In this document: in pieces, positions 1 to 64,000 of the stretch | Layout: every line of letters starts with the position of its first letter | Position numbering within the stretch: the stretch's first letter is position 1 | Assembly: GCF_000427905.1 (NCBI RefSeq) | Contig: NZ_ATYX01000010.1 | Span: forward strand, 80,499 to 144,498 | Length of the DNA stretch: 64,000 nt | Direction of reading: 5' to 3' | Source: Thermocrispum agreste DSM 44070 | GTDB lineage: Bacteria > Actinomycetota > Actinomycetes > Mycobacteriales > Pseudonocardiaceae | Position numbers and translations under genes: made by a program | Notes under the pieces: model-generated | Databases searched by the model: none | Seen by the model: only the letters and a program-made list of their open reading frames with translations | Told to the model about the DNA's origin: nothing

Positions 1-149
1 CGTTGGACCCAGCCACGACGGCAATCGTCGATCTCGACGCCGGCCAGGGTTATGCGGCCGCGGTCGCCGCGCTCACCGCGAACGGCCTCACCGTGAACCA
101 GCGATGGTGGCGCGCGGCGGACTTCGGCGAACTCAAGCCGTCGCGGTGA
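1..149 (+). CDS. 3' end of a gene of unknown function (partial)
   Basis: An open frame enters the window with its first full codon at position 3 and stops at TGA 147-149, giving the last 48 residues of a protein ending in WWRAADFGELKPSR. The piece is alanine-rich and shows no motif I can assign to a family. Its last 17 bases overlap the 3' end of the convergent isochorismate synthase gene, which is typical of tightly packed convergent genes. Codon use has the strong third-position G/C bias of the neighbours, which supports it being real. The function cannot be named from this fragment. Confidence 0.55.
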   Translation, partial: LDPATTAIVDLDAGQGYAAAVAALTANGLTVNQRWWRAADFGELKPSR

Positions 150-1302
150 TACCCAGGGCGCGCAGCAGCGTCGCGAATTTCGCTGACGTCTCGGCGAGCT
201 CCGCCGCCGGATCGGACGCGGCGACGATGCCTCCACCGGCGTACAGCCGCATCCTTTCCCCGTCGACCTCAGCACATCGGATGCTGACCGCCCACTCGCC
301 GTCTCCCGCGGCATCCACCCAGCCGACCGCGCCCGCGTAGTAGTCGCGGTCGAACGGTTCAAGCTTCTCGGCCAGCTCGCGAGCCGCGGCAGTCGGTGTC
401 CCGCACACCGCAGGCGTCGGGTGCAGCGCCGCGGCCAGCCGCAGCGCGCTGGCGTCGGAGCCCGACTCGGACAACTCACCGGTGATCGCCGTGCCGAGGT
501 GCCAGACAGCAGGCGTCGACGTCAAGGACGGCTCGGCGGGAACCGACATGCTCCGGCAGAACGGACGCAGCGCCTCCACGACGGCTTCGACGACCAGGGC
601 GTGCTCGGTGCGCTCCTTGCTCGATGCGACCAGCCGCGCGGCGTTGTCCGCATCCTCGACCGGGTCGCTGGAGCGGGGAGCGGTACCGGCGTGCGGGTGC
701 GCGAACACCCGATTGCCCACCCGGCGGACCAGCAGCTCCGGGGTGGACCCGATCAACGTGGCCGACCGCGGGCCGGGCAAGGGCGCCGCGAACGTGAAAC
801 CGGTCGGATTCCCGGAGACCAGGTTGTGCAGCAGCGCCGCCGGGTCGACCGGCGCGTGGAACGTGACGTCGAGCGCGCGAGCCAGAACGACCTTGTTCAG
901 CTGTCCTTGCCGCAACAGCCGCACCGCCTCGGCCACCGCCTCCTGGTGCTGCTGCTCCGACGGCACCGCGATCATCCGCGCGGGCGCGCTCAGCACCCGG
1001 TCCGGCCTGCCGGCCATCGCCGCATGCGCCGGCCCGGTGCAATGGAAATGGCTCGGGATGGTCAGCCGCGCGGGCGCGCTGTCGCCGAACGGCAGGACGC
1101 CGACCGCGATCGGTGTCGCCGCCGTGGCGAATTCCGCGGGGAGCGCATCGTCCAGCGCGACCACGTCGGTGCCGGTCAGCTCACGGTCGGCACCGACGGC
1201 CAGCAGCGTGCGCTCCGGCGTGGCGAACGCGAACTCGCCCGCCCGGTAACCGTCCAGCAGCTTGGCCGGATCGGTCACCTCAGCGCGCGCGGTATCGGTC
1301 AC
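133..1302 (-). CDS. isochorismate synthase (MenF/EntC/DhbC family)
   Basis: Converts chorismate to isochorismate, the branch point to menaquinone, salicylate or catechol siderophores. The 389-residue protein has the chorismate-binding fold in its C-terminal two thirds: LNKVVLARAL with the catalytic-region lysine, GSTPELLVRR, HPTPAVCGTP near residue 300, then GDGEWAVSIRCA and the Mg-binding AGGGIVAASDP..AELAET close to the end. The usual AGTRPR loop reads AGTAPR here. The frame is open for 28 more codons upstream, but that stretch is Arg/Gly-rich and unlike the family, so I start at GTG 1302 (VTDTARAE). No other menaquinone or siderophore gene is adjacent, so the pathway it serves cannot be decided here. 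Confidence 0.9.
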   Translation of the reverse strand: MTDTARAEVTDPAKLLDGYRAGEFAFATPERTLLAVGADRELTGTDVVALDDALPAEFATAATPIAVGVLPFGDSAPARLTIPSHFHCTGPAHAAMAGRPDRVLSAPARMIAVPSEQQHQEAVAEAVRLLRQGQLNKVVLARALDVTFHAPVDPAALLHNLVSGNPTGFTFAAPLPGPRSATLIGSTPELLVRRVGNRVFAHPHAGTAPRSSDPVEDADNAARLVASSKERTEHALVVEAVVEALRPFCRSMSVPAEPSLTSTPAVWHLGTAITGELSESGSDASALRLAAALHPTPAVCGTPTAAARELAEKLEPFDRDYYAGAVGWVDAAGDGEWAVSIRCAEVDGERMRLYAGGGIVAASDPAAELAETSAKFATLLRALGITATA

Positions 1303-1424
1303 CCGACGATTCTGGCACGCGGCTCCCCGGCGCCCGGGCCGCACGTGACCCGGGCAACGACCACTCGGCAGGCCGCGCCGGACCATGGCCTGGCGCGCCC
1401 CACCGCGACGAGGATCCGGCCGGC

Positions 1425-1737
1425 CTACTTCAGCGCCGCCAGCAGCGCCTCACGCTGCCGCGCACCCAGGCCGGCGGCCCGCCGGTCCTTGTCGATGCCG
1501 GCCTGCTCCATCAAGGCGGCGACCTTCACCGCGCCGAGCCCTGGCACCGCCTTGAGCAGCTGCGCGACCTTGGTCTTGCCGATGGTCTTGTCGTCCTTGG
1601 CGGCCTTGAGCACGTTCTCGATGCTCTTCTCGCCGGACTTGATCGCCGCGAGCAGTTCCGACCGCGCCTTGCGGGCCTCGGCGGCCTTCGCCAGCGCCGC
1701 AGCGCGCTGCTCGGGAGTCAAACGTGGGCAGAGCCAA
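1425..1737 (-). CDS. mihF: actinobacterial integration host factor mIHF, apparent +1 frameshift at codon 6
   Basis: Small basic nucleoid protein that binds and bends DNA; essential where tested in mycobacteria. The body (TPEQRAAALAKAAEARKAR ... LLKAVPGLGAVKVAALM ... GLGARQREALL) matches the family from its N-terminal helix to its C-terminus. The family normally begins MALP.LTPEQR. Here a TTG at 1737, preceded by GGAAGGA eight bases upstream, encodes M-A-L-P-T, but three T residues (plus-strand AAA 1720-1722) stand where two are expected, shifting frame before LTPEQR. The downstream frame alone would have to begin at TTG 1721, which has no ribosome-binding site. Either one base is wrong in the sequence or the gene carries a real indel. 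Confidence 0.8.
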
Positions 1738-1906
1738 CGTACTGATCCTTCCTATCCGGTCACCCATCCGGGTGCGGATGCCTGTGCCGCTGTCGTGCCC
1801 GGGAGGGTGCGTTCCCCCAGTAAACGCCACCTGTCAGGTACCCGCGCAACCGACACGCCATGCTCACGACCGGTTTTGGCCGCCTGACCGGGCGATTTCC
1901 CCCCTT

Positions 1907-1954
1907 TTGAGGCAGGGGGACGGGGATTAGGCTCGCGGCACACAAACGATCGTT
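1907..1954 (+). promoter_or_regulatory. possible promoter and operator upstream of the acyl-CoA ligase gene
   Basis: TTGAGG at 1907-1912 and TAGGCT at 1928-1933 could be -35 and -10 elements with a short 15-base spacer. A perfect 10-bp palindrome (AACGATCGTT, 1945-1954) lies between this and the ribosome-binding site of the fatty acyl-CoA ligase, where a TetR-like repressor could sit. The palindrome is seen directly; the regulatory role is a guess. Confidence 0.25.
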
Positions 1955-1969
1955 CGGGAGGCAAGTCCG

Positions 1970-3595
1970 ATGCTCGGAACTATGCAGAACGTGCCGCTGT
2001 CGATCGCACAGTTGCTGCGTTACGGCTCGACCGTGCACGGCAGCAGCACGGTGGCCACCTGGACCGGCAGCGAGTCTCGGGTAGCGACGTACGCGCAGAT
2101 CGGTCGCCGTTCAGCTCAGCTGGCGCACGCGCTACGCAGCCTCGGGGTGGACTCCGACCAGCGCGTCGGCACGTTCATGTGGAACAACAACGAGCATCTC
2201 GAGGCCTACCTCGCGGTGCCGTCGATGGGCGCGGTGCTGCACACGCTGAACATCCGCCTGTTCCCCGAACAGCTGATCTACGTGGTCAACCACGCCGAGG
2301 ACTACGTGATCATCGTCGACGGGACGCTGGTGCCGCTGCTGAACCAGCAGCTGCCGAAGTTCACCACGGTGCGTCACGTGGTGGTGGCCAACGGCGACCC
2401 GAGCACGGTGCAGGCACCGGACGGCGTCGAGGTGCACGGTTACGAGGACCTGCTGGCCGCCCAGCCGGAGGAGTTCGACTGGCCGTCGCTGGACGAGAAC
2501 ACCGCGGCCGCGATGTGCTACACGTCCGGGACCACCGGCGACCCGAAGGGCGTGGTGTACTCGCACCGGTCGATCTGGCTGCACTCGATGCAGGTCTGCA
2601 TGACCGACGGCATGGCGCTGTCCCAGCGGGACAAGACGCTGGCCATCGTGCCGCAGTTCCACGCGATGAGCTGGGGCCTGCCGTACGCGGCGTTCATGTC
2701 GGGCGCCTCGCTGGTCATGCCGGACCGGTTCCTGCAGCCCGAGCCGATCGCCAAGATCCTGGCGACGGAGAAGCCGACGTTCGCCGCGGCGGTGCCCACC
2801 GTGTGGCAGGGCCTGCTGCAGTACCTGGAGCAGAATCCCCAGGACATCTCCCACCTGCGGGAGGTCGTGGTGGGCGGTTCGGCCGTGCCGCCGTCGCTGA
2901 TGCACGCGTTCGAGGAGAAGCACAACGTGCGTGTCGTGCACGCCTGGGGCATGACCGAGACGTCGCCGCTGGGCAGCGTGGCTCGGCCGCCGCGGGGCGT
3001 CACGGGCGAGCAGGAGTGGGCCTACCGCTACACCCAGGGCCGCTTCCCGGCCAGCGTGCAGGCCAGGCTGATCGGCGCGGACGGCAAGGAGCTGCCGTGG
3101 GACGGCAAGAGCGTCGGCGAGCTCGAGGTGGCCGGACCGTGGATCGCCGCCGCCTACTACCGCGACCCGGACCCGGAGAAGTTCCACGACGGCTGGCTGC
3201 GCACCGGCGACGTCGGGCACATCACCCCGGACGGCTTCCTGACGCTGACCGACCGGGCCAAGGACGTGATCAAGTCCGGCGGCGAGTGGATCTCGTCGGT
3301 GGAGCTGGAGAACCACGTCATGGCGCACCCGGCGGTGGCCGAGGCCGCGGTGGTCGGCATCCCGGACGAGAAGTGGGACGAGCGGCCGCTGGTGGCCGTG
3401 GTGATCAAGGAAGGCCAGTCGGTGACCGCCGCGGAGCTGCGCGAGTTCCTGGTCGACAAGGTGGCCAAGTGGCAGCTGCCGGAGTACTGGACGTTCATCG
3501 ACGAGGTGCCCAAGACCTCGGTCGGCAAGTTCGACAAGAAGCGGCTGCGCGCCCGGCACGCACAAGGGGAGCTGACCGTCGAGACGGTGAAGTAG
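1970..3595 (+). CDS. medium/long-chain fatty acyl-CoA ligase (FadD-type, AMP-forming)
   Basis: Activates a fatty acid with ATP and CoA through an acyl-adenylate. The 541-residue protein is full length for the ANL superfamily. The P-loop YTSGTTGDPKGVVYSHRS begins at Tyr184, GWLRTGD with the ribose-binding Asp is at 408-414, the hinge TDRAKDVIKSGGEW follows, and the catalytic C-terminal lysine is Lys520 in SVGKFDKK. It closely resembles actinobacterial 'long-chain fatty-acid-CoA ligase' proteins of about 540 residues. ATG 1970 follows GGGAGG by eight bases; a second in-frame ATG at 1982 lacks a site. It stands alone, so substrate and pathway (beta-oxidation, lipid or polyketide supply) are inferred from family only. 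Confidence 0.92.
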   Translation: MLGTMQNVPLSIAQLLRYGSTVHGSSTVATWTGSESRVATYAQIGRRSAQLAHALRSLGVDSDQRVGTFMWNNNEHLEAYLAVPSMGAVLHTLNIRLFPEQLIYVVNHAEDYVIIVDGTLVPLLNQQLPKFTTVRHVVVANGDPSTVQAPDGVEVHGYEDLLAAQPEEFDWPSLDENTAAAMCYTSGTTGDPKGVVYSHRSIWLHSMQVCMTDGMALSQRDKTLAIVPQFHAMSWGLPYAAFMSGASLVMPDRFLQPEPIAKILATEKPTFAAAVPTVWQGLLQYLEQNPQDISHLREVVVGGSAVPPSLMHAFEEKHNVRVVHAWGMTETSPLGSVARPPRGVTGEQEWAYRYTQGRFPASVQARLIGADGKELPWDGKSVGELEVAGPWIAAAYYRDPDPEKFHDGWLRTGDVGHITPDGFLTLTDRAKDVIKSGGEWISSVELENHVMAHPAVAEAAVVGIPDEKWDERPLVAVVIKEGQSVTAAELREFLVDKVAKWQLPEYWTFIDEVPKTSVGKFDKKRLRARHAQGELTVETVK

Positions 3596-3626
3596 CCCCG
3601 CGGGCGGCGGGTGCATCGACTCCGGC

Positions 3627-3671
3627 CGAGGGCCGAGTCGTCGCGCGATCGGCACGGCGGCTCGGCCCTCG
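3627..3671 (+). terminator. hairpin after the acyl-CoA ligase gene; remainder of 3596-3927 empty
   Basis: An 11-bp perfect stem (3627-3637 with 3661-3671, core GAGGGCCGAG) with a 23-base loop lies 30 bases after the stop codon. It has no U-tract. The rest of the 332-base interval to the ABC transporter gene shows no gene; it probably holds that operon's promoter, which I cannot place. Confidence 0.45.
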
Positions 3672-3927
3672 CCGTTCGCCGGACGGCTCAGCAGGCCGCT
3701 GCGCCGAACGCGATGGTGAATTGCGCCGGTCGCGCACCGGGAAGCCACCGGTCGCACCTGGCCCGCATGCCCCGGACGCGACCGCCGGTTCGGCCGGTTG
3801 CGGCCGAACCAGCCGCTGATTGCGAAGGCATGGCACCGACCCGGCGACGACGACCCACCGACGGTACGCGATCATTGCGCGCGTAACCCCGTCCACGCCT
3901 GGGCCCACCGCGGAGCTGGAGGTTGCC

Positions 3928-4851
3928 GTGCCCGAGCACACGCTGGCCATCAGCGGGCTGCACAAGCGCTTCGGACAGGTGGTCGCCCTGCGGGACGTGG
4001 GCTTCACGGTGCGCCCGGGCGAGCTGTTCGGGTTCGTCGGCAGCAACGGCGCGGGCAAGACCACCACGATGCGGATCGTGCTCGGGGTGCTCAACCCGGA
4101 CGCCGGCGAGGTCACCTTCGGCGGCGCACCGATCACGCGGCAGGTGCGCACCCGCATCGGCTACATGCCCGAGGAACGCGGGCTGTACCCGAAGATGAAG
4201 GTTGCCGACCACCTGGTCTACCTGGCCGAACTGCACGGGCTGAGCAGCGTCGACGCGCGGGCCGCCACCCAGCGCTGGCTCGGCAGGCTCGGACTGGACC
4301 ACCGCCGCGGCGACGAGGTGCAGAAGCTGAGCCTCGGCAACCAGCAACGAGTGCAGCTGGCCGCCGCCCTGGTGCACGAGCCGGACCTGCTGGTGCTCGA
4401 CGAGCCGTTCTCCGGGCTGGATCCGGTCGCGGTGGACGTGATGAGCGACGTGCTGCGGGAAGAGGCCGCGCGCGGTGTGCCGGTCGTCTTCTCCAGCCAT
4501 CAGCTCGATCTGGTCGAGCGGTTGTGCGACCGGATCGGCATCATCGCGGGCGGCCGCATGGTGGCGGTCGGATCGGTCGAGGAACTGACCGCCTCGGCGG
4601 GTGCCGAGCTCGAGGTGGTCGCACCGCAGGCGGAGCCCGACTGGGCAGCCAACCTGCCCGGCGTGACGGTCGTCGCGGAGGAAGGGCCGCGGACCGTGCT
4701 GCGGCTGGCCCCGGGTGCCGACGATCAGGCCGTGCTGCATGCCGCCCTGGCCACCGGGCCGGTCACCGGATTCACCAGGCACCGGCCGTCGCTGGTGGAG
4801 CTGTTCCGCGCCGTGGTGACCGAGGACGGCGGTGGGAGTCGTCATGCGTGA
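3928..4851 (+). CDS. ABC transporter ATP-binding protein (NatA/YhaQ-like)
   Basis: ATPase half of an ABC-2 type exporter with the permease encoded next. The 307-residue protein has Walker A GSNGAGKTTT from Gly38, the Q-loop region GYMPEERGLYPKM (a form typical of the NatA/YhaQ subgroup), the variant signature LSLGNQQRVQ, Walker B LLVLDEPFSGLDP and a switch His in SSHQ. A C-terminal extension of about 90 residues follows, as in NatA-like proteins. The frame is open further upstream, but GTG 3928 with GGAGG five bases before it is the best start (VPEHTLAISGL). The stop overlaps the permease start, indicating coupled translation. The substrate is unknown. Confidence 0.9.
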   Translation: MPEHTLAISGLHKRFGQVVALRDVGFTVRPGELFGFVGSNGAGKTTTMRIVLGVLNPDAGEVTFGGAPITRQVRTRIGYMPEERGLYPKMKVADHLVYLAELHGLSSVDARAATQRWLGRLGLDHRRGDEVQKLSLGNQQRVQLAAALVHEPDLLVLDEPFSGLDPVAVDVMSDVLREEAARGVPVVFSSHQLDLVERLCDRIGIIAGGRMVAVGSVEELTASAGAELEVVAPQAEPDWAANLPGVTVVAEEGPRTVLRLAPGADDQAVLHAALATGPVTGFTRHRPSLVELFRAVVTEDGGGSRHA

Positions 4852-6064
4852 ACTGGCCCGCTCGCACACCGAGGTCGCACCGGCGACCGCGGTCCGGCTC
4901 GTCGCGCAACGCGAGATCGACACCCGGCTGCGCACGCGGTCGTTCGTGATGTCGACCGCGGTGATCATCGCCGTGCTGGCCGGCTACCTGCTGCTGCAAG
5001 CGTCCCTGTTCAGCGACGCGCACCGGGTCGACGTCGGCCTGACCGGCCAGGCCACCAGCATCGCCGGACCGTTGCAGGTCGCCGGGAAGGCGGTCGGGCT
5101 CGAAGTGCACACCACCCAGGTCGGCGACCGCACGGCGGCGCGCGCCAAGCTGGAGGCCGACGAGCTGGACGCGGTGGTGTTCGGCAACCCGGCCGAACCC
5201 GAGGTGCTGGTGCGCTCCGAGCTCGACGACCGCCTGCGTGCCGTGTTGATCGACATCGCCCGGCAGCAGATCCTCACCGGGGAACTGGCCAAGGCCGGGG
5301 TGACCGATCCGCGGGCGGTGCTCGCCCAGGCAAGCCAGGCGGACGTCGAGGTGACCACGGTCGCGCCGGCCGGCGCGGAACACGGCCAGCGGCTCGGCAT
5401 CGGCCTGATCATGGTGTTCCTGCTGTTCATGGCGATCAGCACGTACGGGACCATGGTCGCCCAGGGGGTGGTCGAGGAGAAGGCCAGCCGGGTGGTGGAG
5501 ATCCTGCTGGCCACCGTGCAGCCGTGGCAGCTGCTGCTGGGGAAGGTCGTGGGGATCGGGCTGGTCGGGCTGGCGCAGCTGGTGATCGTCGCCGGCGTCG
5601 GCCTGGTCATGGCCGTCGCCAGCGGTGTGGTGACGTTGTCCGGTGTCGCCATCGGCGCCCTGATCTGGGGTGTGGTCTGGTACGTGGTCGGCTTCTTCTT
5701 GTACGCCACGTTGTTCGCTGCGGCCGGCTCGCTGGTCTCTCGGCAGGAGGACGTACAGTCCGTCGTCACGCCCGTGACGATCGTGCTGACGCTGGGCTTC
5801 GTGGTCGGCTTGAACCTGATGCTGCAGAACCCGGACGGCACGGGTGTGGCGGCTTTGTCGCACGTGCCGTTGCTGTCGCCGGTGATCATGCCGGGGCGGA
5901 TCACCGCAGGCCAGGTCGCCGGGTGGGAGATCGCCCTGTCGCTGATCGTCACGCTTGCCGCCGTGGTGGCGCTGACCTGGCTCGGCGGCCGGGTGTATCA
6001 CAATGCGGTGCTGCACACCGGAAGCCGCATGCGGGTGCGGGACGCGCTGCGCGGAACCCGCTGA
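4844..6064 (+). CDS. ABC-2 type transporter permease (NatB/YhaP-like)
   Basis: Membrane partner of the preceding ATPase. The 406-residue protein has one N-terminal membrane segment (about residues 30-50), a large extracytoplasmic domain, then about five membrane segments in the C-terminal half. The motif VVEEKASRVVEILLATVQPW is characteristic of the ABC2_membrane_3 (NatB/YhaP) family. The start chosen is ATG 4844, with GGGAG five bases upstream; it overlaps the ATPase stop by eight bases. Family members export sodium, drugs or peptides; nothing here shows which. Confidence 0.88.
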   Translation: MRELARSHTEVAPATAVRLVAQREIDTRLRTRSFVMSTAVIIAVLAGYLLLQASLFSDAHRVDVGLTGQATSIAGPLQVAGKAVGLEVHTTQVGDRTAARAKLEADELDAVVFGNPAEPEVLVRSELDDRLRAVLIDIARQQILTGELAKAGVTDPRAVLAQASQADVEVTTVAPAGAEHGQRLGIGLIMVFLLFMAISTYGTMVAQGVVEEKASRVVEILLATVQPWQLLLGKVVGIGLVGLAQLVIVAGVGLVMAVASGVVTLSGVAIGALIWGVVWYVVGFFLYATLFAAAGSLVSRQEDVQSVVTPVTIVLTLGFVVGLNLMLQNPDGTGVAALSHVPLLSPVIMPGRITAGQVAGWEIALSLIVTLAAVVALTWLGGRVYHNAVLHTGSRMRVRDALRGTR

Positions 6065-6087
6065 ACGGGACACGGCCGAACGACGAA

Positions 6088-6117
6088 GGCCCGCGGGCCA
6101 CTCGGGCGCCGCGGGCC
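6088..6117. terminator. hairpin between convergent ABC permease and citrate synthase genes
   Basis: GGCCCGCGG (6088-6096) pairs with CCGCGGGCC (6109-6117) across a 12-base loop. It is symmetric and lies between two convergent genes, so it may act in both directions. There is no T-run. Confidence 0.5.
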
Positions 6118-6153
6118 GTGACGCATCGGCTGGGTGTGCGCTGTTCGCGCCGA

Positions 6154-7464
<1,311 letters not shown>

Positions 7465-7669
7465 GGGTGGTCCTCTCACGTGGATTGGGGATTCGGCCCT
7501 AACCTAGCTGAACATCGCCGATCCCCGCAGCACGCCGACGACTATCCGTCACCACGATCACGATCCGATCGGGTGAGACAACTCACTCTGTCGTCCACTA
7601 GGTCTTGGGACAGGGGCGCTCGGTAGTCTTTAGCGACCAGCTGTTCGCATGAAGTCGCAAGGGAGCGCC

Positions 7670-8818
7670 ATGCCTGCCGAGCGTCTGCTGCCTTCCACCG
7701 AGGCCGAGGACTTGGTCTCGCTGGCGCGGGAGATCGCCCGCGAGGAGTTGGCCCCGCTGGCCGCCGAGTACGAGGAACAGTCCAGGTTCCCGCGCGAGCA
7801 GTTCCGGCTGCTGGGCAAATCTGGCCTGCTCGGACTGCCTTACCCGGAGCGCTGGGGCGGCGGAGACGTGCCGTACGAAGTGTACCTCCAGGTGCTGGAG
7901 GAGATCGCCACGGCGTGGATGTCGGTGGGCGTCGGGCTGTCCGTGCACACCATGTCGTGCTACGCCCTCGCGCACTACGGGACTGATGAACAGCGTGACA
8001 AGTGGTTGCCGGCCATGCTGGGCGGTGACCTGCTCGGCGCGTATGCGCTGTCGGAGCCGCACGCCGGTTCCGACGCCGCAGCGCTGTCCACCAGAGCAGT
8101 TCACTCCGGGGACGAATATGTGATCAACGGCACGAAGGCGTGGATCACGCACGGCGGCGAAGCGGACTTCTACACCACGATGGTCCGCACCTCCCCGGAC
8201 GGCGGCAAAGGCATCACGTGCCTGCTGGTGGACGCCGAGACGGAAGGGCTGAGCGCGGCCGAGCCCGAGAAGAAGATGGGCATGACGGCCTCCACGACTG
8301 CCCAAATGATCTTCGACGACGCGCGCGTCCCGGTGGAGCGGCGCATCGGCGACGAGGGGCAGGGGCTGCGCATCGCGCTGGAGTCGCTGGCGTCCGGACG
8401 GCTGGGGATCGCCGCGTGCGCGGTCGGCCTCGCCCAGGCGGCGCTGGACGAAGCGGTGGCGTACGCCAAGGAGCGCACGCAGTTCGGCCGGCCGATCATC
8501 GACTTCCAGGGCGTGGAGTTCATGCTGGCGGACATGGCCGCCGCGGTGGAGTCGGCGCGGGCGACCTACCTCGATGCGGCCCGCCGCAGGGACCGAGGCA
8601 TGCCGTTCGCGCGGCAGGCGGCGATCGCGAAGCTGATCGCCACGGACAACGCCATGAAGGTCACCACCGACGCGGTGCAGATCCTCGGCGGCGCCGGCTA
8701 CACCAGGGACTTCCCGGTGGAGCGGTACATGCGGGAGGCGAAGGTGCCGCAGATCTTCGAGGGCACCAACCAGATCCAGCGGCTGGTGATCGCGCGAGAG
8801 CTGCGGAAGTCGTCGTGA
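7670..8818 (+). CDS. acyl-CoA dehydrogenase
   Basis: FAD-dependent alpha,beta-dehydrogenation of an acyl-CoA. The 382-residue protein has the three-domain ACAD architecture: an N-terminal helical domain, the FAD/substrate signature [14 protein letters not shown], the [10 protein letters not shown] helix, and [20 protein letters not shown] followed by [12 protein letters not shown]. The Glu in EGTNQ is in the catalytic-base position of short/medium-chain ACADs. ATG 7670 follows AAGGGAG; an ATG 21 bases upstream has no ribosome-binding site. It may work in short-chain fatty acid or branched-chain amino acid breakdown; there are no partners next to it to decide. Confidence 0.92.
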
Positions 8819-8852
8819 GCCTGCCCGTCTTGCGGATGGGACAGCCGCCGGT

Positions 8853-8883
8853 GGGACGCGCCACCCCAAGGACGGCGCGTCCC
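8853..8883 (+). terminator. hairpin after the acyl-CoA dehydrogenase gene
   Basis: Perfect 10-bp stem GGGACGCGCC (8853-8862) with GGCGCGTCCC (8874-8883) and an 11-base loop, 35 bases after the stop codon, without a U-tract. I see nothing else in 8819-9018. Confidence 0.5.
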
Positions 8884-9018
8884 GTCGACAAGCCAGGACG
8901 CCCGCCGACTCCGGCATCGCGCGCGGGCACGGCGGCCCGGCCTGCGCGATGATGCTCGGATCGCCCGCCTACCTGCGCTGCCACCGGCTGCGGCCCGGTA
9001 GGAGCCGACGACTCAGCG

Positions 9019-9675
9019 CTACGTGCCGCTCTTTTCGTGGTGTTCGACCAGCGTCTTGACGGCTGCCTCGGCAAGGCTCTTGGTGCGGTCACACCCGCCG
9101 ACGTCGTTGTGCGCATCCAAGAGCAAGAACTCCAGGGCGAGGTCCTTGGTCAGCCCGACAATCGCCTTGCACGACGATTCGTCCTCGAGATCCTGCGCCA
9201 CGACCGCGGGATTGCCTGGCCGCCCAGGCACTTGCCATGGCCGCACGTCGTGATACCAGCCGGTCTGCTTACCGTGGTAGGCGTTTGCGATTCCTTTGTA
9301 GGTGGAGTCGGAGTAGTCCCTGATTCGGAGGGTCACGAAGTACACGCGAAGCCCTTCGGCGTTCCACGTGCACCCCGGCGCCTTGAACTTCTCGAACTTC
9401 CCGAGATCTTCACTGTAGTCCGGGTTCGGCTTCCCCTCCGGCGACAATTCGTTTTCCCGCAACACTTCTTCCGGGACCAGACGACACGGGTTGTCCGTGA
9501 AATCCGCCGGATCGAGCGGCGTCGTGACCTCCGGCGCGTCGAGCGGATCGACCTCGCCATGCGCACCGCCGTCGGAACACCCCGCCAGAACAGCCAGCCC
9601 CAACACGAAAGGTGCAACCCACCGCGACCACGAACAACGGTCAGCTGGATGCCATGACCACCGCAGTTTCATCAT
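9019..9675 (-). CDS. DUF3558-family lipoprotein
   Basis: Predicted surface lipoprotein of 218 residues. A basic N-terminus and hydrophobic stretch end in a lipobox LAGC with Cys33; the mature part has NPCRLVPEEVL and a second conserved pair GCTWN / SSCKAIV, the cysteine pattern of the DUF3558 family common in Pseudonocardiales. Function is unknown for the family. The frame is open for nearly 100 codons upstream, but only a start at ATG 9675 (or the ATG right after it) gives a normal lipoprotein signal. It lies at the edge of a type VII secretion-like gene group. Confidence 0.8.
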   Translation of the reverse strand: MMKLRWSWHPADRCSWSRWVAPFVLGLAVLAGCSDGGAHGEVDPLDAPEVTTPLDPADFTDNPCRLVPEEVLRENELSPEGKPNPDYSEDLGKFEKFKAPGCTWNAEGLRVYFVTLRIRDYSDSTYKGIANAYHGKQTGWYHDVRPWQVPGRPGNPAVVAQDLEDESSCKAIVGLTKDLALEFLLLDAHNDVGGCDRTKSLAEAAVKTLVEHHEKSGT

Positions 9676-9812
9676 GCCCCGTTCGTGAACTGTGCACTCG
9701 GTCCGACGACGCCTTTCCGCCCCGGGTTCCCACACGCCACTGGTGACCGGGAAACGTTTCGGATCGCCAACACGCGGGACGACGCGATCGTCCAATGGCC
9801 GAACCACCCGAA

Positions 9813-10661
9813 CTACGCCGTGCCGAGCCGGCGAAGCATCTCGACGTGGCCGTCGAGGTAGGGGGTGAAGTCCTGGACGCGGGCGAGTTCGATGCCTTCT
9901 CGCGGATAGCCCTGCATGCCGTGCAGCAGGACGCCCCGCCCGCCAATGGTGCGATACGCCCACCACTCGTCCTGGTGGGCCAGCAGGGAGAACTCACTCG
10001 CCTCGCCGTCGACCGTCACCACGAGGGTCCGCCACTGCCCCTCCGACCGCTCGAGCAGGTCGTCGAAGTCGTCATCACCCGACGCCGCGACCTCGACGAC
10101 CGCTTCGCCACGCGACACCGGCGTCCGGTACGTGATCACCTCGAGCTCCGGCTCCGCGGGGTCCTCGAGCCGATGGGTCAATCCCCAGCCGGCGAACTGG
10201 CGACCGTCGTCCTCCAACAGACCGAAATACCGCAGGCCCTGCCATTCCGGCTGCAGGCCGTAGATCGGCACATCGGCCTTGAGGTACGGCTTCACCTGGT
10301 CCAGCCGACGACGCAGGTAGGCACGTTCGGGTGAGATCGTCACGGCCTCGCGGAGGTCCCTTGCCGTGTTGCTGCGCGCTGCGGGCGAAGTCAATGCGGT
10401 CGCGGCGAACGCGATCGCGGTGACGACGAGCGCAGCGACCGGGAACGGCCACCATGGCCACGCGAACGCGAAGTACAGGGCGAGCCCCAGCACCAAGCCG
10501 ACAAGGCCGGCCACGACGTAGCTACGCCAGGTCGGGATGACACTGCGGTTCCACCGCACCGCGTCGACCACGCGCCGCGGAACGCCGAGCACCAGGCGCC
10601 ATGAGGCCTTCAACCCGAACGGGTAGGCCGTCCACTCGTACTCCGCTTGTTCGCGCTTCAC
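9813..10661 (-). CDS. membrane protein of unknown function
   Basis: A 282-residue protein not matched to a family. After about 45 residues (AEYEWTAYPFGLKASWRL) come two adjacent membrane segments around residues 48-95 (YVVAGLVGLVLGLALYFAFA and the following FPVAALVVTAIAFAATAL), then about 185 soluble residues rich in acidic and aromatic positions. GTG 10661 is the likely start; the longer upstream frame is Ser/Arg-rich and atypical. It is transcribed away from the WXG-type genes and may be an accessory of that group, which is inference from position only. Confidence 0.7.
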   Translation of the reverse strand: MKREQAEYEWTAYPFGLKASWRLVLGVPRRVVDAVRWNRSVIPTWRSYVVAGLVGLVLGLALYFAFAWPWWPFPVAALVVTAIAFAATALTSPAARSNTARDLREAVTISPERAYLRRRLDQVKPYLKADVPIYGLQPEWQGLRYFGLLEDDGRQFAGWGLTHRLEDPAEPELEVITYRTPVSRGEAVVEVAASGDDDFDDLLERSEGQWRTLVVTVDGEASEFSLLAHQDEWWAYRTIGGRGVLLHGMQGYPREGIELARVQDFTPYLDGHVEMLRRLGTA

Positions 10662-10848
10662 TCGTTCAGTATCCGAAGAATCGAACCGTCGTCCGACCGA
10701 TTTTTCCCCGCGTGACCGTGGCTGAACCACGCTGAGTCGACCCGGCCGGGATGTGATGAACCTGATGGGCTGACTTCGCCGGATTCGGTTGCACGCGCTT
10801 TCGCCGTGTGTTGTTCTCGCGCGCAGGGAGAACGAGGGGGTACTACCG

Positions 10849-11211
10849 ATGGCTGGCGGATTCAGCATCGATTTGTCCGAAGTACGCCATTTGGCACACA
10901 CCCTGGAGCACGCCGAGGAGCGCATGACCAGGGCCACCGATCGGCTGCGCGACGCCAGCTGCTCCGACCTGGGGCATCCCCGGCTGGACCGGGCGGCCGA
11001 GGCGTTCCAGGACGACTGGGAAGACGGCATCGACGAGATCGGCGACCTCACCGGGGACATCGTCGAAGGCCTGCGGAAGGCGATCCGGGTCTACCGCGAG
11101 CTGGACGAGAGCATCCGCGACACCTTTGGCGGGGGCCAGCAGGGCTACGTCGCAGGTGCCGGCCCGGACCCGGGCGACTCGATCATCGCCCGCCGGTTGG
11201 AGGGGGAGTGA
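10849..11211 (+). CDS. small type VII secretion-type protein (YxxxD signal)
   Basis: A 120-residue helical protein (MAGGFSIDLSEVRHLAHTLEHA...). Size, helical pattern and a C-terminal YRELD at Tyr82-Asp86, matching the YxxxD/E export signal of ESX/type VII substrates, suggest a WXG100-like partner, although the turn reads WEDG instead of WxG. Its stop overlaps the start of the next gene (TGATG), a typical arrangement for heterodimeric ESX-like pairs. ATG 10849 is preceded by a G-rich stretch. No secretion machinery (EccC and others) is in the window. Confidence 0.65.
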   Translation: MAGGFSIDLSEVRHLAHTLEHAEERMTRATDRLRDASCSDLGHPRLDRAAEAFQDDWEDGIDEIGDLTGDIVEGLRKAIRVYRELDESIRDTFGGGQQGYVAGAGPDPGDSIIARRLEGE

Positions 11212-12755
11212 TGGCGGAGCTGAATCCCATGTTCGATTCCACGTTCGGCTCCGACCCGGCACCCGGCAACATCGATCGGCCCGGGTTTCTCGCGCTCGGA
11301 TTCGACCCGGCACCCGGCAGCATCGAACGGATCAACACTCTGGCCGACTGCCTTTCGGACATCGCTCGCGATCTGGGCGAGGCGTACACGGACCTGAAGA
11401 ATCTGGGGAAATCGGAAGGAATCTGGACCGGGACGGCTGCGCAAGCCTTCGCGAACACCGTCGAAGAACTCCCGGAGTATCTGGACAAAGCGAACAGCTC
11501 CTTCAACGACGCGTCCTCGGCATTGTCCGGCTGGGCACAGGACCTCGGCGAGATGCAGCGGAAAGCGGCGTCGTTGGAGGCCGAGGCGGCGAAGGCGATG
11601 GCCAACCTCATCCGCGCGGAGGCGAATCCCGACCTCGGCCTGGTCGACCAGATCTTCGAACTCGGCCCGGAGCTGGAGAATGCGCAGCGACGGCTCTACG
11701 CCGCCCAGGCGGAGCTGGAAAGAGCCCGGGCGAACCTGGAGGACATCCGCCGCCGAGCCGAGCAACTGCGCGAACAGCACGACCACGAGGCGATCCGCGT
11801 GGCGGCCGCCCTCGACCGGGCACGGGAGATCGCCCCGGACCTGCCATGGATCGACGTCAGCGGCATCCTCGAGTCCATCGGAAACTTCTTCTCCGACATC
11901 GGCGACGCCATCGGAGACTTCCTCTCGGACGTCTCGGACGTACTGGCCAAGATCGGCGACTGCCTGTCGTTTCTCTCCGATGTCGCGGGCGCACTCGCCC
12001 TGGCCACGGCCTTCATCCCGGGCGTGAACGCGGTCACGGCCGCGGCAGCTGCCGGCCTCAGTGCCGCCGCTGCCGGAACGAGACTGCTCGCCAAGGCGGG
12101 AGGCGCGAACGTCTCCTGGGCCGACATCGGGATGGACGCGCTCGGCGCGTTCCCGGGCGGAAAACTCGGCAAGTTCGCCAAGCTCGGCAACACCGGCACG
12201 GCCGGCGCGAAGACGGTGAAGTGGGCCAACCGTGGCACCATCCGCCGAACCATCTCAGGCCTGCAAACCGCCGTGGAAGACGCGGTCGAGGACGCTGCCT
12301 ACACGGCCGTCAAGAACACCCTCCGAAAAGTCGGCTTGAAGAAGATCCAGCCCGCCGACTACTCGAACATCAATGACCTGGCACGAAACCTCAGCAAAGG
12401 GAAAGTATCTGAAATCATTCACGACACCGCGCGACAGTCGCACCTGGACAACGTCGCAAGCCTGAACAAGCACCTGAACCGGATAGGCATCAAGGCGAAC
12501 GTCAACCCTGACACCACAGCGGGAAGTCTTGTCGGCGCCACTTATGGAACGCTGAAAGACATGGCGATGGACGAAGTCAAAGACTTCGCCAAAGAAAAGA
12601 TCGAGGAACATGTGGTGGATCCCCTCAAAGAGAAATTCCAGGAGCACATCGTCGATCCACTCAAGAAAGAGCTCCGGGAACAGGTGGGCGACCCGATCCG
12701 AGACAGCCTGAGGGAGGCGCTTGACTCGCCTGACAACAAGGTGGAAAGAAGCTGA
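11211..12755 (+). CDS. WXG-domain protein, putative type VII secreted effector-like
   Basis: A 514-residue protein. Residues 1-190 are long amphipathic helices with a WTG turn (SEGIWTGTAAQAF), as in WXG100 and LXG N-terminal domains, and a coiled-coil stretch (about 130-200). Residues about 215-270 hold a glycine/alanine-rich hydrophobic segment, as in many polymorphic toxins. The C-terminus ends in repeated amphipathic units (EHVVDPLKEKFQEHIVDPLK). I recognise no toxin domain. N-terminally GFDPAPGS-type motifs repeat twice. It is translationally coupled to the YxxxD protein before it. Confidence 0.7.
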   Translation: MAELNPMFDSTFGSDPAPGNIDRPGFLALGFDPAPGSIERINTLADCLSDIARDLGEAYTDLKNLGKSEGIWTGTAAQAFANTVEELPEYLDKANSSFNDASSALSGWAQDLGEMQRKAASLEAEAAKAMANLIRAEANPDLGLVDQIFELGPELENAQRRLYAAQAELERARANLEDIRRRAEQLREQHDHEAIRVAAALDRAREIAPDLPWIDVSGILESIGNFFSDIGDAIGDFLSDVSDVLAKIGDCLSFLSDVAGALALATAFIPGVNAVTAAAAAGLSAAAAGTRLLAKAGGANVSWADIGMDALGAFPGGKLGKFAKLGNTGTAGAKTVKWANRGTIRRTISGLQTAVEDAVEDAAYTAVKNTLRKVGLKKIQPADYSNINDLARNLSKGKVSEIIHDTARQSHLDNVASLNKHLNRIGIKANVNPDTTAGSLVGATYGTLKDMAMDEVKDFAKEKIEEHVVDPLKEKFQEHIVDPLKKELREQVGDPIRDSLREALDSPDNKVERS

Positions 12756-12782
12756 CGGCACGATCGAGAACGGAACGATTGC

Positions 12783-13388
12783 ATGGAATCCGCCAGCTGT
12801 TCGGTGACGTTGCCGGCAGGTTTCGTCGAACTGCCGAGAGAACGTACCCCGTCGGTAGACCGGCTGATCCAGCTCGCCCACGAGTGGCAAGCGGCCCTCG
12901 GTGTCGAGAACCCCGCTGAACTCACCGAGGGGAGCGTGCAGACAGCAGCCATGCTCGCCGCGACCGGCGCGGCCGCGGGAGTGACCGGGTCGGCTCACGT
13001 CTCGGCGGCCATCTATCGCTCGCCGGAAGCTTCTCGGCCGGTCATGGTCCTGGTCAGCACGTATCTGGAAGAGACCGGCCATTCCGCTGTCACCGAGGCC
13101 CTGGAGTCGGTCGAGAAGCTTTCCGCGGCGAAGAAGTTCGACGACGTCCGACGGGTGACCCTGCCTGCCGGACAAGCCGTTCTGGTGGAGACAGCCCACT
13201 CGTCACGGCACGACACCCCGGCTGGCCCGGTGACGGTGACTTCCCGCAGCCTCAGCGCCTGGATCCCCTCCCCGAACCTGCCGCAGACCGCTGTGATCGA
13301 AGTCAGCAGCAACAACGCGGAGGACTGGGCCCACGTTTCCGGCCTGGCGAAAGAGATATTCCAGACGTTCTCCTGGGACGAGGAATGA
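12783..13388 (+). CDS. hypothetical protein downstream of the WXG protein
   Basis: A 201-residue protein of unknown family, 27 bases after the WXG protein gene and probably in its transcript. It is soluble, alternating beta/alpha by eye (VTLPAGFVELPRER at the start, FSWDEE at the end), with an alanine-rich helix near residues 55-75. Position suggests a secretion accessory or immunity-type role; nothing in the sequence proves it. Confidence 0.6.
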   Translation: MESASCSVTLPAGFVELPRERTPSVDRLIQLAHEWQAALGVENPAELTEGSVQTAAMLAATGAAAGVTGSAHVSAAIYRSPEASRPVMVLVSTYLEETGHSAVTEALESVEKLSAAKKFDDVRRVTLPAGQAVLVETAHSSRHDTPAGPVTVTSRSLSAWIPSPNLPQTAVIEVSSNNAEDWAHVSGLAKEIFQTFSWDEE

Positions 13389-13517
13389 CCACCACACGGC
13401 AACCACGAGAATCCGCCGGCCGACGCTCTTGCGGCATGGCGCGGAACGGGGTTTTCCCGTGACCGGTGGACCCGTCTCGTCATTGACGGCCGACCACATC
13501 GATCAGCAGACACAGCC

Positions 13518-14309
13518 ATGACCACCACGCAGCAACCACAGCGAGCCCGTCGACCGACGCTGTTCCGACCCGCCTTGAAGATCAAGGACCCGGCAAACGT
13601 CGAGTGGCAGGTCGAGTACCGCATCGCGCCCTGGCGACGCCTCATTCAGCCGATCGCGATCGTCTGGTGGGCGCCACGCCGCTACAGCGAGGTCACACCG
13701 AAGCGCCCAGCACCACCGCCCCCGGACAAGGGCGACACCCCAGCCAGCCGCAAGGACGACGAGGCAACCAAGGAGCCGAAGGAGGAGTCGTCGGACGACC
13801 TCAAGTCGATCTTGGTGGCCATCACCGTTGCCGCGCTGGTGGCCGTTCTGGCCTGCGTCTACGCTGCTTTCTTGATCGTCCTCACCGTGGTCGAAGGAAC
13901 CATCCGGTTCTCCCTCGCGCTGGTCGTCTCGATCTTCGCCGCCGTCGAGATCGTGATTCAGTGGGTCGTCGGTGCCATACGCATGCTCACACCGCACCGG
14001 CCAGGACGGGTCGACGTGCTCCGGACCGTGCCGGAGAACGAGTGCATCGCCACCCTTTGGGTCGTCACTACGCAGAGCAAACCCGAAGCACGCAACCTCA
14101 CCCAAGCACTGGCCGCCTACCTCATCCACCATGCACCTGTGGATCTGGTCGACGATCCGGGTGCGCGCAGCCTGATCGCCCACCATCATGGGTGGATCAC
14201 CGACAGGAAAACCGTGCACCTTGGCGGGGGAAAGGGATACGTCACTCTTGCCGGGAAGCTGGACCGCGACGGCACGCGAGCCTGGTTCTTGAGATCAAGA
14301 TCCATATGA
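13518..14309 (+). CDS. two-segment membrane protein of unknown function
   Basis: A 263-residue protein: a basic, proline-rich N-terminal part (RYSEVTPKRPAPPPPDKG), two membrane segments around residues 97-150 and a soluble C-terminal part. It was duplicated: a decayed copy starts immediately after it, overlapping its stop by ATGA. I know no family for it. It shares orientation with the type VII-type genes, so it may be part of the same accessory group. Confidence 0.6.
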   Translation: MTTTQQPQRARRPTLFRPALKIKDPANVEWQVEYRIAPWRRLIQPIAIVWWAPRRYSEVTPKRPAPPPPDKGDTPASRKDDEATKEPKEESSDDLKSILVAITVAALVAVLACVYAAFLIVLTVVEGTIRFSLALVVSIFAAVEIVIQWVVGAIRMLTPHRPGRVDVLRTVPENECIATLWVVTTQSKPEARNLTQALAAYLIHHAPVDLVDDPGARSLIAHHHGWITDRKTVHLGGGKGYVTLAGKLDRDGTRAWFLRSRSI

Positions 14310-15040
14310 GCCGACCGACGCTGTTACGGCCGACTCTGCGGGGCGAAATGGCAGATCGAACACCGCATCTCGCCATGGCAGCGGCGCACGCAGCCTTTGG
14401 CATCCTCTGGCTGAGGAACCGCCGCTACACCGAAGTCACCCCGAAACGGCCTGCACCGCGACCGGCATCGCCGGACGACAGCATGCGGGAGTACCCCTCC
14501 GGCTGGCGGCGCATCTCCTGAGACCGGCTGCCCGACGGGCGCAGCTGGGCACTGTTGCCGTTCGGCACCGTCTTGTTCGCGCTGTACCCGACTCTGGGGA
14601 TCGTGCTGCTCCTCCTCACCCTGGTGGAGCTGGCCATCCGGCTCGTGGTGATGGTCGTCCTGGCCGTCCTGCTCGGCTGCGAACTCCTCGTCCAGTGGAT
14701 CGTCGGGGCCATCCGCCGCCGATCGCCCGGGAAGCAGGGCCGGGTCGACGTGATCCGGCCATGCCGGAAAACAAGCACGTCGACACGCTTACCGTGGTGA
14801 CCACCCGCAGCGAAGCGGACGTCCGCCGGCTCACCCAAGAGCTCGCCGACCACCTCAAGGAACACACACCGGCTCAGCTTTCCGACGACCCGGCAGCGCT
14901 CGGCCTGATCACCCCGCCACAACGGGCAGATCACCGAGACGAAGACGATCCACCTCTCCTGCCGGAGAGAGCATCTGACCTTCGTCGGTCACCTGGACCG
15001 CTGGGATTCGCGCGAGTACTTCATCGACATCTTCAGCTGA
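14306..15040 (+). pseudogene. decayed tandem duplicate of the preceding membrane protein gene
   Basis: Pieces of this interval align in order to the gene at 13518-14309 but in changing frames: RPTLLRPTL from 14306, WQIEHRISPWQR in another frame near 14346, RRYTEVTPKRPAPRP back in the first, an in-frame TGA at 14519-14521, the membrane part ELLVQWIVGAIRR, MPENKHVDTLTVVTTRSEAD in a third frame from 14761, and HNGQITETKTIHL to FIDIFS with stop 15038-15040. At least four frame changes and one nonsense codon mark it as dead. Confidence 0.75.
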
Positions 15041-15053
15041 TCGCTGGGATGAC

Positions 15054-16385
15054 TCACGTCTTCGCCGGATCGCGCTGCTCCACAGCATCGGACGGCGGAG
15101 CGGAAGCAGCGGCGGCGGGAGTCCGGTAACGCCAGAAGCCGGGCACCCAGACGACGATCGCCACCGTCAAGAGCACAACCAGCACACCGCCGACGGCGCT
15201 GGCCATCGCGGGTCCGACGGCGGCGCCGCCCCAGCCGTGCACGAGGTCGGCCACCCGCGGGCCACCCGCGACCACCACGGTGAAAACGCCCTGCATGCGG
15301 CCGCGCATCTCGTCGGTGGCCTCGAGTTGCAGCATCGCGCTGCGATGGACCGCGCTCACCAGGTCCGCACCACCCCCGAGGGCAAGGAACACCACCGCCA
15401 GCCACAACGTGGGCGCGAGCCCGAAGCCCACCATCATCAGGCCCCAGGCGACGACCGCCACGGTGATGACCGCCCCGGCGCGGGCCATCCGGGAGAACCA
15501 GCCGGAGAACAGCCCGAACACCACCGAACCCAGCGGGATCGCGGCGAACAACCAGCCAAGCGCCGCCCCACCACCCGGCGGATCGCCGAAGGTGCGCTCG
15601 GCCATCTCCGGGAACAGCGCCCGCGGCATGCCTGCGACCATGGCCACGATGTCCACCAGGAACGACACCAGCAGCAGCTTGCGCGCAGCGAGGTAGCGCA
15701 GGCCGTCGGCGATGTCGCGAAGCCCGGCACGCCCGGTGGCCTCCGCGGCACGCGGCATGCGGGGGAGCTGCCAGACCATCACCGCGGCGATCGCCAACGC
15801 GATGGTGTCGATCAGGTAGAGCGTCGGCAGCCCGAGCACCGGGATGAGCGCACCGGCCAACAGCGGGCCGAAGACCATGCCGAACGTCGAGGTGGTGAAG
15901 TTCAGTGCGTTGGCGGTCGGCACCAGCTCGATGGGCACCAGGCGCGCGATCGCCGCCGAGCGTGTCGGCATGTTCACCGCCACGAACGACTGTTGCAGGC
16001 CGAGCAGCACGAGCACGACCGCGACCGAGTCGAGACGCCATGCCGCCTGCGCCCACAGCAAGGCAGAAGTCACCGCGATGCCGAGGTTGCTGACCAGCAT
16101 CACCGTGCGCCGGTCGACCGCGTCGGCGATCGCCCCGCCCCACAACCCGAACACCAGGAGCGGAACCAGCCCGACGCCGCCCGCGACCCCGACCCAGCCG
16201 GACGACTGGGTGATGTCGTAGATCTGCTTCGGCACCGCGACCGCGGTCAGCTGGCTGCCGACGGCGGTCGCCACGGTGGAGAACCACAGCCAGCGAAACT
16301 GCGGTACGCGCAGCGGCCGGGTGTCGATCACCGCCCGGGCCAGCGCAGAGCGCACCCGGGACACACGCCGGGTGCCCGTCGCCAT
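15054..16385 (-). CDS. MFS transporter (EntS-like, MFS_3 type)
   Basis: A 443-residue, 12-segment major facilitator. N-terminal RVPQFRWLWFSTVATAVGSQLTAVAVPKQIYDIT and the loop GGAIADAVDRRTVMLVSN are typical of the MFS_3/EntS group, which includes siderophore and drug exporters. It ends 13 bases from the decayed duplicate on the opposite strand. Substrate unknown. ATG 16385 is the only sensible start. Confidence 0.85.
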   Translation of the reverse strand: MATGTRRVSRVRSALARAVIDTRPLRVPQFRWLWFSTVATAVGSQLTAVAVPKQIYDITQSSGWVGVAGGVGLVPLLVFGLWGGAIADAVDRRTVMLVSNLGIAVTSALLWAQAAWRLDSVAVVLVLLGLQQSFVAVNMPTRSAAIARLVPIELVPTANALNFTTSTFGMVFGPLLAGALIPVLGLPTLYLIDTIALAIAAVMVWQLPRMPRAAEATGRAGLRDIADGLRYLAARKLLLVSFLVDIVAMVAGMPRALFPEMAERTFGDPPGGGAALGWLFAAIPLGSVVFGLFSGWFSRMARAGAVITVAVVAWGLMMVGFGLAPTLWLAVVFLALGGGADLVSAVHRSAMLQLEATDEMRGRMQGVFTVVVAGGPRVADLVHGWGGAAVGPAMASAVGGVLVVLLTVAIVVWVPGFWRYRTPAAAASAPPSDAVEQRDPAKT

Positions 16386-16423
16386 AATCGTTAGGCTAGC
16401 TCACGGTCTGCTCGATGCCCCAC

Positions 16424-16679
16424 TCACGTGACCGAGGCCTGCACCACATCCGCGGTTGCCTGGTTGGCCTTCTGCACCAAGTCCGAGACTTCAGCGGTCG
16501 ATCGTCAGCACTGCGCTCCTCCTTGCTCCAGCCACCCGGGCAGGACCGGCTGATCCCACGGACGGTGTCCTTGCACCGAACCGGTGACGTCACCGAGGTG
16601 ACGCTGCCTTCCCACGACACCATCAGCAGCTGCACGCGGGTCACGTCAGTTCGGGCTTCTCGCCGAAGTCGACGTACAC
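16424..16679 (-). pseudogene. remnants of a small protein gene
   Basis: On the minus strand three protein-like pieces follow one another in different frames: VYVDFGEKPELT ending in TGA at 16646-16648, then RVQLLMVSWEGSVTSVTSPV with SCPGGWSKEERSA, then EVSDLVQKANQATADVVQAS ending at TGA 16424-16426. This looks like one short gene broken by indels. I cannot assign a family. Confidence 0.35.
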
Positions 16680-16706
16680 AGGAAGCAGCCGGGTAATCCT
16701 GCAACT

Positions 16707-17784
16707 GTGAAGTTCTCGCCCATCGACGCCGTCATCATCTGGGGCGGCTACGCGCTTGCGCTCGGGTTGCTGCTGGCGTCCCGGATCCGGCCCCGTCGAC
16801 GCAAGAGATCTTCCTCAGCATCAGCGGGTTCGCCGCGACGACGGCCACCGTGTACATGCTCACCTACGGAACGTTCGCGGACCGTGGGCGTGGCTCACTC
16901 CCCATCCCGACGGCCGGCATCGTGGTTGGTTCGTCCGGCACCAGCAGCAGAAGCTCTAGATGAGCCGCTGGGCAGGCAAGACCGGTGTCGTGGCGCAGAA
17001 CGGCGAAGGACAGCCTCGAGCTTCGGCCTGCTGCCATCCCCGCAGGGATCGTCCGTCATGACGATCCCCGGGCCGCCTTCGAACTCGCGGTCGAAACCGA
17101 GCGTTTCGGCCACCCCGTCCCCGGGATTCAGTTCGTGGACGGTATGACCAAGACCACGCCGACCTACCGGTTGTCCCGGTTTCGGTATTGGGAACAGGTC
17201 CGGCATTGGATCCAAATGCCGTGTCCGCGGTGATGATCCGACCGGACTTCAGCTCGCTCGCCGCGAGCCGCCGCCACATGGCGTACATGAAGCCACGCGA
17301 GGTATCCGCGCTCGACCCCGACGAGCTGGAGCGGGTTCCCGGATTCCGGCACCTGGTCGCCGCGGAAGACCCCGAATTCACCCGCGCCGCCATCACTCCG
17401 GAGGTCCACCGAGTGTTCATGACCGACCCGTGGCTGCGCGTCCGGCACTTCCTCATCTACCGAGGGGTGCTGTGGGTCAGGCGAGCGGCGAGGCTGACCG
17501 TGGCCGACATGCGGATGAGCATCGGGAGCCCGATCCGCTTGGCCGCGACCATCCCGGCCGAAGCGTGGCGGACGTTCACGCCACCGCTGGAGGCGGAACG
17601 CTTCCTGGCGCGGGTGCGCTCCCCTCCCGCACCACGGGGTCCCGCTCCACGGGGTCGGCCCCGACGGCCGCCCGGAGCCGCCATCGTCGCGCTGACCTGC
17701 GCCGTTACACCTGTGCGACGGGAAACACCGAATCGGCTGATGTTTGCCACCGAAGCGTCATGGTCGCGCGTCTCATCCGTGTAG
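16707..17784 (+). pseudogene. remnants of a membrane protein gene before the SsgA-like gene
   Basis: From GTG 16707 a membrane-like start (VIIWGGYALALGLLLASRIR) continues in another frame as EIFLSISGFAATTATVYMLT, then in a further frame (RAAFELAVETERFGHPVPG ... RLSRFRYWEQ, about 17040-17190), and finally as an open frame from 17188 with MIRPDFSSLAASRRHMAYM and PEVHRVFMTDPWLRVRHFL. The order is consistent with one gene of about 300 codons carrying several frameshifts; two adjacent broken genes are also possible. Past about 17620 the frame looks random. Confidence 0.4.
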
Positions 17785-17826
17785 CCAGCAAGAAGCCTGC
17801 ACGAAGAAGAAACAGGAGGCGCGACG

Positions 17827-18231
17827 ATGCCCGCCAACTCCGTGCGACAGGACCGGTACATCAACCTGCTCAGCGAGCACACCCCGGTGCTCTCCCGGTG
17901 GTCCTACCGTGCCGACGAGCCGTATTCGGTCACCGTCGCCTTCCAAGCGGGCCAGGACCGCTGGGTCGAATGGGTCTTCGCCCGCGACCTGCTCATCGCG
18001 GGGCTGCACGGCCCCGCGGGCATCGGCGACGTGCGGTTCGTTCCGTTCGAGGACGAAGGGGACAAGCTGCTGCTGATGCAGGTCGAGTCCGACCAGGGCC
18101 GCGCCTCGTGGTTCCTCGACCGCACCGAGGCCGAGGAGTTCGTCGAGATGACGCTGCAGCTGGTGCCGGAAGGCCGCGAGGAAGAGTTCTTCGACATCGA
18201 CGCGCTGCTGGCCCAGATCACCGACGTCTGA
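17827..18231 (+). CDS. SsgA-like sporulation/cell-division regulator (SALP)
   Basis: A 134-residue protein with the SALP core: DEPYSVTVAFQAG, WVEWVFARDLLIAGLHGPAG, GDVRF, and a C-terminal FFDIDALLAQITDV. SsgA/SsgB-type proteins help localise division and cell-wall remodelling in morphologically complex actinomycetes. ATG 17827 follows AGGAGG by seven bases. It stands alone after gene debris and before a convergent transporter gene. Which SALP subgroup it belongs to cannot be settled by eye. Confidence 0.88.
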   Translation: MPANSVRQDRYINLLSEHTPVLSRWSYRADEPYSVTVAFQAGQDRWVEWVFARDLLIAGLHGPAGIGDVRFVPFEDEGDKLLLMQVESDQGRASWFLDRTEAEEFVEMTLQLVPEGREEEFFDIDALLAQITDV

Positions 18232-18355
18232 CACCGGGCGAGCCGCACTCGTGACGGCCGGACCTCGGTCCGGGCAGCCGACGACCCGTCATCCGAACCG
18301 ACCGGGCCTGCACGGCTCCGCTACACCGTCCGGTGACGACCACCCGGCACACCAC

Positions 18356-18386
18356 GACCCCGGGACACCTCCCGACTCCCGGGGTC
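18356..18386. terminator. hairpin between convergent SsgA-like and transporter genes
   Basis: GACCCCGGGA (18356-18365) and TCCCGGGGTC (18377-18386) form a perfect 10-bp stem with an 11-base loop between the two convergent 3' ends. No T-run on either side. Confidence 0.5.
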
Positions 18387-18405
18387 CGGTGACAGGACAC
18401 TGCGC

Positions 18406-19767
18406 TCAGCTCGACACAGTGGCGGCCTGCAGGGCACGCTCGTGCTCCAGCGACTGGCCGCGGGTCTCCCGGGACAGCAGCACCGCGATGATCGTCAGCG
18501 CCGAAGCGATCGCCACGTAGATGCCCACCGCGGCCTGGTTCGGGTCGTTCACGTCACCCAGCAGCGCAATGGCGATGATCGGGGCGAGCGCGCCCGCGAG
18601 CACCGAAGCCAGCTGGTAGCCGATGGAGGCGCCGGAGTAGCGCACACTGGTGCCGAACAGCTCGGAGAAGAACGCCGCCTGCGGCGAGTACATCAGCCCG
18701 TGGAACAGCAGGCCGATGGTCACCGCCAGCGCCACCGTGCCCCCGGACAGCGTGTCCAACATGCCGAAGAACACGAACGTCCACACGCCCACACCTGCCG
18801 CCCCGGCCAGGTAGAACGGCTTGCGGCCGAACCGGTCGGAGGCCAGCCCGATGAGCGGGATCAGCACCACCTGCACCGCGGACCCGATCAGCACCGCCTG
18901 GGTGCCGATGCTGCCGTCGGTGTCCAGGTAGTCCTTCAGGTAGCTGATCGAGATGACGGTGAAGATGTAGTACGAGATGTTCTCCGCCAGCCGCATGCCC
19001 ATGGCCAGCAGGATCTCCTTCGGGTAGTGCTTGACGACCTCCAGCAGCGGCTGGTGGCTGCGCTCGGCGCCTTCGGCCAGCTTGGCCTGGGTGGCGGCGA
19101 AGACCGGCGACTCCTCGATGGTCAGCCGCACCCACAGGCCGACGACCACCAGCACGGCGCTGAGCAGGAACGACACCCGCCATCCCCATGACTGGAACTG
19201 GTCTTCGCTGAGCGTGCCCTGCAGAATCCACAGCACGCCCGCGGCGAGCAGGTTGCCCGCGGGCACCCCGCCTTGCACGAACGAGGTCCAGAAACCCCGG
19301 CGCTGGTTGTGCCCGTGCTCGGCGGCCATCAGCACCGCGCCGCCCCACTCGCCACCGACCGCGAAGCCCTGGATCAGCCGGCAGGCCACCAGCAGCACCG
19401 GCGCGAGGACACCGACCTGGGCGTAGGTGGGCAGCACGCCGATGGCGAACGTCGCGCCGCCCATCAGCAGCAGGCTGAGCACCAGCATCTTCTTGCGGCC
19501 GAGGCGGTCGCCGAAGTGCCCGAACACGATGCCGCCCAGCGGCCGGGCGATGAAGCCGAGGGCGTAGACCATGAACGCGTACAGCGTGCCCTGGGTACCG
19601 CCGATCTCCTCGGCGAAGAACACGTCACCGAAGACCAGCGCGGCCGCCGACCCGAACAGGAAGAAGTCGTACCACTCGATGGTGGTGCCGATCATGCTGG
19701 CGCCGACGACTTTGCCGATTCCGGTGCGGTCGGGCTGGCCGGGCCTGGACGTACTCGCCGTACTCAT
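18406..19767 (-). CDS. MHS-family MFS symporter, probable 3-hydroxybutyrate uptake
   Basis: A 453-residue metabolite:H+ symporter (ShiA/KgtP/ProP-like). It shows TTIEWYDFFLFGSAAALVF in the first membrane segment, GHFGDRLGRKKML and RLIQGFAVGGEWGGA, all family hallmarks. ATG 19767 has AAGGGA upstream and lies 28 bases after the dehydrogenase gene, so both are in one transcript. The substrate is inferred from that neighbour. Confidence 0.85.
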   Translation of the reverse strand: MSTASTSRPGQPDRTGIGKVVGASMIGTTIEWYDFFLFGSAAALVFGDVFFAEEIGGTQGTLYAFMVYALGFIARPLGGIVFGHFGDRLGRKKMLVLSLLLMGGATFAIGVLPTYAQVGVLAPVLLVACRLIQGFAVGGEWGGAVLMAAEHGHNQRRGFWTSFVQGGVPAGNLLAAGVLWILQGTLSEDQFQSWGWRVSFLLSAVLVVVGLWVRLTIEESPVFAATQAKLAEGAERSHQPLLEVVKHYPKEILLAMGMRLAENISYYIFTVISISYLKDYLDTDGSIGTQAVLIGSAVQVVLIPLIGLASDRFGRKPFYLAGAAGVGVWTFVFFGMLDTLSGGTVALAVTIGLLFHGLMYSPQAAFFSELFGTSVRYSGASIGYQLASVLAGALAPIIAIALLGDVNDPNQAAVGIYVAIASALTIIAVLLSRETRGQSLEHERALQAATVSS

Positions 19768-19795
19768 AGCCGATCCCTTCTCGTCTGCCGTGGTG

Positions 19796-20584
19796 TCAGG
19801 TGGCGGTCCAGCCGCCGGAAATCTCGTAGGAGGAACCGCTCATCGACGCGCTGCCGGGCCCGCACAGGAACACCGCCAGCCTGGCCACCTCGGCGGGTTC
19901 GACCAGCCGCTTCACCGGCGTGCGGGCCAGCAGCACGTCGTCCAGCACCTGTTCTTCCGGGATCCCGTGGGTGCGGGCCTGGTCCGCCAGCTGCCGCTGC
20001 ACCAGCGGGGTCCGCACATACCCGGGGCAGATCGTGTTGGAGGTGATGCCGCGCGGGGCACCCTCCACGGCCAGCACCTTGGACAGCCCTTCCAGCGCGT
20101 GCTTGGCGGTGACGTAGCCGGCCTTGAAGGCGGAGGCCCGCAGCCCGTGCACGCTGGAGATGTGCACGAACCTGCCCCAGCGGCGCCGTTGCATGACCGG
20201 CAGCACCGCCCGGGCCAGCGCGAACGGGGTCTCCACCATCACCCGCAACATCGAGCCGAACACCGCGGGCTCGAACTCCGGCACCGGGGCGACGTGCTGG
20301 AATCCGGCGTTGTTGATCACCACGTCGACACCGTCCAGCGGGAGCTCCGCCACCACGTCCCTCTCGGCCAGGTCGGCCACGACCGGTTCGCCGCCGACGG
20401 CGTCGGCGACCGCGCGGGCACCGTCCGCGTCGCGATCGACCACGACCACCTCGGCACCGGCTGCGGCGAAGGCTTCCGCGCACGCGCGGCCGATACCGCT
20501 GGCGGCGCCGGTCACCAGGGCACGGTGACCGGACAGGTCGGCTACGGGGGCTTCGACATCGTTGGCGGGTACCTCGGCCGTCAT
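19796..20584 (-). CDS. 3-hydroxybutyrate dehydrogenase (short-chain dehydrogenase)
   Basis: NAD-dependent oxidation of D-3-hydroxybutyrate to acetoacetate. The 262-residue SDR has the Rossmann motif TGAASGIG, NNAG (INNAGFQHVAPV), the catalytic Ser in HISSVHGLRAS, and Tyr/Lys in YVTAKHALEG. NNAGFQHVAP, SVHGL and YVTAKH are typical of bacterial BdhA proteins. The frame stays open past the start into the regulator gene; ATG 20584 (MTAEVPANDV) is chosen because it fits the SDR length. The preceding gene encodes a PucR-type regulator and the next a carboxylate-type symporter, which fits a hydroxybutyrate-use operon. Confidence 0.85.
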   Translation of the reverse strand: MTAEVPANDVEAPVADLSGHRALVTGAASGIGRACAEAFAAAGAEVVVVDRDADGARAVADAVGGEPVVADLAERDVVAELPLDGVDVVINNAGFQHVAPVPEFEPAVFGSMLRVMVETPFALARAVLPVMQRRRWGRFVHISSVHGLRASAFKAGYVTAKHALEGLSKVLAVEGAPRGITSNTICPGYVRTPLVQRQLADQARTHGIPEEQVLDDVLLARTPVKRLVEPAEVARLAVFLCGPGSASMSGSSYEISGGWTAT

Positions 20585-20649
20585 GGCTGGGAAGGCTACG
20601 GAGATCACCCAACGGCGGCCATGTGCCGCCGACACACAGAATTCGCTGA

Positions 20650-22473
20650 TCAGTGGGGTCCGACCCCATCGTCGAACGATTCCCGCAGCCGCCACAGCCG
20701 TAGCGCCAGCCGAAGATCCAGCACGCGCGCCGGTTCCCGCCACCCGTGGCCGAGCAACGTGGTGATCCGGTCCAGGCGTTGCGCCACCGTGTTCGGGTGG
20801 ATGTGCAGCCTCCTGCTCACCGCGGTCGCGCTGCCGGACTCCTCGAACCAGCAGTCCAGGGTGGCGGCCAGCTCGGTGCCGCGCGCCTGGTCGTAGTCCA
20901 GCAGCGGACCGATCGTCTGGCGCATGAAGTCGTCCAGCTCCGCGGGGCCGGAATGGCCGAGCAGCAGCCTGGCGAACCCCAGATGCGCCTGGTCGGCGAC
21001 CTGCCCCGCGCGGCCGAGGGCGAGCAGGGCACGCTCGCACTGCCGGGCTTCGCGATAGGCACCTGTCCACGCCGTCACCGTGGTGACCGGACCTGCCACC
21101 CCCACCGTGACCGGACCCAGCCGCTGCTGAATCGTGCCGCCCACGCGCAAGGCGTCGTCACCGGGCAGGGCAAGGACCATGCTTCCCTGACGGGTGCCGG
21201 ACAAACCGCCGGACTGGGCGGCGAGCCGGGCGGCCTCCCGCTGCGCGCGGGTACGGTCGGCGTCGCCGACGTCCACCACCGCCAGCACCATCGGCTCGTC
21301 GACCCGGACACCGTGCCTGCGCGCCCGGACGCGGAGCAGCGCCGGATCGGCGGGAGGCTCGGCCAGAAGGTCGTCGAGCAGGTCGGCGCGCACTCGGTCC
21401 TCGGCCTCGGCCACCGCCCGCAACACCATGCGCAGCAGCGCGGTCACCATGGCACCGCGCTCGAGCGTTCGCTGTTCGGCCAGATCGAGGCCGGGCCGGC
21501 CGTTGACCAGCAAGGTGGCGAGGTGGTCACCGCCCGCGGTGGCCGCGGCGATCCACTGCCCGCCGGTCAGCTGCACCGCATGACCGGTGGCCTGTGCCTC
21601 GTGCACCGACTCGGCAGGAATCTGCGGGTCGTCGGGCTCGCACACCTCGACCTTCGCGTCCAGCGCTTCGCTCAGCACGCCTGCCACGTCGTTGGAGTCG
21701 CCGCCGCGCAGCAGCACCCCGGTGAGCTTGTCGTGCACATCGGCGGCCATCTCCACTGCCGCCGAATGCTCGCGAAGCCGCTTGTTGGTCTGCATGACCT
21801 GCTCGAACAGCCGGGCGTTCTCCAGCGCGATCGCGGCATGCGCGGCGAACGACGACAGCAGCTGCACCTCCTCCGCCGGAAACGGCCGAGGGGTGCGGTT
21901 CGCCGCCAGCAGGGCGCCGATGACGCGCCCGCTGACCGTCATGGGCACGCCGAGGATCGCGCGGATGCTCTCGTCAGCGACGGCTTCGTCGATGTACGGG
22001 CGGTGCTCGAAGCGATCGTCGGCGTGGTAGTCCGGTGTGGCGTACGGCTGGCCGGTCTGGGCGACAAGGCCGAGCAGCCCGGTGCCCAGCGGCAGCCGCA
22101 GGTTGGCGAACGCGTCGGAGACCGACCCCTCGGTGACGCGGATGTAGGCCGCACCCTCCGACTCCACGTTGAGGCCCAGGTAGGCGATGTCGGTACCGAG
22201 CAGCTGCCGTGCCCGGCGCACGATTGCCCGCAGGATCTGGTTCAGGTCGCGGATGGCCGTGAGGTCGTTGGCCGTCTCGTACAACGCGGACAGCTGGGCC
22301 TCCCGTTTGCGCTGCCGCTCCAGGGTGTCGCGGACGTGCAGGGCACGCGGCAGCATTTCCCGCAGCCGCGCCGCCGCCGGGTCACCACGCTGCTCGGCGT
22401 CGACGACCAGCCGCTCGAACTCCTCCCGGGGAGCCTGCTCGTACAGCAAGTCGAGAAACGTCCGTGCGGTCAT
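20650..22473 (-). CDS. GAF-domain PucR/CdaR-type transcriptional regulator
   Basis: A 607-residue regulator. Residues about 55-235 form a GAF domain (RQLLGTDIAYLGLNVESEG ... FPAEEVQLLSSFAAHAAIAL), the middle is a PucR-like region, and the C-terminus carries the HTH_30 helix-turn-helix (TAVSRRLHIHPNTVAQRLDRI at about 555-580). It is first in the transcript with the dehydrogenase (66 bases downstream) and the symporter, so it is probably their local regulator, responding to a small ligand bound by the GAF domain. Confidence 0.85.
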   Translation of the reverse strand: MTARTFLDLLYEQAPREEFERLVVDAEQRGDPAAARLREMLPRALHVRDTLERQRKREAQLSALYETANDLTAIRDLNQILRAIVRRARQLLGTDIAYLGLNVESEGAAYIRVTEGSVSDAFANLRLPLGTGLLGLVAQTGQPYATPDYHADDRFEHRPYIDEAVADESIRAILGVPMTVSGRVIGALLAANRTPRPFPAEEVQLLSSFAAHAAIALENARLFEQVMQTNKRLREHSAAVEMAADVHDKLTGVLLRGGDSNDVAGVLSEALDAKVEVCEPDDPQIPAESVHEAQATGHAVQLTGGQWIAAATAGGDHLATLLVNGRPGLDLAEQRTLERGAMVTALLRMVLRAVAEAEDRVRADLLDDLLAEPPADPALLRVRARRHGVRVDEPMVLAVVDVGDADRTRAQREAARLAAQSGGLSGTRQGSMVLALPGDDALRVGGTIQQRLGPVTVGVAGPVTTVTAWTGAYREARQCERALLALGRAGQVADQAHLGFARLLLGHSGPAELDDFMRQTIGPLLDYDQARGTELAATLDCWFEESGSATAVSRRLHIHPNTVAQRLDRITTLLGHGWREPARVLDLRLALRLWRLRESFDDGVGPH

Positions 22474-22658
22474 CCGAGCAGGCTAGGGCGAGATCCCCCG
22501 ATCGAGCGAGGGTTCGGAAAAAAGGCCACCGCTCCGGCCTAGCGCGGGCGTCTGCCGCAACGCGCGTGCTCACCCCCAGCCATCCGTTCCCGGATCGGAC
22601 GGGTCTGGGCCGGCCGCACGGAAACAGGCGGCGAAAGCGGCCCGAACACAACGCAGGG

Positions 22659-22722
22659 CCCGAGACGACAACGGCCCCCAACACGACACAGAACCCGAGA
22701 CGACAACGGCCCCCAACACGAC
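22659..22722. repeat. 29-nt direct repeat, two copies
   Basis: Identical 29-base copies at 22659-22687 and 22694-22722, period 35, built from CCGAGACGACAACGG and a C-run. They sit between the regulator gene and the rpoC terminator in a 294-base gene-free interval. Confidence 0.8.
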
Positions 22723-22753
22723 GAAGGGCCCGGGTTCGCCCCGGGCCCTTCGT
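22721..22753 (-). terminator. rpoC terminator hairpin
   Basis: Perfect 14-bp stem (22721-22734 with 22740-22753, ACGAAGGGCCCGGG) and loop TTCGC, 15 bases past the rpoC stop. Very stable, but without a U-tract on the minus strand. Confidence 0.75.
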
Positions 22754-22767
22754 GACGTGACGCTCGG

Positions 22768-26682
<3,915 letters not shown>

Positions 26683-26727
26683 GCGTCGTTCCTTCTTCCC
26701 TGGTGGGTTGTAGCGGCTAGGGGCTTG

Positions 26728-29700
26728 TCAGTGCATGACGTCGTCGACCGACGGCGATTCCGGGCGGTTGAGGTTGATGCCCAGGTTCGCCGCGGCCCGC
26801 TCCAGGTCCTCGTCCTCGGAGTCGCGCATCTCGATGGCGGCCCCGTCCGAAGACAGCACCTCGACGTTGAGGCACAGCGATTGCAGCTCCTTGAGCAGCA
26901 CCTTGAACGACTCCGGGATGCCTGGCTCGGGGATGTTCTCCCCCTTGACGATCGCCTCGTACACCTTGACGCGGCCTACCACGTCGTCCGACTTGATCGT
27001 CAGCAGTTCCTGCAGCGAGTAGGCGGCGCCGTAGGCCTGCATGGCCCAGCACTCCATCTCGCCGAACCGCTGACCGCCGAACTGGGCCTTACCACCCAGC
27101 GGCTGCTGGGTGATCATCGAGTACGGCCCGGTCGACCGAGCGTGGATCTTGTCGTCGATCATGTGGTGCAGCTTCAGGATGTACATGTAGCCGACCGCGA
27201 CCGGCTCCGGGAACGGCTCGCCGGAGCGCCCGTCGAACAGCCGCGCCTTGCCGTCGGTGCCGACCAGGCGCTCGCCGTCGCGGTTGGGCTTGGTGCATCC
27301 CAGCAGCCCGGTGATGACTTCCTCGCTGGCACCGTCGAACACCGGGGTCGCGGTGTTGGTGCCCGGCTCGACCTCGCGCAGCTCGGGCTTGAGGTCCTTG
27401 GCCCACTCCGGGTTGCCCTCGACCTTCCAGCCCTGCGAAGCCAGCCACCCGAGGTGCAGCTCCATGATCTGGCCGATGTTCATCCGGCGCGGCACACCGT
27501 GGGTGTTCAGCACCACGTCGACCGGGGTGCCGTCCTCCATGAACGGCATGTCCTCGACCGGCAGGATCTTGCCGATGACGCCCTTGTTGCCGTGCCGGCC
27601 CGCCAGCTTGTCACCCGGCTGAATCTTCGACTTCTTCGCCACGTAGACGCGGACCAGCTGGTTGACGCCCGGCGGCAGCTCGTCGTCCTCCTCGCGGGAG
27701 AACACCCGGACGCCGATCACCTTGCCGGTCTCGCCGTGCGGCACCTTCAGCGAGGTGTCCCGAACCTCGCGGGCCTTCTCGCCGAAGATCGCGCGCAGCA
27801 GGCGCTCCTCCGGGGTCAGCTCGGTCTCACCCTTCGGCGTGACCTTACCGACCAGGATGTCGCCCGCCGTGACCTCCGCACCGATGCGCACGATGCCGCG
27901 CTCGTCCAGGTCGGCGAGAACGTCCTCGGAGACGTTCGGGATGTCCCTGGTGATCTCCTCGGCGCCCAGCTTGGTGTCGCGCGCGTCGATCTCGTGCTCC
28001 TCGATGTGGATCGAGGTCAGGATGTCGTCGCGCACCAGCCGCTCGGAGATGACGATGGCGTCCTCGTAGTTGTGGCCCTCCCACGGCATGATCGCCACGA
28101 GCAGGTTCTTGCCGAGCGCCATCTCGCCGTTCTGCGTCGACGGCCCGTCCGCGATGACCTGGCCCTTCTCCACCCGCTGGCCTTCGCTGACGATCGGCTT
28201 GTGGTTGATGCAGGTGCCCTGGTTGGAGCGCCGGAACTTGTACAGTCCGTAGCTCTTCCGCGAGCCGTCGTCGTGCATGATCGTGATCAGGTCCGCGGAG
28301 ACCTCCTCGACCACACCCGCCTGCTCGGCCTGGATGACGTCACCGGCGTCCACCGCGGCACGCAGCTCCATGCCGGTGCCGACCAGCGGCGCCTCGCTGC
28401 GCAGCAGCGGCACGGCCTGCCGCTGCATGTTGGCGCCCATCAGCGCGCGGTTGGCGTCGTCGTGCTCCAGGAACGGGATCATGGCCGTCGCCACCGACAC
28501 CATCTGGCGCGGCGAGACGTCTATGTAGTCGATCTCCATCGGGTCGATCAGCTCGACCTCACCGCCCTTGCGGCGGCCCAGCACCTTCTCCTCGACGAAG
28601 TAGCCGTTCTCGTCGACCTTGGCGTTCGCCTGGGCCTTGACGTAACGGTCCTCCTCGTCCGCGGTCAGGTAGTCGACCTGGTCGGTGACCCGGCCGTTGA
28701 CCACCTTGCGGTACGGGGTCTCGATGAAGCCGAACGGGTTGACCCGCGCGTACGAGCACAGCGAGCCGATCAGGCCGATGTTCGGGCCTTCCGGGGTCTC
28801 GATCGGGCACATCCGGCCGTAGTGGCTCGGGTGCACGTCGCGGACCTCCATGCCCGCCCGCTCACGGGACAGACCACCCGGGCCGAGCGAGTTCAGCCTG
28901 CGCTTGTGGGTCAGGCCGGCCAGCGGGTTGTTCTGGTCCATGAACTGGGACAGCTGCGAGGTGCCGAAGAACTCGCGGATCGCCGCCACCACCGGGCGGA
29001 TGTTGATCAGCGTCTGCGGCGTGATGGCCTCGACGTCCTGCGTGGTCATCCGCTCGCGCACGACCCGCTCCATGCGGGACAGGCCGACCCGGACCTGGTT
29101 CTGGATCAGCTCGCCGACCGTGCGCACCCGGCGGTTGCCGAAGTGGTCGATGTCGTCGGTCTCGACCGGCAGCTCCTGCCCGTTGGGCGCGGTGAACTTC
29201 TGCTCGCCGGCGTGCAGCCGCACCAGGTACTCGATCGTGGTGACGATGTCGTCCTCGGTCAGCGTGCCGTCGCCGTACGGCAGCTCGAGGCCGAGCTTCT
29301 TGTTGATCTTGTACCGGCCCACCCGGGCGAGGTCGTACCGCTTGGTCTTGAAGAACAGGTTCTCCAGCAGCGTCTGCGCCGACTCCTTGGTGGGCGGCTC
29401 ACCCGGACGCAGCTTGCGGTAGATGTCCAGCAGCGCCTCGTCCTGCGTGGTGGTGTGGTCCTTCTCCAGGGTCGCCATGAGCGTCTCGGAGAAGCCGAAG
29501 CGCTCCCGGATCTGCTCGTTGGTCCAGCCGAGCGCCTTCAGCAGCACGGTCACCGGCTGGCGGCGCTTGCGGTCGATGCGGACGCCGACGGTGTCGCGCT
29601 TGTCGACGTCGAACTCCAGCCACGCGCCGCGGCTCGGGATGATCTTGACGCTGAAGACATCCTTGTCCGTCGTCTTGTCGATCGCCTGATCGAAGTAGAC

Positions 29701-30207
29701 GCCGGGGGACCGGACCAGCTGCGACACCACGACACGCTCGGTGCCGTTGATGATGAAGGTGCCGCGCTCGGTCATCACCGGGAAGTCGCCCATGAAGACC
29801 GTCTGCGACTTGATCTCACCGGTGTTGTTGTTGACGAACTCCGCGGTGACGAACAGCGGAGCCGCGTACGTCATGTCCTTGTCCTTGCACTCCTCGACGG
29901 AGGCCTTCACCTCGTCGAAGCGCGGGTCGGAAAAGGACAGCGACATCGAGCCGGAGAAGTCCTCGATCGGCGAGATCTCGTTGAGGACCTCCTCGAGGCC
30001 GCCGACGGGGTTCTCCTCGCCTTCCTCGACGCGACGCTGGTACCACTCGTCGCTGCCGACGAACCACTCGAACGACCGCTTTTGGACGTCAAGCAGGTCG
30101 GGCAGGGTGAGTGGCTCGTGGATTTTGGCGAACGAAACTCGTCGCGGGGCTCCAGGAATCTCCGATGTGGTCGCAGCAGTGGCCTGATTCGCGGGAGAGA
30201 CTGCCAA
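26728..30207 (-). CDS. rpoB: RNA polymerase beta subunit, with non-consensus rifampicin-region residues
   Basis: Catalytic RNA polymerase subunit, 1159 residues, TTG start at 30207 with GGAAGGA upstream; N-terminus [16 protein letters not shown] as in other actinobacteria. The rifampicin region reads [20 protein letters not shown] followed by RLNSLGPGG. In E. coli numbering His526 and Asp516 are kept, but Ser531 is Asn (residue 439, codon 28891-28893), Ala532 is Ser, and Ser522 is Ala (residue 430). Position 531 is the best-known rifampicin-resistance site, so the enzyme may be intrinsically less sensitive. GKVTPKGE and the C-terminal [19 protein letters not shown] are standard. Confidence 0.98.
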
Positions 30208-30905
30208 GATGCGTCCTTCCGGGGACAGAAAGCGGTTGAGCAGCAGCGTTGACCTCTACAGGAGCAAGCCGAAGAGGAACGCAACTGGTCACGGTGCGGG
30301 TGTACCAACTATCTTAACGCCCTGCTTGAGGCAGCATGACAGCGGGCAGCGCAACAACTCAGTCTAGCTGGTCACAGCGGCTCTGTCGAGGAAGCTCCAC
30401 ACCCGCGTGGCTTCGAAACTCGACGGCCCGTCCGCACGGCCTGCCGTAACCGCTTCCGTGCCCAAAGCGTAGCACGTCAGGCCGGGGACGCCGTACGTCT
30501 CATCAGTCGAGCTCGGTTTGGTGTTGATCACACACAGTGACGACACGCGTCCCCACCGGCCACCCGTCCGGCCGCCTGCGATTGTCGCAACGTGTGGCCG
30601 CCTCAGCCGGCCTGGGGCGGCCGCCTGGTGCGGCTCCCGGCAGCCGCGACGGACTCCACCGACCGCGTGGCCGGGGCTTCTGCCAGCCGCCCTGCGCGGG
30701 CCGCCTCTCCCCGCACCAATTCCCTGCGGATGTCAGTAGCTGCCAGCCGCCCTGCGCGGGCCGCCTCCGGCCTGCCCGCCGGAGCAAACGCCACGGGCCG
30801 CCACCCCACAAGCAGCCACCGACCCACTCGCGGCACCCCTACAGAACCTCCGGACCCCCGCCAGGGCAACCACCACCGGCCGCCACCCCACAAGCAGCCA
30901 CCGAC
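30208..30905. other. rpoB upstream/leader interval with repeats, no gene
   Basis: A 698-base interval between rpoB and the last mce-associated gene. The likely rpoB promoter is in its left part; on the minus strand TAAGAT (around 30312-30317) resembles a -10 element, but I cannot place a convincing -35. The right half is GC-rich and holds two repeat families listed separately. Short open frames in it have atypical composition and no ribosome-binding sites. Confidence 0.5.
30679..30766. repeat. 28-nt direct repeat, two copies
   Basis: Identical 28-base copies (GCCAGCCGCCCTGCGCGGGC at the core) at 30679-30706 and 30739-30766, period 60, in the gap between the mce genes and rpoB. Confidence 0.8.
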
Positions 30906-30936
30906 CTACTCGCGGCACCCCTGCGGAACTTCCGGA
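30796..30936. repeat. 59-nt duplication of the 3' end of the mce-associated gene
   Basis: 30878-30936 includes the last codons and stop of the mce-associated gene. 30796-30854 is a second copy differing at four positions, with the stop codon lost. Period 82. It looks like a local tandem duplication of the gene's end. Confidence 0.8.
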
Positions 30937-31913
30937 TCCTCGCCGGTGTCACCGCCGTGGATCTCCAGGTCGGCGATCTTCCACTGGTCGTCCACCAGCC
31001 GGGCCGTCACGGCGAGCGAGCCGGAGCTCTTCTCGGTCTGCCCCGCGGACTTGCGCTCCCACATGTTCTCCACGAACACGATGGCGCGCGCGGTGTCGTC
31101 GGTCAGCGCGGTGACCGCGCTGTAGGACACCTTGGTCGCCGACACCGTCTTCTGCTTCGGCGCCTGCTTCTGGATCGCGCAGTTGAGCGTGGCGAACTGC
31201 TTGCGCAGCTTGTCCGACGCCAGCAGCTCGTTCACCTCGTCGTCGCGGCCGTCCAGGTCGCGGTAGTCGTAGGTGAACAGCGTCTCGACCGCCGCGTCGA
31301 TCTCCTTCTTGGCCTGGCTGGTGGTGATCGGATCGATCTGCGCTTTGTTCCCGATCAGGTCCGCCGCGGAGTAGTACTGCCACGCCGCGATGCCGGCGAA
31401 CGCGGCGAACACCACCGCGGCCACCACGGCCGTCCAGAACGGCACGCGCCGCGAGCTGCCGGACTCCCGCTGTTTGCGGGCAGTGACCCGCCGCACGCTC
31501 GCAGGCTCAGCGGTGGTGTCGACGTCCTCTTCCTTGGTGGGCCGCAACCTCCCGGTGTCCCTGGACTTGGACCGGGGCACCCGGCGTGGCTCCGGTTCCG
31601 CCAGCTCGGCGGCTCGGTCGTCCACCTCGGCGGCTCGGGCTTCCGGTTCGGCTCCCTCGGCTGCCGCCTGCTCCTCGACGGGCTCCGCGCTCGCCCCGGC
31701 GGCCTTGGCGTCAGCGGTGGGCGTTTCCTCCGCGCCCACCGCCTCGGTGGTGCGCGCAGCGGTCTCCTCGGTGCCGGTGAGGTCCTCCAGCTGCGCCGAG
31801 TACGGCGCGGGCCGCGGCCGCGGGCTCGGCTTGCCCCCGCCGGGCTTGCGGCGCCCGGCGACGTGCGGGCGACGCGTCGGGTAAGGGCTGGGACGGCGAC
31901 GTGGTGTGGGCAC
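30906..31913 (-). CDS. Mce-associated membrane protein (long form)
   Basis: A 335-residue protein. The first 160 residues are cytosolic, low-complexity, Ala/Glu/Arg/Pro-rich; one membrane segment lies at about 165-187 (TAVVAAVVFAAFAGIAAW); the rest is a small extracytoplasmic domain with YYSAADLIG..., two cysteines (TLNCAIQ and the final QGCRE) and the Mas-type pattern of tandem mce-associated genes. It is the last gene of the mce operon, six bases behind the shorter homologue. Mas proteins are thought to stabilise Mce complexes. Confidence 0.8.
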   Translation of the reverse strand: MPTPRRRPSPYPTRRPHVAGRRKPGGGKPSPRPRPAPYSAQLEDLTGTEETAARTTEAVGAEETPTADAKAAGASAEPVEEQAAAEGAEPEARAAEVDDRAAELAEPEPRRVPRSKSRDTGRLRPTKEEDVDTTAEPASVRRVTARKQRESGSSRRVPFWTAVVAAVVFAAFAGIAAWQYYSAADLIGNKAQIDPITTSQAKKEIDAAVETLFTYDYRDLDGRDDEVNELLASDKLRKQFATLNCAIQKQAPKQKTVSATKVSYSAVTALTDDTARAIVFVENMWERKSAGQTEKSSGSLAVTARLVDDQWKIADLEIHGGDTGEDPEVPQGCRE

Positions 31914-31919
31914 GAGTCG

Positions 31920-32576
31920 TCACTCCGATCCGCTGCTGGCGATGCTGGGGGCGGGGGCGAAGTTGTCCACCTTCCACTCGTCACCGACCAGCCGAAGCTG
32001 GGTGACCAGTCGAAGCGGGATCGTCCCCAGCGTCTTGCCGTCCTTGATCTTGCTGGCGTGCACGGCGGCGACGACCTCGGCCGTGGACGGCTCGAGCCGG
32101 GCGATGCCGATGTCGAGAATCTGGACGCTGGTGTCGAGCTTCTCCTTGACGATCAGTTTGCGCGCGTTCGGCCACCCCGCCTCGGTCGCCGCGTTGAACT
32201 CGTCGGTCGACATCGCCCGCTGCGCTTGGCGGGCCTTGTCCGGGTTGGCGTGGTCGAACGCGGAATAGGCCACGACCGCCCGGCGTGCGGTGTCCAGCAC
32301 CGCCTGCCTGGTCTGCGCCGCCTCGTACTCGGTCGACGACATCGTGGTCCACCACAGGATTCCGAAGACCACGGCGGCGATCAGCGCGACCACCGCCACC
32401 CCGCCCGCAACGAACACCGCGGTCCTGGACGGCTCCGGCCGCCGCTCGGCCTTGTCCACCAGGATCCGCCGGCCGGCTTTCCGGTCGGTCCGCTCGCCGT
32501 CCGCAGCGACCGGGTCGACGGGCTCGCCGGCGGGCTCGTGCCGCCCGCCGTCGGCGTCGGTCCTGTCGTGTGTCAT
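31920..32576 (-). CDS. Mce-associated membrane protein (short form)
   Basis: A 218-residue protein: about 50 charged cytosolic residues, a membrane segment (VFVAGGVAVVALIAAVVFGI, residues 54-73) and an extracytoplasmic domain resembling its longer neighbour (TRQAVLDTARRAVVAYSAFD). It begins 114 bases behind mceF. Role as for Mas proteins of mycobacteria, inferred from position and architecture. Confidence 0.8.
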   Translation of the reverse strand: MTHDRTDADGGRHEPAGEPVDPVAADGERTDRKAGRRILVDKAERRPEPSRTAVFVAGGVAVVALIAAVVFGILWWTTMSSTEYEAAQTRQAVLDTARRAVVAYSAFDHANPDKARQAQRAMSTDEFNAATEAGWPNARKLIVKEKLDTSVQILDIGIARLEPSTAEVVAAVHASKIKDGKTLGTIPLRLVTQLRLVGDEWKVDNFAPAPSIASSGSE

Positions 32577-32690
32577 TCCTCAATCCCTGCTCCGGCTGCC
32601 GCATCAGGGTACGGCCGTGCCTGTTTTCTCGACGTCAATGGCGGTCACCGTGCGCCTGCCCGGCCGACCGTTCCGCCCGTTCGGGGGAGG

Positions 32691-33956
32691 TCACCCCAGC
32701 CCGAGCATGCCGCCGAACGACGTCACCGTCTTGCTGACGGTGAGGTGGTCCGGGCGGCCGTCCATACGGCGCTGGTAGTCCAGCGATTCCTGGTCGCGGT
32801 TGGCGTTGGCGGCGACTTCCTCGTCTGTGGCCTCGCCCACGGGTATGCCGTTGTACGGCGCGTTCAGCGAACCGCGCACGTTGATCGGGCTGCCCTTCGG
32901 CTCGGCACAGTACGCGTCCTTGTTGTACGGCGGGTCGTTGGTGATGTCGCTGCCCTTGCGCCGGACCGTGCCCTCGTAGCCCTTCACGCACGGGGGCGGG
33001 TCGAACAAGTTCAGCGTCAACCCCAACGGCGCCTCGCCCTTGTTGTCGCGCAGCATGGTCACCGCACCCGCGGACAGCGCCGGGTAGGTGAGGAACGCCT
33101 GCTCCAGGCCCTCCAGCCGGGTGCCGGCGATCCGCCCGACGGTGATCAGGTTGGCGATCACATGGCTGAGGCCAGGACCGATCTCGTCCACCACTTCGCT
33201 GACCTGGGTGGCCGACGACGGCACCTGGTCGATCAGCTTGCGCAGGTCCTCGTCGGATCCCTTCAGCGCCTCGGACACCTTCTGCAGGTCGGTGGCGAAC
33301 GACCGCACGTGGTCGAACTCCTCGTTCTGCGTGCTGAGCACCTGATTGCCGGACTCCAGCAACTGCCGCAGATCCGGCAGGTTCTTCCGGGCACCGCGGA
33401 CGAACTCGCTGGAGGTGTCCATGAGCACCTGCAGGTCCTTGCCGTAGTCACCGGCGAACGCGTCGTACGACTCGTTCACCACGGTGCGCAGCGCGTCCGT
33501 CGGCACCGAGTCGGCGAGGTCGGTCAGCTCCTCGATCACGTCGTCGGTGCCCGGCGGCCGCTTGGTGTCGGTGATGACCGACCCGTTCTTCAGGTACGGC
33601 CCGCCTGCCTTGCGCGGCCGCAGGTCGATCAGCTGCTCACCGACCGCGGACCGGTTCATCGCTACCGCCTGCACGTCCGCGGGAATCGGCGGGGCGTCCG
33701 GTTCGATGTTCAGGTCGATCTCCACCCCGGTGTCGGTCAGCCGCATGTCACCGATCCGGCCGACCTTGACGCCGCGATAGGTGACCTCGCCGTTGGGGAA
33801 CACCCCACCGGTGTCCGGCATGCGCACCGCCACCGTGTAGCCGGCATCGCCGAACGCCTTGCCCACGTCGGTGAACCGGATCAGCGCGTACACCAGCGCC
33901 GTGCAGCTGATCAGCACGAACGCCACCAGCTGCAGCTTGGTCTTGCGGGTGAGCAT
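32691..33956 (-). CDS. mceF: MceF-position MlaD/Mce protein
   Basis: Last of six tandem Mce proteins; 421 residues. N-terminal membrane anchor (LQLVAFVLISCTALVYALIR), then the MCE domain (VFPNGEVTYRGVKVGRIGDM) and a long helical region (LLESGNQVLSTQNEEFDHVR) that builds the needle-like channel in Mce systems. The C-terminal quarter has a cysteine pair (PPPCVKGYEG, DAYCAEPKG). Its ATG overlaps the mceE stop (TGATG). Confidence 0.9.
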   Translation of the reverse strand: MLTRKTKLQLVAFVLISCTALVYALIRFTDVGKAFGDAGYTVAVRMPDTGGVFPNGEVTYRGVKVGRIGDMRLTDTGVEIDLNIEPDAPPIPADVQAVAMNRSAVGEQLIDLRPRKAGGPYLKNGSVITDTKRPPGTDDVIEELTDLADSVPTDALRTVVNESYDAFAGDYGKDLQVLMDTSSEFVRGARKNLPDLRQLLESGNQVLSTQNEEFDHVRSFATDLQKVSEALKGSDEDLRKLIDQVPSSATQVSEVVDEIGPGLSHVIANLITVGRIAGTRLEGLEQAFLTYPALSAGAVTMLRDNKGEAPLGLTLNLFDPPPCVKGYEGTVRRKGSDITNDPPYNKDAYCAEPKGSPINVRGSLNAPYNGIPVGEATDEEVAANANRDQESLDYQRRMDGRPDHLTVSKTVTSFGGMLGLG

Positions 33957-35155
33957 CAGTGACCCCCCATCGGCAGCGCGCCGGTCAGCGACTCGATCAG
34001 CCTGCGCGGACCCGACCCGTCCATCGGGATCTCCGGCAGAATCTGCGGCACTTCCAGGTCCGGCAACGGCAGCTGGTTCGGATCCAGCAGCTCGCCTTCG
34101 GCCATGGGCAGGTCCTTGACGATCGGCAACCCAGGCATCGGGTGGCCGCGGTTGCGCCGGAAGTTCTTGACGATCTCCTCCAGATCCAGGCTGACCCGGG
34201 CGAACAGGTTGAAGTAGTCACCCTTGGCGCCTTCCACCGCGCCGTCGGAGAACGGGAACGACACCAGCAGCTCCAGCGACTGCGGCAGGTCCTCCGCGTC
34301 GGCCAGGTTCTGCAGGATCGGCCGCAGCGACTCGAGGTTGTCGATCAAGTCGTCCTGGCTGCGCTGCAGCGTGTCGGTGGCCACCTCGGACAGCTTGCGC
34401 AGCGACTTGAGCATGCGGGTGAGGTCCTTGCGCTGGTCGACCAGCACCTTCATGCCGGGCGACAGGTCGTCCAGCGCCTTGGCCACCACGTGCTTGTCCT
34501 TGCGCAGCGTCTTGCTCAGCCGGTTCAGGCTGTGCAGCGCCCTGTCGATGTCGTCGGTCTGCCCGTTCAGCCCGCGCACCAGCGTGTTGGCGTTGTGCAG
34601 CAGCGCCTTGATCTCCGGCTCGTTGCCGGTGAGCGTCTTGTTCAGCTCCTTGGTGATGGTGTTGACCTGCTCGATGCCGCCGCCGTTGAGCAGCATGGAC
34701 AGTGCGCCCAGGATCTCCTCGACCTCCACGTTGCGGTTGGTCCTGGACAGCGGGATGACCGAGCCGTCGGTCAGCTCACCGCGCGCCGTGCCCCGCGGCG
34801 GGCGCACCAGGTCGATGTACTTCTCCCCGAGCAGGCTGGACTGCTTGATGTTGGCCAGGCTGTTCGCGGGCATGTCGGCGTCCCTGCGGAGCAGCACGGT
34901 CACCTCGGCGTGCCAGCCGTCGTCGGCCAGGTCGATCTTCTCCACCCGGCCGACCGGCACCTCGTTCACCTTCACGTGGGTCTGCGGCACCAGGTCCAGC
35001 ACGTCCCGGAACTGGATCTTCACCCGGATCGGGTCCTCGCCGAGGTCGGCGCCGCCGGGCAGCGGCAGGTCGTAGATGCCGGTGAACGAGCTGCACCCGG
35101 TCGCCGCCAGGGCCAGCGTGGCGAGCAGCGCGATCAGCGCACGTCGCATGCGCAT
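33956..35155 (-). CDS. mceE: MceE-position lipoprotein
   Basis: A 399-residue Mce protein with a lipoprotein signal: MRMRRALIALLATLALAATG then Cys21. As in mycobacterial MceE (LprK-like), it is the only lipidated member of the six. The MCE domain (VKIQFRDVLDLVPQTHVKVN ... VPVGRVEKIDL) is followed by the long helix. ATG 35155 shares its first base with the mceD stop (TGATG), so the start is fixed by coupling. Confidence 0.9.
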   Translation of the reverse strand: MRMRRALIALLATLALAATGCSSFTGIYDLPLPGGADLGEDPIRVKIQFRDVLDLVPQTHVKVNEVPVGRVEKIDLADDGWHAEVTVLLRRDADMPANSLANIKQSSLLGEKYIDLVRPPRGTARGELTDGSVIPLSRTNRNVEVEEILGALSMLLNGGGIEQVNTITKELNKTLTGNEPEIKALLHNANTLVRGLNGQTDDIDRALHSLNRLSKTLRKDKHVVAKALDDLSPGMKVLVDQRKDLTRMLKSLRKLSEVATDTLQRSQDDLIDNLESLRPILQNLADAEDLPQSLELLVSFPFSDGAVEGAKGDYFNLFARVSLDLEEIVKNFRRNRGHPMPGLPIVKDLPMAEGELLDPNQLPLPDLEVPQILPEIPMDGSGPRRLIESLTGALPMGGH

Positions 35156-36327
35156 CACTGGCCACCTCCGTACTGGATCGCCTGCAGTTGCCGCAGCGGC
35201 GGCGGGATCTTGCCCTTCTGCAGCGAGTTGATGACCGAACCGACCGAGGGCAGCGCATCGCCCAGCGGCGCGACCTTGTCGCACAGCGAACCGAGCGGCT
35301 TGCCGGCCTCGGGCACCTGCTTGACGATGTTGCAGATCATCACCAGCGGCGGCTGGGCGAGCTCGTTGAAGTCCGAGCGGGTGTCCAGTGCACCGGTGCT
35401 GCCGTTGTAGGCGTTGATCACGTTGCCCAACGCCACCGGCGCGATGTCCAGGATCTCGGTCAGCGCCGCCCGCTGGTCGACCAGCGTCTTGGTCACCTCG
35501 GCCAGCTTGTCCACGTTGCTGCGCAACCGGTCCTTGTTCTGGTCGATGAACCGCTTGACCTTGGCCAGCGTGGAGCCGAGCACCTTCACCGTCTCGCGGA
35601 AGTTGTGCCGCTCCTCCGACAGGAACGCGCTGACCTCGGCCAGCTGCTGCTCGAACGTGCGGATGTCGGCGTCGCTGTCGGCGAACGTCTTGGTGATCTT
35701 GGCCAGGTTGGTCACGGTGGCGAACAAATCGTCCTTGTTGCCGTCCAGCGTGCCGGACGCCTTGCCGAGCTTGTCGATGGTGGCGTTGAGCGCCTTGCCG
35801 TTGTCCTTGAAGTTCTCCGCCGCCGTCTTCAGCAGCCGGGACAGCGAGCCGTCCTTGTTCGCCCCCTTCGGCCCCAGCGTCTCGCTGACCTCGATCAGCG
35901 TCTCGTACAGGTCGTCGATCTCGAGCGGGACGGCGGTGCGCTCCATGCCGATGACCGCGTTGTCCTTCAGCGTCGGCCCACCGGTGTACGGGGGAGTGAA
36001 CTGGACGTAGCGGTCACTGACCAGCGACGGGGCAACGATGACCGCCTGCACGTCGGCGGGCAGCCGCACGGTGCGGTCGTAGGTCATGGTGACCTTGACC
36101 CGGTCGCCCATCGGCAGCACTTCCTCGACCGTGCCCATGGCAACGCCACGGACCCGGACGCTGTTGCCCTCGTAGAGGCCGATGGCCGACGGGAAATAGG
36201 CGGTCACCCGGCGGACGTTGGCGTCCTTGAGGGTCCACCAGAGCGCGCCGGCCACCACCAGGCCGAGCACGCAGGCGAGCGCGATCCCGCGCCACAGTTG
36301 CGCTGCGAAACGAGTCTGCGGGCTCAT
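35155..36327 (-). CDS. mceD: MceD-position MlaD/Mce protein
   Basis: A 390-residue Mce subunit with an N-terminal anchor (IALACVLGLVVAGALWW), MCE domain (YEGNSVRVRGVAMGTVEEVL) and long helical region; conserved cysteines MICNIV and GSLCDKVA near the C-terminus. Its start overlaps the previous stop by four bases (ATGA). Part of the hexameric lipid-import channel of Mce systems. Confidence 0.9.
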   Translation of the reverse strand: MSPQTRFAAQLWRGIALACVLGLVVAGALWWTLKDANVRRVTAYFPSAIGLYEGNSVRVRGVAMGTVEEVLPMGDRVKVTMTYDRTVRLPADVQAVIVAPSLVSDRYVQFTPPYTGGPTLKDNAVIGMERTAVPLEIDDLYETLIEVSETLGPKGANKDGSLSRLLKTAAENFKDNGKALNATIDKLGKASGTLDGNKDDLFATVTNLAKITKTFADSDADIRTFEQQLAEVSAFLSEERHNFRETVKVLGSTLAKVKRFIDQNKDRLRSNVDKLAEVTKTLVDQRAALTEILDIAPVALGNVINAYNGSTGALDTRSDFNELAQPPLVMICNIVKQVPEAGKPLGSLCDKVAPLGDALPSVGSVINSLQKGKIPPPLRQLQAIQYGGGQ

Positions 36328-37313
36328 CGCGGATCACACCCGTCCTCGTTCAGCGGCCCCGCTTGCGGCAGCAGGAAACCGCACAGGTAGTTGTCGAACC
36401 ACCGGCCGTTGCCCAGCACGTTGTTGAACTGCCGGACGAACGGGGCGAACGCCTCGATCCCCTCACCGAGCGCCTTGCGGTTGCGGTGCAGCAGGCTGGT
36501 GAGCCGGTCGAGGTCCTTCAACACCGGGCGCAGCTGCTTGTCGTTGTCGTCGACCAGGCCGTTGAGCTGAGCGGCCAGCTGCTGGCTGCTCTCCAGCAGG
36601 GCCGAGATGGCCGCCTTGCGCCGATTCAGCTCGGCCAGCAGCACGTTGCCGTCCTGCATCAGCTTCACCAGCTGCTCGTCCCGGTCGGCCAGCGTGTCGG
36701 ACACCTCGCGGGTGTTGGCCAGCAGCTTGGCCAGCTGCCGGTCCCGCTTGGCGATGGTGTCGGACAGGCGGGACAAGCCGGTCAGTGCACCGCGCAGCTC
36801 CTGAGGGGTGTCGCGGAACGTCTCGGACAGCACGTCGAAGCTCTGCGCCAGCTGGTCGGTGTCGATCTCGTCGACGGTCTGCGCCAGGTCCCGGAACGCC
36901 TCCAGCACGTCGTACGGCGACGTGGTGCGCTCGACCGGGATGACCTCGTTCGGATCCAGCGGCTTCGTCCCGGCCGGTTCCAGCGACAGGAACTTCTGCC
37001 CGAGCAGCGACTTGAGTTTGATGTCCGCCCTGGTCTGGTCGCCCATCCAGGCGTCCTTGACGTAGAAGGTGACCCGGACCAGGTTCTGCTCGTCCAGCTC
37101 GACGTCGGCCACCTTGCCGACCTTGATGCCCGCGATGCGGACCTCGTTGCCCGGCTTGAGCCCGGCCGCCTCCTCGAACTGGGCGCTGTAGGTCGTCCCG
37201 GCGCCGATCAACGGCAGGTCGTCGGCGTTGGCCGCGGCCACCAGACCCATCGCGATCACCGAGATCGCCACCACGGCGATGGTGATCGGGTTGCGTTTCT
37301 GGAACGACTTCAT
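36324..37313 (-). CDS. mceC: MceC-position MlaD/Mce protein
   Basis: A 329-residue Mce subunit: membrane anchor (ITIAVVAISVIAMGLVAAA), MCE domain (AAGLKPGNEVRIAGIKVGKV) and long helix with C-terminal NYLCGFLLPQAG. I start at ATG 37313, whose ATGA overlaps the mceB stop; an upstream GTG would add four residues. Confidence 0.9.
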   Translation of the reverse strand: MKSFQKRNPITIAVVAISVIAMGLVAAANADDLPLIGAGTTYSAQFEEAAGLKPGNEVRIAGIKVGKVADVELDEQNLVRVTFYVKDAWMGDQTRADIKLKSLLGQKFLSLEPAGTKPLDPNEVIPVERTTSPYDVLEAFRDLAQTVDEIDTDQLAQSFDVLSETFRDTPQELRGALTGLSRLSDTIAKRDRQLAKLLANTREVSDTLADRDEQLVKLMQDGNVLLAELNRRKAAISALLESSQQLAAQLNGLVDDNDKQLRPVLKDLDRLTSLLHRNRKALGEGIEAFAPFVRQFNNVLGNGRWFDNYLCGFLLPQAGPLNEDGCDPR

Positions 37314-38356
37314 GCCGTGCCACACCTCTCTCGCGGTGCGCGCGGTGTCTCGATCGGGATCTCCTGCCCGCCCGGCACCTTCACCGTGATGTCCAGGCCG
37401 CAGACGTAGAAGTTGAACCAGGAGCCGTAGCTGGCGGTGCGGCCGATCGTGGTGTACTTCTTCGGCCCGAACACGATGAAGTGCTCGATCTTGTCCTCGT
37501 GCTGGTTGAGCAGCCGCGTGGCCCTGCCGAGCTCGGCGATGTCGTCCTTGAGCGGCTTGCGGGTGTCGTCGAGGAAGCCCGCGGTGGTGCGGGCCAGCTC
37601 GTCCAGCGACTCCACCGCGTCACCGATCGGCACCGCGTCCTCGGCCAGGCCGGAGACCAGCTGCTGCAGCGTGTCGACCGTCTCCCGGAACTGCGGGCCC
37701 TTGGCGTTGAGGGTGTCCAGCACCGAGTTCAGGTTGTCGATCAGCTCGCCGATCACCCGGTCCTTGTCGGCCAGCGTGTTGGTCAGCTGCGCGGTGTGCG
37801 CCAGCAGGTTCTCCACCGTGCCGCCCTCGCCCTGCAGCACCTGCACGATCTCGTAGGACAGCTGGTTGACGTCCTTCGGCGACAGCGCGGTGAACAGCGG
37901 CTTGAACCCGTTGAACAGCTCGGTGAGATCGACAGCAGACCGGGTCTGCTCCAGCGGGATCCGTCCGGTGCCGTCGGTCGGCAGGTAGTCGTCGCGGCCG
38001 GACGGCGGGCCGGGGTCGAGCGCGATGTAGCGCTGGCCGACCAGGTTCCGGTACCGCACGGTGGCGATGGTCTGCTTGGGCAGGCGCCGGTCGGCGTCCA
38101 CCTCGAACTCCACCTCGGCCTGGTTGCGGTCGGCCACCCGCACGTCGGTGACCTGGCCGACACGCACACCGGCGATCCGGACGTCGTCGTTCTCCAGCAG
38201 CAGCGTGGCGTCGGAGAACCGCGCCGTGTAGGTCACCGTGCCGCTCATGTTGATGTTGGCGATGCTGATGCCGAGCACCGCCGTGGTCACCACGGTGATC
38301 ACCGCGAAGATGGTCAGCTTGATCAGCGGACCGGTCACATGGGTCGCCGACTTCAC
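37310..38356 (-). CDS. mceB: MceB-position MlaD/Mce protein
   Basis: A 348-residue Mce subunit: anchor (LIKLTIFAVITVVTTAVLGI), MCE domain (LENDDVRIAGVRVGQVTDVR), KQTIATVRYRNLVGQRYIAL, and a C-terminal FNFYVCGLDITVKVPGG that is typical of MceB proteins. GTG 38356 overlaps the mceA stop by four bases (GTGA); the frame is open well upstream inside mceA but that part is shadow. Confidence 0.9.
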   Translation of the reverse strand: MKSATHVTGPLIKLTIFAVITVVTTAVLGISIANINMSGTVTYTARFSDATLLLENDDVRIAGVRVGQVTDVRVADRNQAEVEFEVDADRRLPKQTIATVRYRNLVGQRYIALDPGPPSGRDDYLPTDGTGRIPLEQTRSAVDLTELFNGFKPLFTALSPKDVNQLSYEIVQVLQGEGGTVENLLAHTAQLTNTLADKDRVIGELIDNLNSVLDTLNAKGPQFRETVDTLQQLVSGLAEDAVPIGDAVESLDELARTTAGFLDDTRKPLKDDIAELGRATRLLNQHEDKIEHFIVFGPKKYTTIGRTASYGSWFNFYVCGLDITVKVPGGQEIPIETPRAPRERCGTA

Positions 38357-39825
38357 CGGATCTCCACCTCCGCTCCACGGTAGAGCGGACCCACCAGCAA
38401 GCTGCCCCAGCTGGGCATCTGGTTGGGCTTCATGCCGGTCTCGATGCTCACCAGGTGGCTGAGCAGGTTGTTCTCCGCCGGGGTGTTCACCTCGTCGGCC
38501 ACGGCGGCGGCCGGGGCGGCGCCACCGCCGCTCGCGTCGTAGGTGCCCGCCATGCCCTTCGGCTTGGTGCCCGGCTTGCACTCCTTCAGCCACTGCTCCG
38601 GCACCTTGTTGCCGAACACGTTCACCACGTCGCACGGCAGGCCCTCGGCGTCCCACTCCGGCGCGCGGGGATCGGGTTCGCCCGCCGGGTCGGTGCCGTC
38701 GTCGAACCGCAGGAACTTGTACGGCATCGGCAGCGGGCTGGGGATGTCCTCGTGGTGCACGTCGACGCACCACGGCCCGCGGTACTTGCCCAGCTCGTCG
38801 GTGCCGATGCCGCCGAACTCCGGCTCGTCCTGGCCCGGCTTGTACTTCTCCTGCGCGGGCCCGATGACCACCTTGGCCCGCAGGCCGGGGGTGGAGGTGC
38901 CCTTGCCGAACGCCGCGTCCAGCAGCGGCAGCGCCTCCGCCATCTGACTGGTCACGCACGGCACTTCCGGCGCGTACTTGGCCAGCATGGCCAGCGTGCG
39001 CTTGTTGACCTTGTTGACCGTGACGATGTTGTTCCGGTTGGCCTCGAGGTAGTCCTGCAGGTCACGCGAGGCGGTGGTCAGCGTGCGGTACAGCGAGTCG
39101 AGGTTGCGCTGCTTGTCCACCAGCGTGGCGGACGTGGTGCGCATGTTGTCCAGCGTGTCGATCAGCTCGGGCGCGACGTCCTCCAGGTTGTCGGAGAACT
39201 TGGCCAGCTCCTGCAGGTTCTGCTGTAGCTCGGGCAGCTCCGGGTTCAGCTCGCCCATGTACTCGCCGAGCTCCACCAGCGTGTCGCCGAGCTGCTCGCC
39301 GCGGCCCTCCAGCGCGTTGGCGATGGCGGTCAGCGTGCTGTTCAGCTTCTGCGGCTGCACCGCGCGCAACACCGGGAGCAGCTTGTCGAACGACTGCGCC
39401 AGCTCCAGCGCCGCGCTCGATCGATCCTGCGTGATCACGTCGCCCTCGGACATCTTCGGACCGTCCAGCGACGGGAAGGACAGCTGCACGTAGCGCTCAC
39501 CGAACAGCGTCTTCGGCATGATCCGCGCAGTGGCGTTCTTCGGCAGCTGCGCCGCGTACTCCGGGTCCAGCGCCAGATCCAGGACGGCGCCGTCCGGGGT
39601 CGGGGTGATCTTGGCGACGTGCCCGACGAACACCCCGCGCGCCTTGACGTCCGACTTCACCGCCAGCTGGTTGCCGACCTTGTCGGTCTCCAGCTTCACC
39701 GTCACCACGTCCCGGAACGCGTGCTGCTGGCTCGCCACGCTCAAGCCGACCAGTCCGAGCACGATCACGATGAAGCCGATGCCGAGCAGTCGGCGCTTCA
39801 GCACGGTTCCCAATCCCCTGCTCAT
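38353..39825 (-). CDS. mceA: MceA-position MlaD/Mce protein
   Basis: First and longest of the six Mce proteins, 490 residues. Anchor (LLGIGFIVIVLGLVGLSVAS), MCE domain (VKSDVKARGVFVGHVAKITP), the long helical channel segment (RTLTTASRDLQDYLEANRNN) and a C-terminal extension of about 150 residues with four cysteines. MceA proteins are expected to cap the channel or bind substrate; the substrate here is unknown. It overlaps the second permease gene by four bases. Confidence 0.9.
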   Translation of the reverse strand: MSRGLGTVLKRRLLGIGFIVIVLGLVGLSVASQQHAFRDVVTVKLETDKVGNQLAVKSDVKARGVFVGHVAKITPTPDGAVLDLALDPEYAAQLPKNATARIMPKTLFGERYVQLSFPSLDGPKMSEGDVITQDRSSAALELAQSFDKLLPVLRAVQPQKLNSTLTAIANALEGRGEQLGDTLVELGEYMGELNPELPELQQNLQELAKFSDNLEDVAPELIDTLDNMRTTSATLVDKQRNLDSLYRTLTTASRDLQDYLEANRNNIVTVNKVNKRTLAMLAKYAPEVPCVTSQMAEALPLLDAAFGKGTSTPGLRAKVVIGPAQEKYKPGQDEPEFGGIGTDELGKYRGPWCVDVHHEDIPSPLPMPYKFLRFDDGTDPAGEPDPRAPEWDAEGLPCDVVNVFGNKVPEQWLKECKPGTKPKGMAGTYDASGGGAAPAAAVADEVNTPAENNLLSHLVSIETGMKPNQMPSWGSLLVGPLYRGAEVEIR

Positions 39826-40670
39826 CCGGCGATCCTCAGCGTCGTGTCGGTACCCCAGATGCCGAATCCGATGAAGAAGTTCATCAGCGCGACCACCACG
39901 ATGGTGGTCTTCACCGCCTTGCCGACCGCGACCCCGACACCCGCGGGCCCGCCGGAGGCGGTGTAGCCGTAGTAGCAGTGCGCCAGGATGATGAACACCG
40001 CGAAGATCAGCACCTTGGCGAAGCTGATGAACACGTCTTCCTTCGGCAGGAACTGTTCGAAGTAGTGGTCGTAGGTGCCAATCGACTGGCCGTAGAACAA
40101 CGTCACGGTCAGCCGGGAGCCGAGATACGAGGCCAACAGCCCGATGATGTACAGCGGGATGATGGCCAGAAAGCCCGCGATGATCCTGGTGGTCACCAAG
40201 AACGGCAGGCTGGGCACGGCCATGACCTCGACCGCGTCGATCTCCTCGGAGATCCGCATCGCGCCCAGCTGAGCGGTGAAGCCCGCGCCCACCGTCGCGG
40301 ACAGCGCCAGGCCGGCCACCAGCGGCGCCACCTCACGGGTGTTGACGAAGGCCGAGACGAACCCGGAGACCGCCGCGGCGCCGATCTGGTCCAGGCCGGC
40401 GTAGCCCTGCAGGCCGACCACGATGCCGACGAACAGCGTCATGCCGAGCATGACGCCGACGGTGCCGCCGATGACCGCGAGCGCGCCGCTGCCGAAGAAC
40501 GTCTCGGCCAGGATCCGCATCACCTCGCGCGTGTAGCGCACGAGCGTCTTCGGGATCCACGCCAGCGCACGGATGTAGAACGACAGCTGGTCGCCCAGGT
40601 CGTCCAGCTTGTTCAACGGCACCTGCACCGCCCTGCGTGCGGTGCGCCCAACGGTGTTCAGTGTTGACAT
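39822..40670 (-). CDS. MlaE/YrbE-family permease (YrbEB position)
   Basis: Inner-membrane permease of the Mce system, 282 residues with about five membrane segments. VREVAPLVAG-type loop (NTREVAPLVAGLALSATVGA) and the EXP-like QLGAMRISEEIDAVEVMAV coupling helix that contacts the ATPase are present. It starts seven bases behind the other permease and overlaps mceA by four bases. Confidence 0.92.
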   Translation of the reverse strand: MSTLNTVGRTARRAVQVPLNKLDDLGDQLSFYIRALAWIPKTLVRYTREVMRILAETFFGSGALAVIGGTVGVMLGMTLFVGIVVGLQGYAGLDQIGAAAVSGFVSAFVNTREVAPLVAGLALSATVGAGFTAQLGAMRISEEIDAVEVMAVPSLPFLVTTRIIAGFLAIIPLYIIGLLASYLGSRLTVTLFYGQSIGTYDHYFEQFLPKEDVFISFAKVLIFAVFIILAHCYYGYTASGGPAGVGVAVGKAVKTTIVVVALMNFFIGFGIWGTDTTLRIAG

Positions 40671-40677
40671 CGCCGCA

Positions 40678-41469
40678 TCACCCGGTCTTCGGTGGGACGA
40701 CAGTGAGGTACACCGCGGTGAGGATGAAGTTGACGAAGAACAGCAGCAGGAACGTGATGACCACCGACTGGTTCACCGCGTCCCCGACACCCTTCGGGCC
40801 AGGAGGCGGGTTCAGCCCCCGGTAGCAGGCCACCACGCCGGCCAGGAAACCGAACAGCGCGGCCTTGATCTCGGAGATCCACAGGTCGGGCAGCTGGGCG
40901 AGGGCGGAGAAGCTGGCCAGGTAGGCGCCGGGGGTGCCGCCCTGCAGGATGATGTTGAAGAAGTAGCCACCCAGCACGCCGACTACGCTGACCACGCCGT
41001 TGAGCAGCAGCGCGACCAGCGTGCAGGCCAGCACTCGCGGCACCACCAGGCGGTGCACCGCCGAGACACCCAGCACTTCCATCGCGTCGATTTCCTCGCG
41101 GATGGTGCGGGCGCCGATGTCGGCGCAGATCGCCGCCCCGGCCGCGCCGGCGACGATCAGCGCGCACACGATGGGTGAGGCCTGCTGGATGATGGCCAGC
41201 ACGCTCACCGCGCCGGTGAACGAGGCCGCGCCCAGCTGGTTGACCACCTGGCCCAGCTGCAGCGAGACCACCGCGCCGAACGGGATCGACACCAGCATCG
41301 CGGGCAGGATCGACACCCCGGCGATGAACCAACCCTGTTGGATGAACTCCCGGACCTGGAACGGCCGCTTGAACGTCAACCGGACCACGTCCGCGCCGAG
41401 CGCGAACAGCTTGCCGGTCGACTCCAGCGCGCCCCGTCCCGGGAACGAAACCGTCGAACGTTGCGTCAC
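40678..41469 (-). CDS. MlaE/YrbE-family permease (YrbEA position)
   Basis: Partner permease, 263 residues, same fold as the next gene; the coupling motif reads ADIGARTIREEIDAMEVLGV. The frame is open 20 codons upstream, but GTG 41469 (VTQRSTVSF) follows GGGAGG and overlaps the ATPase stop by GTGA, so this start is chosen. Confidence 0.92.
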   Translation of the reverse strand: MTQRSTVSFPGRGALESTGKLFALGADVVRLTFKRPFQVREFIQQGWFIAGVSILPAMLVSIPFGAVVSLQLGQVVNQLGAASFTGAVSVLAIIQQASPIVCALIVAGAAGAAICADIGARTIREEIDAMEVLGVSAVHRLVVPRVLACTLVALLLNGVVSVVGVLGGYFFNIILQGGTPGAYLASFSALAQLPDLWISEIKAALFGFLAGVVACYRGLNPPPGPKGVGDAVNQSVVITFLLLFFVNFILTAVYLTVVPPKTG

Positions 41470-42686
41470 CGAAGGCCTCCCTGGCCCTGCGGCGGCCGCG
41501 GTTCGCGGCCCGGCGGGTACGGCGACCACCGATTCTCCGGGATGCGCGCCACCTGCTCGGGCGGCAGCTGCCCGCGCTGCACGCCCGGCTGGTCACCGCC
41601 GGGTCCCGGCGGCTGCGGGCGGGGCTGGGACGCCTGCTTCCCCGCCGCGGCCGGCGCGGCGTTGGCCGCGGCCACCGCGGGCGAGCGCACCCCGTAGAAC
41701 TGCTTCTGCTCCTCGGTGAGCGACTCGATGATGGCTTCCTGCGCCTTCGGCGGCAGCTCGTGCAGCATGCGCATGACGCGATCGGTCCGGCGCTTGTCGC
41801 CCTTGCGCGGCGGCAGGCCGGGAGTGGGCTGCATCTGCTTGGGCACGCCGGTGATCTCCTCCACCCCGCCCGCGTGGTGGCCTGCTTCGAACATCGCCCT
41901 CTCCGCGGCCAGCGTGGCGGAGTCCTTCTCCTCCGACATGCCGATCGGGCCGTCCATGCGGCCGTTGAGGAACTGCTTGACCACCGGCTCGTCGGAGGTG
42001 AGCAGCACCTCGCGCGGCCCGAACATGACCAGCTCCTTGCGGAACAGCATGCCGATGTTGTCCGGCACCGTGCGGGCCAGGTTGATGTTGTGGGTGACGA
42101 TCAGGAACGTCGCGTCGATCTGCGCGTTGACGTCGAGGAAGAGCTGGGAGATGTAGGTGGTGCGCACCGGGTCCAGGCCCGAGTCCGGCTCGTCCACCAA
42201 AATGATCTCCGGTTCCAGCACCAACGCCCTCGCCAGTCCGGCACGCTTGCGCATACCGCCGGAGATCTCGCCGGGCAGCTTCTTCTCCGCGCCTGCCAGG
42301 CCGGTCATCTCCAGCTTCTCCAGCACGTTGCGCCGGATCTCGGTCTCCGACATCTTGGTGTGCTCGCGCAGCGGGAACGCCACGTTGTCGTAGAGGGTCA
42401 TCGAGCCGAACAGAGCGCCGTCCTGGAACAGCACGCCGAACAGCTTGCGCACCTCGTACAGCTCGGACTCCGAGCACGACACGATGTCGATGCCGTTGAT
42501 GATGCACTTGCCGCGATCCGGCTTGAGCAGCCCGATCATCGACTTCAAGAACACCGACTTGCCGGTACCGGACGGGCCAAGCAGCGCCGACACCTCACCC
42601 GGCGGCAACGTCAGCGTCACGTCCCGCCAGATGGTTTGGTTCCCGAAGGACTTCGTCAGGCCTTCGACGATGACCTCGGCTCCCAT
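41466..42686 (-). CDS. Mce system ATPase (MceG/Mkl, MlaF-like)
   Basis: ABC ATPase that powers Mce lipid import, 406 residues. Walker A GPSGTGKSVFLKS, Q-loop LFQDGALFGSMT, signature ISGGMRKRAGLARALV and Walker B ILVDEPDSGLDPVRTT are intact. About 170 C-terminal residues beyond the MlaF core include SLTEEQKQFYG and a Pro/Gln-rich tail; mycobacterial Mkl also has such an extension. ATG 42686 has AGGAGGG four bases upstream. Here the ATPase heads the operon with both permeases, whereas in M. tuberculosis mkl is a single gene, also just downstream of rplL. Confidence 0.92.
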   Translation of the reverse strand: MGAEVIVEGLTKSFGNQTIWRDVTLTLPPGEVSALLGPSGTGKSVFLKSMIGLLKPDRGKCIINGIDIVSCSESELYEVRKLFGVLFQDGALFGSMTLYDNVAFPLREHTKMSETEIRRNVLEKLEMTGLAGAEKKLPGEISGGMRKRAGLARALVLEPEIILVDEPDSGLDPVRTTYISQLFLDVNAQIDATFLIVTHNINLARTVPDNIGMLFRKELVMFGPREVLLTSDEPVVKQFLNGRMDGPIGMSEEKDSATLAAERAMFEAGHHAGGVEEITGVPKQMQPTPGLPPRKGDKRRTDRVMRMLHELPPKAQEAIIESLTEEQKQFYGVRSPAVAAANAAPAAAGKQASQPRPQPPGPGGDQPGVQRGQLPPEQVARIPENRWSPYPPGREPRPPQGQGGLR

Positions 42687-42977
42687 CGACCCTCCTGAAT
42701 CCGCACTGCTCAAGGCCACGCCCGCGGGCCGCAGTTTCTCGGTGCAACGAGCCGGAGCGGCACAGGTTACTCGCCAGTCATGTTCTTTTCACCCGCAAGT
42801 GCCGTTCCGGCAGGGACGGCCCAGGGGGGGGGCAACCTACCGTCCGCGTGGCCCAGCTCATAGCAACCGTTACCACATTGCAGGCCAACGGAAGTTGCCC
42901 CGGACGCAGCACAGGGCAGGCACCCGAACGGATGCCTGCCCTGTGCGCACTGCGTTCGTCGGTCGTTCGACGAGAAG
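42687..42977. other. mce operon promoter interval, no gene
   Basis: About 290 bases between rplL and the mce ATPase gene. It holds the rplL terminator hairpin (42909-42946) and a C/G-run near 42820-42830; the promoter of the 11-gene mce operon should lie here but no clear -10/-35 pair stands out. Confidence 0.4.
42909..42946 (-). terminator. rplJL terminator hairpin
   Basis: Perfect 14-bp stem GCACAGGGCAGGCA (42909-42922) with its complement at 42933-42946 and a 10-base loop, 32 bases past the rplL stop. No U-tract. Confidence 0.75.
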
Positions 42978-43373
42978 TTACTTCAGGCTGACCGAAGCGC
43001 CGGCGCCCTCGAGCTTCTCCTTCGCCGCCTCGGCGGCCTCCTTGTCGACCTTCTCCAGGATCGGCTTCGGAGCGGACTCGACCAGCTCCTTGGCCTCCTT
43101 CAGGCCCAGGCCGGAGACGATCTCCCGGACGACCTTGATGACCTGGATCTTCTTGTCACCGGCCGACTCGAGGATGACGTCGAACTCGTCCTGCTCGGCG
43201 GCAGCGGCCTCGCCACCGGCGGCCGGGGCACCCGGCGCGGCGGCCACGGCGGCGACCGGAGCAGCCGCGGTGACCTCGAAGGTCTCCTCGAACTTCTTCA
43301 CGAACTCACTCAGCTCGATCAGCGTCAGTTCCTTGAACGCCTCGAGCAGCTCGTCGGTGCTGAGCTTGGCCAT
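42978..43373 (-). CDS. rplL: 50S ribosomal protein L7/L12
   Basis: Stalk protein that recruits translation factors, 131 residues. N-terminal dimerisation helices ([20 protein letters not shown]), an Ala/Gly hinge, and the factor-binding C-terminal domain ([20 protein letters not shown]). Cotranscribed with rplJ, 36 bases upstream. Confidence 0.97.
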
Positions 43374-43409
43374 GGTGGCCTTCCTTTCTTGTGCGGGCTT
43401 GGGCTGGTG

Positions 43410-43961
43410 TCAGCTCTCGGCAGGGGTGTCGGTGCTGTCGCCGGATTCGCCCTTGCGCTTGTCCTCCAGCGCGGCGGCGAGCCTGGCGACCTGGGTGGCA
43501 GGAGCCGCGAACAGGGCGGCGGCCTGCGACAACTTCGCCTTGAACGCGCCAGCGGCCTTGGCCAGCAACACCTCGCGGCTCTCCAGGTCGGCGAGACGGG
43601 AGATCTCGTCGACGGTGAGCGGGTTGCCGTCCATGTAGCCGCCCTTGATCTGCAGGGCGTCGTTGTCCTTCGCGAACTTCTTGAGCGCCTTCGCCGCGTC
43701 GACCGGCTCGCCCTTGATGAAGGCGATCGCGGTCGGACCGACGAACAGGTCGTCAAGACCTTGCACGCCCGCTTCCGCGGCAGCGCGCTTGACGAGCGTG
43801 TTCTTCGCGACCCGGTACTTCGCACCAGCGCCGAGGGCGCGACGCAGCTCGGTGAGCTGGGATACCGAGAGGCCGTCGTACTTGGTGATCACCGCGGCCG
43901 AGCTGGTGCGGAAGTCCTCCGCGAGCTCGGCGACGGCGGCCACCTTGCTCGGCTTCGCCAT
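43410..43961 (-). CDS. rplJ: 50S ribosomal protein L10
   Basis: Stalk base protein that anchors L7/L12 dimers, 183 residues ([20 protein letters not shown]). ATG 43961 follows GAGGAGG; the frame stays open far upstream but only this start fits. C-terminal helices for L12 binding are present ([20 protein letters not shown]). Normally autoregulated through its mRNA leader, which lies directly upstream. Confidence 0.96.
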
Positions 43962-44285
43962 CCAGCGCCTCCTCTCTTGGCTGGCGACCGCAGGCATCGA
44001 AGCCCCCACATACGACAAACGCCCCGGCGCAGGACGGCGCGGGGCGTACACATGAGCACACGCACAAGCGTGGCCAAGCCTCGTCCTCCTGCGCGGGCCG
44101 CCCGCGGCTGCGGGACCTTCGATCCATCCCGGGGATGGATGACCAGCGGTCTTCGGTAGAACCTTGTCGAGGATACGGCACGGCTTCGCAGCCCCCGGCA
44201 CCGGGTCGGGCTTTGCGGGCCGGTGTGGGCAAGCCGGGTCAACTTGCCGCGGACACCCGAGACCTCGGCGACCGCGGCAGGCATC
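43962..44285 (-). promoter_or_regulatory. rplJ leader region with hairpin
   Basis: The 320 bases before rplJ (shared with the divergent membrane-protein gene) hold no gene. A strong GC hairpin (44019-44030 with 44036-44047; outer stem ACGCCCC/GGGGCGT) lies about 60-90 bases before the start codon. L10-leader autoregulation is known for bacterial rplJL; that this hairpin is part of it is inference. Confidence 0.45.
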
Positions 44286-45371
44286 ATGGACGCCGTGGCG
44301 GATCAGCGACACGACGACCAGCAGCCGGACCCGCGCGACGGCCAGCAGGCTTCGCCCGGATCCCAGGCCGGGGCGAGCACGTCTGCGGACACCCCGGAGG
44401 GCACCGCAGCGGGTTCACCGGACGCGCCGGGCGCCTCGAGCGCGCCGGTGCCCGCGCCGGGCGGACCGCCGAGCGTGGCCTCCGGGCAGCACGGCCCCGG
44501 CGACGCCCAGGTCCCCGCCACCCAGCTGGACCCGGAGCAGCTGCGGCTGTTCCAGGAATTCCAGCAGTTCCAACAGTTCAAGCGGTTCCAGGAGTTCCAA
44601 CAGGCCCAGCAGCAGGGTCTGATCCCGCCTGCCACCCAACAGGCCGGGACGGCGCTTCCTGCACCACCGGTGCAGCCGCCCAGCGCTGCCGTCCAGCAGG
44701 CCGGCCCCGCGCACACGGGTCAGCTCCAGCCGGCTGCCGCCCGCGAGGTCATGCCATCGGCCGCGGGGGAAGCGAACGGCCAGCCGACAGGCAAGGGCAA
44801 GGCCCCCCGGTGGCTGGTCTCCCTCGGCGGGAAGATCCTCGGCGCTTTGCTGATGCTCGCGGCGATCGTGGTCGGCGCGGCCATCGCGATCGACTACTTC
44901 TTCGGCGCGGACGACCCGGTGAGCCCGGAGGAGCACGCCAGCCTGGGCGGTAAGAAGGCCGAAGGGACGAAGCTGTACGCGAGCAATCCGTACGAGGCGG
45001 TGCGCCGCGTCTACGACGACATCGCCCAGGGCGCGACCGAGGACATCTGCTACCGGTTCGACGAAGCGGCGCGCGAGCAGTTCGCCTCCGCTTTCAACCA
45101 CGAGACCTGCAGCGATGCCGCCGCCGAGCTGCACAGCAAGGTCACCGACGCGGACTCCTACGCCGAGTCGCTGCCGTCCCACGTGTCCAATCCGCAGCTC
45201 GGCGACGAGATCGAGATCGACTCGTGCCAGGTCGGTATCGCCCCGGGGGGCGTGGTCGGCGGGCCCGCGCTCGGTGTGTTCACCGTGTCGAAGATCCCGA
45301 ACGCCGAAGGCGACCAGTGGATCATCACCGAGTACGTCCCCGGCCCGGAGAAGTGCCCGCGGAAGCCCTGA
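44286..45371 (+). CDS. membrane protein with Gln/Phe-rich heptad stretch
   Basis: A 361-residue protein of unknown function. The first 160 residues are disordered, Pro/Ala/Gln-rich, with a striking [20 protein letters not shown] run (about residues 87-106); one membrane segment follows ([20 protein letters not shown], about 190-210), then a 150-residue extracytoplasmic domain with three cysteines (DICYRF, ETCSDA, DSCQVG) plus one near the end. It is divergent from rplJ and interrupts the usual rplA-rplJ neighbourhood. ATG 44286 and GTG 44295 are both possible starts. Confidence 0.7.
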
Positions 45372-45419
45372 TCCGCGGCCGACCCCGGCCACACCCGCTA
45401 CCACCAACAGGACCGACGG

Positions 45420-45827
45420 TCATGGCAAGTCCTTCGGTAGCGACAGCCGTGTTTGGTACTGGCGCACTCTCTGTGCGAACTGCGGACAACCAGCCTTCTC
45501 CAGGTGCTCCGCCATCGACGCTTTGCCGCTCTTCTTCAGCCAATACAGGGTCTGCCGCAGCGTGGCCTCCCGGACGTGGATCGGAGAACATTCGTCAATC
45601 AAGAGGAAGAACTCGTCCGGCGCGTACACCTCGTACGGCAGTTCGACGTCCTCCGCTGCTGCCTCCTGCAGACCACGGTCGCAGCTCAAGACGTAGTCAG
45701 CACCGCGGGCGACAGCTGCGGCGTGTACGTGAGCATCGTGCTGATCGGATCCGGGAAACGATCCGTCCATGTCGAAGTCCTCGACCCGACCGCCCTCGAA
45801 GGTGCTCACGATCCGATCGCGTACCAA
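45420..45827 (-). pseudogene. truncated PIN-domain (VapC-like) protein gene
   Basis: The 135-residue frame carries the C-terminal half of a PIN nuclease: GSDQHDAHVHAAAVARGADY then VLSCDRG, with the second acidic cluster. The N-terminal part with the first catalytic Asp (usually LDTNVL) is missing; upstream there is only the rplA terminator. The nominal start is a TTG without ribosome-binding site. No antitoxin gene is adjacent. Probably a deleted toxin remnant. Confidence 0.6.
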
Positions 45828-45862
45828 AGCACTCTGTGGAGACGCACATGTCCCCTGACAAC

Positions 45863-45901
45863 GCCGAAGGGCGGCCCGGGATGGCCGGGCCGCCCTTCGG
45901 C
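45863..45901 (-). terminator. rplA terminator hairpin
   Basis: Perfect 17-bp stem (45863-45879 with 45885-45901, GCCGAAGGGCGGCCCGG) and loop GATGG, 35 bases past the rplA stop. No U-tract. Confidence 0.8.
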
Positions 45902-45935
45902 AGAGCTTGTGAGCCTTGTCAGCTGCGGATGACCG

Positions 45936-46658
45936 TCAGGCCGCTGCCTCCGCCTCCGCCAGCAGGTCGCGGGTCTTCGCCGGGTCGACCGGGATGCCCG
46001 GGCCCATCGTCGTGGTGAACGTGACCTTCTTCAGGTAGCGCCCCTTGGCCGCGGACGGCTTGGCCCGCAGGATCTCGTCCAGCGCGGCGGCGTAGTTCTC
46101 CACCAGCTGCTCGGCCGTGAACGACACCTTGCCGATGATGAAGTGCAGGTTCGCCTGCTTGTCCACTCGGAAGGTGACCTTGCCGCCCTTGATGTCGGCG
46201 ACCGCCTTGGCCACGTCCGGAGTCACGGTGCCGGTCTTCGGGTTCGGCATCAGGCCACGCGGACCGAGGATGCGTGCGATCCGCCCGACCTTGGCCATCT
46301 GGTCGGGGGTGGCGATGGCGGCGTCGAAGTCCAGCCAGCCGCCCTGGATGCGCTGAATCAGGTCGTCGCTGCCGACCACCTCGGCGCCGGCCTGCTCGGC
46401 CTCCATGGCCTTCTCACCGGTCGCGAAGACGGCCACCCGGACGGTCTTACCGGTGCCGTGCGGCAGGTTCACGGTGCCCCGGACCATCTGGTCCGCCTTG
46501 CGCGGGTCCACACCCAGGCGCATGGCGACCTCGACCGTCGCGTCCATCTTGGTGGTGGAGGTCTCCTTGGCCAGCCGGGCCGCCTCCAGCGGCGTGTACA
46601 GCCGGGTGCGGTCGATCTTCTCCAACGCCTGCAGGTACTTCTTGCTGCGCTTTGCCAT
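45936..46658 (-). CDS. rplA: 50S ribosomal protein L1
   Basis: 240 residues, complete L1 ([20 protein letters not shown]; signature [20 protein letters not shown]). Forms the L1 stalk and, in other bacteria, represses its own operon. It lies 72 bases behind rplK. Confidence 0.97.
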
Positions 46659-46730
46659 GTGTCTGTCCTTCGCGGATCAGTCGTGGTGTCCGGGCCAGCG
46701 CCTGGCCCTCCCACGCTCGAAGCGGGTTGC

Positions 46731-47162
46731 TTACTCGACCGTGATGCCCATCGACCGGGCGGTGCCTGCGATGATCTTGGCCGCCTGCTCGATGTCGGTC
46801 GCGTTCAGGTCGGCCTTCTTGGTCTCGGCGATCTCCCTGACCTGGTCCCAGGTCACCGTGCCGACCTTGTTCTTGTGCGGCTCGCCCGAGCCCTTCTCCA
46901 CGCCGGCGGCCTTCAGCAGCAGCTGCGCCGCGGGCGGGGTCTTGAGCTTGAAGTCGAACGAGCGGTCCTCGTAGACGGAGATCTCCACCGGCACCACGTT
47001 GCCGCGCTGCGACTCGGTCGCGGCGTTGTAGGCCTTGCAGAACTCCATGATGTTGACGCCGTGCTGACCCAGCGCAGGGCCGACCGGCGGAGCCGGGTTG
47101 GCCTGGCCCGCGGGGATCTGCAGCTTGATGATCGCCGCCAGCTTCTTCTTCTTGGGTGGCAT
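46731..47162 (-). CDS. rplK: 50S ribosomal protein L11
   Basis: 143 residues with the L11 signature ([34 protein letters not shown]). Binds the GTPase-centre rRNA with L10-L12. Follows nusG in the secE-nusG-rplK-rplA order. Confidence 0.97.
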
Positions 47163-47242
47163 GTCGTTTCCTTGTGTGTGTTGTCATCCCGCGCACCTGC
47201 CGTAGCGCGGGCTCCTGCAAGCTCTGCCGGCCTCGTGGACCG

Positions 47243-48031
47243 TCAGATCTTGGAGACCTGGTGGAAGCCCAGCTCGACCGGCGTCTCCCGACCGAAGATC
47301 GACACCAGCACCTTGAGCTTCTGGGCGACCGGGTTGACCTCGGAGATCGTCGCCGGGAGCGTGGCGAACGGGCCGTCCATGACGGTGACCGACTCGCCGA
47401 CCTCGAAGTCCACCTCGACGACCTCGCCCGCGGCGACGTCCGCCCCCTCCTCGGCACCGGCCTTGGCCTTGCCCGCCGCCTTCTCCGGCTTCGGCAGCAA
47501 GAACTTGACCACCTCGTCCAGGCTCAGCGGGGACGGGTTGTTGGTGGCGCCGACGAAACCGGTCACGCCCGGCGTGTTGCGGACCGCGCTCCACGACTCG
47601 TCGTTGAGCTCCATCCGGACCAGGATGTAGCCGGGCAGCACCTTGCGCTGCACCAGCTTGCGCTGGCCGTTCTTGATCTCGGTGACCTCTTCGGTCGGCA
47701 CCTCGACCTGGAAGATGTAGTCCTCGACGTCCAGCGTCTGCCGACGCATCTCTAGGTTGGCCTTGACCTTGTTCTCGTACCCGGCGTAGGAGTGCACCAC
47801 GTACCACTGGCCGGGCAGCTTGCTCAGCTCCTCGCGCAGCTGCTCGGCCGGATCCGGCTCCTCGTCGACCTCGGCCGACTCGGCGGCCTCGGCCTGGTCG
47901 CCGGCGTCAGCCTGGCCTTCTGGGCGGGCGTCCTGGCCGGTCTCCTCGGCAGTCTCCGGCTGGCGCTCGTCGGCCACCGCCTCGTCCGTGGCGTCGACGG
48001 CAGCACCGTTGGCTGCGTTCTCCGAGGTCAC
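47243..48031 (-). CDS. nusG: transcription termination/antitermination factor NusG
   Basis: 262 residues. The NGN domain ([20 protein letters not shown]) starts near residue 77 after an acidic, low-complexity N-terminal extension normal for actinobacteria; the KOW domain ([20 protein letters not shown]) closes the protein. An Ala/Gly/Glu-rich insert ([14 protein letters not shown]) lies between the domains. GTG 48031 follows GAGGA. Confidence 0.96.
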
Positions 48032-48067
48032 GTTGCAGTCCTCACAATCTCTCTTCGCTCGCGCCGA

Positions 48068-48484
48068 TCAGCCGAACAACGCGAAGACGGCCTTGGCGAA
48101 CACCCAGTCCAGCGCCCACACCAGCGCCACCATGAAGGCGACGAAGGCGAGCACGACCGCGGTGTAGGTGACCATCTGCTTCCGGGTTGGCCAGATGACC
48201 TTGCGCAGCTCCGCGACGACCTCCCGCAGGAAGCGGGAGATCCGCCGGAAGATCGACTGCTTCTCGCCGTCGTCCTCCCGCTTGGTTGCCGGGGCCGGGG
48301 AGCCCTTGCGCTTGGCGGGCGCCGAGGCGGACGAACCACGACCGGCCTTGCCTGCACCGACGGCGGCGGGCTGCTTGACCGCATCGCCGGCAGCCCGCCT
48401 GCGGGCACGCCGACCCGCGGCGGTCTCCGGCCGGCGCGGACGCCGCGCGTCCTCGCCGTTGCCCTTCGCGCCGTCGTCGCTCAC
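48068..48484 (-). CDS. secE: preprotein translocase subunit SecE
   Basis: 138 residues: about 70 basic low-complexity residues, then the SecE core with amphipathic helix ([20 protein letters not shown]) and one membrane segment ([20 protein letters not shown]). GTG 48484 follows AAGGAG; the frame is open into the tRNA gene but that part is not coding. Works in the SecYEG channel. Confidence 0.95.
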
Positions 48485-48523
48485 GCTCGAACTCCTTAGC
48501 TCGTGGCCGGTCTGTGCACTTGG

Positions 48524-48596
<73 letters not shown>

Positions 48597-48741
48597 ATGG
48601 CAGCGCCCGCTTGCGCCGAAGCGGACACACGAACTCGACACCGTGTCGGCCCCGCGGGCACACGGTCGTCGGCGTTCAAGTAAGGGAGTGTACGGCAACG
48701 CCGACTCGTGCCTGAGTTCGGTCCCGTGAAACGATGCATCC

Positions 48742-49965
48742 ATGGCCGATTCACACTCAGCGCAAGCCCGTCGAATTTCCGAGCGTATCGCCTCGATCGA
48801 GCCCTCCGCCACCCTGGCGGTGGACGCCAAGGCCAAGGAGCTGAAGGCCCAGGGTGTCCCGGTGATCGGCTTCGGCGCTGGTCAGCCCGACTTCCCCACG
48901 CCGGAGCACGTGGTGGAGGCGGCGGCGAAGGCGGTGCGGGACCGCGCCAACCACGGCTACACCGCCGCCGGGGGCCTGCCCCAGCTGCGCGAAGCGATCG
49001 CCGAGAAGACGCTGCGCGACTCCGGTGTGCGGATCAGCCCGTCCCAGGTGCTGGTCACCAACGGCGGCAAGCAGGCCGTCTACTCGGCGTTCGCCACGTT
49101 GTGCGACCCGGGCGACGAGGTGCTGCTGCCCGCGCCGTACTGGACCAGCTACCCGGAAGCGATCAAGCTGGCCGGTGGTGTGCCGGTGCAGGTGACCGCC
49201 GACGAGTCGACCGGCTACCTGGTCTCCGTCGAGCAGCTGGAAGCGGCCAGGACGCCGCGCACCAAGGTGCTGCTGTTCAACTCCCCGTCGAACCCGACCG
49301 GCGCGGTCTACCCGCGCGAGCAGGTGGAGGCGATCGGCCGCTGGGCGCTGGAGCACGGCATCTGGGTGGTCACCGACGAGATCTACGAGCACCTGGTCTA
49401 CGACGGCGTCCGGGCCACGCCGATCACCGCAGCGGTTCCGGAGCTGGCCGACACCACGCTGGTGCTCAACGGGGTGGCCAAGACCTACTCGATGACCGGC
49501 TGGCGGGTCGGCTGGATGCACGGTCCGCAGGACGTCATCAAGGCCGCCACGTCGTTCCAGTCGCACCTGTGCGGCAACGTGTCGAACGTGGCCCAGCAGG
49601 CCGCCCTGGCGGCGCTCTCCGGCCCGCAAGACGCCGTGGAGGAGATGCGCCAGGTGTTCGACCGGCGCAGGCGCAAGATCGTCTCGATGCTGTCGGAGAT
49701 CCCCGGCGTCGAGTGCCCGACACCGCAGGGCGCCTTCTACGCCTACCCGTCGGTGAAATCGTTCCTCGGCAAGCCGCTGCGCGGCTCGACGGCGCAGAAC
49801 ACCGTGGAGCTGGCCGACCTGGTGCTGCAGCACGCCGAGGTGGCGATCGTCCCCGGTGAGGCGTTCGGCACCCCCGGCTACTTCCGGATGTCCTACGCGC
49901 TGTCCGACGACGACCTGGTCGAGGGTGTGTCCCGGCTCGGCAAGCTGCTCAGCGAAGTGGCGTGA
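48742..49965 (+). CDS. pyridoxal-phosphate aminotransferase (aspartate aminotransferase type)
   Basis: Class I aminotransferase, 407 residues. Substrate loop [46 protein letters not shown], and the PLP lysine Lys247 in [16 protein letters not shown]; the closing Arg is in [10 protein letters not shown]. Close to the AspC/AlaA group of actinobacteria placed beside secE. ATG 48742 is clear. Substrate pair (aspartate or similar) inferred from family. Confidence 0.93.
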
Positions 49966-49978
49966 AGCGCGATCGGCA

Positions 49979-50020
49979 CAGGGTCCGCCGGACTCGGCAA
50001 CCGACGACCGGCGGACCCTG
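49979..50020 (+). terminator. hairpin after the aminotransferase gene
   Basis: 13-bp perfect stem (49979-49991 with 50008-50020, CAGGGTCCGCCGG) with a 16-base loop, 13 bases after the stop. No U-tract. Nothing else is seen to 50200. Confidence 0.65.
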
Positions 50021-50200
50021 CCGGATCGGCGCGCGAGCCGACATCCCGCACGAGGAAACTCGGTGATGTTCGCCACCCCTACCGCGTGGTCGTGGCCATC
50101 GCTGGTTCGGCCGTTCCCGATGGGGAGCCCCCGCGAAGCTCCGCAGATCACGTCCTGAATCGGCCGTGGTGGGTAGGTGAGAGGCGTGGCGGGTCGGTGA

Positions 50201-50620
50201 TCAGTCGATCCGCACCACGGCGGTGGCCTTGCCCAGTACCGGGCGGCCTTCGAACTTCGCGGTGATCGCCACGGTGGCGCGCCCGTCGGAGATCTCCGTC
50301 ACCTTGCCGGTGAGCTCGACCTCGGCGCCCTTGTCGTCGTCCGGCACCACGACCGGCCGGGTGAACCGCGCGAACAGGTCGACGACCCGCCCGGAGTCCC
50401 CGGTCCATTCGGTCACCAGCCTGCCAGCCAGCGCCATGGTCAGCATGCCGTGCGCGATCACGCCCGGCAGGCCGGACTCGGTGGCCTGCCGTTCGTTCCA
50501 GTGGATCGGGTTGAAGTCCAGGGAAGCGCCCGCGTAGCGGATCAGGTCCTTGCGGGTGATGCGGACGTTCAGCGGGGGCAGCTCGGTGCCGACCTCGACG
50601 GCGCTCAGATCGGCGCTCAT
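50201..50620 (-). CDS. hadB: MaoC-like (3R)-hydroxyacyl dehydratase, HadB type
   Basis: 139 residues, hot-dog fold with the hydratase motif (YAGASLDFNPIHWNE: catalytic Asp and His) and GVIAHGMLTMALAGRL. HadB is the catalytic half of the HadAB heterodimer. ATG 50620 overlaps the hadA stop (ATGA). In mycobacteria hadAB(C) acts in FAS-II for mycolates and lies beside rpmG and secE, the same setting as here; no hadC is present, so a role in ordinary fatty acid or related dehydration is likely. Confidence 0.88.
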   Translation of the reverse strand: MSADLSAVEVGTELPPLNVRITRKDLIRYAGASLDFNPIHWNERQATESGLPGVIAHGMLTMALAGRLVTEWTGDSGRVVDLFARFTRPVVVPDDDKGAEVELTGKVTEISDGRATVAITAKFEGRPVLGKATAVVRID

Positions 50621-51066
50621 GCGTCGGCTCCCCGGACGACCAGCTGGGCACGCGTGGTGCACACCAGCTCGCCGGACTCGTCGGTGATCTCGGCGCGCAG
50701 GTTCAAGAAGTCGTTGCCCATGCGGTCGAAAATGTCCTCGACGTAGGTGGTGATGCGCAGCTTGTCCCCGGCGTGCACCGGGCGCTGGTAGACGAAGCGC
50801 TGGTCGCCGTGCACCATCCGCGAGTAGTCCAGGCCCAGCTCGGGGTCGTTGATGATCGCGTTGATGGCGTCCAGGTTGATGATCGTCAAGAACGTCGGCG
50901 GGGCGATGACGTCGGGATAGCCAGCGGCTTGCGCGGCTGCCTTGTCCCGGCTCAGCGGGCTGGTGTCACCGATCGCGTCGGCGAACTCGGCGATCTTGGC
51001 GCGACTGACTTCGTACGTCTCCTTGGGCGGGTAGCACCGCCCGACGAATGACCGACTGAGTGCCAC
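50617..51066 (-). CDS. hadA: MaoC-like dehydratase, HadA type
   Basis: 149 residues, N-terminal MaoC-like hot-dog protein (RSFVGRCYPPKETYEVSRAK, IAPPTFLTIINLDAI, HGDQRFVYQRPVHAGDKL). It lacks the catalytic Asp/His motif of HadB, as expected for the substrate-binding half. First gene after rpmG, coupled to hadB. Confidence 0.88.
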   Translation of the reverse strand: MALSRSFVGRCYPPKETYEVSRAKIAEFADAIGDTSPLSRDKAAAQAAGYPDVIAPPTFLTIINLDAINAIINDPELGLDYSRMVHGDQRFVYQRPVHAGDKLRITTYVEDIFDRMGNDFLNLRAEITDESGELVCTTRAQLVVRGADA

Positions 51067-51096
51067 GTCAGGAGCTTATCCGCCGCGCAGGGAGAC

Positions 51097-51261
51097 TCAG
51101 CGGGTCTCCTTGTGCACCTGGTGCTTCCCGCAGTTCGGGCAGAACTTCTTCAGCTCGAGGCGGTCAGGGTCGTTCCGCTTGTTCTTGCGGGTGATGTAGT
51201 TGCGGTGCTTGCACTCTTCGCACGCGAGCGTGATCTTCGGTCGCACATCGGTGGCAGCCAC
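51097..51261 (-). CDS. rpmG: 50S ribosomal protein L33 (zinc form)
   Basis: 54 residues, GTG start at 51261 with AAAGGA upstream. It keeps both zinc pairs, Cys14/Cys17 ([11 protein letters not shown]) and Cys41/Cys44 (FCPNCGKH), so it is the C+ form. Between hadA and tRNA-Met/Thr, as in related genomes. Confidence 0.95.
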
Positions 51262-51316
51262 TGCGTGTCCTTTCTCGTGGCGCGCCGTGGCGCCTTCTCA
51301 TCATCCCAACTTCGAG

Positions 51317-51390
51317 TAGCGGGGGCGGGACTTGAACCCGCGACACCACGATTATGAGCCGTGTGCTCTAACCACCTGAGCTACCCCGCC
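51317..51390 (-). tRNA. tRNA-Met (anticodon CAU)
   Basis: 74-nt cloverleaf on the minus strand: acceptor GGCGGGG with CCCCGCT, D-arm GCTCAGGTGGTTAGAGC, anticodon loop CTCATAA with CAT, T-arm GCGGGTTCAAGTCCCGC, discriminator A. CCA is not encoded. The GC pairs below the anticodon typical of initiators are absent, so it looks like an elongator. Confidence 0.95.
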
Positions 51391-51402
51391 AGGTCAGCGT
51401 GG

Positions 51403-51475
51403 AGCCCCTTTACGGAATCGAACCGTAGACCTTCTCCTTACCATGGAGACGCTCTGCCGACTGAGCTAAAGGGGC
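51403..51475 (-). tRNA. tRNA-Thr (anticodon GGU)
   Basis: 73-nt cloverleaf on the minus strand: acceptor GCCCCTT with AAGGGGC, D-arm GCTCAGTCGGCAGAGC, anticodon loop ATGGTAA with GGT, T-arm CTACGGTTCGATTCCGT. First of the tRNA-Thr, tRNA-Met, rpmG transcript; a 7-bp hairpin (51477-51493) lies just upstream of its 5' end. Confidence 0.95.
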
Positions 51476-51536
51476 ATGCTCTCTGCGAGAGCACTTAGAA
51501 CTTTACAACCCCGCCCGCGGGCGATGAAAGCGGGGG

Positions 51537-54167
51537 TCAGTTGAGCAGCTTGAGCACCGTCTCGGACTGAACGTCCAGGTGACGGGCGGTGCGCGCGTGC
51601 AGCCACGCCTCCAGCCGCTCCTCGCACAGCGGCCGGGAGATCAGGTAGCCCTGAGCAACGTCACATCCCATGGCCTCCAGCTGGTCGCGCGCCACGTCCT
51701 CCTCGACGCCCTCGGCCACCACGGTCAGCCCGAGCGAGTGGCCGAGCTCGACGATGGACCGCACCACCGCCAAGTCGTTCAGGTCGGTGCCCATGCCGAG
51801 CACGAAGCTCTTGTCGATCTTCACCTCGTCCACCGGCAGCTGGCGCAGGTAGGCCAGCGACGAGTACCCGGTGCCGAAGTCGTCCACGGCCAGCACCACG
51901 CCGAGCGCGTGCAGCTCGCGCAGGATCGGCAGGGCGCGCTGCCGGTCGGCCATCACGCCCGACTCGGTCAGCTCGAGCGTGAGCAGCTCGGGCGGCACCT
52001 GGAAGCGCTGCAGCGCGGCGGCCACCAGCCCGGGGAACTCCTCGTCGGACAGGCTGCGCACGCTCATGTTCACCGCCACCGAGATGCGCAGCCCCGCGTC
52101 GAGCCACTTGCGGGCCCTGGCCAGCGCCTCGTCCAGCACGAACGACGTGAGCGCGCCGATCAGTCCGGCCGCCTCGATCGGCGGGATGAACTCGTCCGGG
52201 TGCAGGTCGCCGAACTCGGGGTGCTTCCACCGCACCAGCGCCTCCACCCCGAGCACGGTGCGCTTCGGCAGCGAGATCTTCGGCTGGTAGTGAACCGTGA
52301 CCTGGTTGCTCTCCAGCGCCTGGCGGAACTGGCTGACCAGCTGGAACCGGCGCATGAAGATCTGCCCCATGCTCGGCACGTAGCCGCGCACCTCGTCGGT
52401 GTTGCCGCTGGTTGTGATGGCGCGCAGCGCCACGTCGGCGCGCTGCAGCAGGCCGTCGACGTCCATCCGGCCGACCGCGTCGTCCACGTCGCTGCTGGCG
52501 TATCCGACGATGGCGTGTGCCTCGACGGTCAGCCGGTCGATCGGATACGGCATGGACAGCTCGCTGCGCACCTGCTCGGCGATCTCCCGCGCGGTCGACT
52601 CCGGGCAGGTGAGCAGGGCGGCGAACGATGCGCCTTCCAGCCTGGCCACCGGCACCTCCGGGCCGAGGACGTCGACCAGCCGGCGGCCCGCGATGCTGAC
52701 CATCCGGTCCGCCCACGCGTAGCCGAGCGCGTCGCAGACCGTCGAGAAGTTGTCCAGGTCCACCCGCAGCAGCACGACGTTGCGCCCGGAAGCCAACGGA
52801 CCGCGCGCGGCGTGCGAGATCCCCGGGCGGTTGAGCAGGCCGGTCAGCGGGTCGTGGTAGGCGTCGTGCTTGATCGTGGCGGTCAGCCTGCGGTTGTCCA
52901 GCGCGGTGGCCAGATGCGCCGACATCGCCCCGAGCAGCTGCAGGTCGGCCGCCGCGAACCCGCGCCAGCGCGAGCGGCGATCGTGCGCTTCCACCACGCC
53001 GAGCAGCTGGGTGGCACTGCGCAACGGGCAGATCAGCACTTCCTCCGCGCCGCGCGCGGCAAGCGCACGCCGGACATCGGGGCGGCTGTCGACCAGCCGG
53101 ACGTGCCGCGGCCTGCTGTGCGGAAGCCGGATCAGCGGGTCGTCCGCGGAGACGTCCTCACCGTCCAGCGGGTCGCCCGCCACCACCGTGGTCAGCGTGT
53201 TCGCGCCGTCCAGTCGCAGCCGCAGCACCACCCGCCGGGCCGCCAGCTGATCCTTGATCCTGGCGGCCAGCGCTTCCCAGTCCGCAGGGCCGAACTCACC
53301 GGGCAGGCCGGTGTCGGTCAGCTGCCCCGACCTGGCCACCATCAGGCTGACGTCGGCCAGCGCGTCGATGTCCCGCTGCTCCCGGAGCAGATCGCCGTAA
53401 GCCCAGTACAGCCCGGCCAGGCCGATGCCCATGGCGGCGACCAGCAGCCAGCCCGCGGGCACCTCGGTAGCCACCAGGTAGCCGACCAGGCCCGCCGAGG
53501 CGTTGATCATGCCGACGACCAGGACCCGGGTCATGAACCGCAGCCCGGTGGACAGCTTCATCCGGTTGCGCAGCACCCAGACCGAGACCATGGCCAGCAC
53601 GGTGCTGGCGGCCGGCGCGGCCACCGCACCGGCGAACGCGGCGGGCCAGGTGATCGACTGCGCACCCATCGCCGCGGCCACCGTCGTCGCCACCGCGTAG
53701 GCGGTGGTGATCTCGATGACCAGCACGCCGGAGTTGTAGAGCTTGCGGCGGTTGACCCCGCGCGCCACCAGCGTGCCGACTCCGGCGATCACATGCGTGA
53801 CCAGGATGAGCTCGTACTCGGCCACCATCAGCCCGACGACCAGCGGGATCTCGGTGAACGACACCGTCCAGGAGATGCCGCTGCGCACGTCGATGTTGAT
53901 GGCCAGTGTCTCCGCGGCGACGAACGCCACCAGGAAGAGCGCCGCCGTCGGCAGCGTCGCCGCGGTGAACGTGAACGGCTCGACCAGCGCCATCGCGACG
54001 GCGCCGGCGGCGGCGAACGCCAGGATCAGCCACGAAAACCACCGGAATCCTGCTTCGCCGGTGCCGTCACCCCCACTCGCCCCGGATTCCCCGCCGGACG
54101 GCGGTTCCTCCAGGGCCGACGGATGCGCCCCCGGCCGCTCCGACGCAGTGTCGCCGCGGTCGCTCAA
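51537..54167 (-). CDS. membrane GAF-GGDEF-EAL protein, probable c-di-GMP phosphodiesterase
   Basis: 876 residues. About seven membrane segments (residues 40-250) are followed by a GAF-like domain (about 290-430), a GGDEF domain and an EAL domain. The GGDEF motif is degenerate (RLEGASFA near 505-512), so cyclase activity is unlikely. The EAL domain is intact: EAL in GVEALVRWKH near 640, VNMSVRSL, TESGVM, VDDFGTGYSSLAYLRQ near 760, KIDKSFV. TTG 54167 (LSDRGDTASE) follows AGGAG by five bases and keeps the gene clear of the divergent GDPD promoter; a longer frame exists but runs into that region. Likely degrades c-di-GMP in response to a membrane or GAF-sensed signal. Confidence 0.9.
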   Translation of the reverse strand: MSDRGDTASERPGAHPSALEEPPSGGESGASGGDGTGEAGFRWFSWLILAFAAAGAVAMALVEPFTFTAATLPTAALFLVAFVAAETLAINIDVRSGISWTVSFTEIPLVVGLMVAEYELILVTHVIAGVGTLVARGVNRRKLYNSGVLVIEITTAYAVATTVAAAMGAQSITWPAAFAGAVAAPAASTVLAMVSVWVLRNRMKLSTGLRFMTRVLVVGMINASAGLVGYLVATEVPAGWLLVAAMGIGLAGLYWAYGDLLREQRDIDALADVSLMVARSGQLTDTGLPGEFGPADWEALAARIKDQLAARRVVLRLRLDGANTLTTVVAGDPLDGEDVSADDPLIRLPHSRPRHVRLVDSRPDVRRALAARGAEEVLICPLRSATQLLGVVEAHDRRSRWRGFAAADLQLLGAMSAHLATALDNRRLTATIKHDAYHDPLTGLLNRPGISHAARGPLASGRNVVLLRVDLDNFSTVCDALGYAWADRMVSIAGRRLVDVLGPEVPVARLEGASFAALLTCPESTAREIAEQVRSELSMPYPIDRLTVEAHAIVGYASSDVDDAVGRMDVDGLLQRADVALRAITTSGNTDEVRGYVPSMGQIFMRRFQLVSQFRQALESNQVTVHYQPKISLPKRTVLGVEALVRWKHPEFGDLHPDEFIPPIEAAGLIGALTSFVLDEALARARKWLDAGLRISVAVNMSVRSLSDEEFPGLVAAALQRFQVPPELLTLELTESGVMADRQRALPILRELHALGVVLAVDDFGTGYSSLAYLRQLPVDEVKIDKSFVLGMGTDLNDLAVVRSIVELGHSLGLTVVAEGVEEDVARDQLEAMGCDVAQGYLISRPLCEERLEAWLHARTARHLDVQSETVLKLLN

Positions 54168-54357
54168 GTGATCTCCTGCTCCCCTAGCCGGACCCTGAAG
54201 CCCGATTACTGTATCGCGCCTTGGCGGATTCCACCTCGTGCGAGAAATTAACGAGGTGGCCACCGAAAGGTATTGCCATCGACAGGCGGTCGTTGACCGG
54301 ACCGGTCAAGGTCCGCATCGAGGGTTTCGACCCGACTGGAGGGCGGTGTTCACGACG

Positions 54358-55488
54358 ATGTTCAGGAAGTGGGTTCGACGCATGGCGGTGCTTGCCGGGG
54401 CTGCCGGGCTGGTAGTCACCTGCGGCTTCGTCGTGCCGGCTGCGCAAGCGGAGTCCGACTTCGCCACGCCGAACAGCCTGCACGTGCGCAAGGATCTGGT
54501 GATCGGCCACCGTGGCTCGTCCGGCTACCGGCCGGAGCACACGCTGGCGTCCTACCGGCTGGCCGCCAGGATGGGCGCCGACTACATCGAGCCGGACCTG
54601 GTGGTGACCAAGGACGGTGTGCTGGTCGCCAGGCACGAGAACGAGATCAGCGAAACCACCGACGTCGCCGAACACCCGGAGTTCGCCGACCGCAAGACCA
54701 CCAAGACCATCGACGGCCAGGAGATCACCGGCTGGTTCACCGAGGACTTCACGCTCGCCGAGCTGAAGACGTTGCGGGCCAAGGAGCGGGTGCCCGACAT
54801 CCGCCAGCGCAACACCATCTACGACGAGCGCTACACCATCCCGACGTTCGCCGAGGTGCTCAAGGAGGCGAAGCGGCTGTCGAAGGAGCTCGGGCGGCCG
54901 ATCGGCGTCTACCCGGAGACCAAGCACCCGACCTACTTCCGCAAGATCGGCCTGCCGATCGAGCCGCGGCTGGTCGCCGAGCTGAAGAAGGCCGGGCTGA
55001 ACCACCCGAACGCCAAGGTGATCGTGCAGTCGTTCGAGGTGAGCAACCTCAAGGAGCTCGACCGCCAGCTGCGGGTGCCGCTGGTGCAGCTGATCTCCTC
55101 CACCGGCGCGCCGTACGACTTCGTCGACTCCGGCGATCCGCGCACCTACGCCGACCTGATCACGCCGAAGGGCCTGCGGGAGATCGCCAGCTACGCCGAC
55201 GGCATCGGCCCGGACAAGCAGCTGGTCATCCCGTGGAACCCGGACGGCACCCTCGGCGAGCCGACCCGGCTGGTCCGGGACGCCCACCGGGTGGGGCTGA
55301 AAGTCCACCCGTACACCTTCCGTGCGGAGAACTCGTTCCTGCCCGCGGACTTCCGCTCCTCGGACAACCCGGCGCACTACGGCCGGATCCACGAGGAACT
55401 GGAGGTCTACTTCGACGCCGGCGTGGACGGGGTGTTCACCGACAACCCGGACATCGGTGTCGAGGTCCGCGACGACGAGGAGAACTGA
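54358..55488 (+). CDS. secreted glycerophosphodiester phosphodiesterase
   Basis: 376 residues with a signal peptide (MFRKWVRRMAVLAGAAGLVV ... PAAQA). GDPD core: GHRGSSGYRPEHTLASYRLA, the metal/acid residues YIEPDLVVTKDGVLVARHEN, and GVYPETKHPTYFRKIGLPIE; length and inserts match the periplasmic GlpQ type. Releases glycerol 3-phosphate from glycerophosphodiesters outside the cell. ATG 54358 or GTG 54346 could be the start; a ribosome-binding-like GGAGGG at 54338 is too close to the GTG. Upstream in-frame codons do not look like protein. The glpFK genes 4 kb away could use the glycerol. Confidence 0.9.
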   Translation: MFRKWVRRMAVLAGAAGLVVTCGFVVPAAQAESDFATPNSLHVRKDLVIGHRGSSGYRPEHTLASYRLAARMGADYIEPDLVVTKDGVLVARHENEISETTDVAEHPEFADRKTTKTIDGQEITGWFTEDFTLAELKTLRAKERVPDIRQRNTIYDERYTIPTFAEVLKEAKRLSKELGRPIGVYPETKHPTYFRKIGLPIEPRLVAELKKAGLNHPNAKVIVQSFEVSNLKELDRQLRVPLVQLISSTGAPYDFVDSGDPRTYADLITPKGLREIASYADGIGPDKQLVIPWNPDGTLGEPTRLVRDAHRVGLKVHPYTFRAENSFLPADFRSSDNPAHYGRIHEELEVYFDAGVDGVFTDNPDIGVEVRDDEEN

Positions 55489-55523
55489 CGGAGAACTGAC
55501 ACTTCGTCCTTCCCACTCCGGTG

Positions 55524-55559
55524 ACGGCCCGCCGGGAGCGCTTGGCCCCGGCGGGCCGT
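55524..55559 (+). terminator. hairpin after the GDPD gene
   Basis: Perfect 13-bp stem (55524-55536 with 55547-55559, ACGGCCCGCCGGG), 10-base loop, 35 bases after the stop, no T-tract. Confidence 0.7.
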
Positions 55560-55620
55560 CTGCTTGCCTGCCGGGGCGCTCGAGCCGAGACCGTCGGTGG
55601 CCGGTGCTCCAATCACGGCC

Positions 55621-56130
55621 ATGACCGACACCACGCCCATCGGCGAGCGGGGCGGCCAGGACCCGGTTGCCCAGCCGCTGCCCATGCCGCCCGGCTACGG
55701 CGAGCAGCAGACGACTTTGGCCTGGCCGACCGTGCGGGCCAAGCTGGTCGAGGCCAAGCAGTACTGGATCGCGGTCGACAACGGTGACCGCAACCCGCAC
55801 GTGGTGCCGCTGGACGGCATGTGGATCGACGACCGCTGGTACCACGGCGGAAGCCCGCAGACGCTGCATCGCCGCCTGGTGGCGAAGAATCCGGCAGTGA
55901 CGATGCACCTGCCCCACCCGTGGGAGGTCGTCATCGTCCAGGGCACGGTGTCCACGGCGGGCATCGACGACGAGCAGGCCGCGCGGTTGGCGACGACCTT
56001 CGCCGAGAAATACCCGGAGTACGGCCCGCCGAACGCCGAGCTGTGGCGTGACGGGCACGTGCTGATCCCGCGCAAGGTGCTGGCGTGGTCGGACTATCCA
56101 CGCGACGCGACGCGCTTCGTGTTCGGTTGA
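55621..56130 (+). CDS. pyridoxamine 5'-phosphate oxidase-like flavin/F420 protein
   Basis: 169 residues of the PNPOx-like split-barrel family (ARAKLVEAKQYWIAVDNGDR, NPHVVPLDGMWIDDRWYHGG, NPAVTMHLPHPWEVVIVQGT). Members bind FMN, F420 or heme; the cofactor cannot be told here. ATG 55621 (MTDTTPIGERG) is chosen. Stands alone. Confidence 0.8.
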   Translation: MTDTTPIGERGGQDPVAQPLPMPPGYGEQQTTLAWPTVRAKLVEAKQYWIAVDNGDRNPHVVPLDGMWIDDRWYHGGSPQTLHRRLVAKNPAVTMHLPHPWEVVIVQGTVSTAGIDDEQAARLATTFAEKYPEYGPPNAELWRDGHVLIPRKVLAWSDYPRDATRFVFG

Positions 56131-57074
56131 CGGGCTCGAGCATGTGCCGCTGAGGCTGTCGGCACCGCACCCCCGCCGTTGCCAGGACGGTTTCGGCAAA
56201 CTTCTCGATGGTGATCACGCACCGCCGACACGCCTGATGATCAGGATTGCTGATAGCAGACGAAACAGCGCCACGGAAGGCATTTGTCGATATTGTCACA
56301 GCACAGTCTGCGTCGCTGCAGGTGATTGCGTTTTTGTGAACAGGCGACGGCTGAATCGCGCGAGTTTGTCTGTTACGGTGCACGGACATGTCGGGAAAGC
56401 ACGCATTGCCTGCTGATGGCGGCAAACCGCGGGGGGTGTGCACGACAATGCCAAGAGCGATCGATTGATTCATCACTTGGATGCCGTCGGCTCGGTACAC
56501 GTATCAGCGCTGGACGCTCCGGGCGCGGATCCGAGCAGAGCCGGCCTGCACTGGCCCATGGGCATAAGCCGCAAGGGATGACGGCGGGAACACGGCCCGA
56601 CGGCACCAAGACAGACGGGTGACAATTCGACCGGCCCGGTTCACCGCCTGCCGCGTCATCACCATCGGAGCCGGTGATCGGATCAACGGTATCCCGTTGG
56701 CATTCCAGCCGACGACGACCTGAATTTCTCCGAGAATACCGAATCCGGTTTCGGCGCACTTGTCGTCGATGAGTACATCGTTCACTGCGCGTGGTTTGTC
56801 ACGGTTGATGAGCGGGTAGGTGAACAGCCACACCCGTCTGTCCCGGCTGAGCGGCTTGCGCAATCGGAGCGGCGAATACGTTCCACCGCCCCGCCGCGCG
56901 GCCGACCACAAGCTCCGGTCGCCGGTGCCACGCATCTCGCGACCGGTACCGAGCGGACCACGGCCGAGGAGATCGAGCCGTACCGCCGGTCGGACACCAG
57001 AAGAAGGAAGGGAACCAGGTTCAGCGCAATAGTCGAGCACCAGAAGATGAAGCACTCGTAGGAGGCGAAACACC
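56131..57074. other. 944-base interval before ectD, no convincing gene
   Basis: The left half (about 56200-56480) is clearly lower in GC than its surroundings. A 26-codon frame (56388-56468, MSGKHALPADGGKPRGVCTT...) has TACGGT eight bases before its ATG, a spacing seen for leaderless starts, but no Shine-Dalgarno sequence. I see no ectA, ectB or ectC here. The ectD promoter must lie in the right part. Longer frames on either strand look random. Confidence 0.4.
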
Positions 57075-57980
57075 GTGACTCTCGCAAAGAGCCGGATTCC
57101 GGACACCTATCCGACCCGACTCGCCAGCGGGCGGGCGCAGCTGCTCGAGCGGACAGACCCCACCGTCTGGGGCGACGAAGCGGACGGCCCGTTCGACGCG
57201 GCCGGGCTGGCGGCGCACGACAAGAACGGCTACACCATCATCGAGGGCCTGCTGACCCCCGCCGAGGTGCAGACCTACTGGCAGGAGCTGAAGCGGCTGA
57301 CCAGCGACGAGCAGCTCAAATCGGACGAGCGGGTGGTGACCGAGAAGCGCTCCGGCGAGATCAGGTCCATCTTCGAGGTGCACAAGATCAGCGAGGCCAT
57401 CGCCGAGCTGGCCACCGACCCGCGCATCTTGGACCGGGCACGGCAGATCCTCGGCTCCGAGGTGTACATCCACCAGAGCCGGGTCAACTACATGCCCGGA
57501 TTCCGCGGTACCGGCTTCTACTGGCACTCGGACTTCGAAACCTGGCACGCCGAGGACGGCATGCCGCGGCCGCGGGCGGTCAGCTGCTCGATCGCGCTGA
57601 CCGACAACTACCCGTTCAACGGCGGGCTGATGGTCATGCCGGGATCCCAGCGGACGTTCGTGCAGTGCATCGGCGAGACGCCGGAGAACCACTACAAGAA
57701 CTCGTTGCGCGAGCAGGAGATCGGCGTGCCGAGCGAGGAGAACATCACCAAGCTGGCCGCCGAGCACGGCATCGACCAGTTCACCGGGCCCGCCGGGTCG
57801 GCGCTGTTCTTCGACTCGAACATCATGCACGGGTCGGGCAACAACATCACGCCGTTCCCGCGCTCGAACATCTTCCTGGTGTTCAACAGCGTCGAGAACA
57901 CGTTGGTGGAACCGTTCGCGGCGCCCGCACCGCGTCCGGAATTCATCGCCGCTCGGGACTTCACGCCGCTGACGCGCTGA
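57075..57980 (+). CDS. ectD: ectoine hydroxylase
   Basis: Fe(II)/2-oxoglutarate dioxygenase converting ectoine to 5-hydroxyectoine, 301 residues. The family signature FYWHSDFETWHAEDGMP holds iron ligands His151 and Asp153; the third, His252, is in SNIMHGSGNN. N-terminus (SRIPDTYPTR) and length match EctD. GTG 57075 follows AGGAGG. The ectABC genes usually found with ectD are absent here, so it is a solitary copy, or ectABC lie elsewhere. Confidence 0.95.
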   Translation: MTLAKSRIPDTYPTRLASGRAQLLERTDPTVWGDEADGPFDAAGLAAHDKNGYTIIEGLLTPAEVQTYWQELKRLTSDEQLKSDERVVTEKRSGEIRSIFEVHKISEAIAELATDPRILDRARQILGSEVYIHQSRVNYMPGFRGTGFYWHSDFETWHAEDGMPRPRAVSCSIALTDNYPFNGGLMVMPGSQRTFVQCIGETPENHYKNSLREQEIGVPSEENITKLAAEHGIDQFTGPAGSALFFDSNIMHGSGNNITPFPRSNIFLVFNSVENTLVEPFAAPAPRPEFIAARDFTPLTR

Positions 57981-58033
57981 CGGTACCCGCCGGGGCTTCA
58001 TAGCCGTCATCACCGGCGGCTCGCCGACGCCCA

Positions 58034-58068
58034 CAGGCCGTGCAGGAGCTTTCCTGCACGGCCTGTTT
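58034..58068 (+). terminator. intrinsic terminator of ectD
   Basis: Perfect 14-bp stem (58034-58047 with 58052-58065, CAGGCCGTGCAGGA) closed by a GCTT loop and followed by TTT, 53 bases after the ectD stop. The only hairpin in the window with at least a short U-run. Confidence 0.85.
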
Positions 58069-58480
58069 CGTCCGTTCGCAGCCTCCCGCAGCTTGCGTCC
58101 GTATGCCGGCCTCCGCTGTTTCCGTCCGCGCCCTGCCTTCTGTGCTGGGTACGTTCGTTCGCCACCCTCACCTGCGCTCTACCAGCGCATTCGACGCGAT
58201 TGGACCAGTCACGACGCATCTCACCGCGCTCCCGCCCGTCCGGATCGAGTTTGTCCAGGTCAGGGCCGCACCAAACGGAAGATCTCCGGTCACGGCCTCG
58301 CCCGCACCACATGAATTCACCCATTGGCTTGTGAGCTGAGCCATAATCAACTTCGCGGGGGCACTGCGGGTCGACTCCTCCAGCAGCGCGTAACCGATCG
58401 ACTCCGTCGACCGAAGTCGCGTTGCAAGGGGATGCTCCGTGTCCTCACGTGCCCGCAAGGATCGGACGCTTGGAGGAGCT
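58069..58480. other. glpF upstream interval
   Basis: About 410 bases without a gene. CATAAT at 58342-58347 could be a -10 element for glpFK, but I see no -35 at a proper distance and no obvious GylR-type operator. Confidence 0.35.
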
Positions 58481-59299
58481 GTGAACCTAGGAACGGTATT
58501 CGTCAGTGAGCTGGTCGGCACAGCCATGCTGATCTTGCTGGGCGCGGGCGTGGTCGCCAACGTGCTGCTCAGGAAGAGCAAGGGCTACGACGGCGGCTGG
58601 CTGCTGATCAACATCGGGTGGGGTTTGGCCGTGTTCGCCGGCGTCTACGTCGCCTACCGGAGCGGCGGCCACATCAACCCGGCCGTCACGCTCGGCATCC
58701 TGGCCAGCGGAGAAGCGGAATACGCGCCCGGCGTGGCCATCACGTTCGGATCCACGTTGGTCTACATCGCCGCACAGTTCATCGGAGCGTTCATCGGAGC
58801 CTGCCTGGCATGGGCGGCCTACAAGCCGCATTTCGACAACGACCCGGACGAGTCCAAGAAGCTCGGCGTCTTCTCCACCGGTCCGGAGATCCGCAACTAC
58901 GGGTGGAACTTCACCACCGAGGTGATCGCCACGTTCGTGCTGGTCTTCGTCATCCTCAGCTTCGGCAAGACGCCGACCGGCCTCGGCCCGCTCGCTGCGG
59001 CGCTGCTGGTGGTCGCGATCGGTGCCTCGCTGGGTGGCCCGACCGGGTACGCCATCAACCCGGCTCGTGACCTCGGCCCCCGAGTGGCGCACGCAGTGCT
59101 GCCGTTGCATTACAAGGGCTCCCGTGCGGCCGCCCGCGTGGCCGCCGGTGCAGGCGGCGAGCTGCCGGAGGACCCTGGTCCCGGCTCGGACGCCCCCGGC
59201 AAGAAGGGCTCCAGCGACTGGGGTTACTCGTGGGTGCCGGTGTTCGGCCCGATCGTGGGTGGTGTGCTGGCTGGGTTGCTGTCCCAGGCTCTGCTGTAA
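58481..59299 (+). CDS. glpF: glycerol uptake facilitator (aquaglyceroporin)
   Basis: 272-residue MIP channel with both NPA boxes: HINPAVTLG (NPA at 66-68) and AINPARDLGPR (193-197). The Asp after the second NPA is typical of glycerol facilitators. Six membrane segments; the last loop has a Gly/Pro-rich insert (EDPGPGSDAPGKK). GTG 58481 follows GGAGGAG closely; a GTG 42 bases upstream would add 14 basic residues. glpK follows after 60 bases. Confidence 0.92.
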   Translation: MNLGTVFVSELVGTAMLILLGAGVVANVLLRKSKGYDGGWLLINIGWGLAVFAGVYVAYRSGGHINPAVTLGILASGEAEYAPGVAITFGSTLVYIAAQFIGAFIGACLAWAAYKPHFDNDPDESKKLGVFSTGPEIRNYGWNFTTEVIATFVLVFVILSFGKTPTGLGPLAAALLVVAIGASLGGPTGYAINPARDLGPRVAHAVLPLHYKGSRAAARVAAGAGGELPEDPGPGSDAPGKKGSSDWGYSWVPVFGPIVGGVLAGLLSQALL

Positions 59300-59359
59300 C
59301 CGACCGCCGGATCACCTCCGGCACATCCCGACCGACAAGCTCGCAAAAGAAGGGACATC

Positions 59360-60874
59360 ATGGCTTCTTACGTCGCAGCGATCGACCACGGCACGACCTC
59401 CACTCGCTGCATGATCTTCGACCACTCCGGCGGTGTCATCGCCAGCGAGCAGCGGGAGCACGAGCAGATCTTCCCGCAGGCAGGCTGGGTCGAGCACAAC
59501 CCGGAAGAGGTGTGGGAGAACACGCGAGCGGTCGCCGCGGGCGCGCTGGCCAAGGCGGACCTGACGGCGGGCGACATCGCTGCGGTCGGCATCACCAACC
59601 AGCGCGAGACGACCGTGGTGTGGGATCGCAAGACCGGCAAGCCGGTGTACAACGCGATCGTCTGGCAGGACACCCGCACCGACCGCATCATCGCCAAGCT
59701 CGGTGACCTGGGCGGCGGCCAGGAGCGCTACCGGGAGAAGACCGGGCTGCCGCTGGCCACCTATTTCTCCGGTCCGAAGGTGATGTGGATCCTGGAGAAC
59801 GTCGACGGCGCGCGTGAGCGCGCCGAGGCGGGTGACCTGCTGTTCGGCACGATGGACAGCTGGTTGCTGTGGAACATGACCGGCGGCCCGGACGGCGGGT
59901 TGCACATCACCGACCCGACCAACGCGTCCCGGACGCTGCTGATGGACCTGGACACGCTGAACTGGGACCCGGACATCGCGTCGGACATGGGCATCCCGAT
60001 GTCGATGCTGCCGGAGATCAGGTCGTCGTCCGAGGTCTACGGCACGGTCCGGGAGCGGGGCGCGCTCGGCGGAGTGCGCATCGCAGGCATCCTGGGCGAC
60101 CAGCAGGCGGCCACGTTCGGCCAGGCCTGCCTGTCGCCGGGCGAGGCGAAGAACACCTACGGCACCGGCAACTTCGTGCTGCTCAACACCGGCACCGAGA
60201 AGGTGCTGTCGCAGAACGGCCTGCTCACCACGGTTTGCTACAAGATCGGCGACAACGCACCGGTGTTCGCGCTGGAAGGCGCGATCGCGGTGACCGGGTC
60301 GCTGGTGCAGTGGCTGCGCGACAACCTGAAGATGATCAGCTCGGCGGCCGAGATCGAGGAGCACGCCCGCACGGTCGAGGACAACGGTGGCGCCTACTTC
60401 GTGCCGGCGTTCTCCGGCCTGTTCGCGCCGTACTGGCGGTCCGACGCCCGTGGCGCCATCGTCGGCCTGACCCGCTACGTCAACAAGGGTCACCTGGCCA
60501 GGGCGGTGTTGGAGGCGACGGCGTTCCAGTCGCGCGAGGTGATCGACGCGATGAACGCCGACTCCGGTGTGCCGCTGAAGTCGCTGAAAGTCGACGGCGG
60601 CATGGTGGTCAACGACCTGCTGATGCAGTTCCAGGCCGACATCCTCGGTGTACCGGTGATCCGCCCGGTGGTGAACGAGACCACCGCGCTCGGCTCGGCG
60701 TACGCGGCGGGCCTGGCCGTCGGATTCTGGGAGTCCGAGGAGGACATCCGGAACAACTGGGCCGAGGACAAGCGCTGGGAGCCGAACATGGACGAGGCCC
60801 GGCGCGAGCGCGAGTACAAGAACTGGAAGAAGGCGGTCACCAAGACCTTCGGCTGGGTCGAGGACGAGGACTGA
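59360..60874 (+). CDS. glpK: glycerol kinase
   Basis: Phosphorylates glycerol to sn-glycerol 3-phosphate, 504 residues, full length for the FGGY family: [71 protein letters not shown], and [20 protein letters not shown]. Cotranscribed with glpF; glpD and a GylR-type regulator are not in the window. Confidence 0.96.
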
Positions 60875-60900
60875 CCGCTCGTCGAGGAAGTGCCGCTCGT

Positions 60901-60988
60901 CCCCGCGCGGACGAGGGCAGGTGAGATCAGCGAGCGCGGCACCGCATGGCTGGGTCCTCGTCTCCCCGCGCGGACGAGGGCAGGTGAG
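60901..60988. repeat. 25-nt direct repeat with hairpin, after glpK
   Basis: Identical 25-base copies at 60901-60925 and 60964-60988 (GCGCGGACGAGGGCAGGTGAG at the core), period 63. Each forms a short stem with bases just before it (CTCGTCC 60896-60902 with GGACGAG 60909-60915), so the first may help end the glpFK transcript. Confidence 0.7.
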
Positions 60989-61418
60989 TGCGCGAGCCGG
61001 CCCGGCCCGTCCGGCCGCTCGGCCTGTGGCTGGGCCGGCTCGTGCGCACTCGCGGGCAAGCTGGGTGCACCGCCGACATCCACACCCGCCACCACCAGCG
61101 CGGCAGACTCCTCGGCGCGCTCGGCACCTGGACGTGCGATGGACAGGTCATGACAGCGAACCGGGCTCCCCCAGTGGGACGGCACGCAACCAGATCAGCC
61201 GGTCAGGGGCCGGTCGCAGCACCTGCCGGCGATGACGACACCGACGACCGGCAGCCGGAGCCGCGGTACGTCCGAGGCCCGGCCTGCCAGTGGTGGCGCA
61301 CCGCCGACCAGTGGCCGACACCGATAGGACCGACACGAAAACAGGTGCGGCGGCGGAAGTCGGCGAGCGCGACGCGGGTCGATGGGGTCGGCAGTTGGGT
61401 GAGATCGCGACGCCGGTC

Positions 61419-61753
61419 GACGAGCCGGGCGCGAACCGACGGATCCAGGTGCGGAGCGGGGAGCCGACCCGAAGCGGCGAAACCCCATACGAACCGGGGA
61501 ACCGACGCCGACGGCCACAACCTACACGGACCGAAGCGCCGACCCGAACCGGCGGAACCTGGACGGACCGGTGTGCCGTCACGAGCGAACGGATCACTGT
61601 GCGGATCGATGAGCCGGGCGCGAGCTGACGGATCCCGCTACGAAGCGGTGTGCCACCGCGAGTTGTGCCCGGTATCCGGTACAGACCGGCGCGTTGGCAC
61701 GAGCGGGCAGGTCGGCGTCCGCATCGACGAGTCCGCCACGAGCTGACGGAACC
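61419..61753. repeat. dispersed 28-nt repeat, three copies
   Basis: Related 28-base copies at 61419-61446, 61608-61635 and 61726-61753 (consensus GAYGAGCCGGGCGCG then an AGCTGACGGATCC-like end), the first two closer than the third. Surrounding bases of copies two and three also match loosely, period about 118. Origin unknown. Confidence 0.55.
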
Positions 61754-61766
61754 CAGGACGAATCAG

Positions 61767-61836
61767 CGAGCTCCCCCCGTGAGCCAAGCGGGATCACCGA
61801 GCTCCCGCCGTGAGCCGAGCGGGATCACCGAGCCAT
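61767..61836. repeat. 31-nt tandem repeat, about 2.3 copies
   Basis: Units start at 61767, 61798 and 61829 (CGAGCTCCC...GAGCCRAGCGGGATCAC). The third unit breaks off after a few bases. No gene spans it convincingly. Confidence 0.7.
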
Positions 61837-62227
61837 CGGCGGATCCGCCGTGGCTGCCGAGTTTCGCTGCTCGGCCGGCCGGGAACCGGCCGCCCACCGG
61901 GCCCGCAACCCGGTTCGGTTCGCGTTGCTCTTGCGGGCAACTCACGCGTGTCGCATGGGCCAGCCGGAAAGGGATGTGGATCACCTGCACAGACGTGGAG
62001 CCCACCCGCACGCCCGGTCCGATGTACCGTGGCGCGAGACCCGAAGCTGTAAACGGCGGCGCAACCCCGCGCGGAACGGACAGCACCCGTTTTGCGTACA
62101 ACTTTCCTCGGTTACGGCGGGAATTCGACTGATTCCTCCTCGTAGTGGCTGACGCCGGGGCTGCCCGCTGCTAGCCTCCGCCGCGCGGCATGGTCGCCGA
62201 TGCCGCGCAAGGGGGGAGAGGTTTTAG

Positions 62228-63454
62228 GTGAGTACGCCGACGTTCACCGCTGTCTTGCGGGTGGCCGAGTTCCGGGCCATGTGGCTGGCCGAGGTGTTGT
62301 CGGTCGCGGGAGACCAGATCGCCCGCGTCGCGCTGTCCGTGCTGGTGTTCGACCGGACGGACTCGGCGGCGCTGACCGCGCTGACCTACGCGCTGACGTT
62401 CCTGCCCGCCCTGGTCGGCGGAGTCATGCTGTCCGGCCTCGGTGACCGTCACCCGCGACGCACCGTGATGATCGCCAGCGACATCGGCCGCGCCGTTCTG
62501 GTCGGCCTGATGATCGTCCCGGGCATGCCGCTGTGGGCGCTGTGCGCGTTGGTGGCCGCGGTGACGTTGCTGAACGGCCCGTTCAAGGCGGCACAGCAAG
62601 CGCTCCTGCCGGACGTGCTCACCAACGGCAAGTTCCGGGTCGGCATGGCGCTGCGGAACATCAGCTCGCAGGCGGCCCAGCTGGCCGGGTTCGCCGGCGG
62701 AGGCTTGATGGTCGCGCACTGGGGGCCGTTCGTGGCGCTTGCCGTCAATGCGGGCACGTTCGTGGCATCGGCCGCGCTGCTGCTCCTGTTGCGCCGTCGT
62801 CCTGCGGTGACGCCCAGCTCGAAGGAGGGGCAGCAGTCCTACCTGTCCTCCATCGCCGCCGGAGCCGCGCTGGTGTTCCGCGTTCCTGCCTTGCGCACGC
62901 TGCTCGCGCTGAACTGGCTCGCCGGGTTCTACGTCGTGGCCGAAGGCCTTGCCGCACCGTACGCCGACGAGATCGGCGCAGGACCAGCCGCGGTGGGTCT
63001 GCTGATGGCGGCCGACCCGCTCGGCTCGGTCATCGGCGCCGCGATCTTCGGCCGCTGGGTCTCCGAGGAGACCAATGTGCGCGCGCTCGGCCTGCTCGGC
63101 ATCGCGGCGGGCATCCCGCTGATCCTGCTGGCGCTGAAGCCCGCACTGATCGTGGCCCTGGCACTGCTGGCGCTGTCCGGCGCATTGGCCACGGGATATC
63201 ACTTCCAGACCGTCGTGCAGTTCACCGAGCGCCTGCCGGACGAACGACGCGCGCAGGGCACCGGCCTGGCGTCCTCCGGGGTGATCACCGTCCAGGGCCT
63301 CGGCGCGCTGGCCGCCGGTGGGCTGGCCGACCTCATCGGAGCGGCGAACGCCATCGGCGTGGCCGCGGTGGCTGGTGTGCTCGTCGCGATCCCGATCGCG
63401 ATCTCGTGGGCCCGGGTACGCCACACGCCGCCGGTTCGGAGCGCAGCAGCATGA
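62228..63454 (+). CDS. MFS transporter (EntS-like, MFS_3 type)
   Basis: 408 residues with about 12 membrane segments. RVAEFRAMWLAEVLSVAGDQ, GLGDRHPRRTVMIASDIGRA and NGPFKAAQQALLPDVL are typical of MFS_3-type exporters. GTG 62228 follows GGGGGGAG. It is convergent with the hexapeptide cistron array, ending about 50 bases from it. Substrate unknown; an exporter beside a peptide array is suggestive but no more. Confidence 0.85.
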   Translation: MSTPTFTAVLRVAEFRAMWLAEVLSVAGDQIARVALSVLVFDRTDSAALTALTYALTFLPALVGGVMLSGLGDRHPRRTVMIASDIGRAVLVGLMIVPGMPLWALCALVAAVTLLNGPFKAAQQALLPDVLTNGKFRVGMALRNISSQAAQLAGFAGGGLMVAHWGPFVALAVNAGTFVASAALLLLLRRRPAVTPSSKEGQQSYLSSIAAGAALVFRVPALRTLLALNWLAGFYVVAEGLAAPYADEIGAGPAAVGLLMAADPLGSVIGAAIFGRWVSEETNVRALGLLGIAAGIPLILLALKPALIVALALLALSGALATGYHFQTVVQFTERLPDERRAQGTGLASSGVITVQGLGALAAGGLADLIGAANAIGVAAVAGVLVAIPIAISWARVRHTPPVRSAAA

Positions 63455-63504
63455 CGGCACCGGTCGGGGGCGCGCCCGCGGGAATCCGTCTCCGCACCAA
63501 TTTT

Positions 63505-63525
63505 TCAGTCGTCTCGATTCGCCAC
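63505..63525 (-). CDS. hexapeptide cistron 8 (terminal, MANRDD)
   Basis: GTG start, codons for Met-Ala-Asn-Arg-Asp-Asp, TGA. Last and most divergent copy: Arg is CGA, the sixth residue is Asp instead of Asn, and only a weak GGGACGG stands upstream. A T-run on the plus strand (63501-63505) touches its stop. Confidence 0.5.
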   Translation of the reverse strand: MANRDD

Positions 63526-63577
63526 CACGAAAGCCGTCCCGCAAGCACGCGAGCGACGTCCCGACCGTACGAAAGCC

Positions 63578-63598
63578 TCAGTTGTCCCGGTTGGCCAT
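63578..63598 (-). CDS. hexapeptide cistron 7 (MANRDN)
   Basis: ATG start, GCC-AAC-CGG-GAC-AAC, TGA. AGGGGAG lies about seven bases before the ATG. Confidence 0.65.
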   Translation of the reverse strand: MANRDN

Positions 63599-63647
63599 CT
63601 CGGACTCCCCTCTGTTCGGCTGCCGACCCTGCACCCCAGCGACCACG

Positions 63648-63668
63648 TCAGTTGTCCCGGTTGGCCAC
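63648..63668 (-). CDS. hexapeptide cistron 6 (MANRDN)
   Basis: GTG start, GCC-AAC-CGG-GAC-AAC, TGA. GGAGGTG six bases before the start. Confidence 0.7.
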   Translation of the reverse strand: MANRDN

Positions 63669-63718
63669 TGCCTACACCTCCGATTCCGTGACGAAGCCCG
63701 CACGTAGTCACCGACCGC

Positions 63719-63739
63719 TCAGTTGTCGCGGTTGGCCAT
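63719..63739 (-). CDS. hexapeptide cistron 5 (MANRDN)
   Basis: ATG start, GCC-AAC-CGC-GAC-AAC, TGA. GGGAGGTG six bases before the start. Its upstream 70 bases are identical to those of cistron 2. Confidence 0.7.
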   Translation of the reverse strand: MANRDN

Positions 63740-63784
63740 GTCCAGCACCTCCCTGTCGTCGCCCGGACCTGTCGGCTCACCTGC

Positions 63785-63805
63785 TCAGTTGTCCCGATTC
63801 GCCAT
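63785..63805 (-). CDS. hexapeptide cistron 4 (MANRDN)
   Basis: ATG start, GCG-AAT-CGG-GAC-AAC, TGA. GGAGGTG five bases before the start. Confidence 0.7.
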   Translation of the reverse strand: MANRDN

Positions 63806-63846
63806 GTCCACACCTCCTCACCGCAGAACCCAACCGGCTGCCGCTG

Positions 63847-63867
63847 TCAGTTGTCCCGATTCGCCAC
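63847..63867 (-). CDS. hexapeptide cistron 3 (MANRDN)
   Basis: GTG start, GCG-AAT-CGG-GAC-AAC, TGA. GGAGGTG four bases before the start. Confidence 0.7.
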   Translation of the reverse strand: MANRDN

Positions 63868-63909
63868 CGCACACCTCCGCTCGACTCGCTCCCGCTCTCC
63901 ATCACCCGC

Positions 63910-63930
63910 TCAGTTGTCCCGATTGGCCAT
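63910..63930 (-). CDS. hexapeptide cistron 2 (MANRDN)
   Basis: ATG start, GCC-AAT-CGG-GAC-AAC, TGA. GGGAGGTG six bases before the start. Confidence 0.7.
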   Translation of the reverse strand: MANRDN

Positions 63931-63975
63931 GTCCAGCACCTCCCTGTCGTCGCCCGGACCTGTCGGCTCACCTGC

Positions 63976-63996
63976 TCAGTTGTCCCGATTCGCCAT
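63976..63996 (-). CDS. hexapeptide cistron 1 in window (MANRDN)
   Basis: ATG start, GCG-AAT-CGG-GAC-AAC, TGA. Only four bases upstream are in the window, so its ribosome-binding site cannot be seen. Confidence 0.65.
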   Translation of the reverse strand: MANRDN

Positions 63997-64000
63997 GTCC

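What the first reader, a model, noticed from the sequence alone, without database searches (positions are those of the whole stretch)
63505..64000. Array of at least eight tandem hexapeptide genes (MANRDN), each a complete minimal cistron
Seen directly: eight 21-base frames from ATG/GTG to TGA at 62-73-base intervals on one strand; six of the seven with visible upstream sequence have a clear Shine-Dalgarno sequence 4-7 bases before the start. Across copies, substitutions are limited to start-codon choice and synonymous third positions (Ala, Asn, Arg), with one Asn-to-Asp change in the last copy. Read in the overlapping frame the same changes alter residues (Arg/Pro, Ile/Thr, Gly/Ala), so MANRDN is the frame under selection. 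Linkers are unrelated outside the ribosome-binding site. Established background: N-terminal Met before Ala is normally removed, giving ANRDN; five-residue precursors exist (biarylitides), short secreted signals exist (the E. coli NNWNN factor), and minigenes can act by peptidyl-tRNA drop-off (lambda bar). Inference: a gene-dosage-amplified peptide signal, minimal RiPP precursor or translation-level effector. Gene callers would miss it by length.
Basis: partly seen in the sequence, partly recalled or inferred. Interest (0 to 1): 0.94.

Follow-up and report, generated by a model that had tools for sequence, protein, structure and literature searches.

The report
Tandem hexapeptide genes signalling to c-di-GMP
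At least twenty back-to-back six-codon genes lie between a transporter gene and the gene of a membrane protein that is predicted to make the signal molecule c-di-GMP; the same arrangement with changed peptides recurs in other actinobacteria, so the tiny peptides are likely a so far undescribed kind of signal that would be exported and then sensed by that protein.

Summary
Confirmed and enlarged. The window ends at a contig end; the array continues on a second contig, giving 20 visible copies of SD + M-[A/T/R]-N-R-D-[N/D]-stop. It runs divergently from a membrane GGDEF protein and convergently to an MFS gene (62228-63454). Of 66 named loci of this GGDEF family, 64 carry a six-codon SD-led gene in the same divergent place (62 of [RK][DEG] type: MCGRDN, MRSRDN, MNGRED, MAGRDQ, MATREG and others; 2 MASNGL). 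In 500-nt windows 62 of 65 hold a 6-8-codon SD-led ORF; shuffles give 3.0. Another actinobacterial family has 7-8-codon arrays there (MRDNTWT, MRGNSWD, MRDTTWS; up to 13 copies). This genome has a second module with MSDRDF/VNDRDF. Within arrays 29 of 35 distinct codon variants are synonymous (10.8 expected) and stops vary, so the peptide is under selection. Peptide divergence tracks the cyclase's membrane domain rather than its catalytic domain or the MFS. Best reading: a leaderless peptide-signal, exporter and receptor-cyclase module. Transcription, translation, export, binding and effect on c-di-GMP are untested. Ten searches of an open-access library found no report of it.

The parts
63976..63996 (-). 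minigene MANRDN (last visible copy before the contig end; SD lies on contig C10 if the contigs join)
63910..63930 (-). minigene MANRDN with SD
63847..63867 (-). minigene MANRDN, GTG start, with SD
63785..63805 (-). minigene MANRDN with SD
63719..63739 (-). minigene MANRDN with SD
63648..63668 (-). minigene MANRDN, GTG start, with SD
63578..63598 (-). minigene MANRDN with SD (GGGGAG)
63505..63525 (-). terminal minigene MANRDD, GTG start, no clear SD
62228..63454 (+). convergent MFS transporter gene (408 aa), predicted exporter
   Evidence: PF07690 E 9e-27, PF05977 E 2e-12; convergent beside the minigenes in 46 of 66 named loci. The rest of the module is outside the window: 12 minigenes at L006:39-797 (-) and the GGDEF gene at L006:904-2208 (+) on contig C10

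Best explanation
The array is a run of at least 20 complete or near-complete six-codon genes for the peptide (A/T/R)NRDN or -NRDD between a convergent MFS transporter gene and a divergent gene for a membrane GGDEF protein, and it most likely makes a leaderless peptide signal that is predicted to be exported by the transporter and sensed by the GGDEF protein's membrane domain, which would then change c-di-GMP. Shown by sequence: the minigenes, codon-level selection on them, their recurring place beside one family of GGDEF proteins, peptides that differ by lineage and paralogue, and amplification into arrays in some lineages. Inferred: transcription as one RNA, translation of the copies, release of 5-8-residue peptides (Met probably removed before Ala, Ser or Thr and kept before Arg), export by the MFS protein, and binding in a membrane domain that is predicted to resemble ECF S components, with the cyclase on the cytosolic side. 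Array growth would raise the dose without changing the peptide. Whether the peptide switches the cyclase on or off is unknown.
Confidence: 0.6

Rival explanations
1. The peptides act only inside the cell: a free cytosolic penta- to octapeptide binds the cyclase or another partner and is never a between-cell signal; the MFS protein is an efflux valve or has a separate job.
For: No signal sequence is encoded; MFS is missing from 11 of 66 loci that otherwise mostly keep the minigene (7 of those 11 have one of [RK][DEG] type, 2 have MASNGL).
Against: Peptide divergence tracks the membrane domain, not the cytosolic catalytic domain; MFS is convergent beside the minigenes in 46 of 66 loci and recurs in a second actinobacterial family.
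Confidence: 0.17
2. The peptides are precursors of a small modified product or antibiotic (a minimal RiPP) exported by the MFS, and the cyclase regulates or responds to it.
For: MFS has weak similarity to the ryptide exporter model (E 1.3e-7, 31 bits against a cut-off of 575); biarylitide precursors are equally short (recalled).
Against: No modifying enzyme is a constant neighbour; the constant neighbour is the GGDEF gene, kept even where MFS is missing. The MFS similarity is far below the cut-off.
Confidence: 0.1
3. The act of translation matters, not the peptide: repeated short cistrons titrate ribosomes or cause peptidyl-tRNA drop-off, or control an antisense or divergent transcript.
For: Each copy has an SD and stop; minigenes such as lambda bar act by drop-off (recalled).
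Against: Drop-off minigenes are usually 2-3 codons (recalled); residues are conserved through synonymous change; single-copy loci are the rule (52 of 66); peptides differ by cyclase paralogue; no co-directional downstream gene is constant.
Confidence: 0.08
4. The repeat is a non-coding DNA or RNA element, for instance an operator array.
For: The core is short, conserved and lies between divergent and convergent genes.
Against: 29 of 35 variants synonymous; stop-codon and Ser/Arg codon-box switching; start and SD kept in every lineage; no Rfam match in the array.
Confidence: 0.03

Closest known systems
Gram-positive peptide pheromones with 5-7-residue products (Phr/Rap, PapR/PlcR; recalled)
   Same: Very short peptides, lineage-specific sequence, gene beside the proposed receptor gene
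   Different: Those are cut from secreted pre-pro-peptides and read by cytosolic tetratricopeptide proteins; here the gene is no longer than the product, often repeated, and the neighbour is a membrane GGDEF protein with an MFS gene
PatS/HetR of Anabaena (RGSGR pentapeptide; papers seen as search listing and abstract starts only)
   Same: A five-residue motif is the active unit and controls development of a filamentous bacterium
   Different: The motif is the end of a longer peptide or protein; target is a DNA-binding protein; no arrays, MFS or c-di-GMP link known to me
Biarylitides and other minimal RiPPs (recalled)
   Same: Coding sequence of five or six codons
   Different: Defined by a neighbouring P450 or other modifying enzyme; none is constant here
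Membrane-sensor (MASE-type) diguanylate cyclases
   Same: Multi-helix membrane domain fused to an intact GGDEF domain
   Different: This sensor matches no Pfam model above cut-off (MASE9 in 3 of 48 members, best E 0.0027) and its model looks like an ECF S component; pairing with a peptide gene is not known to me
Lambda bar and E-peptide minigenes (recalled)
   Same: SD-led minigenes of a few codons
   Different: Act in cis on the ribosome; not tandem arrays paired with a cyclase

Membership tests
Peptide pheromone system | Gene for a short peptide under amino-acid-level selection | tested here: met
   29 of 35 codon variants synonymous, 10.8 expected
Peptide pheromone system | Linked receptor whose sensing domain co-varies with the peptide | tested here: inconclusive
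   Linkage clear; partial Mantel r 0.41, p 0.0005, ancestry not modelled; binding not tested
Peptide pheromone system | Exported peptide | not testable with these tools
   MFS convergent in 46 of 66 loci; no export data
Peptide pheromone system (classical Gram-positive type) | Secreted precursor with leader or signal peptide | tested here: not met
   Frames are 5-8 codons from start to stop; two longer double-unit variants also lack an obvious leader by eye
Minimal RiPP | Constant neighbouring modifying enzyme | tested here: inconclusive
   Only GGDEF and MFS were tested as constant neighbours; other ORFs were read by eye in L006, L028 and L029, not annotated across loci
Diguanylate cyclase | GGDEF domain with intact active-site motif | tested here: met
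   PF00990 E 1.5e-48; GGEEF residues 345-349 invariant in 49 sequences; activity not tested
ECF-transporter S-component fold (sensor domain) | Six-helix S-component fold | tested here: inconclusive
MASE9 sensor (PF20972) | Match to the Pfam model | tested here: inconclusive
   3 of 48 members, best E 0.0027; none for the first member

The most novel reading that the evidence does not exclude
Actinobacteria carry a widespread, so far unseen peptide language: 5-8-codon genes, often in tandem arrays of up to 20 or more, each translated directly into its signal, exported by a partner MFS protein and read by a diguanylate cyclase whose sensor is an ECF S-component-like receptor, with a private peptide for each cyclase paralogue, so that one genome can run several parallel peptide-to-c-di-GMP channels.
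Probability: 0.45. Interest if true: 0.97.

Novelty: categorically new. Interest (0 to 1): 0.93.

Why it matters
The genes are far shorter than genome annotation normally reports, so a conserved module in antibiotic producers such as Amycolatopsis could have been overlooked. They would be among the shortest protein-coding genes known to be under selection and, to my knowledge (recalled), the first peptide signals tied to a membrane diguanylate cyclase. c-di-GMP controls development through BldD in Streptomyces (recalled), so the peptides could gate sporulation or antibiotic production. The many cognate and non-cognate peptide-cyclase pairs make the idea directly testable with synthetic peptides.

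Tried and rejected
Literature, all as search listings, no paper opened: peptide strings (0 papers each); minigene + hexapeptide + diguanylate cyclase (1, on Anabaena patterning); tandem short ORFs + SD + hexapeptide + actinobacteria (0); cyclase + pentapeptide + MFS + Amycolatopsis (0); peptide pheromone + cyclase + actinomycetes (0); PatS terms (7, used as an analogy); cyclase + membrane + short peptide + Pseudonocardia (0); leaderless tandem signal terms (1 review, not on this); ECF + S-component + cyclase (0). The library is open-access only, so absence from print is not shown.

RNA: no Rfam family in the array; the one match in L006 and L007 was a tRNA at L006:10928-11010. A palindrome CCAGGTCA-N7-TGACCTGG before the minigene was found in 3 of 11 loci scanned, all Kutzneria, so it is not a general part. 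Viral fold library: no match with E below 0.001. PDB by sequence with the N-terminal alignment: none at E up to 1. Foldseek against PDB with the N-terminal model: none below 0.001. Half-domain Mantel tests and a slow-column control did not run; the script stopped with an error.

Core-pattern matches without SD and start in other genomes were judged chance; L023 and L042 among them proved real. At class level 16 of 29 loci had MR[DGA]..W-type minigenes by the automatic scan. L152 has a fused double unit seen by eye (as L183). L165, L170, L171, L176, L178 and L179 had other candidates; L180's place (as L201) had MASVVQWG; candidates at L175 and L177 are not convincing; L172, L173 and L174 had none.

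Full report
Observation. The eight frames are present as described. The window ends at the end of contig C12 (144,498 bases). The array goes on near base 1 of contig C10 in the same orientation, with 12 further copies at bases 39-797: MANRDN and MTNRDN (ATG or GTG starts), one MANRDD with an ATA start and, first in transcription order, MRNRDN. That makes 20 visible copies on two contigs; the assembly broke inside the repeat. The congener, found again by name as Thermocrispum municipale DSM 44069 (L028 = L085), has 12 copies around a run of N: MHNRDN first, then MSNRDN and MANRDN types. It belongs to the Pseudonocardiaceae.

Neighbours. The first copy lies about 106 bases from the ATG of a divergent gene on C10 (L006:904-2208) whose protein has a C-terminal GGDEF domain (PF00990, E 1.5e-48). 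The last copy ends 50 bases from the end of a convergent MFS gene (62228-63454). Both neighbours are the same in T. municipale (GGDEF 87%, MFS 90% identity) and in Labedaea (L029 = L090; 56% and 64%).

Distribution in the family. All 30 loci fetched for the GGDEF N-terminal region in 390 family genomes have a minigene at this place. A scan of named genomes with an alignment of that region gave 66 loci in Thermocrispum, Actinophytocola, Haloechinothrix, Amycolatopsis, Kutzneria, Labedaea, Herbihabitans, Solihabitans, Kibdelosporangium, Fodinicola and Sciscionella. A minigene of [RK][DEG] type is found in 62 of 66: 52 loci with one copy, 10 with 2-12. Two Sciscionella loci have MASNGL instead. 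L107 and L119 have none. The MFS gene is convergent in 46 of 66, elsewhere in the locus in 9, and absent from the held locus in 11; all 46 convergent loci have a minigene, and the four loci without the [RK][DEG] type all lack MFS. Loci hold about 3 kb each side, so absence of MFS means within that stretch. By strict SD criteria 60 of 71 candidate ORFs on the divergent strand have exactly six codons; the other strand has three candidates, none of six. In 500-nt windows 62 of 65 loci (L098 left out as truncated) have a 6-8-codon SD-led ORF, against a mean of 3.0 and a maximum of 7 in 100 Markov shuffles, 1 of 65 in far windows and 1 of 65 on the other strand; the third miss, L130, has MCGRDQ with a weaker SD.

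Paralogues and other families. Of 20 further GGDEF loci at 38-51% identity, 14 have clear minigenes (MRGRDY, MGSTKDQ, VRNKNW arrays in two, a VRNRSW array, VRNRDL, five-codon M/VNKDW x3, MRNKDL, MSDRGN, M/VRNRES x7, MRNRES x2, MDNRDT, MRNRDS, MNGRED), one is doubtful (L204) and five have none (L203, L207, L209, L212, L217); MFS is convergent in 15 of 20. At class level the domain was found in 30 of 394 genomes. In family f34 (no names; Micromonosporaceae is my guess) arrays of seven- and eight-codon genes lie at the same place: MRDNTWT, MRDNNWN, MRDSNWT, MRGNSWD, MRDTTWS, MRANSWD, MRDNKWSR, with convergent MFS in L183-L188, L190, L191 and L193. The longest has 13 copies (G558). One genome has a fused double unit, MRDTNWVLRDTNWSW, in four complete copies and one cut by N; Kutzneria buriramensis, beside a second GGDEF-MFS pair, has a longer ORF holding GRPSEWR twice (both read by eye). 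A degenerate MRD(N/T)xWx pattern gave 45 matches in 10 of 394 class genomes; each lies within 730 nt upstream of a GGDEF match, and the reversed control gave none. The window's own genome has a second module on contig C1: GGDEF-B, MSDRDF and VNDRDF, and MFS-B convergent.

Coding evidence. In 21 arrays, counting each variant once per codon and array from codon 3 on, 29 of 35 variants are synonymous; 10.8 are expected with transitions weighted twofold, and 0 of 200,000 simulations reached 29. Codon 2 was left out because its residue varies (A, T, S, R, H, C, G). The copy at the contig end and copies of unusual length were not counted, and related genomes are not independent. Arginine uses CGN and AGG, serine TCN and AGY, and stops are TGA, TAG and TAA. 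In four arrays measured, copies are 85-96% identical and the 28 bases after the stop 27-33%. SD pentamers end mostly 5-10 bases before the start.

Pairing with the cyclase. I compared distances between the last four peptide residues with protein distances by partial Mantel tests, for chosen loci with hand-typed peptides. With 46 loci the peptide follows the N-terminal domain given the catalytic domain (r 0.41, p 0.0005, the floor for 2000 permutations) and given the 100 most variable catalytic columns (mean distance 0.65 against 0.56 for the N-terminal domain; r 0.35, p 0.0005); catalytic given N-terminal gives r -0.10, p 0.90, and variable columns given N-terminal r 0.01, p 0.43. With the 35 loci that also have an MFS, peptide follows the N-terminal domain given MFS (r 0.35, p 0.0005), not MFS given the N-terminal domain (r 0.01, p 0.37); MFS given catalytic is r 0.20, p 0.04. 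The tests do not model shared ancestry, and in loci with two GGDEF genes (L091, L093, L106) the better-scoring one was used without checking that it is the minigene's neighbour. I read them as suggestive.

Interpretation. Linkage, paralogue-specific peptides, codon-level selection and array growth are most simply explained if the peptide is the ligand of the GGDEF protein's membrane domain. The MFS as exporter is the weaker step. The sign of the effect on c-di-GMP is unknown.

Noticed in passing
L181:4188-7198 (G000 contig C1, about 618-621 kb): Second, paralogous module in the same genome: GGDEF-B, minigenes MSDRDF (5841-5861) and VNDRDF (5916-5936), MFS-B convergent.
   Followed up: yes
L183 about 7370-7760 (G649): Fused variant: 15-codon ORF MRDTNWVLRDTNWSW holding the unit twice, four complete copies and one cut by N.
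   Followed up: partly
L093 just upstream of the second GGDEF gene (4871-6106, minus): Kutzneria buriramensis: SD-led 26-residue ORF with GRPSEWR twice, the two units written with partly different codons, between a second GGDEF and an MFS gene.
   Followed up: no
L091, L095, L106 between GGDEF start and minigene: Palindrome CCAGGTCA-N7-TGACCTGG just before the SD in Kutzneria; possible operator or RNA hairpin.
   Followed up: partly
window 63715-63809 and 63906-64000: 98% identical 95-base blocks: recent duplication of minigene plus linker, showing how the array can grow.
   Followed up: no
window 57075-60874: By eye from the translations: an ectoine hydroxylase-like dioxygenase, an aquaporin/glycerol facilitator-like gene and a glycerol kinase-like gene lie near the module here and in T. 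municipale.
   Followed up: no
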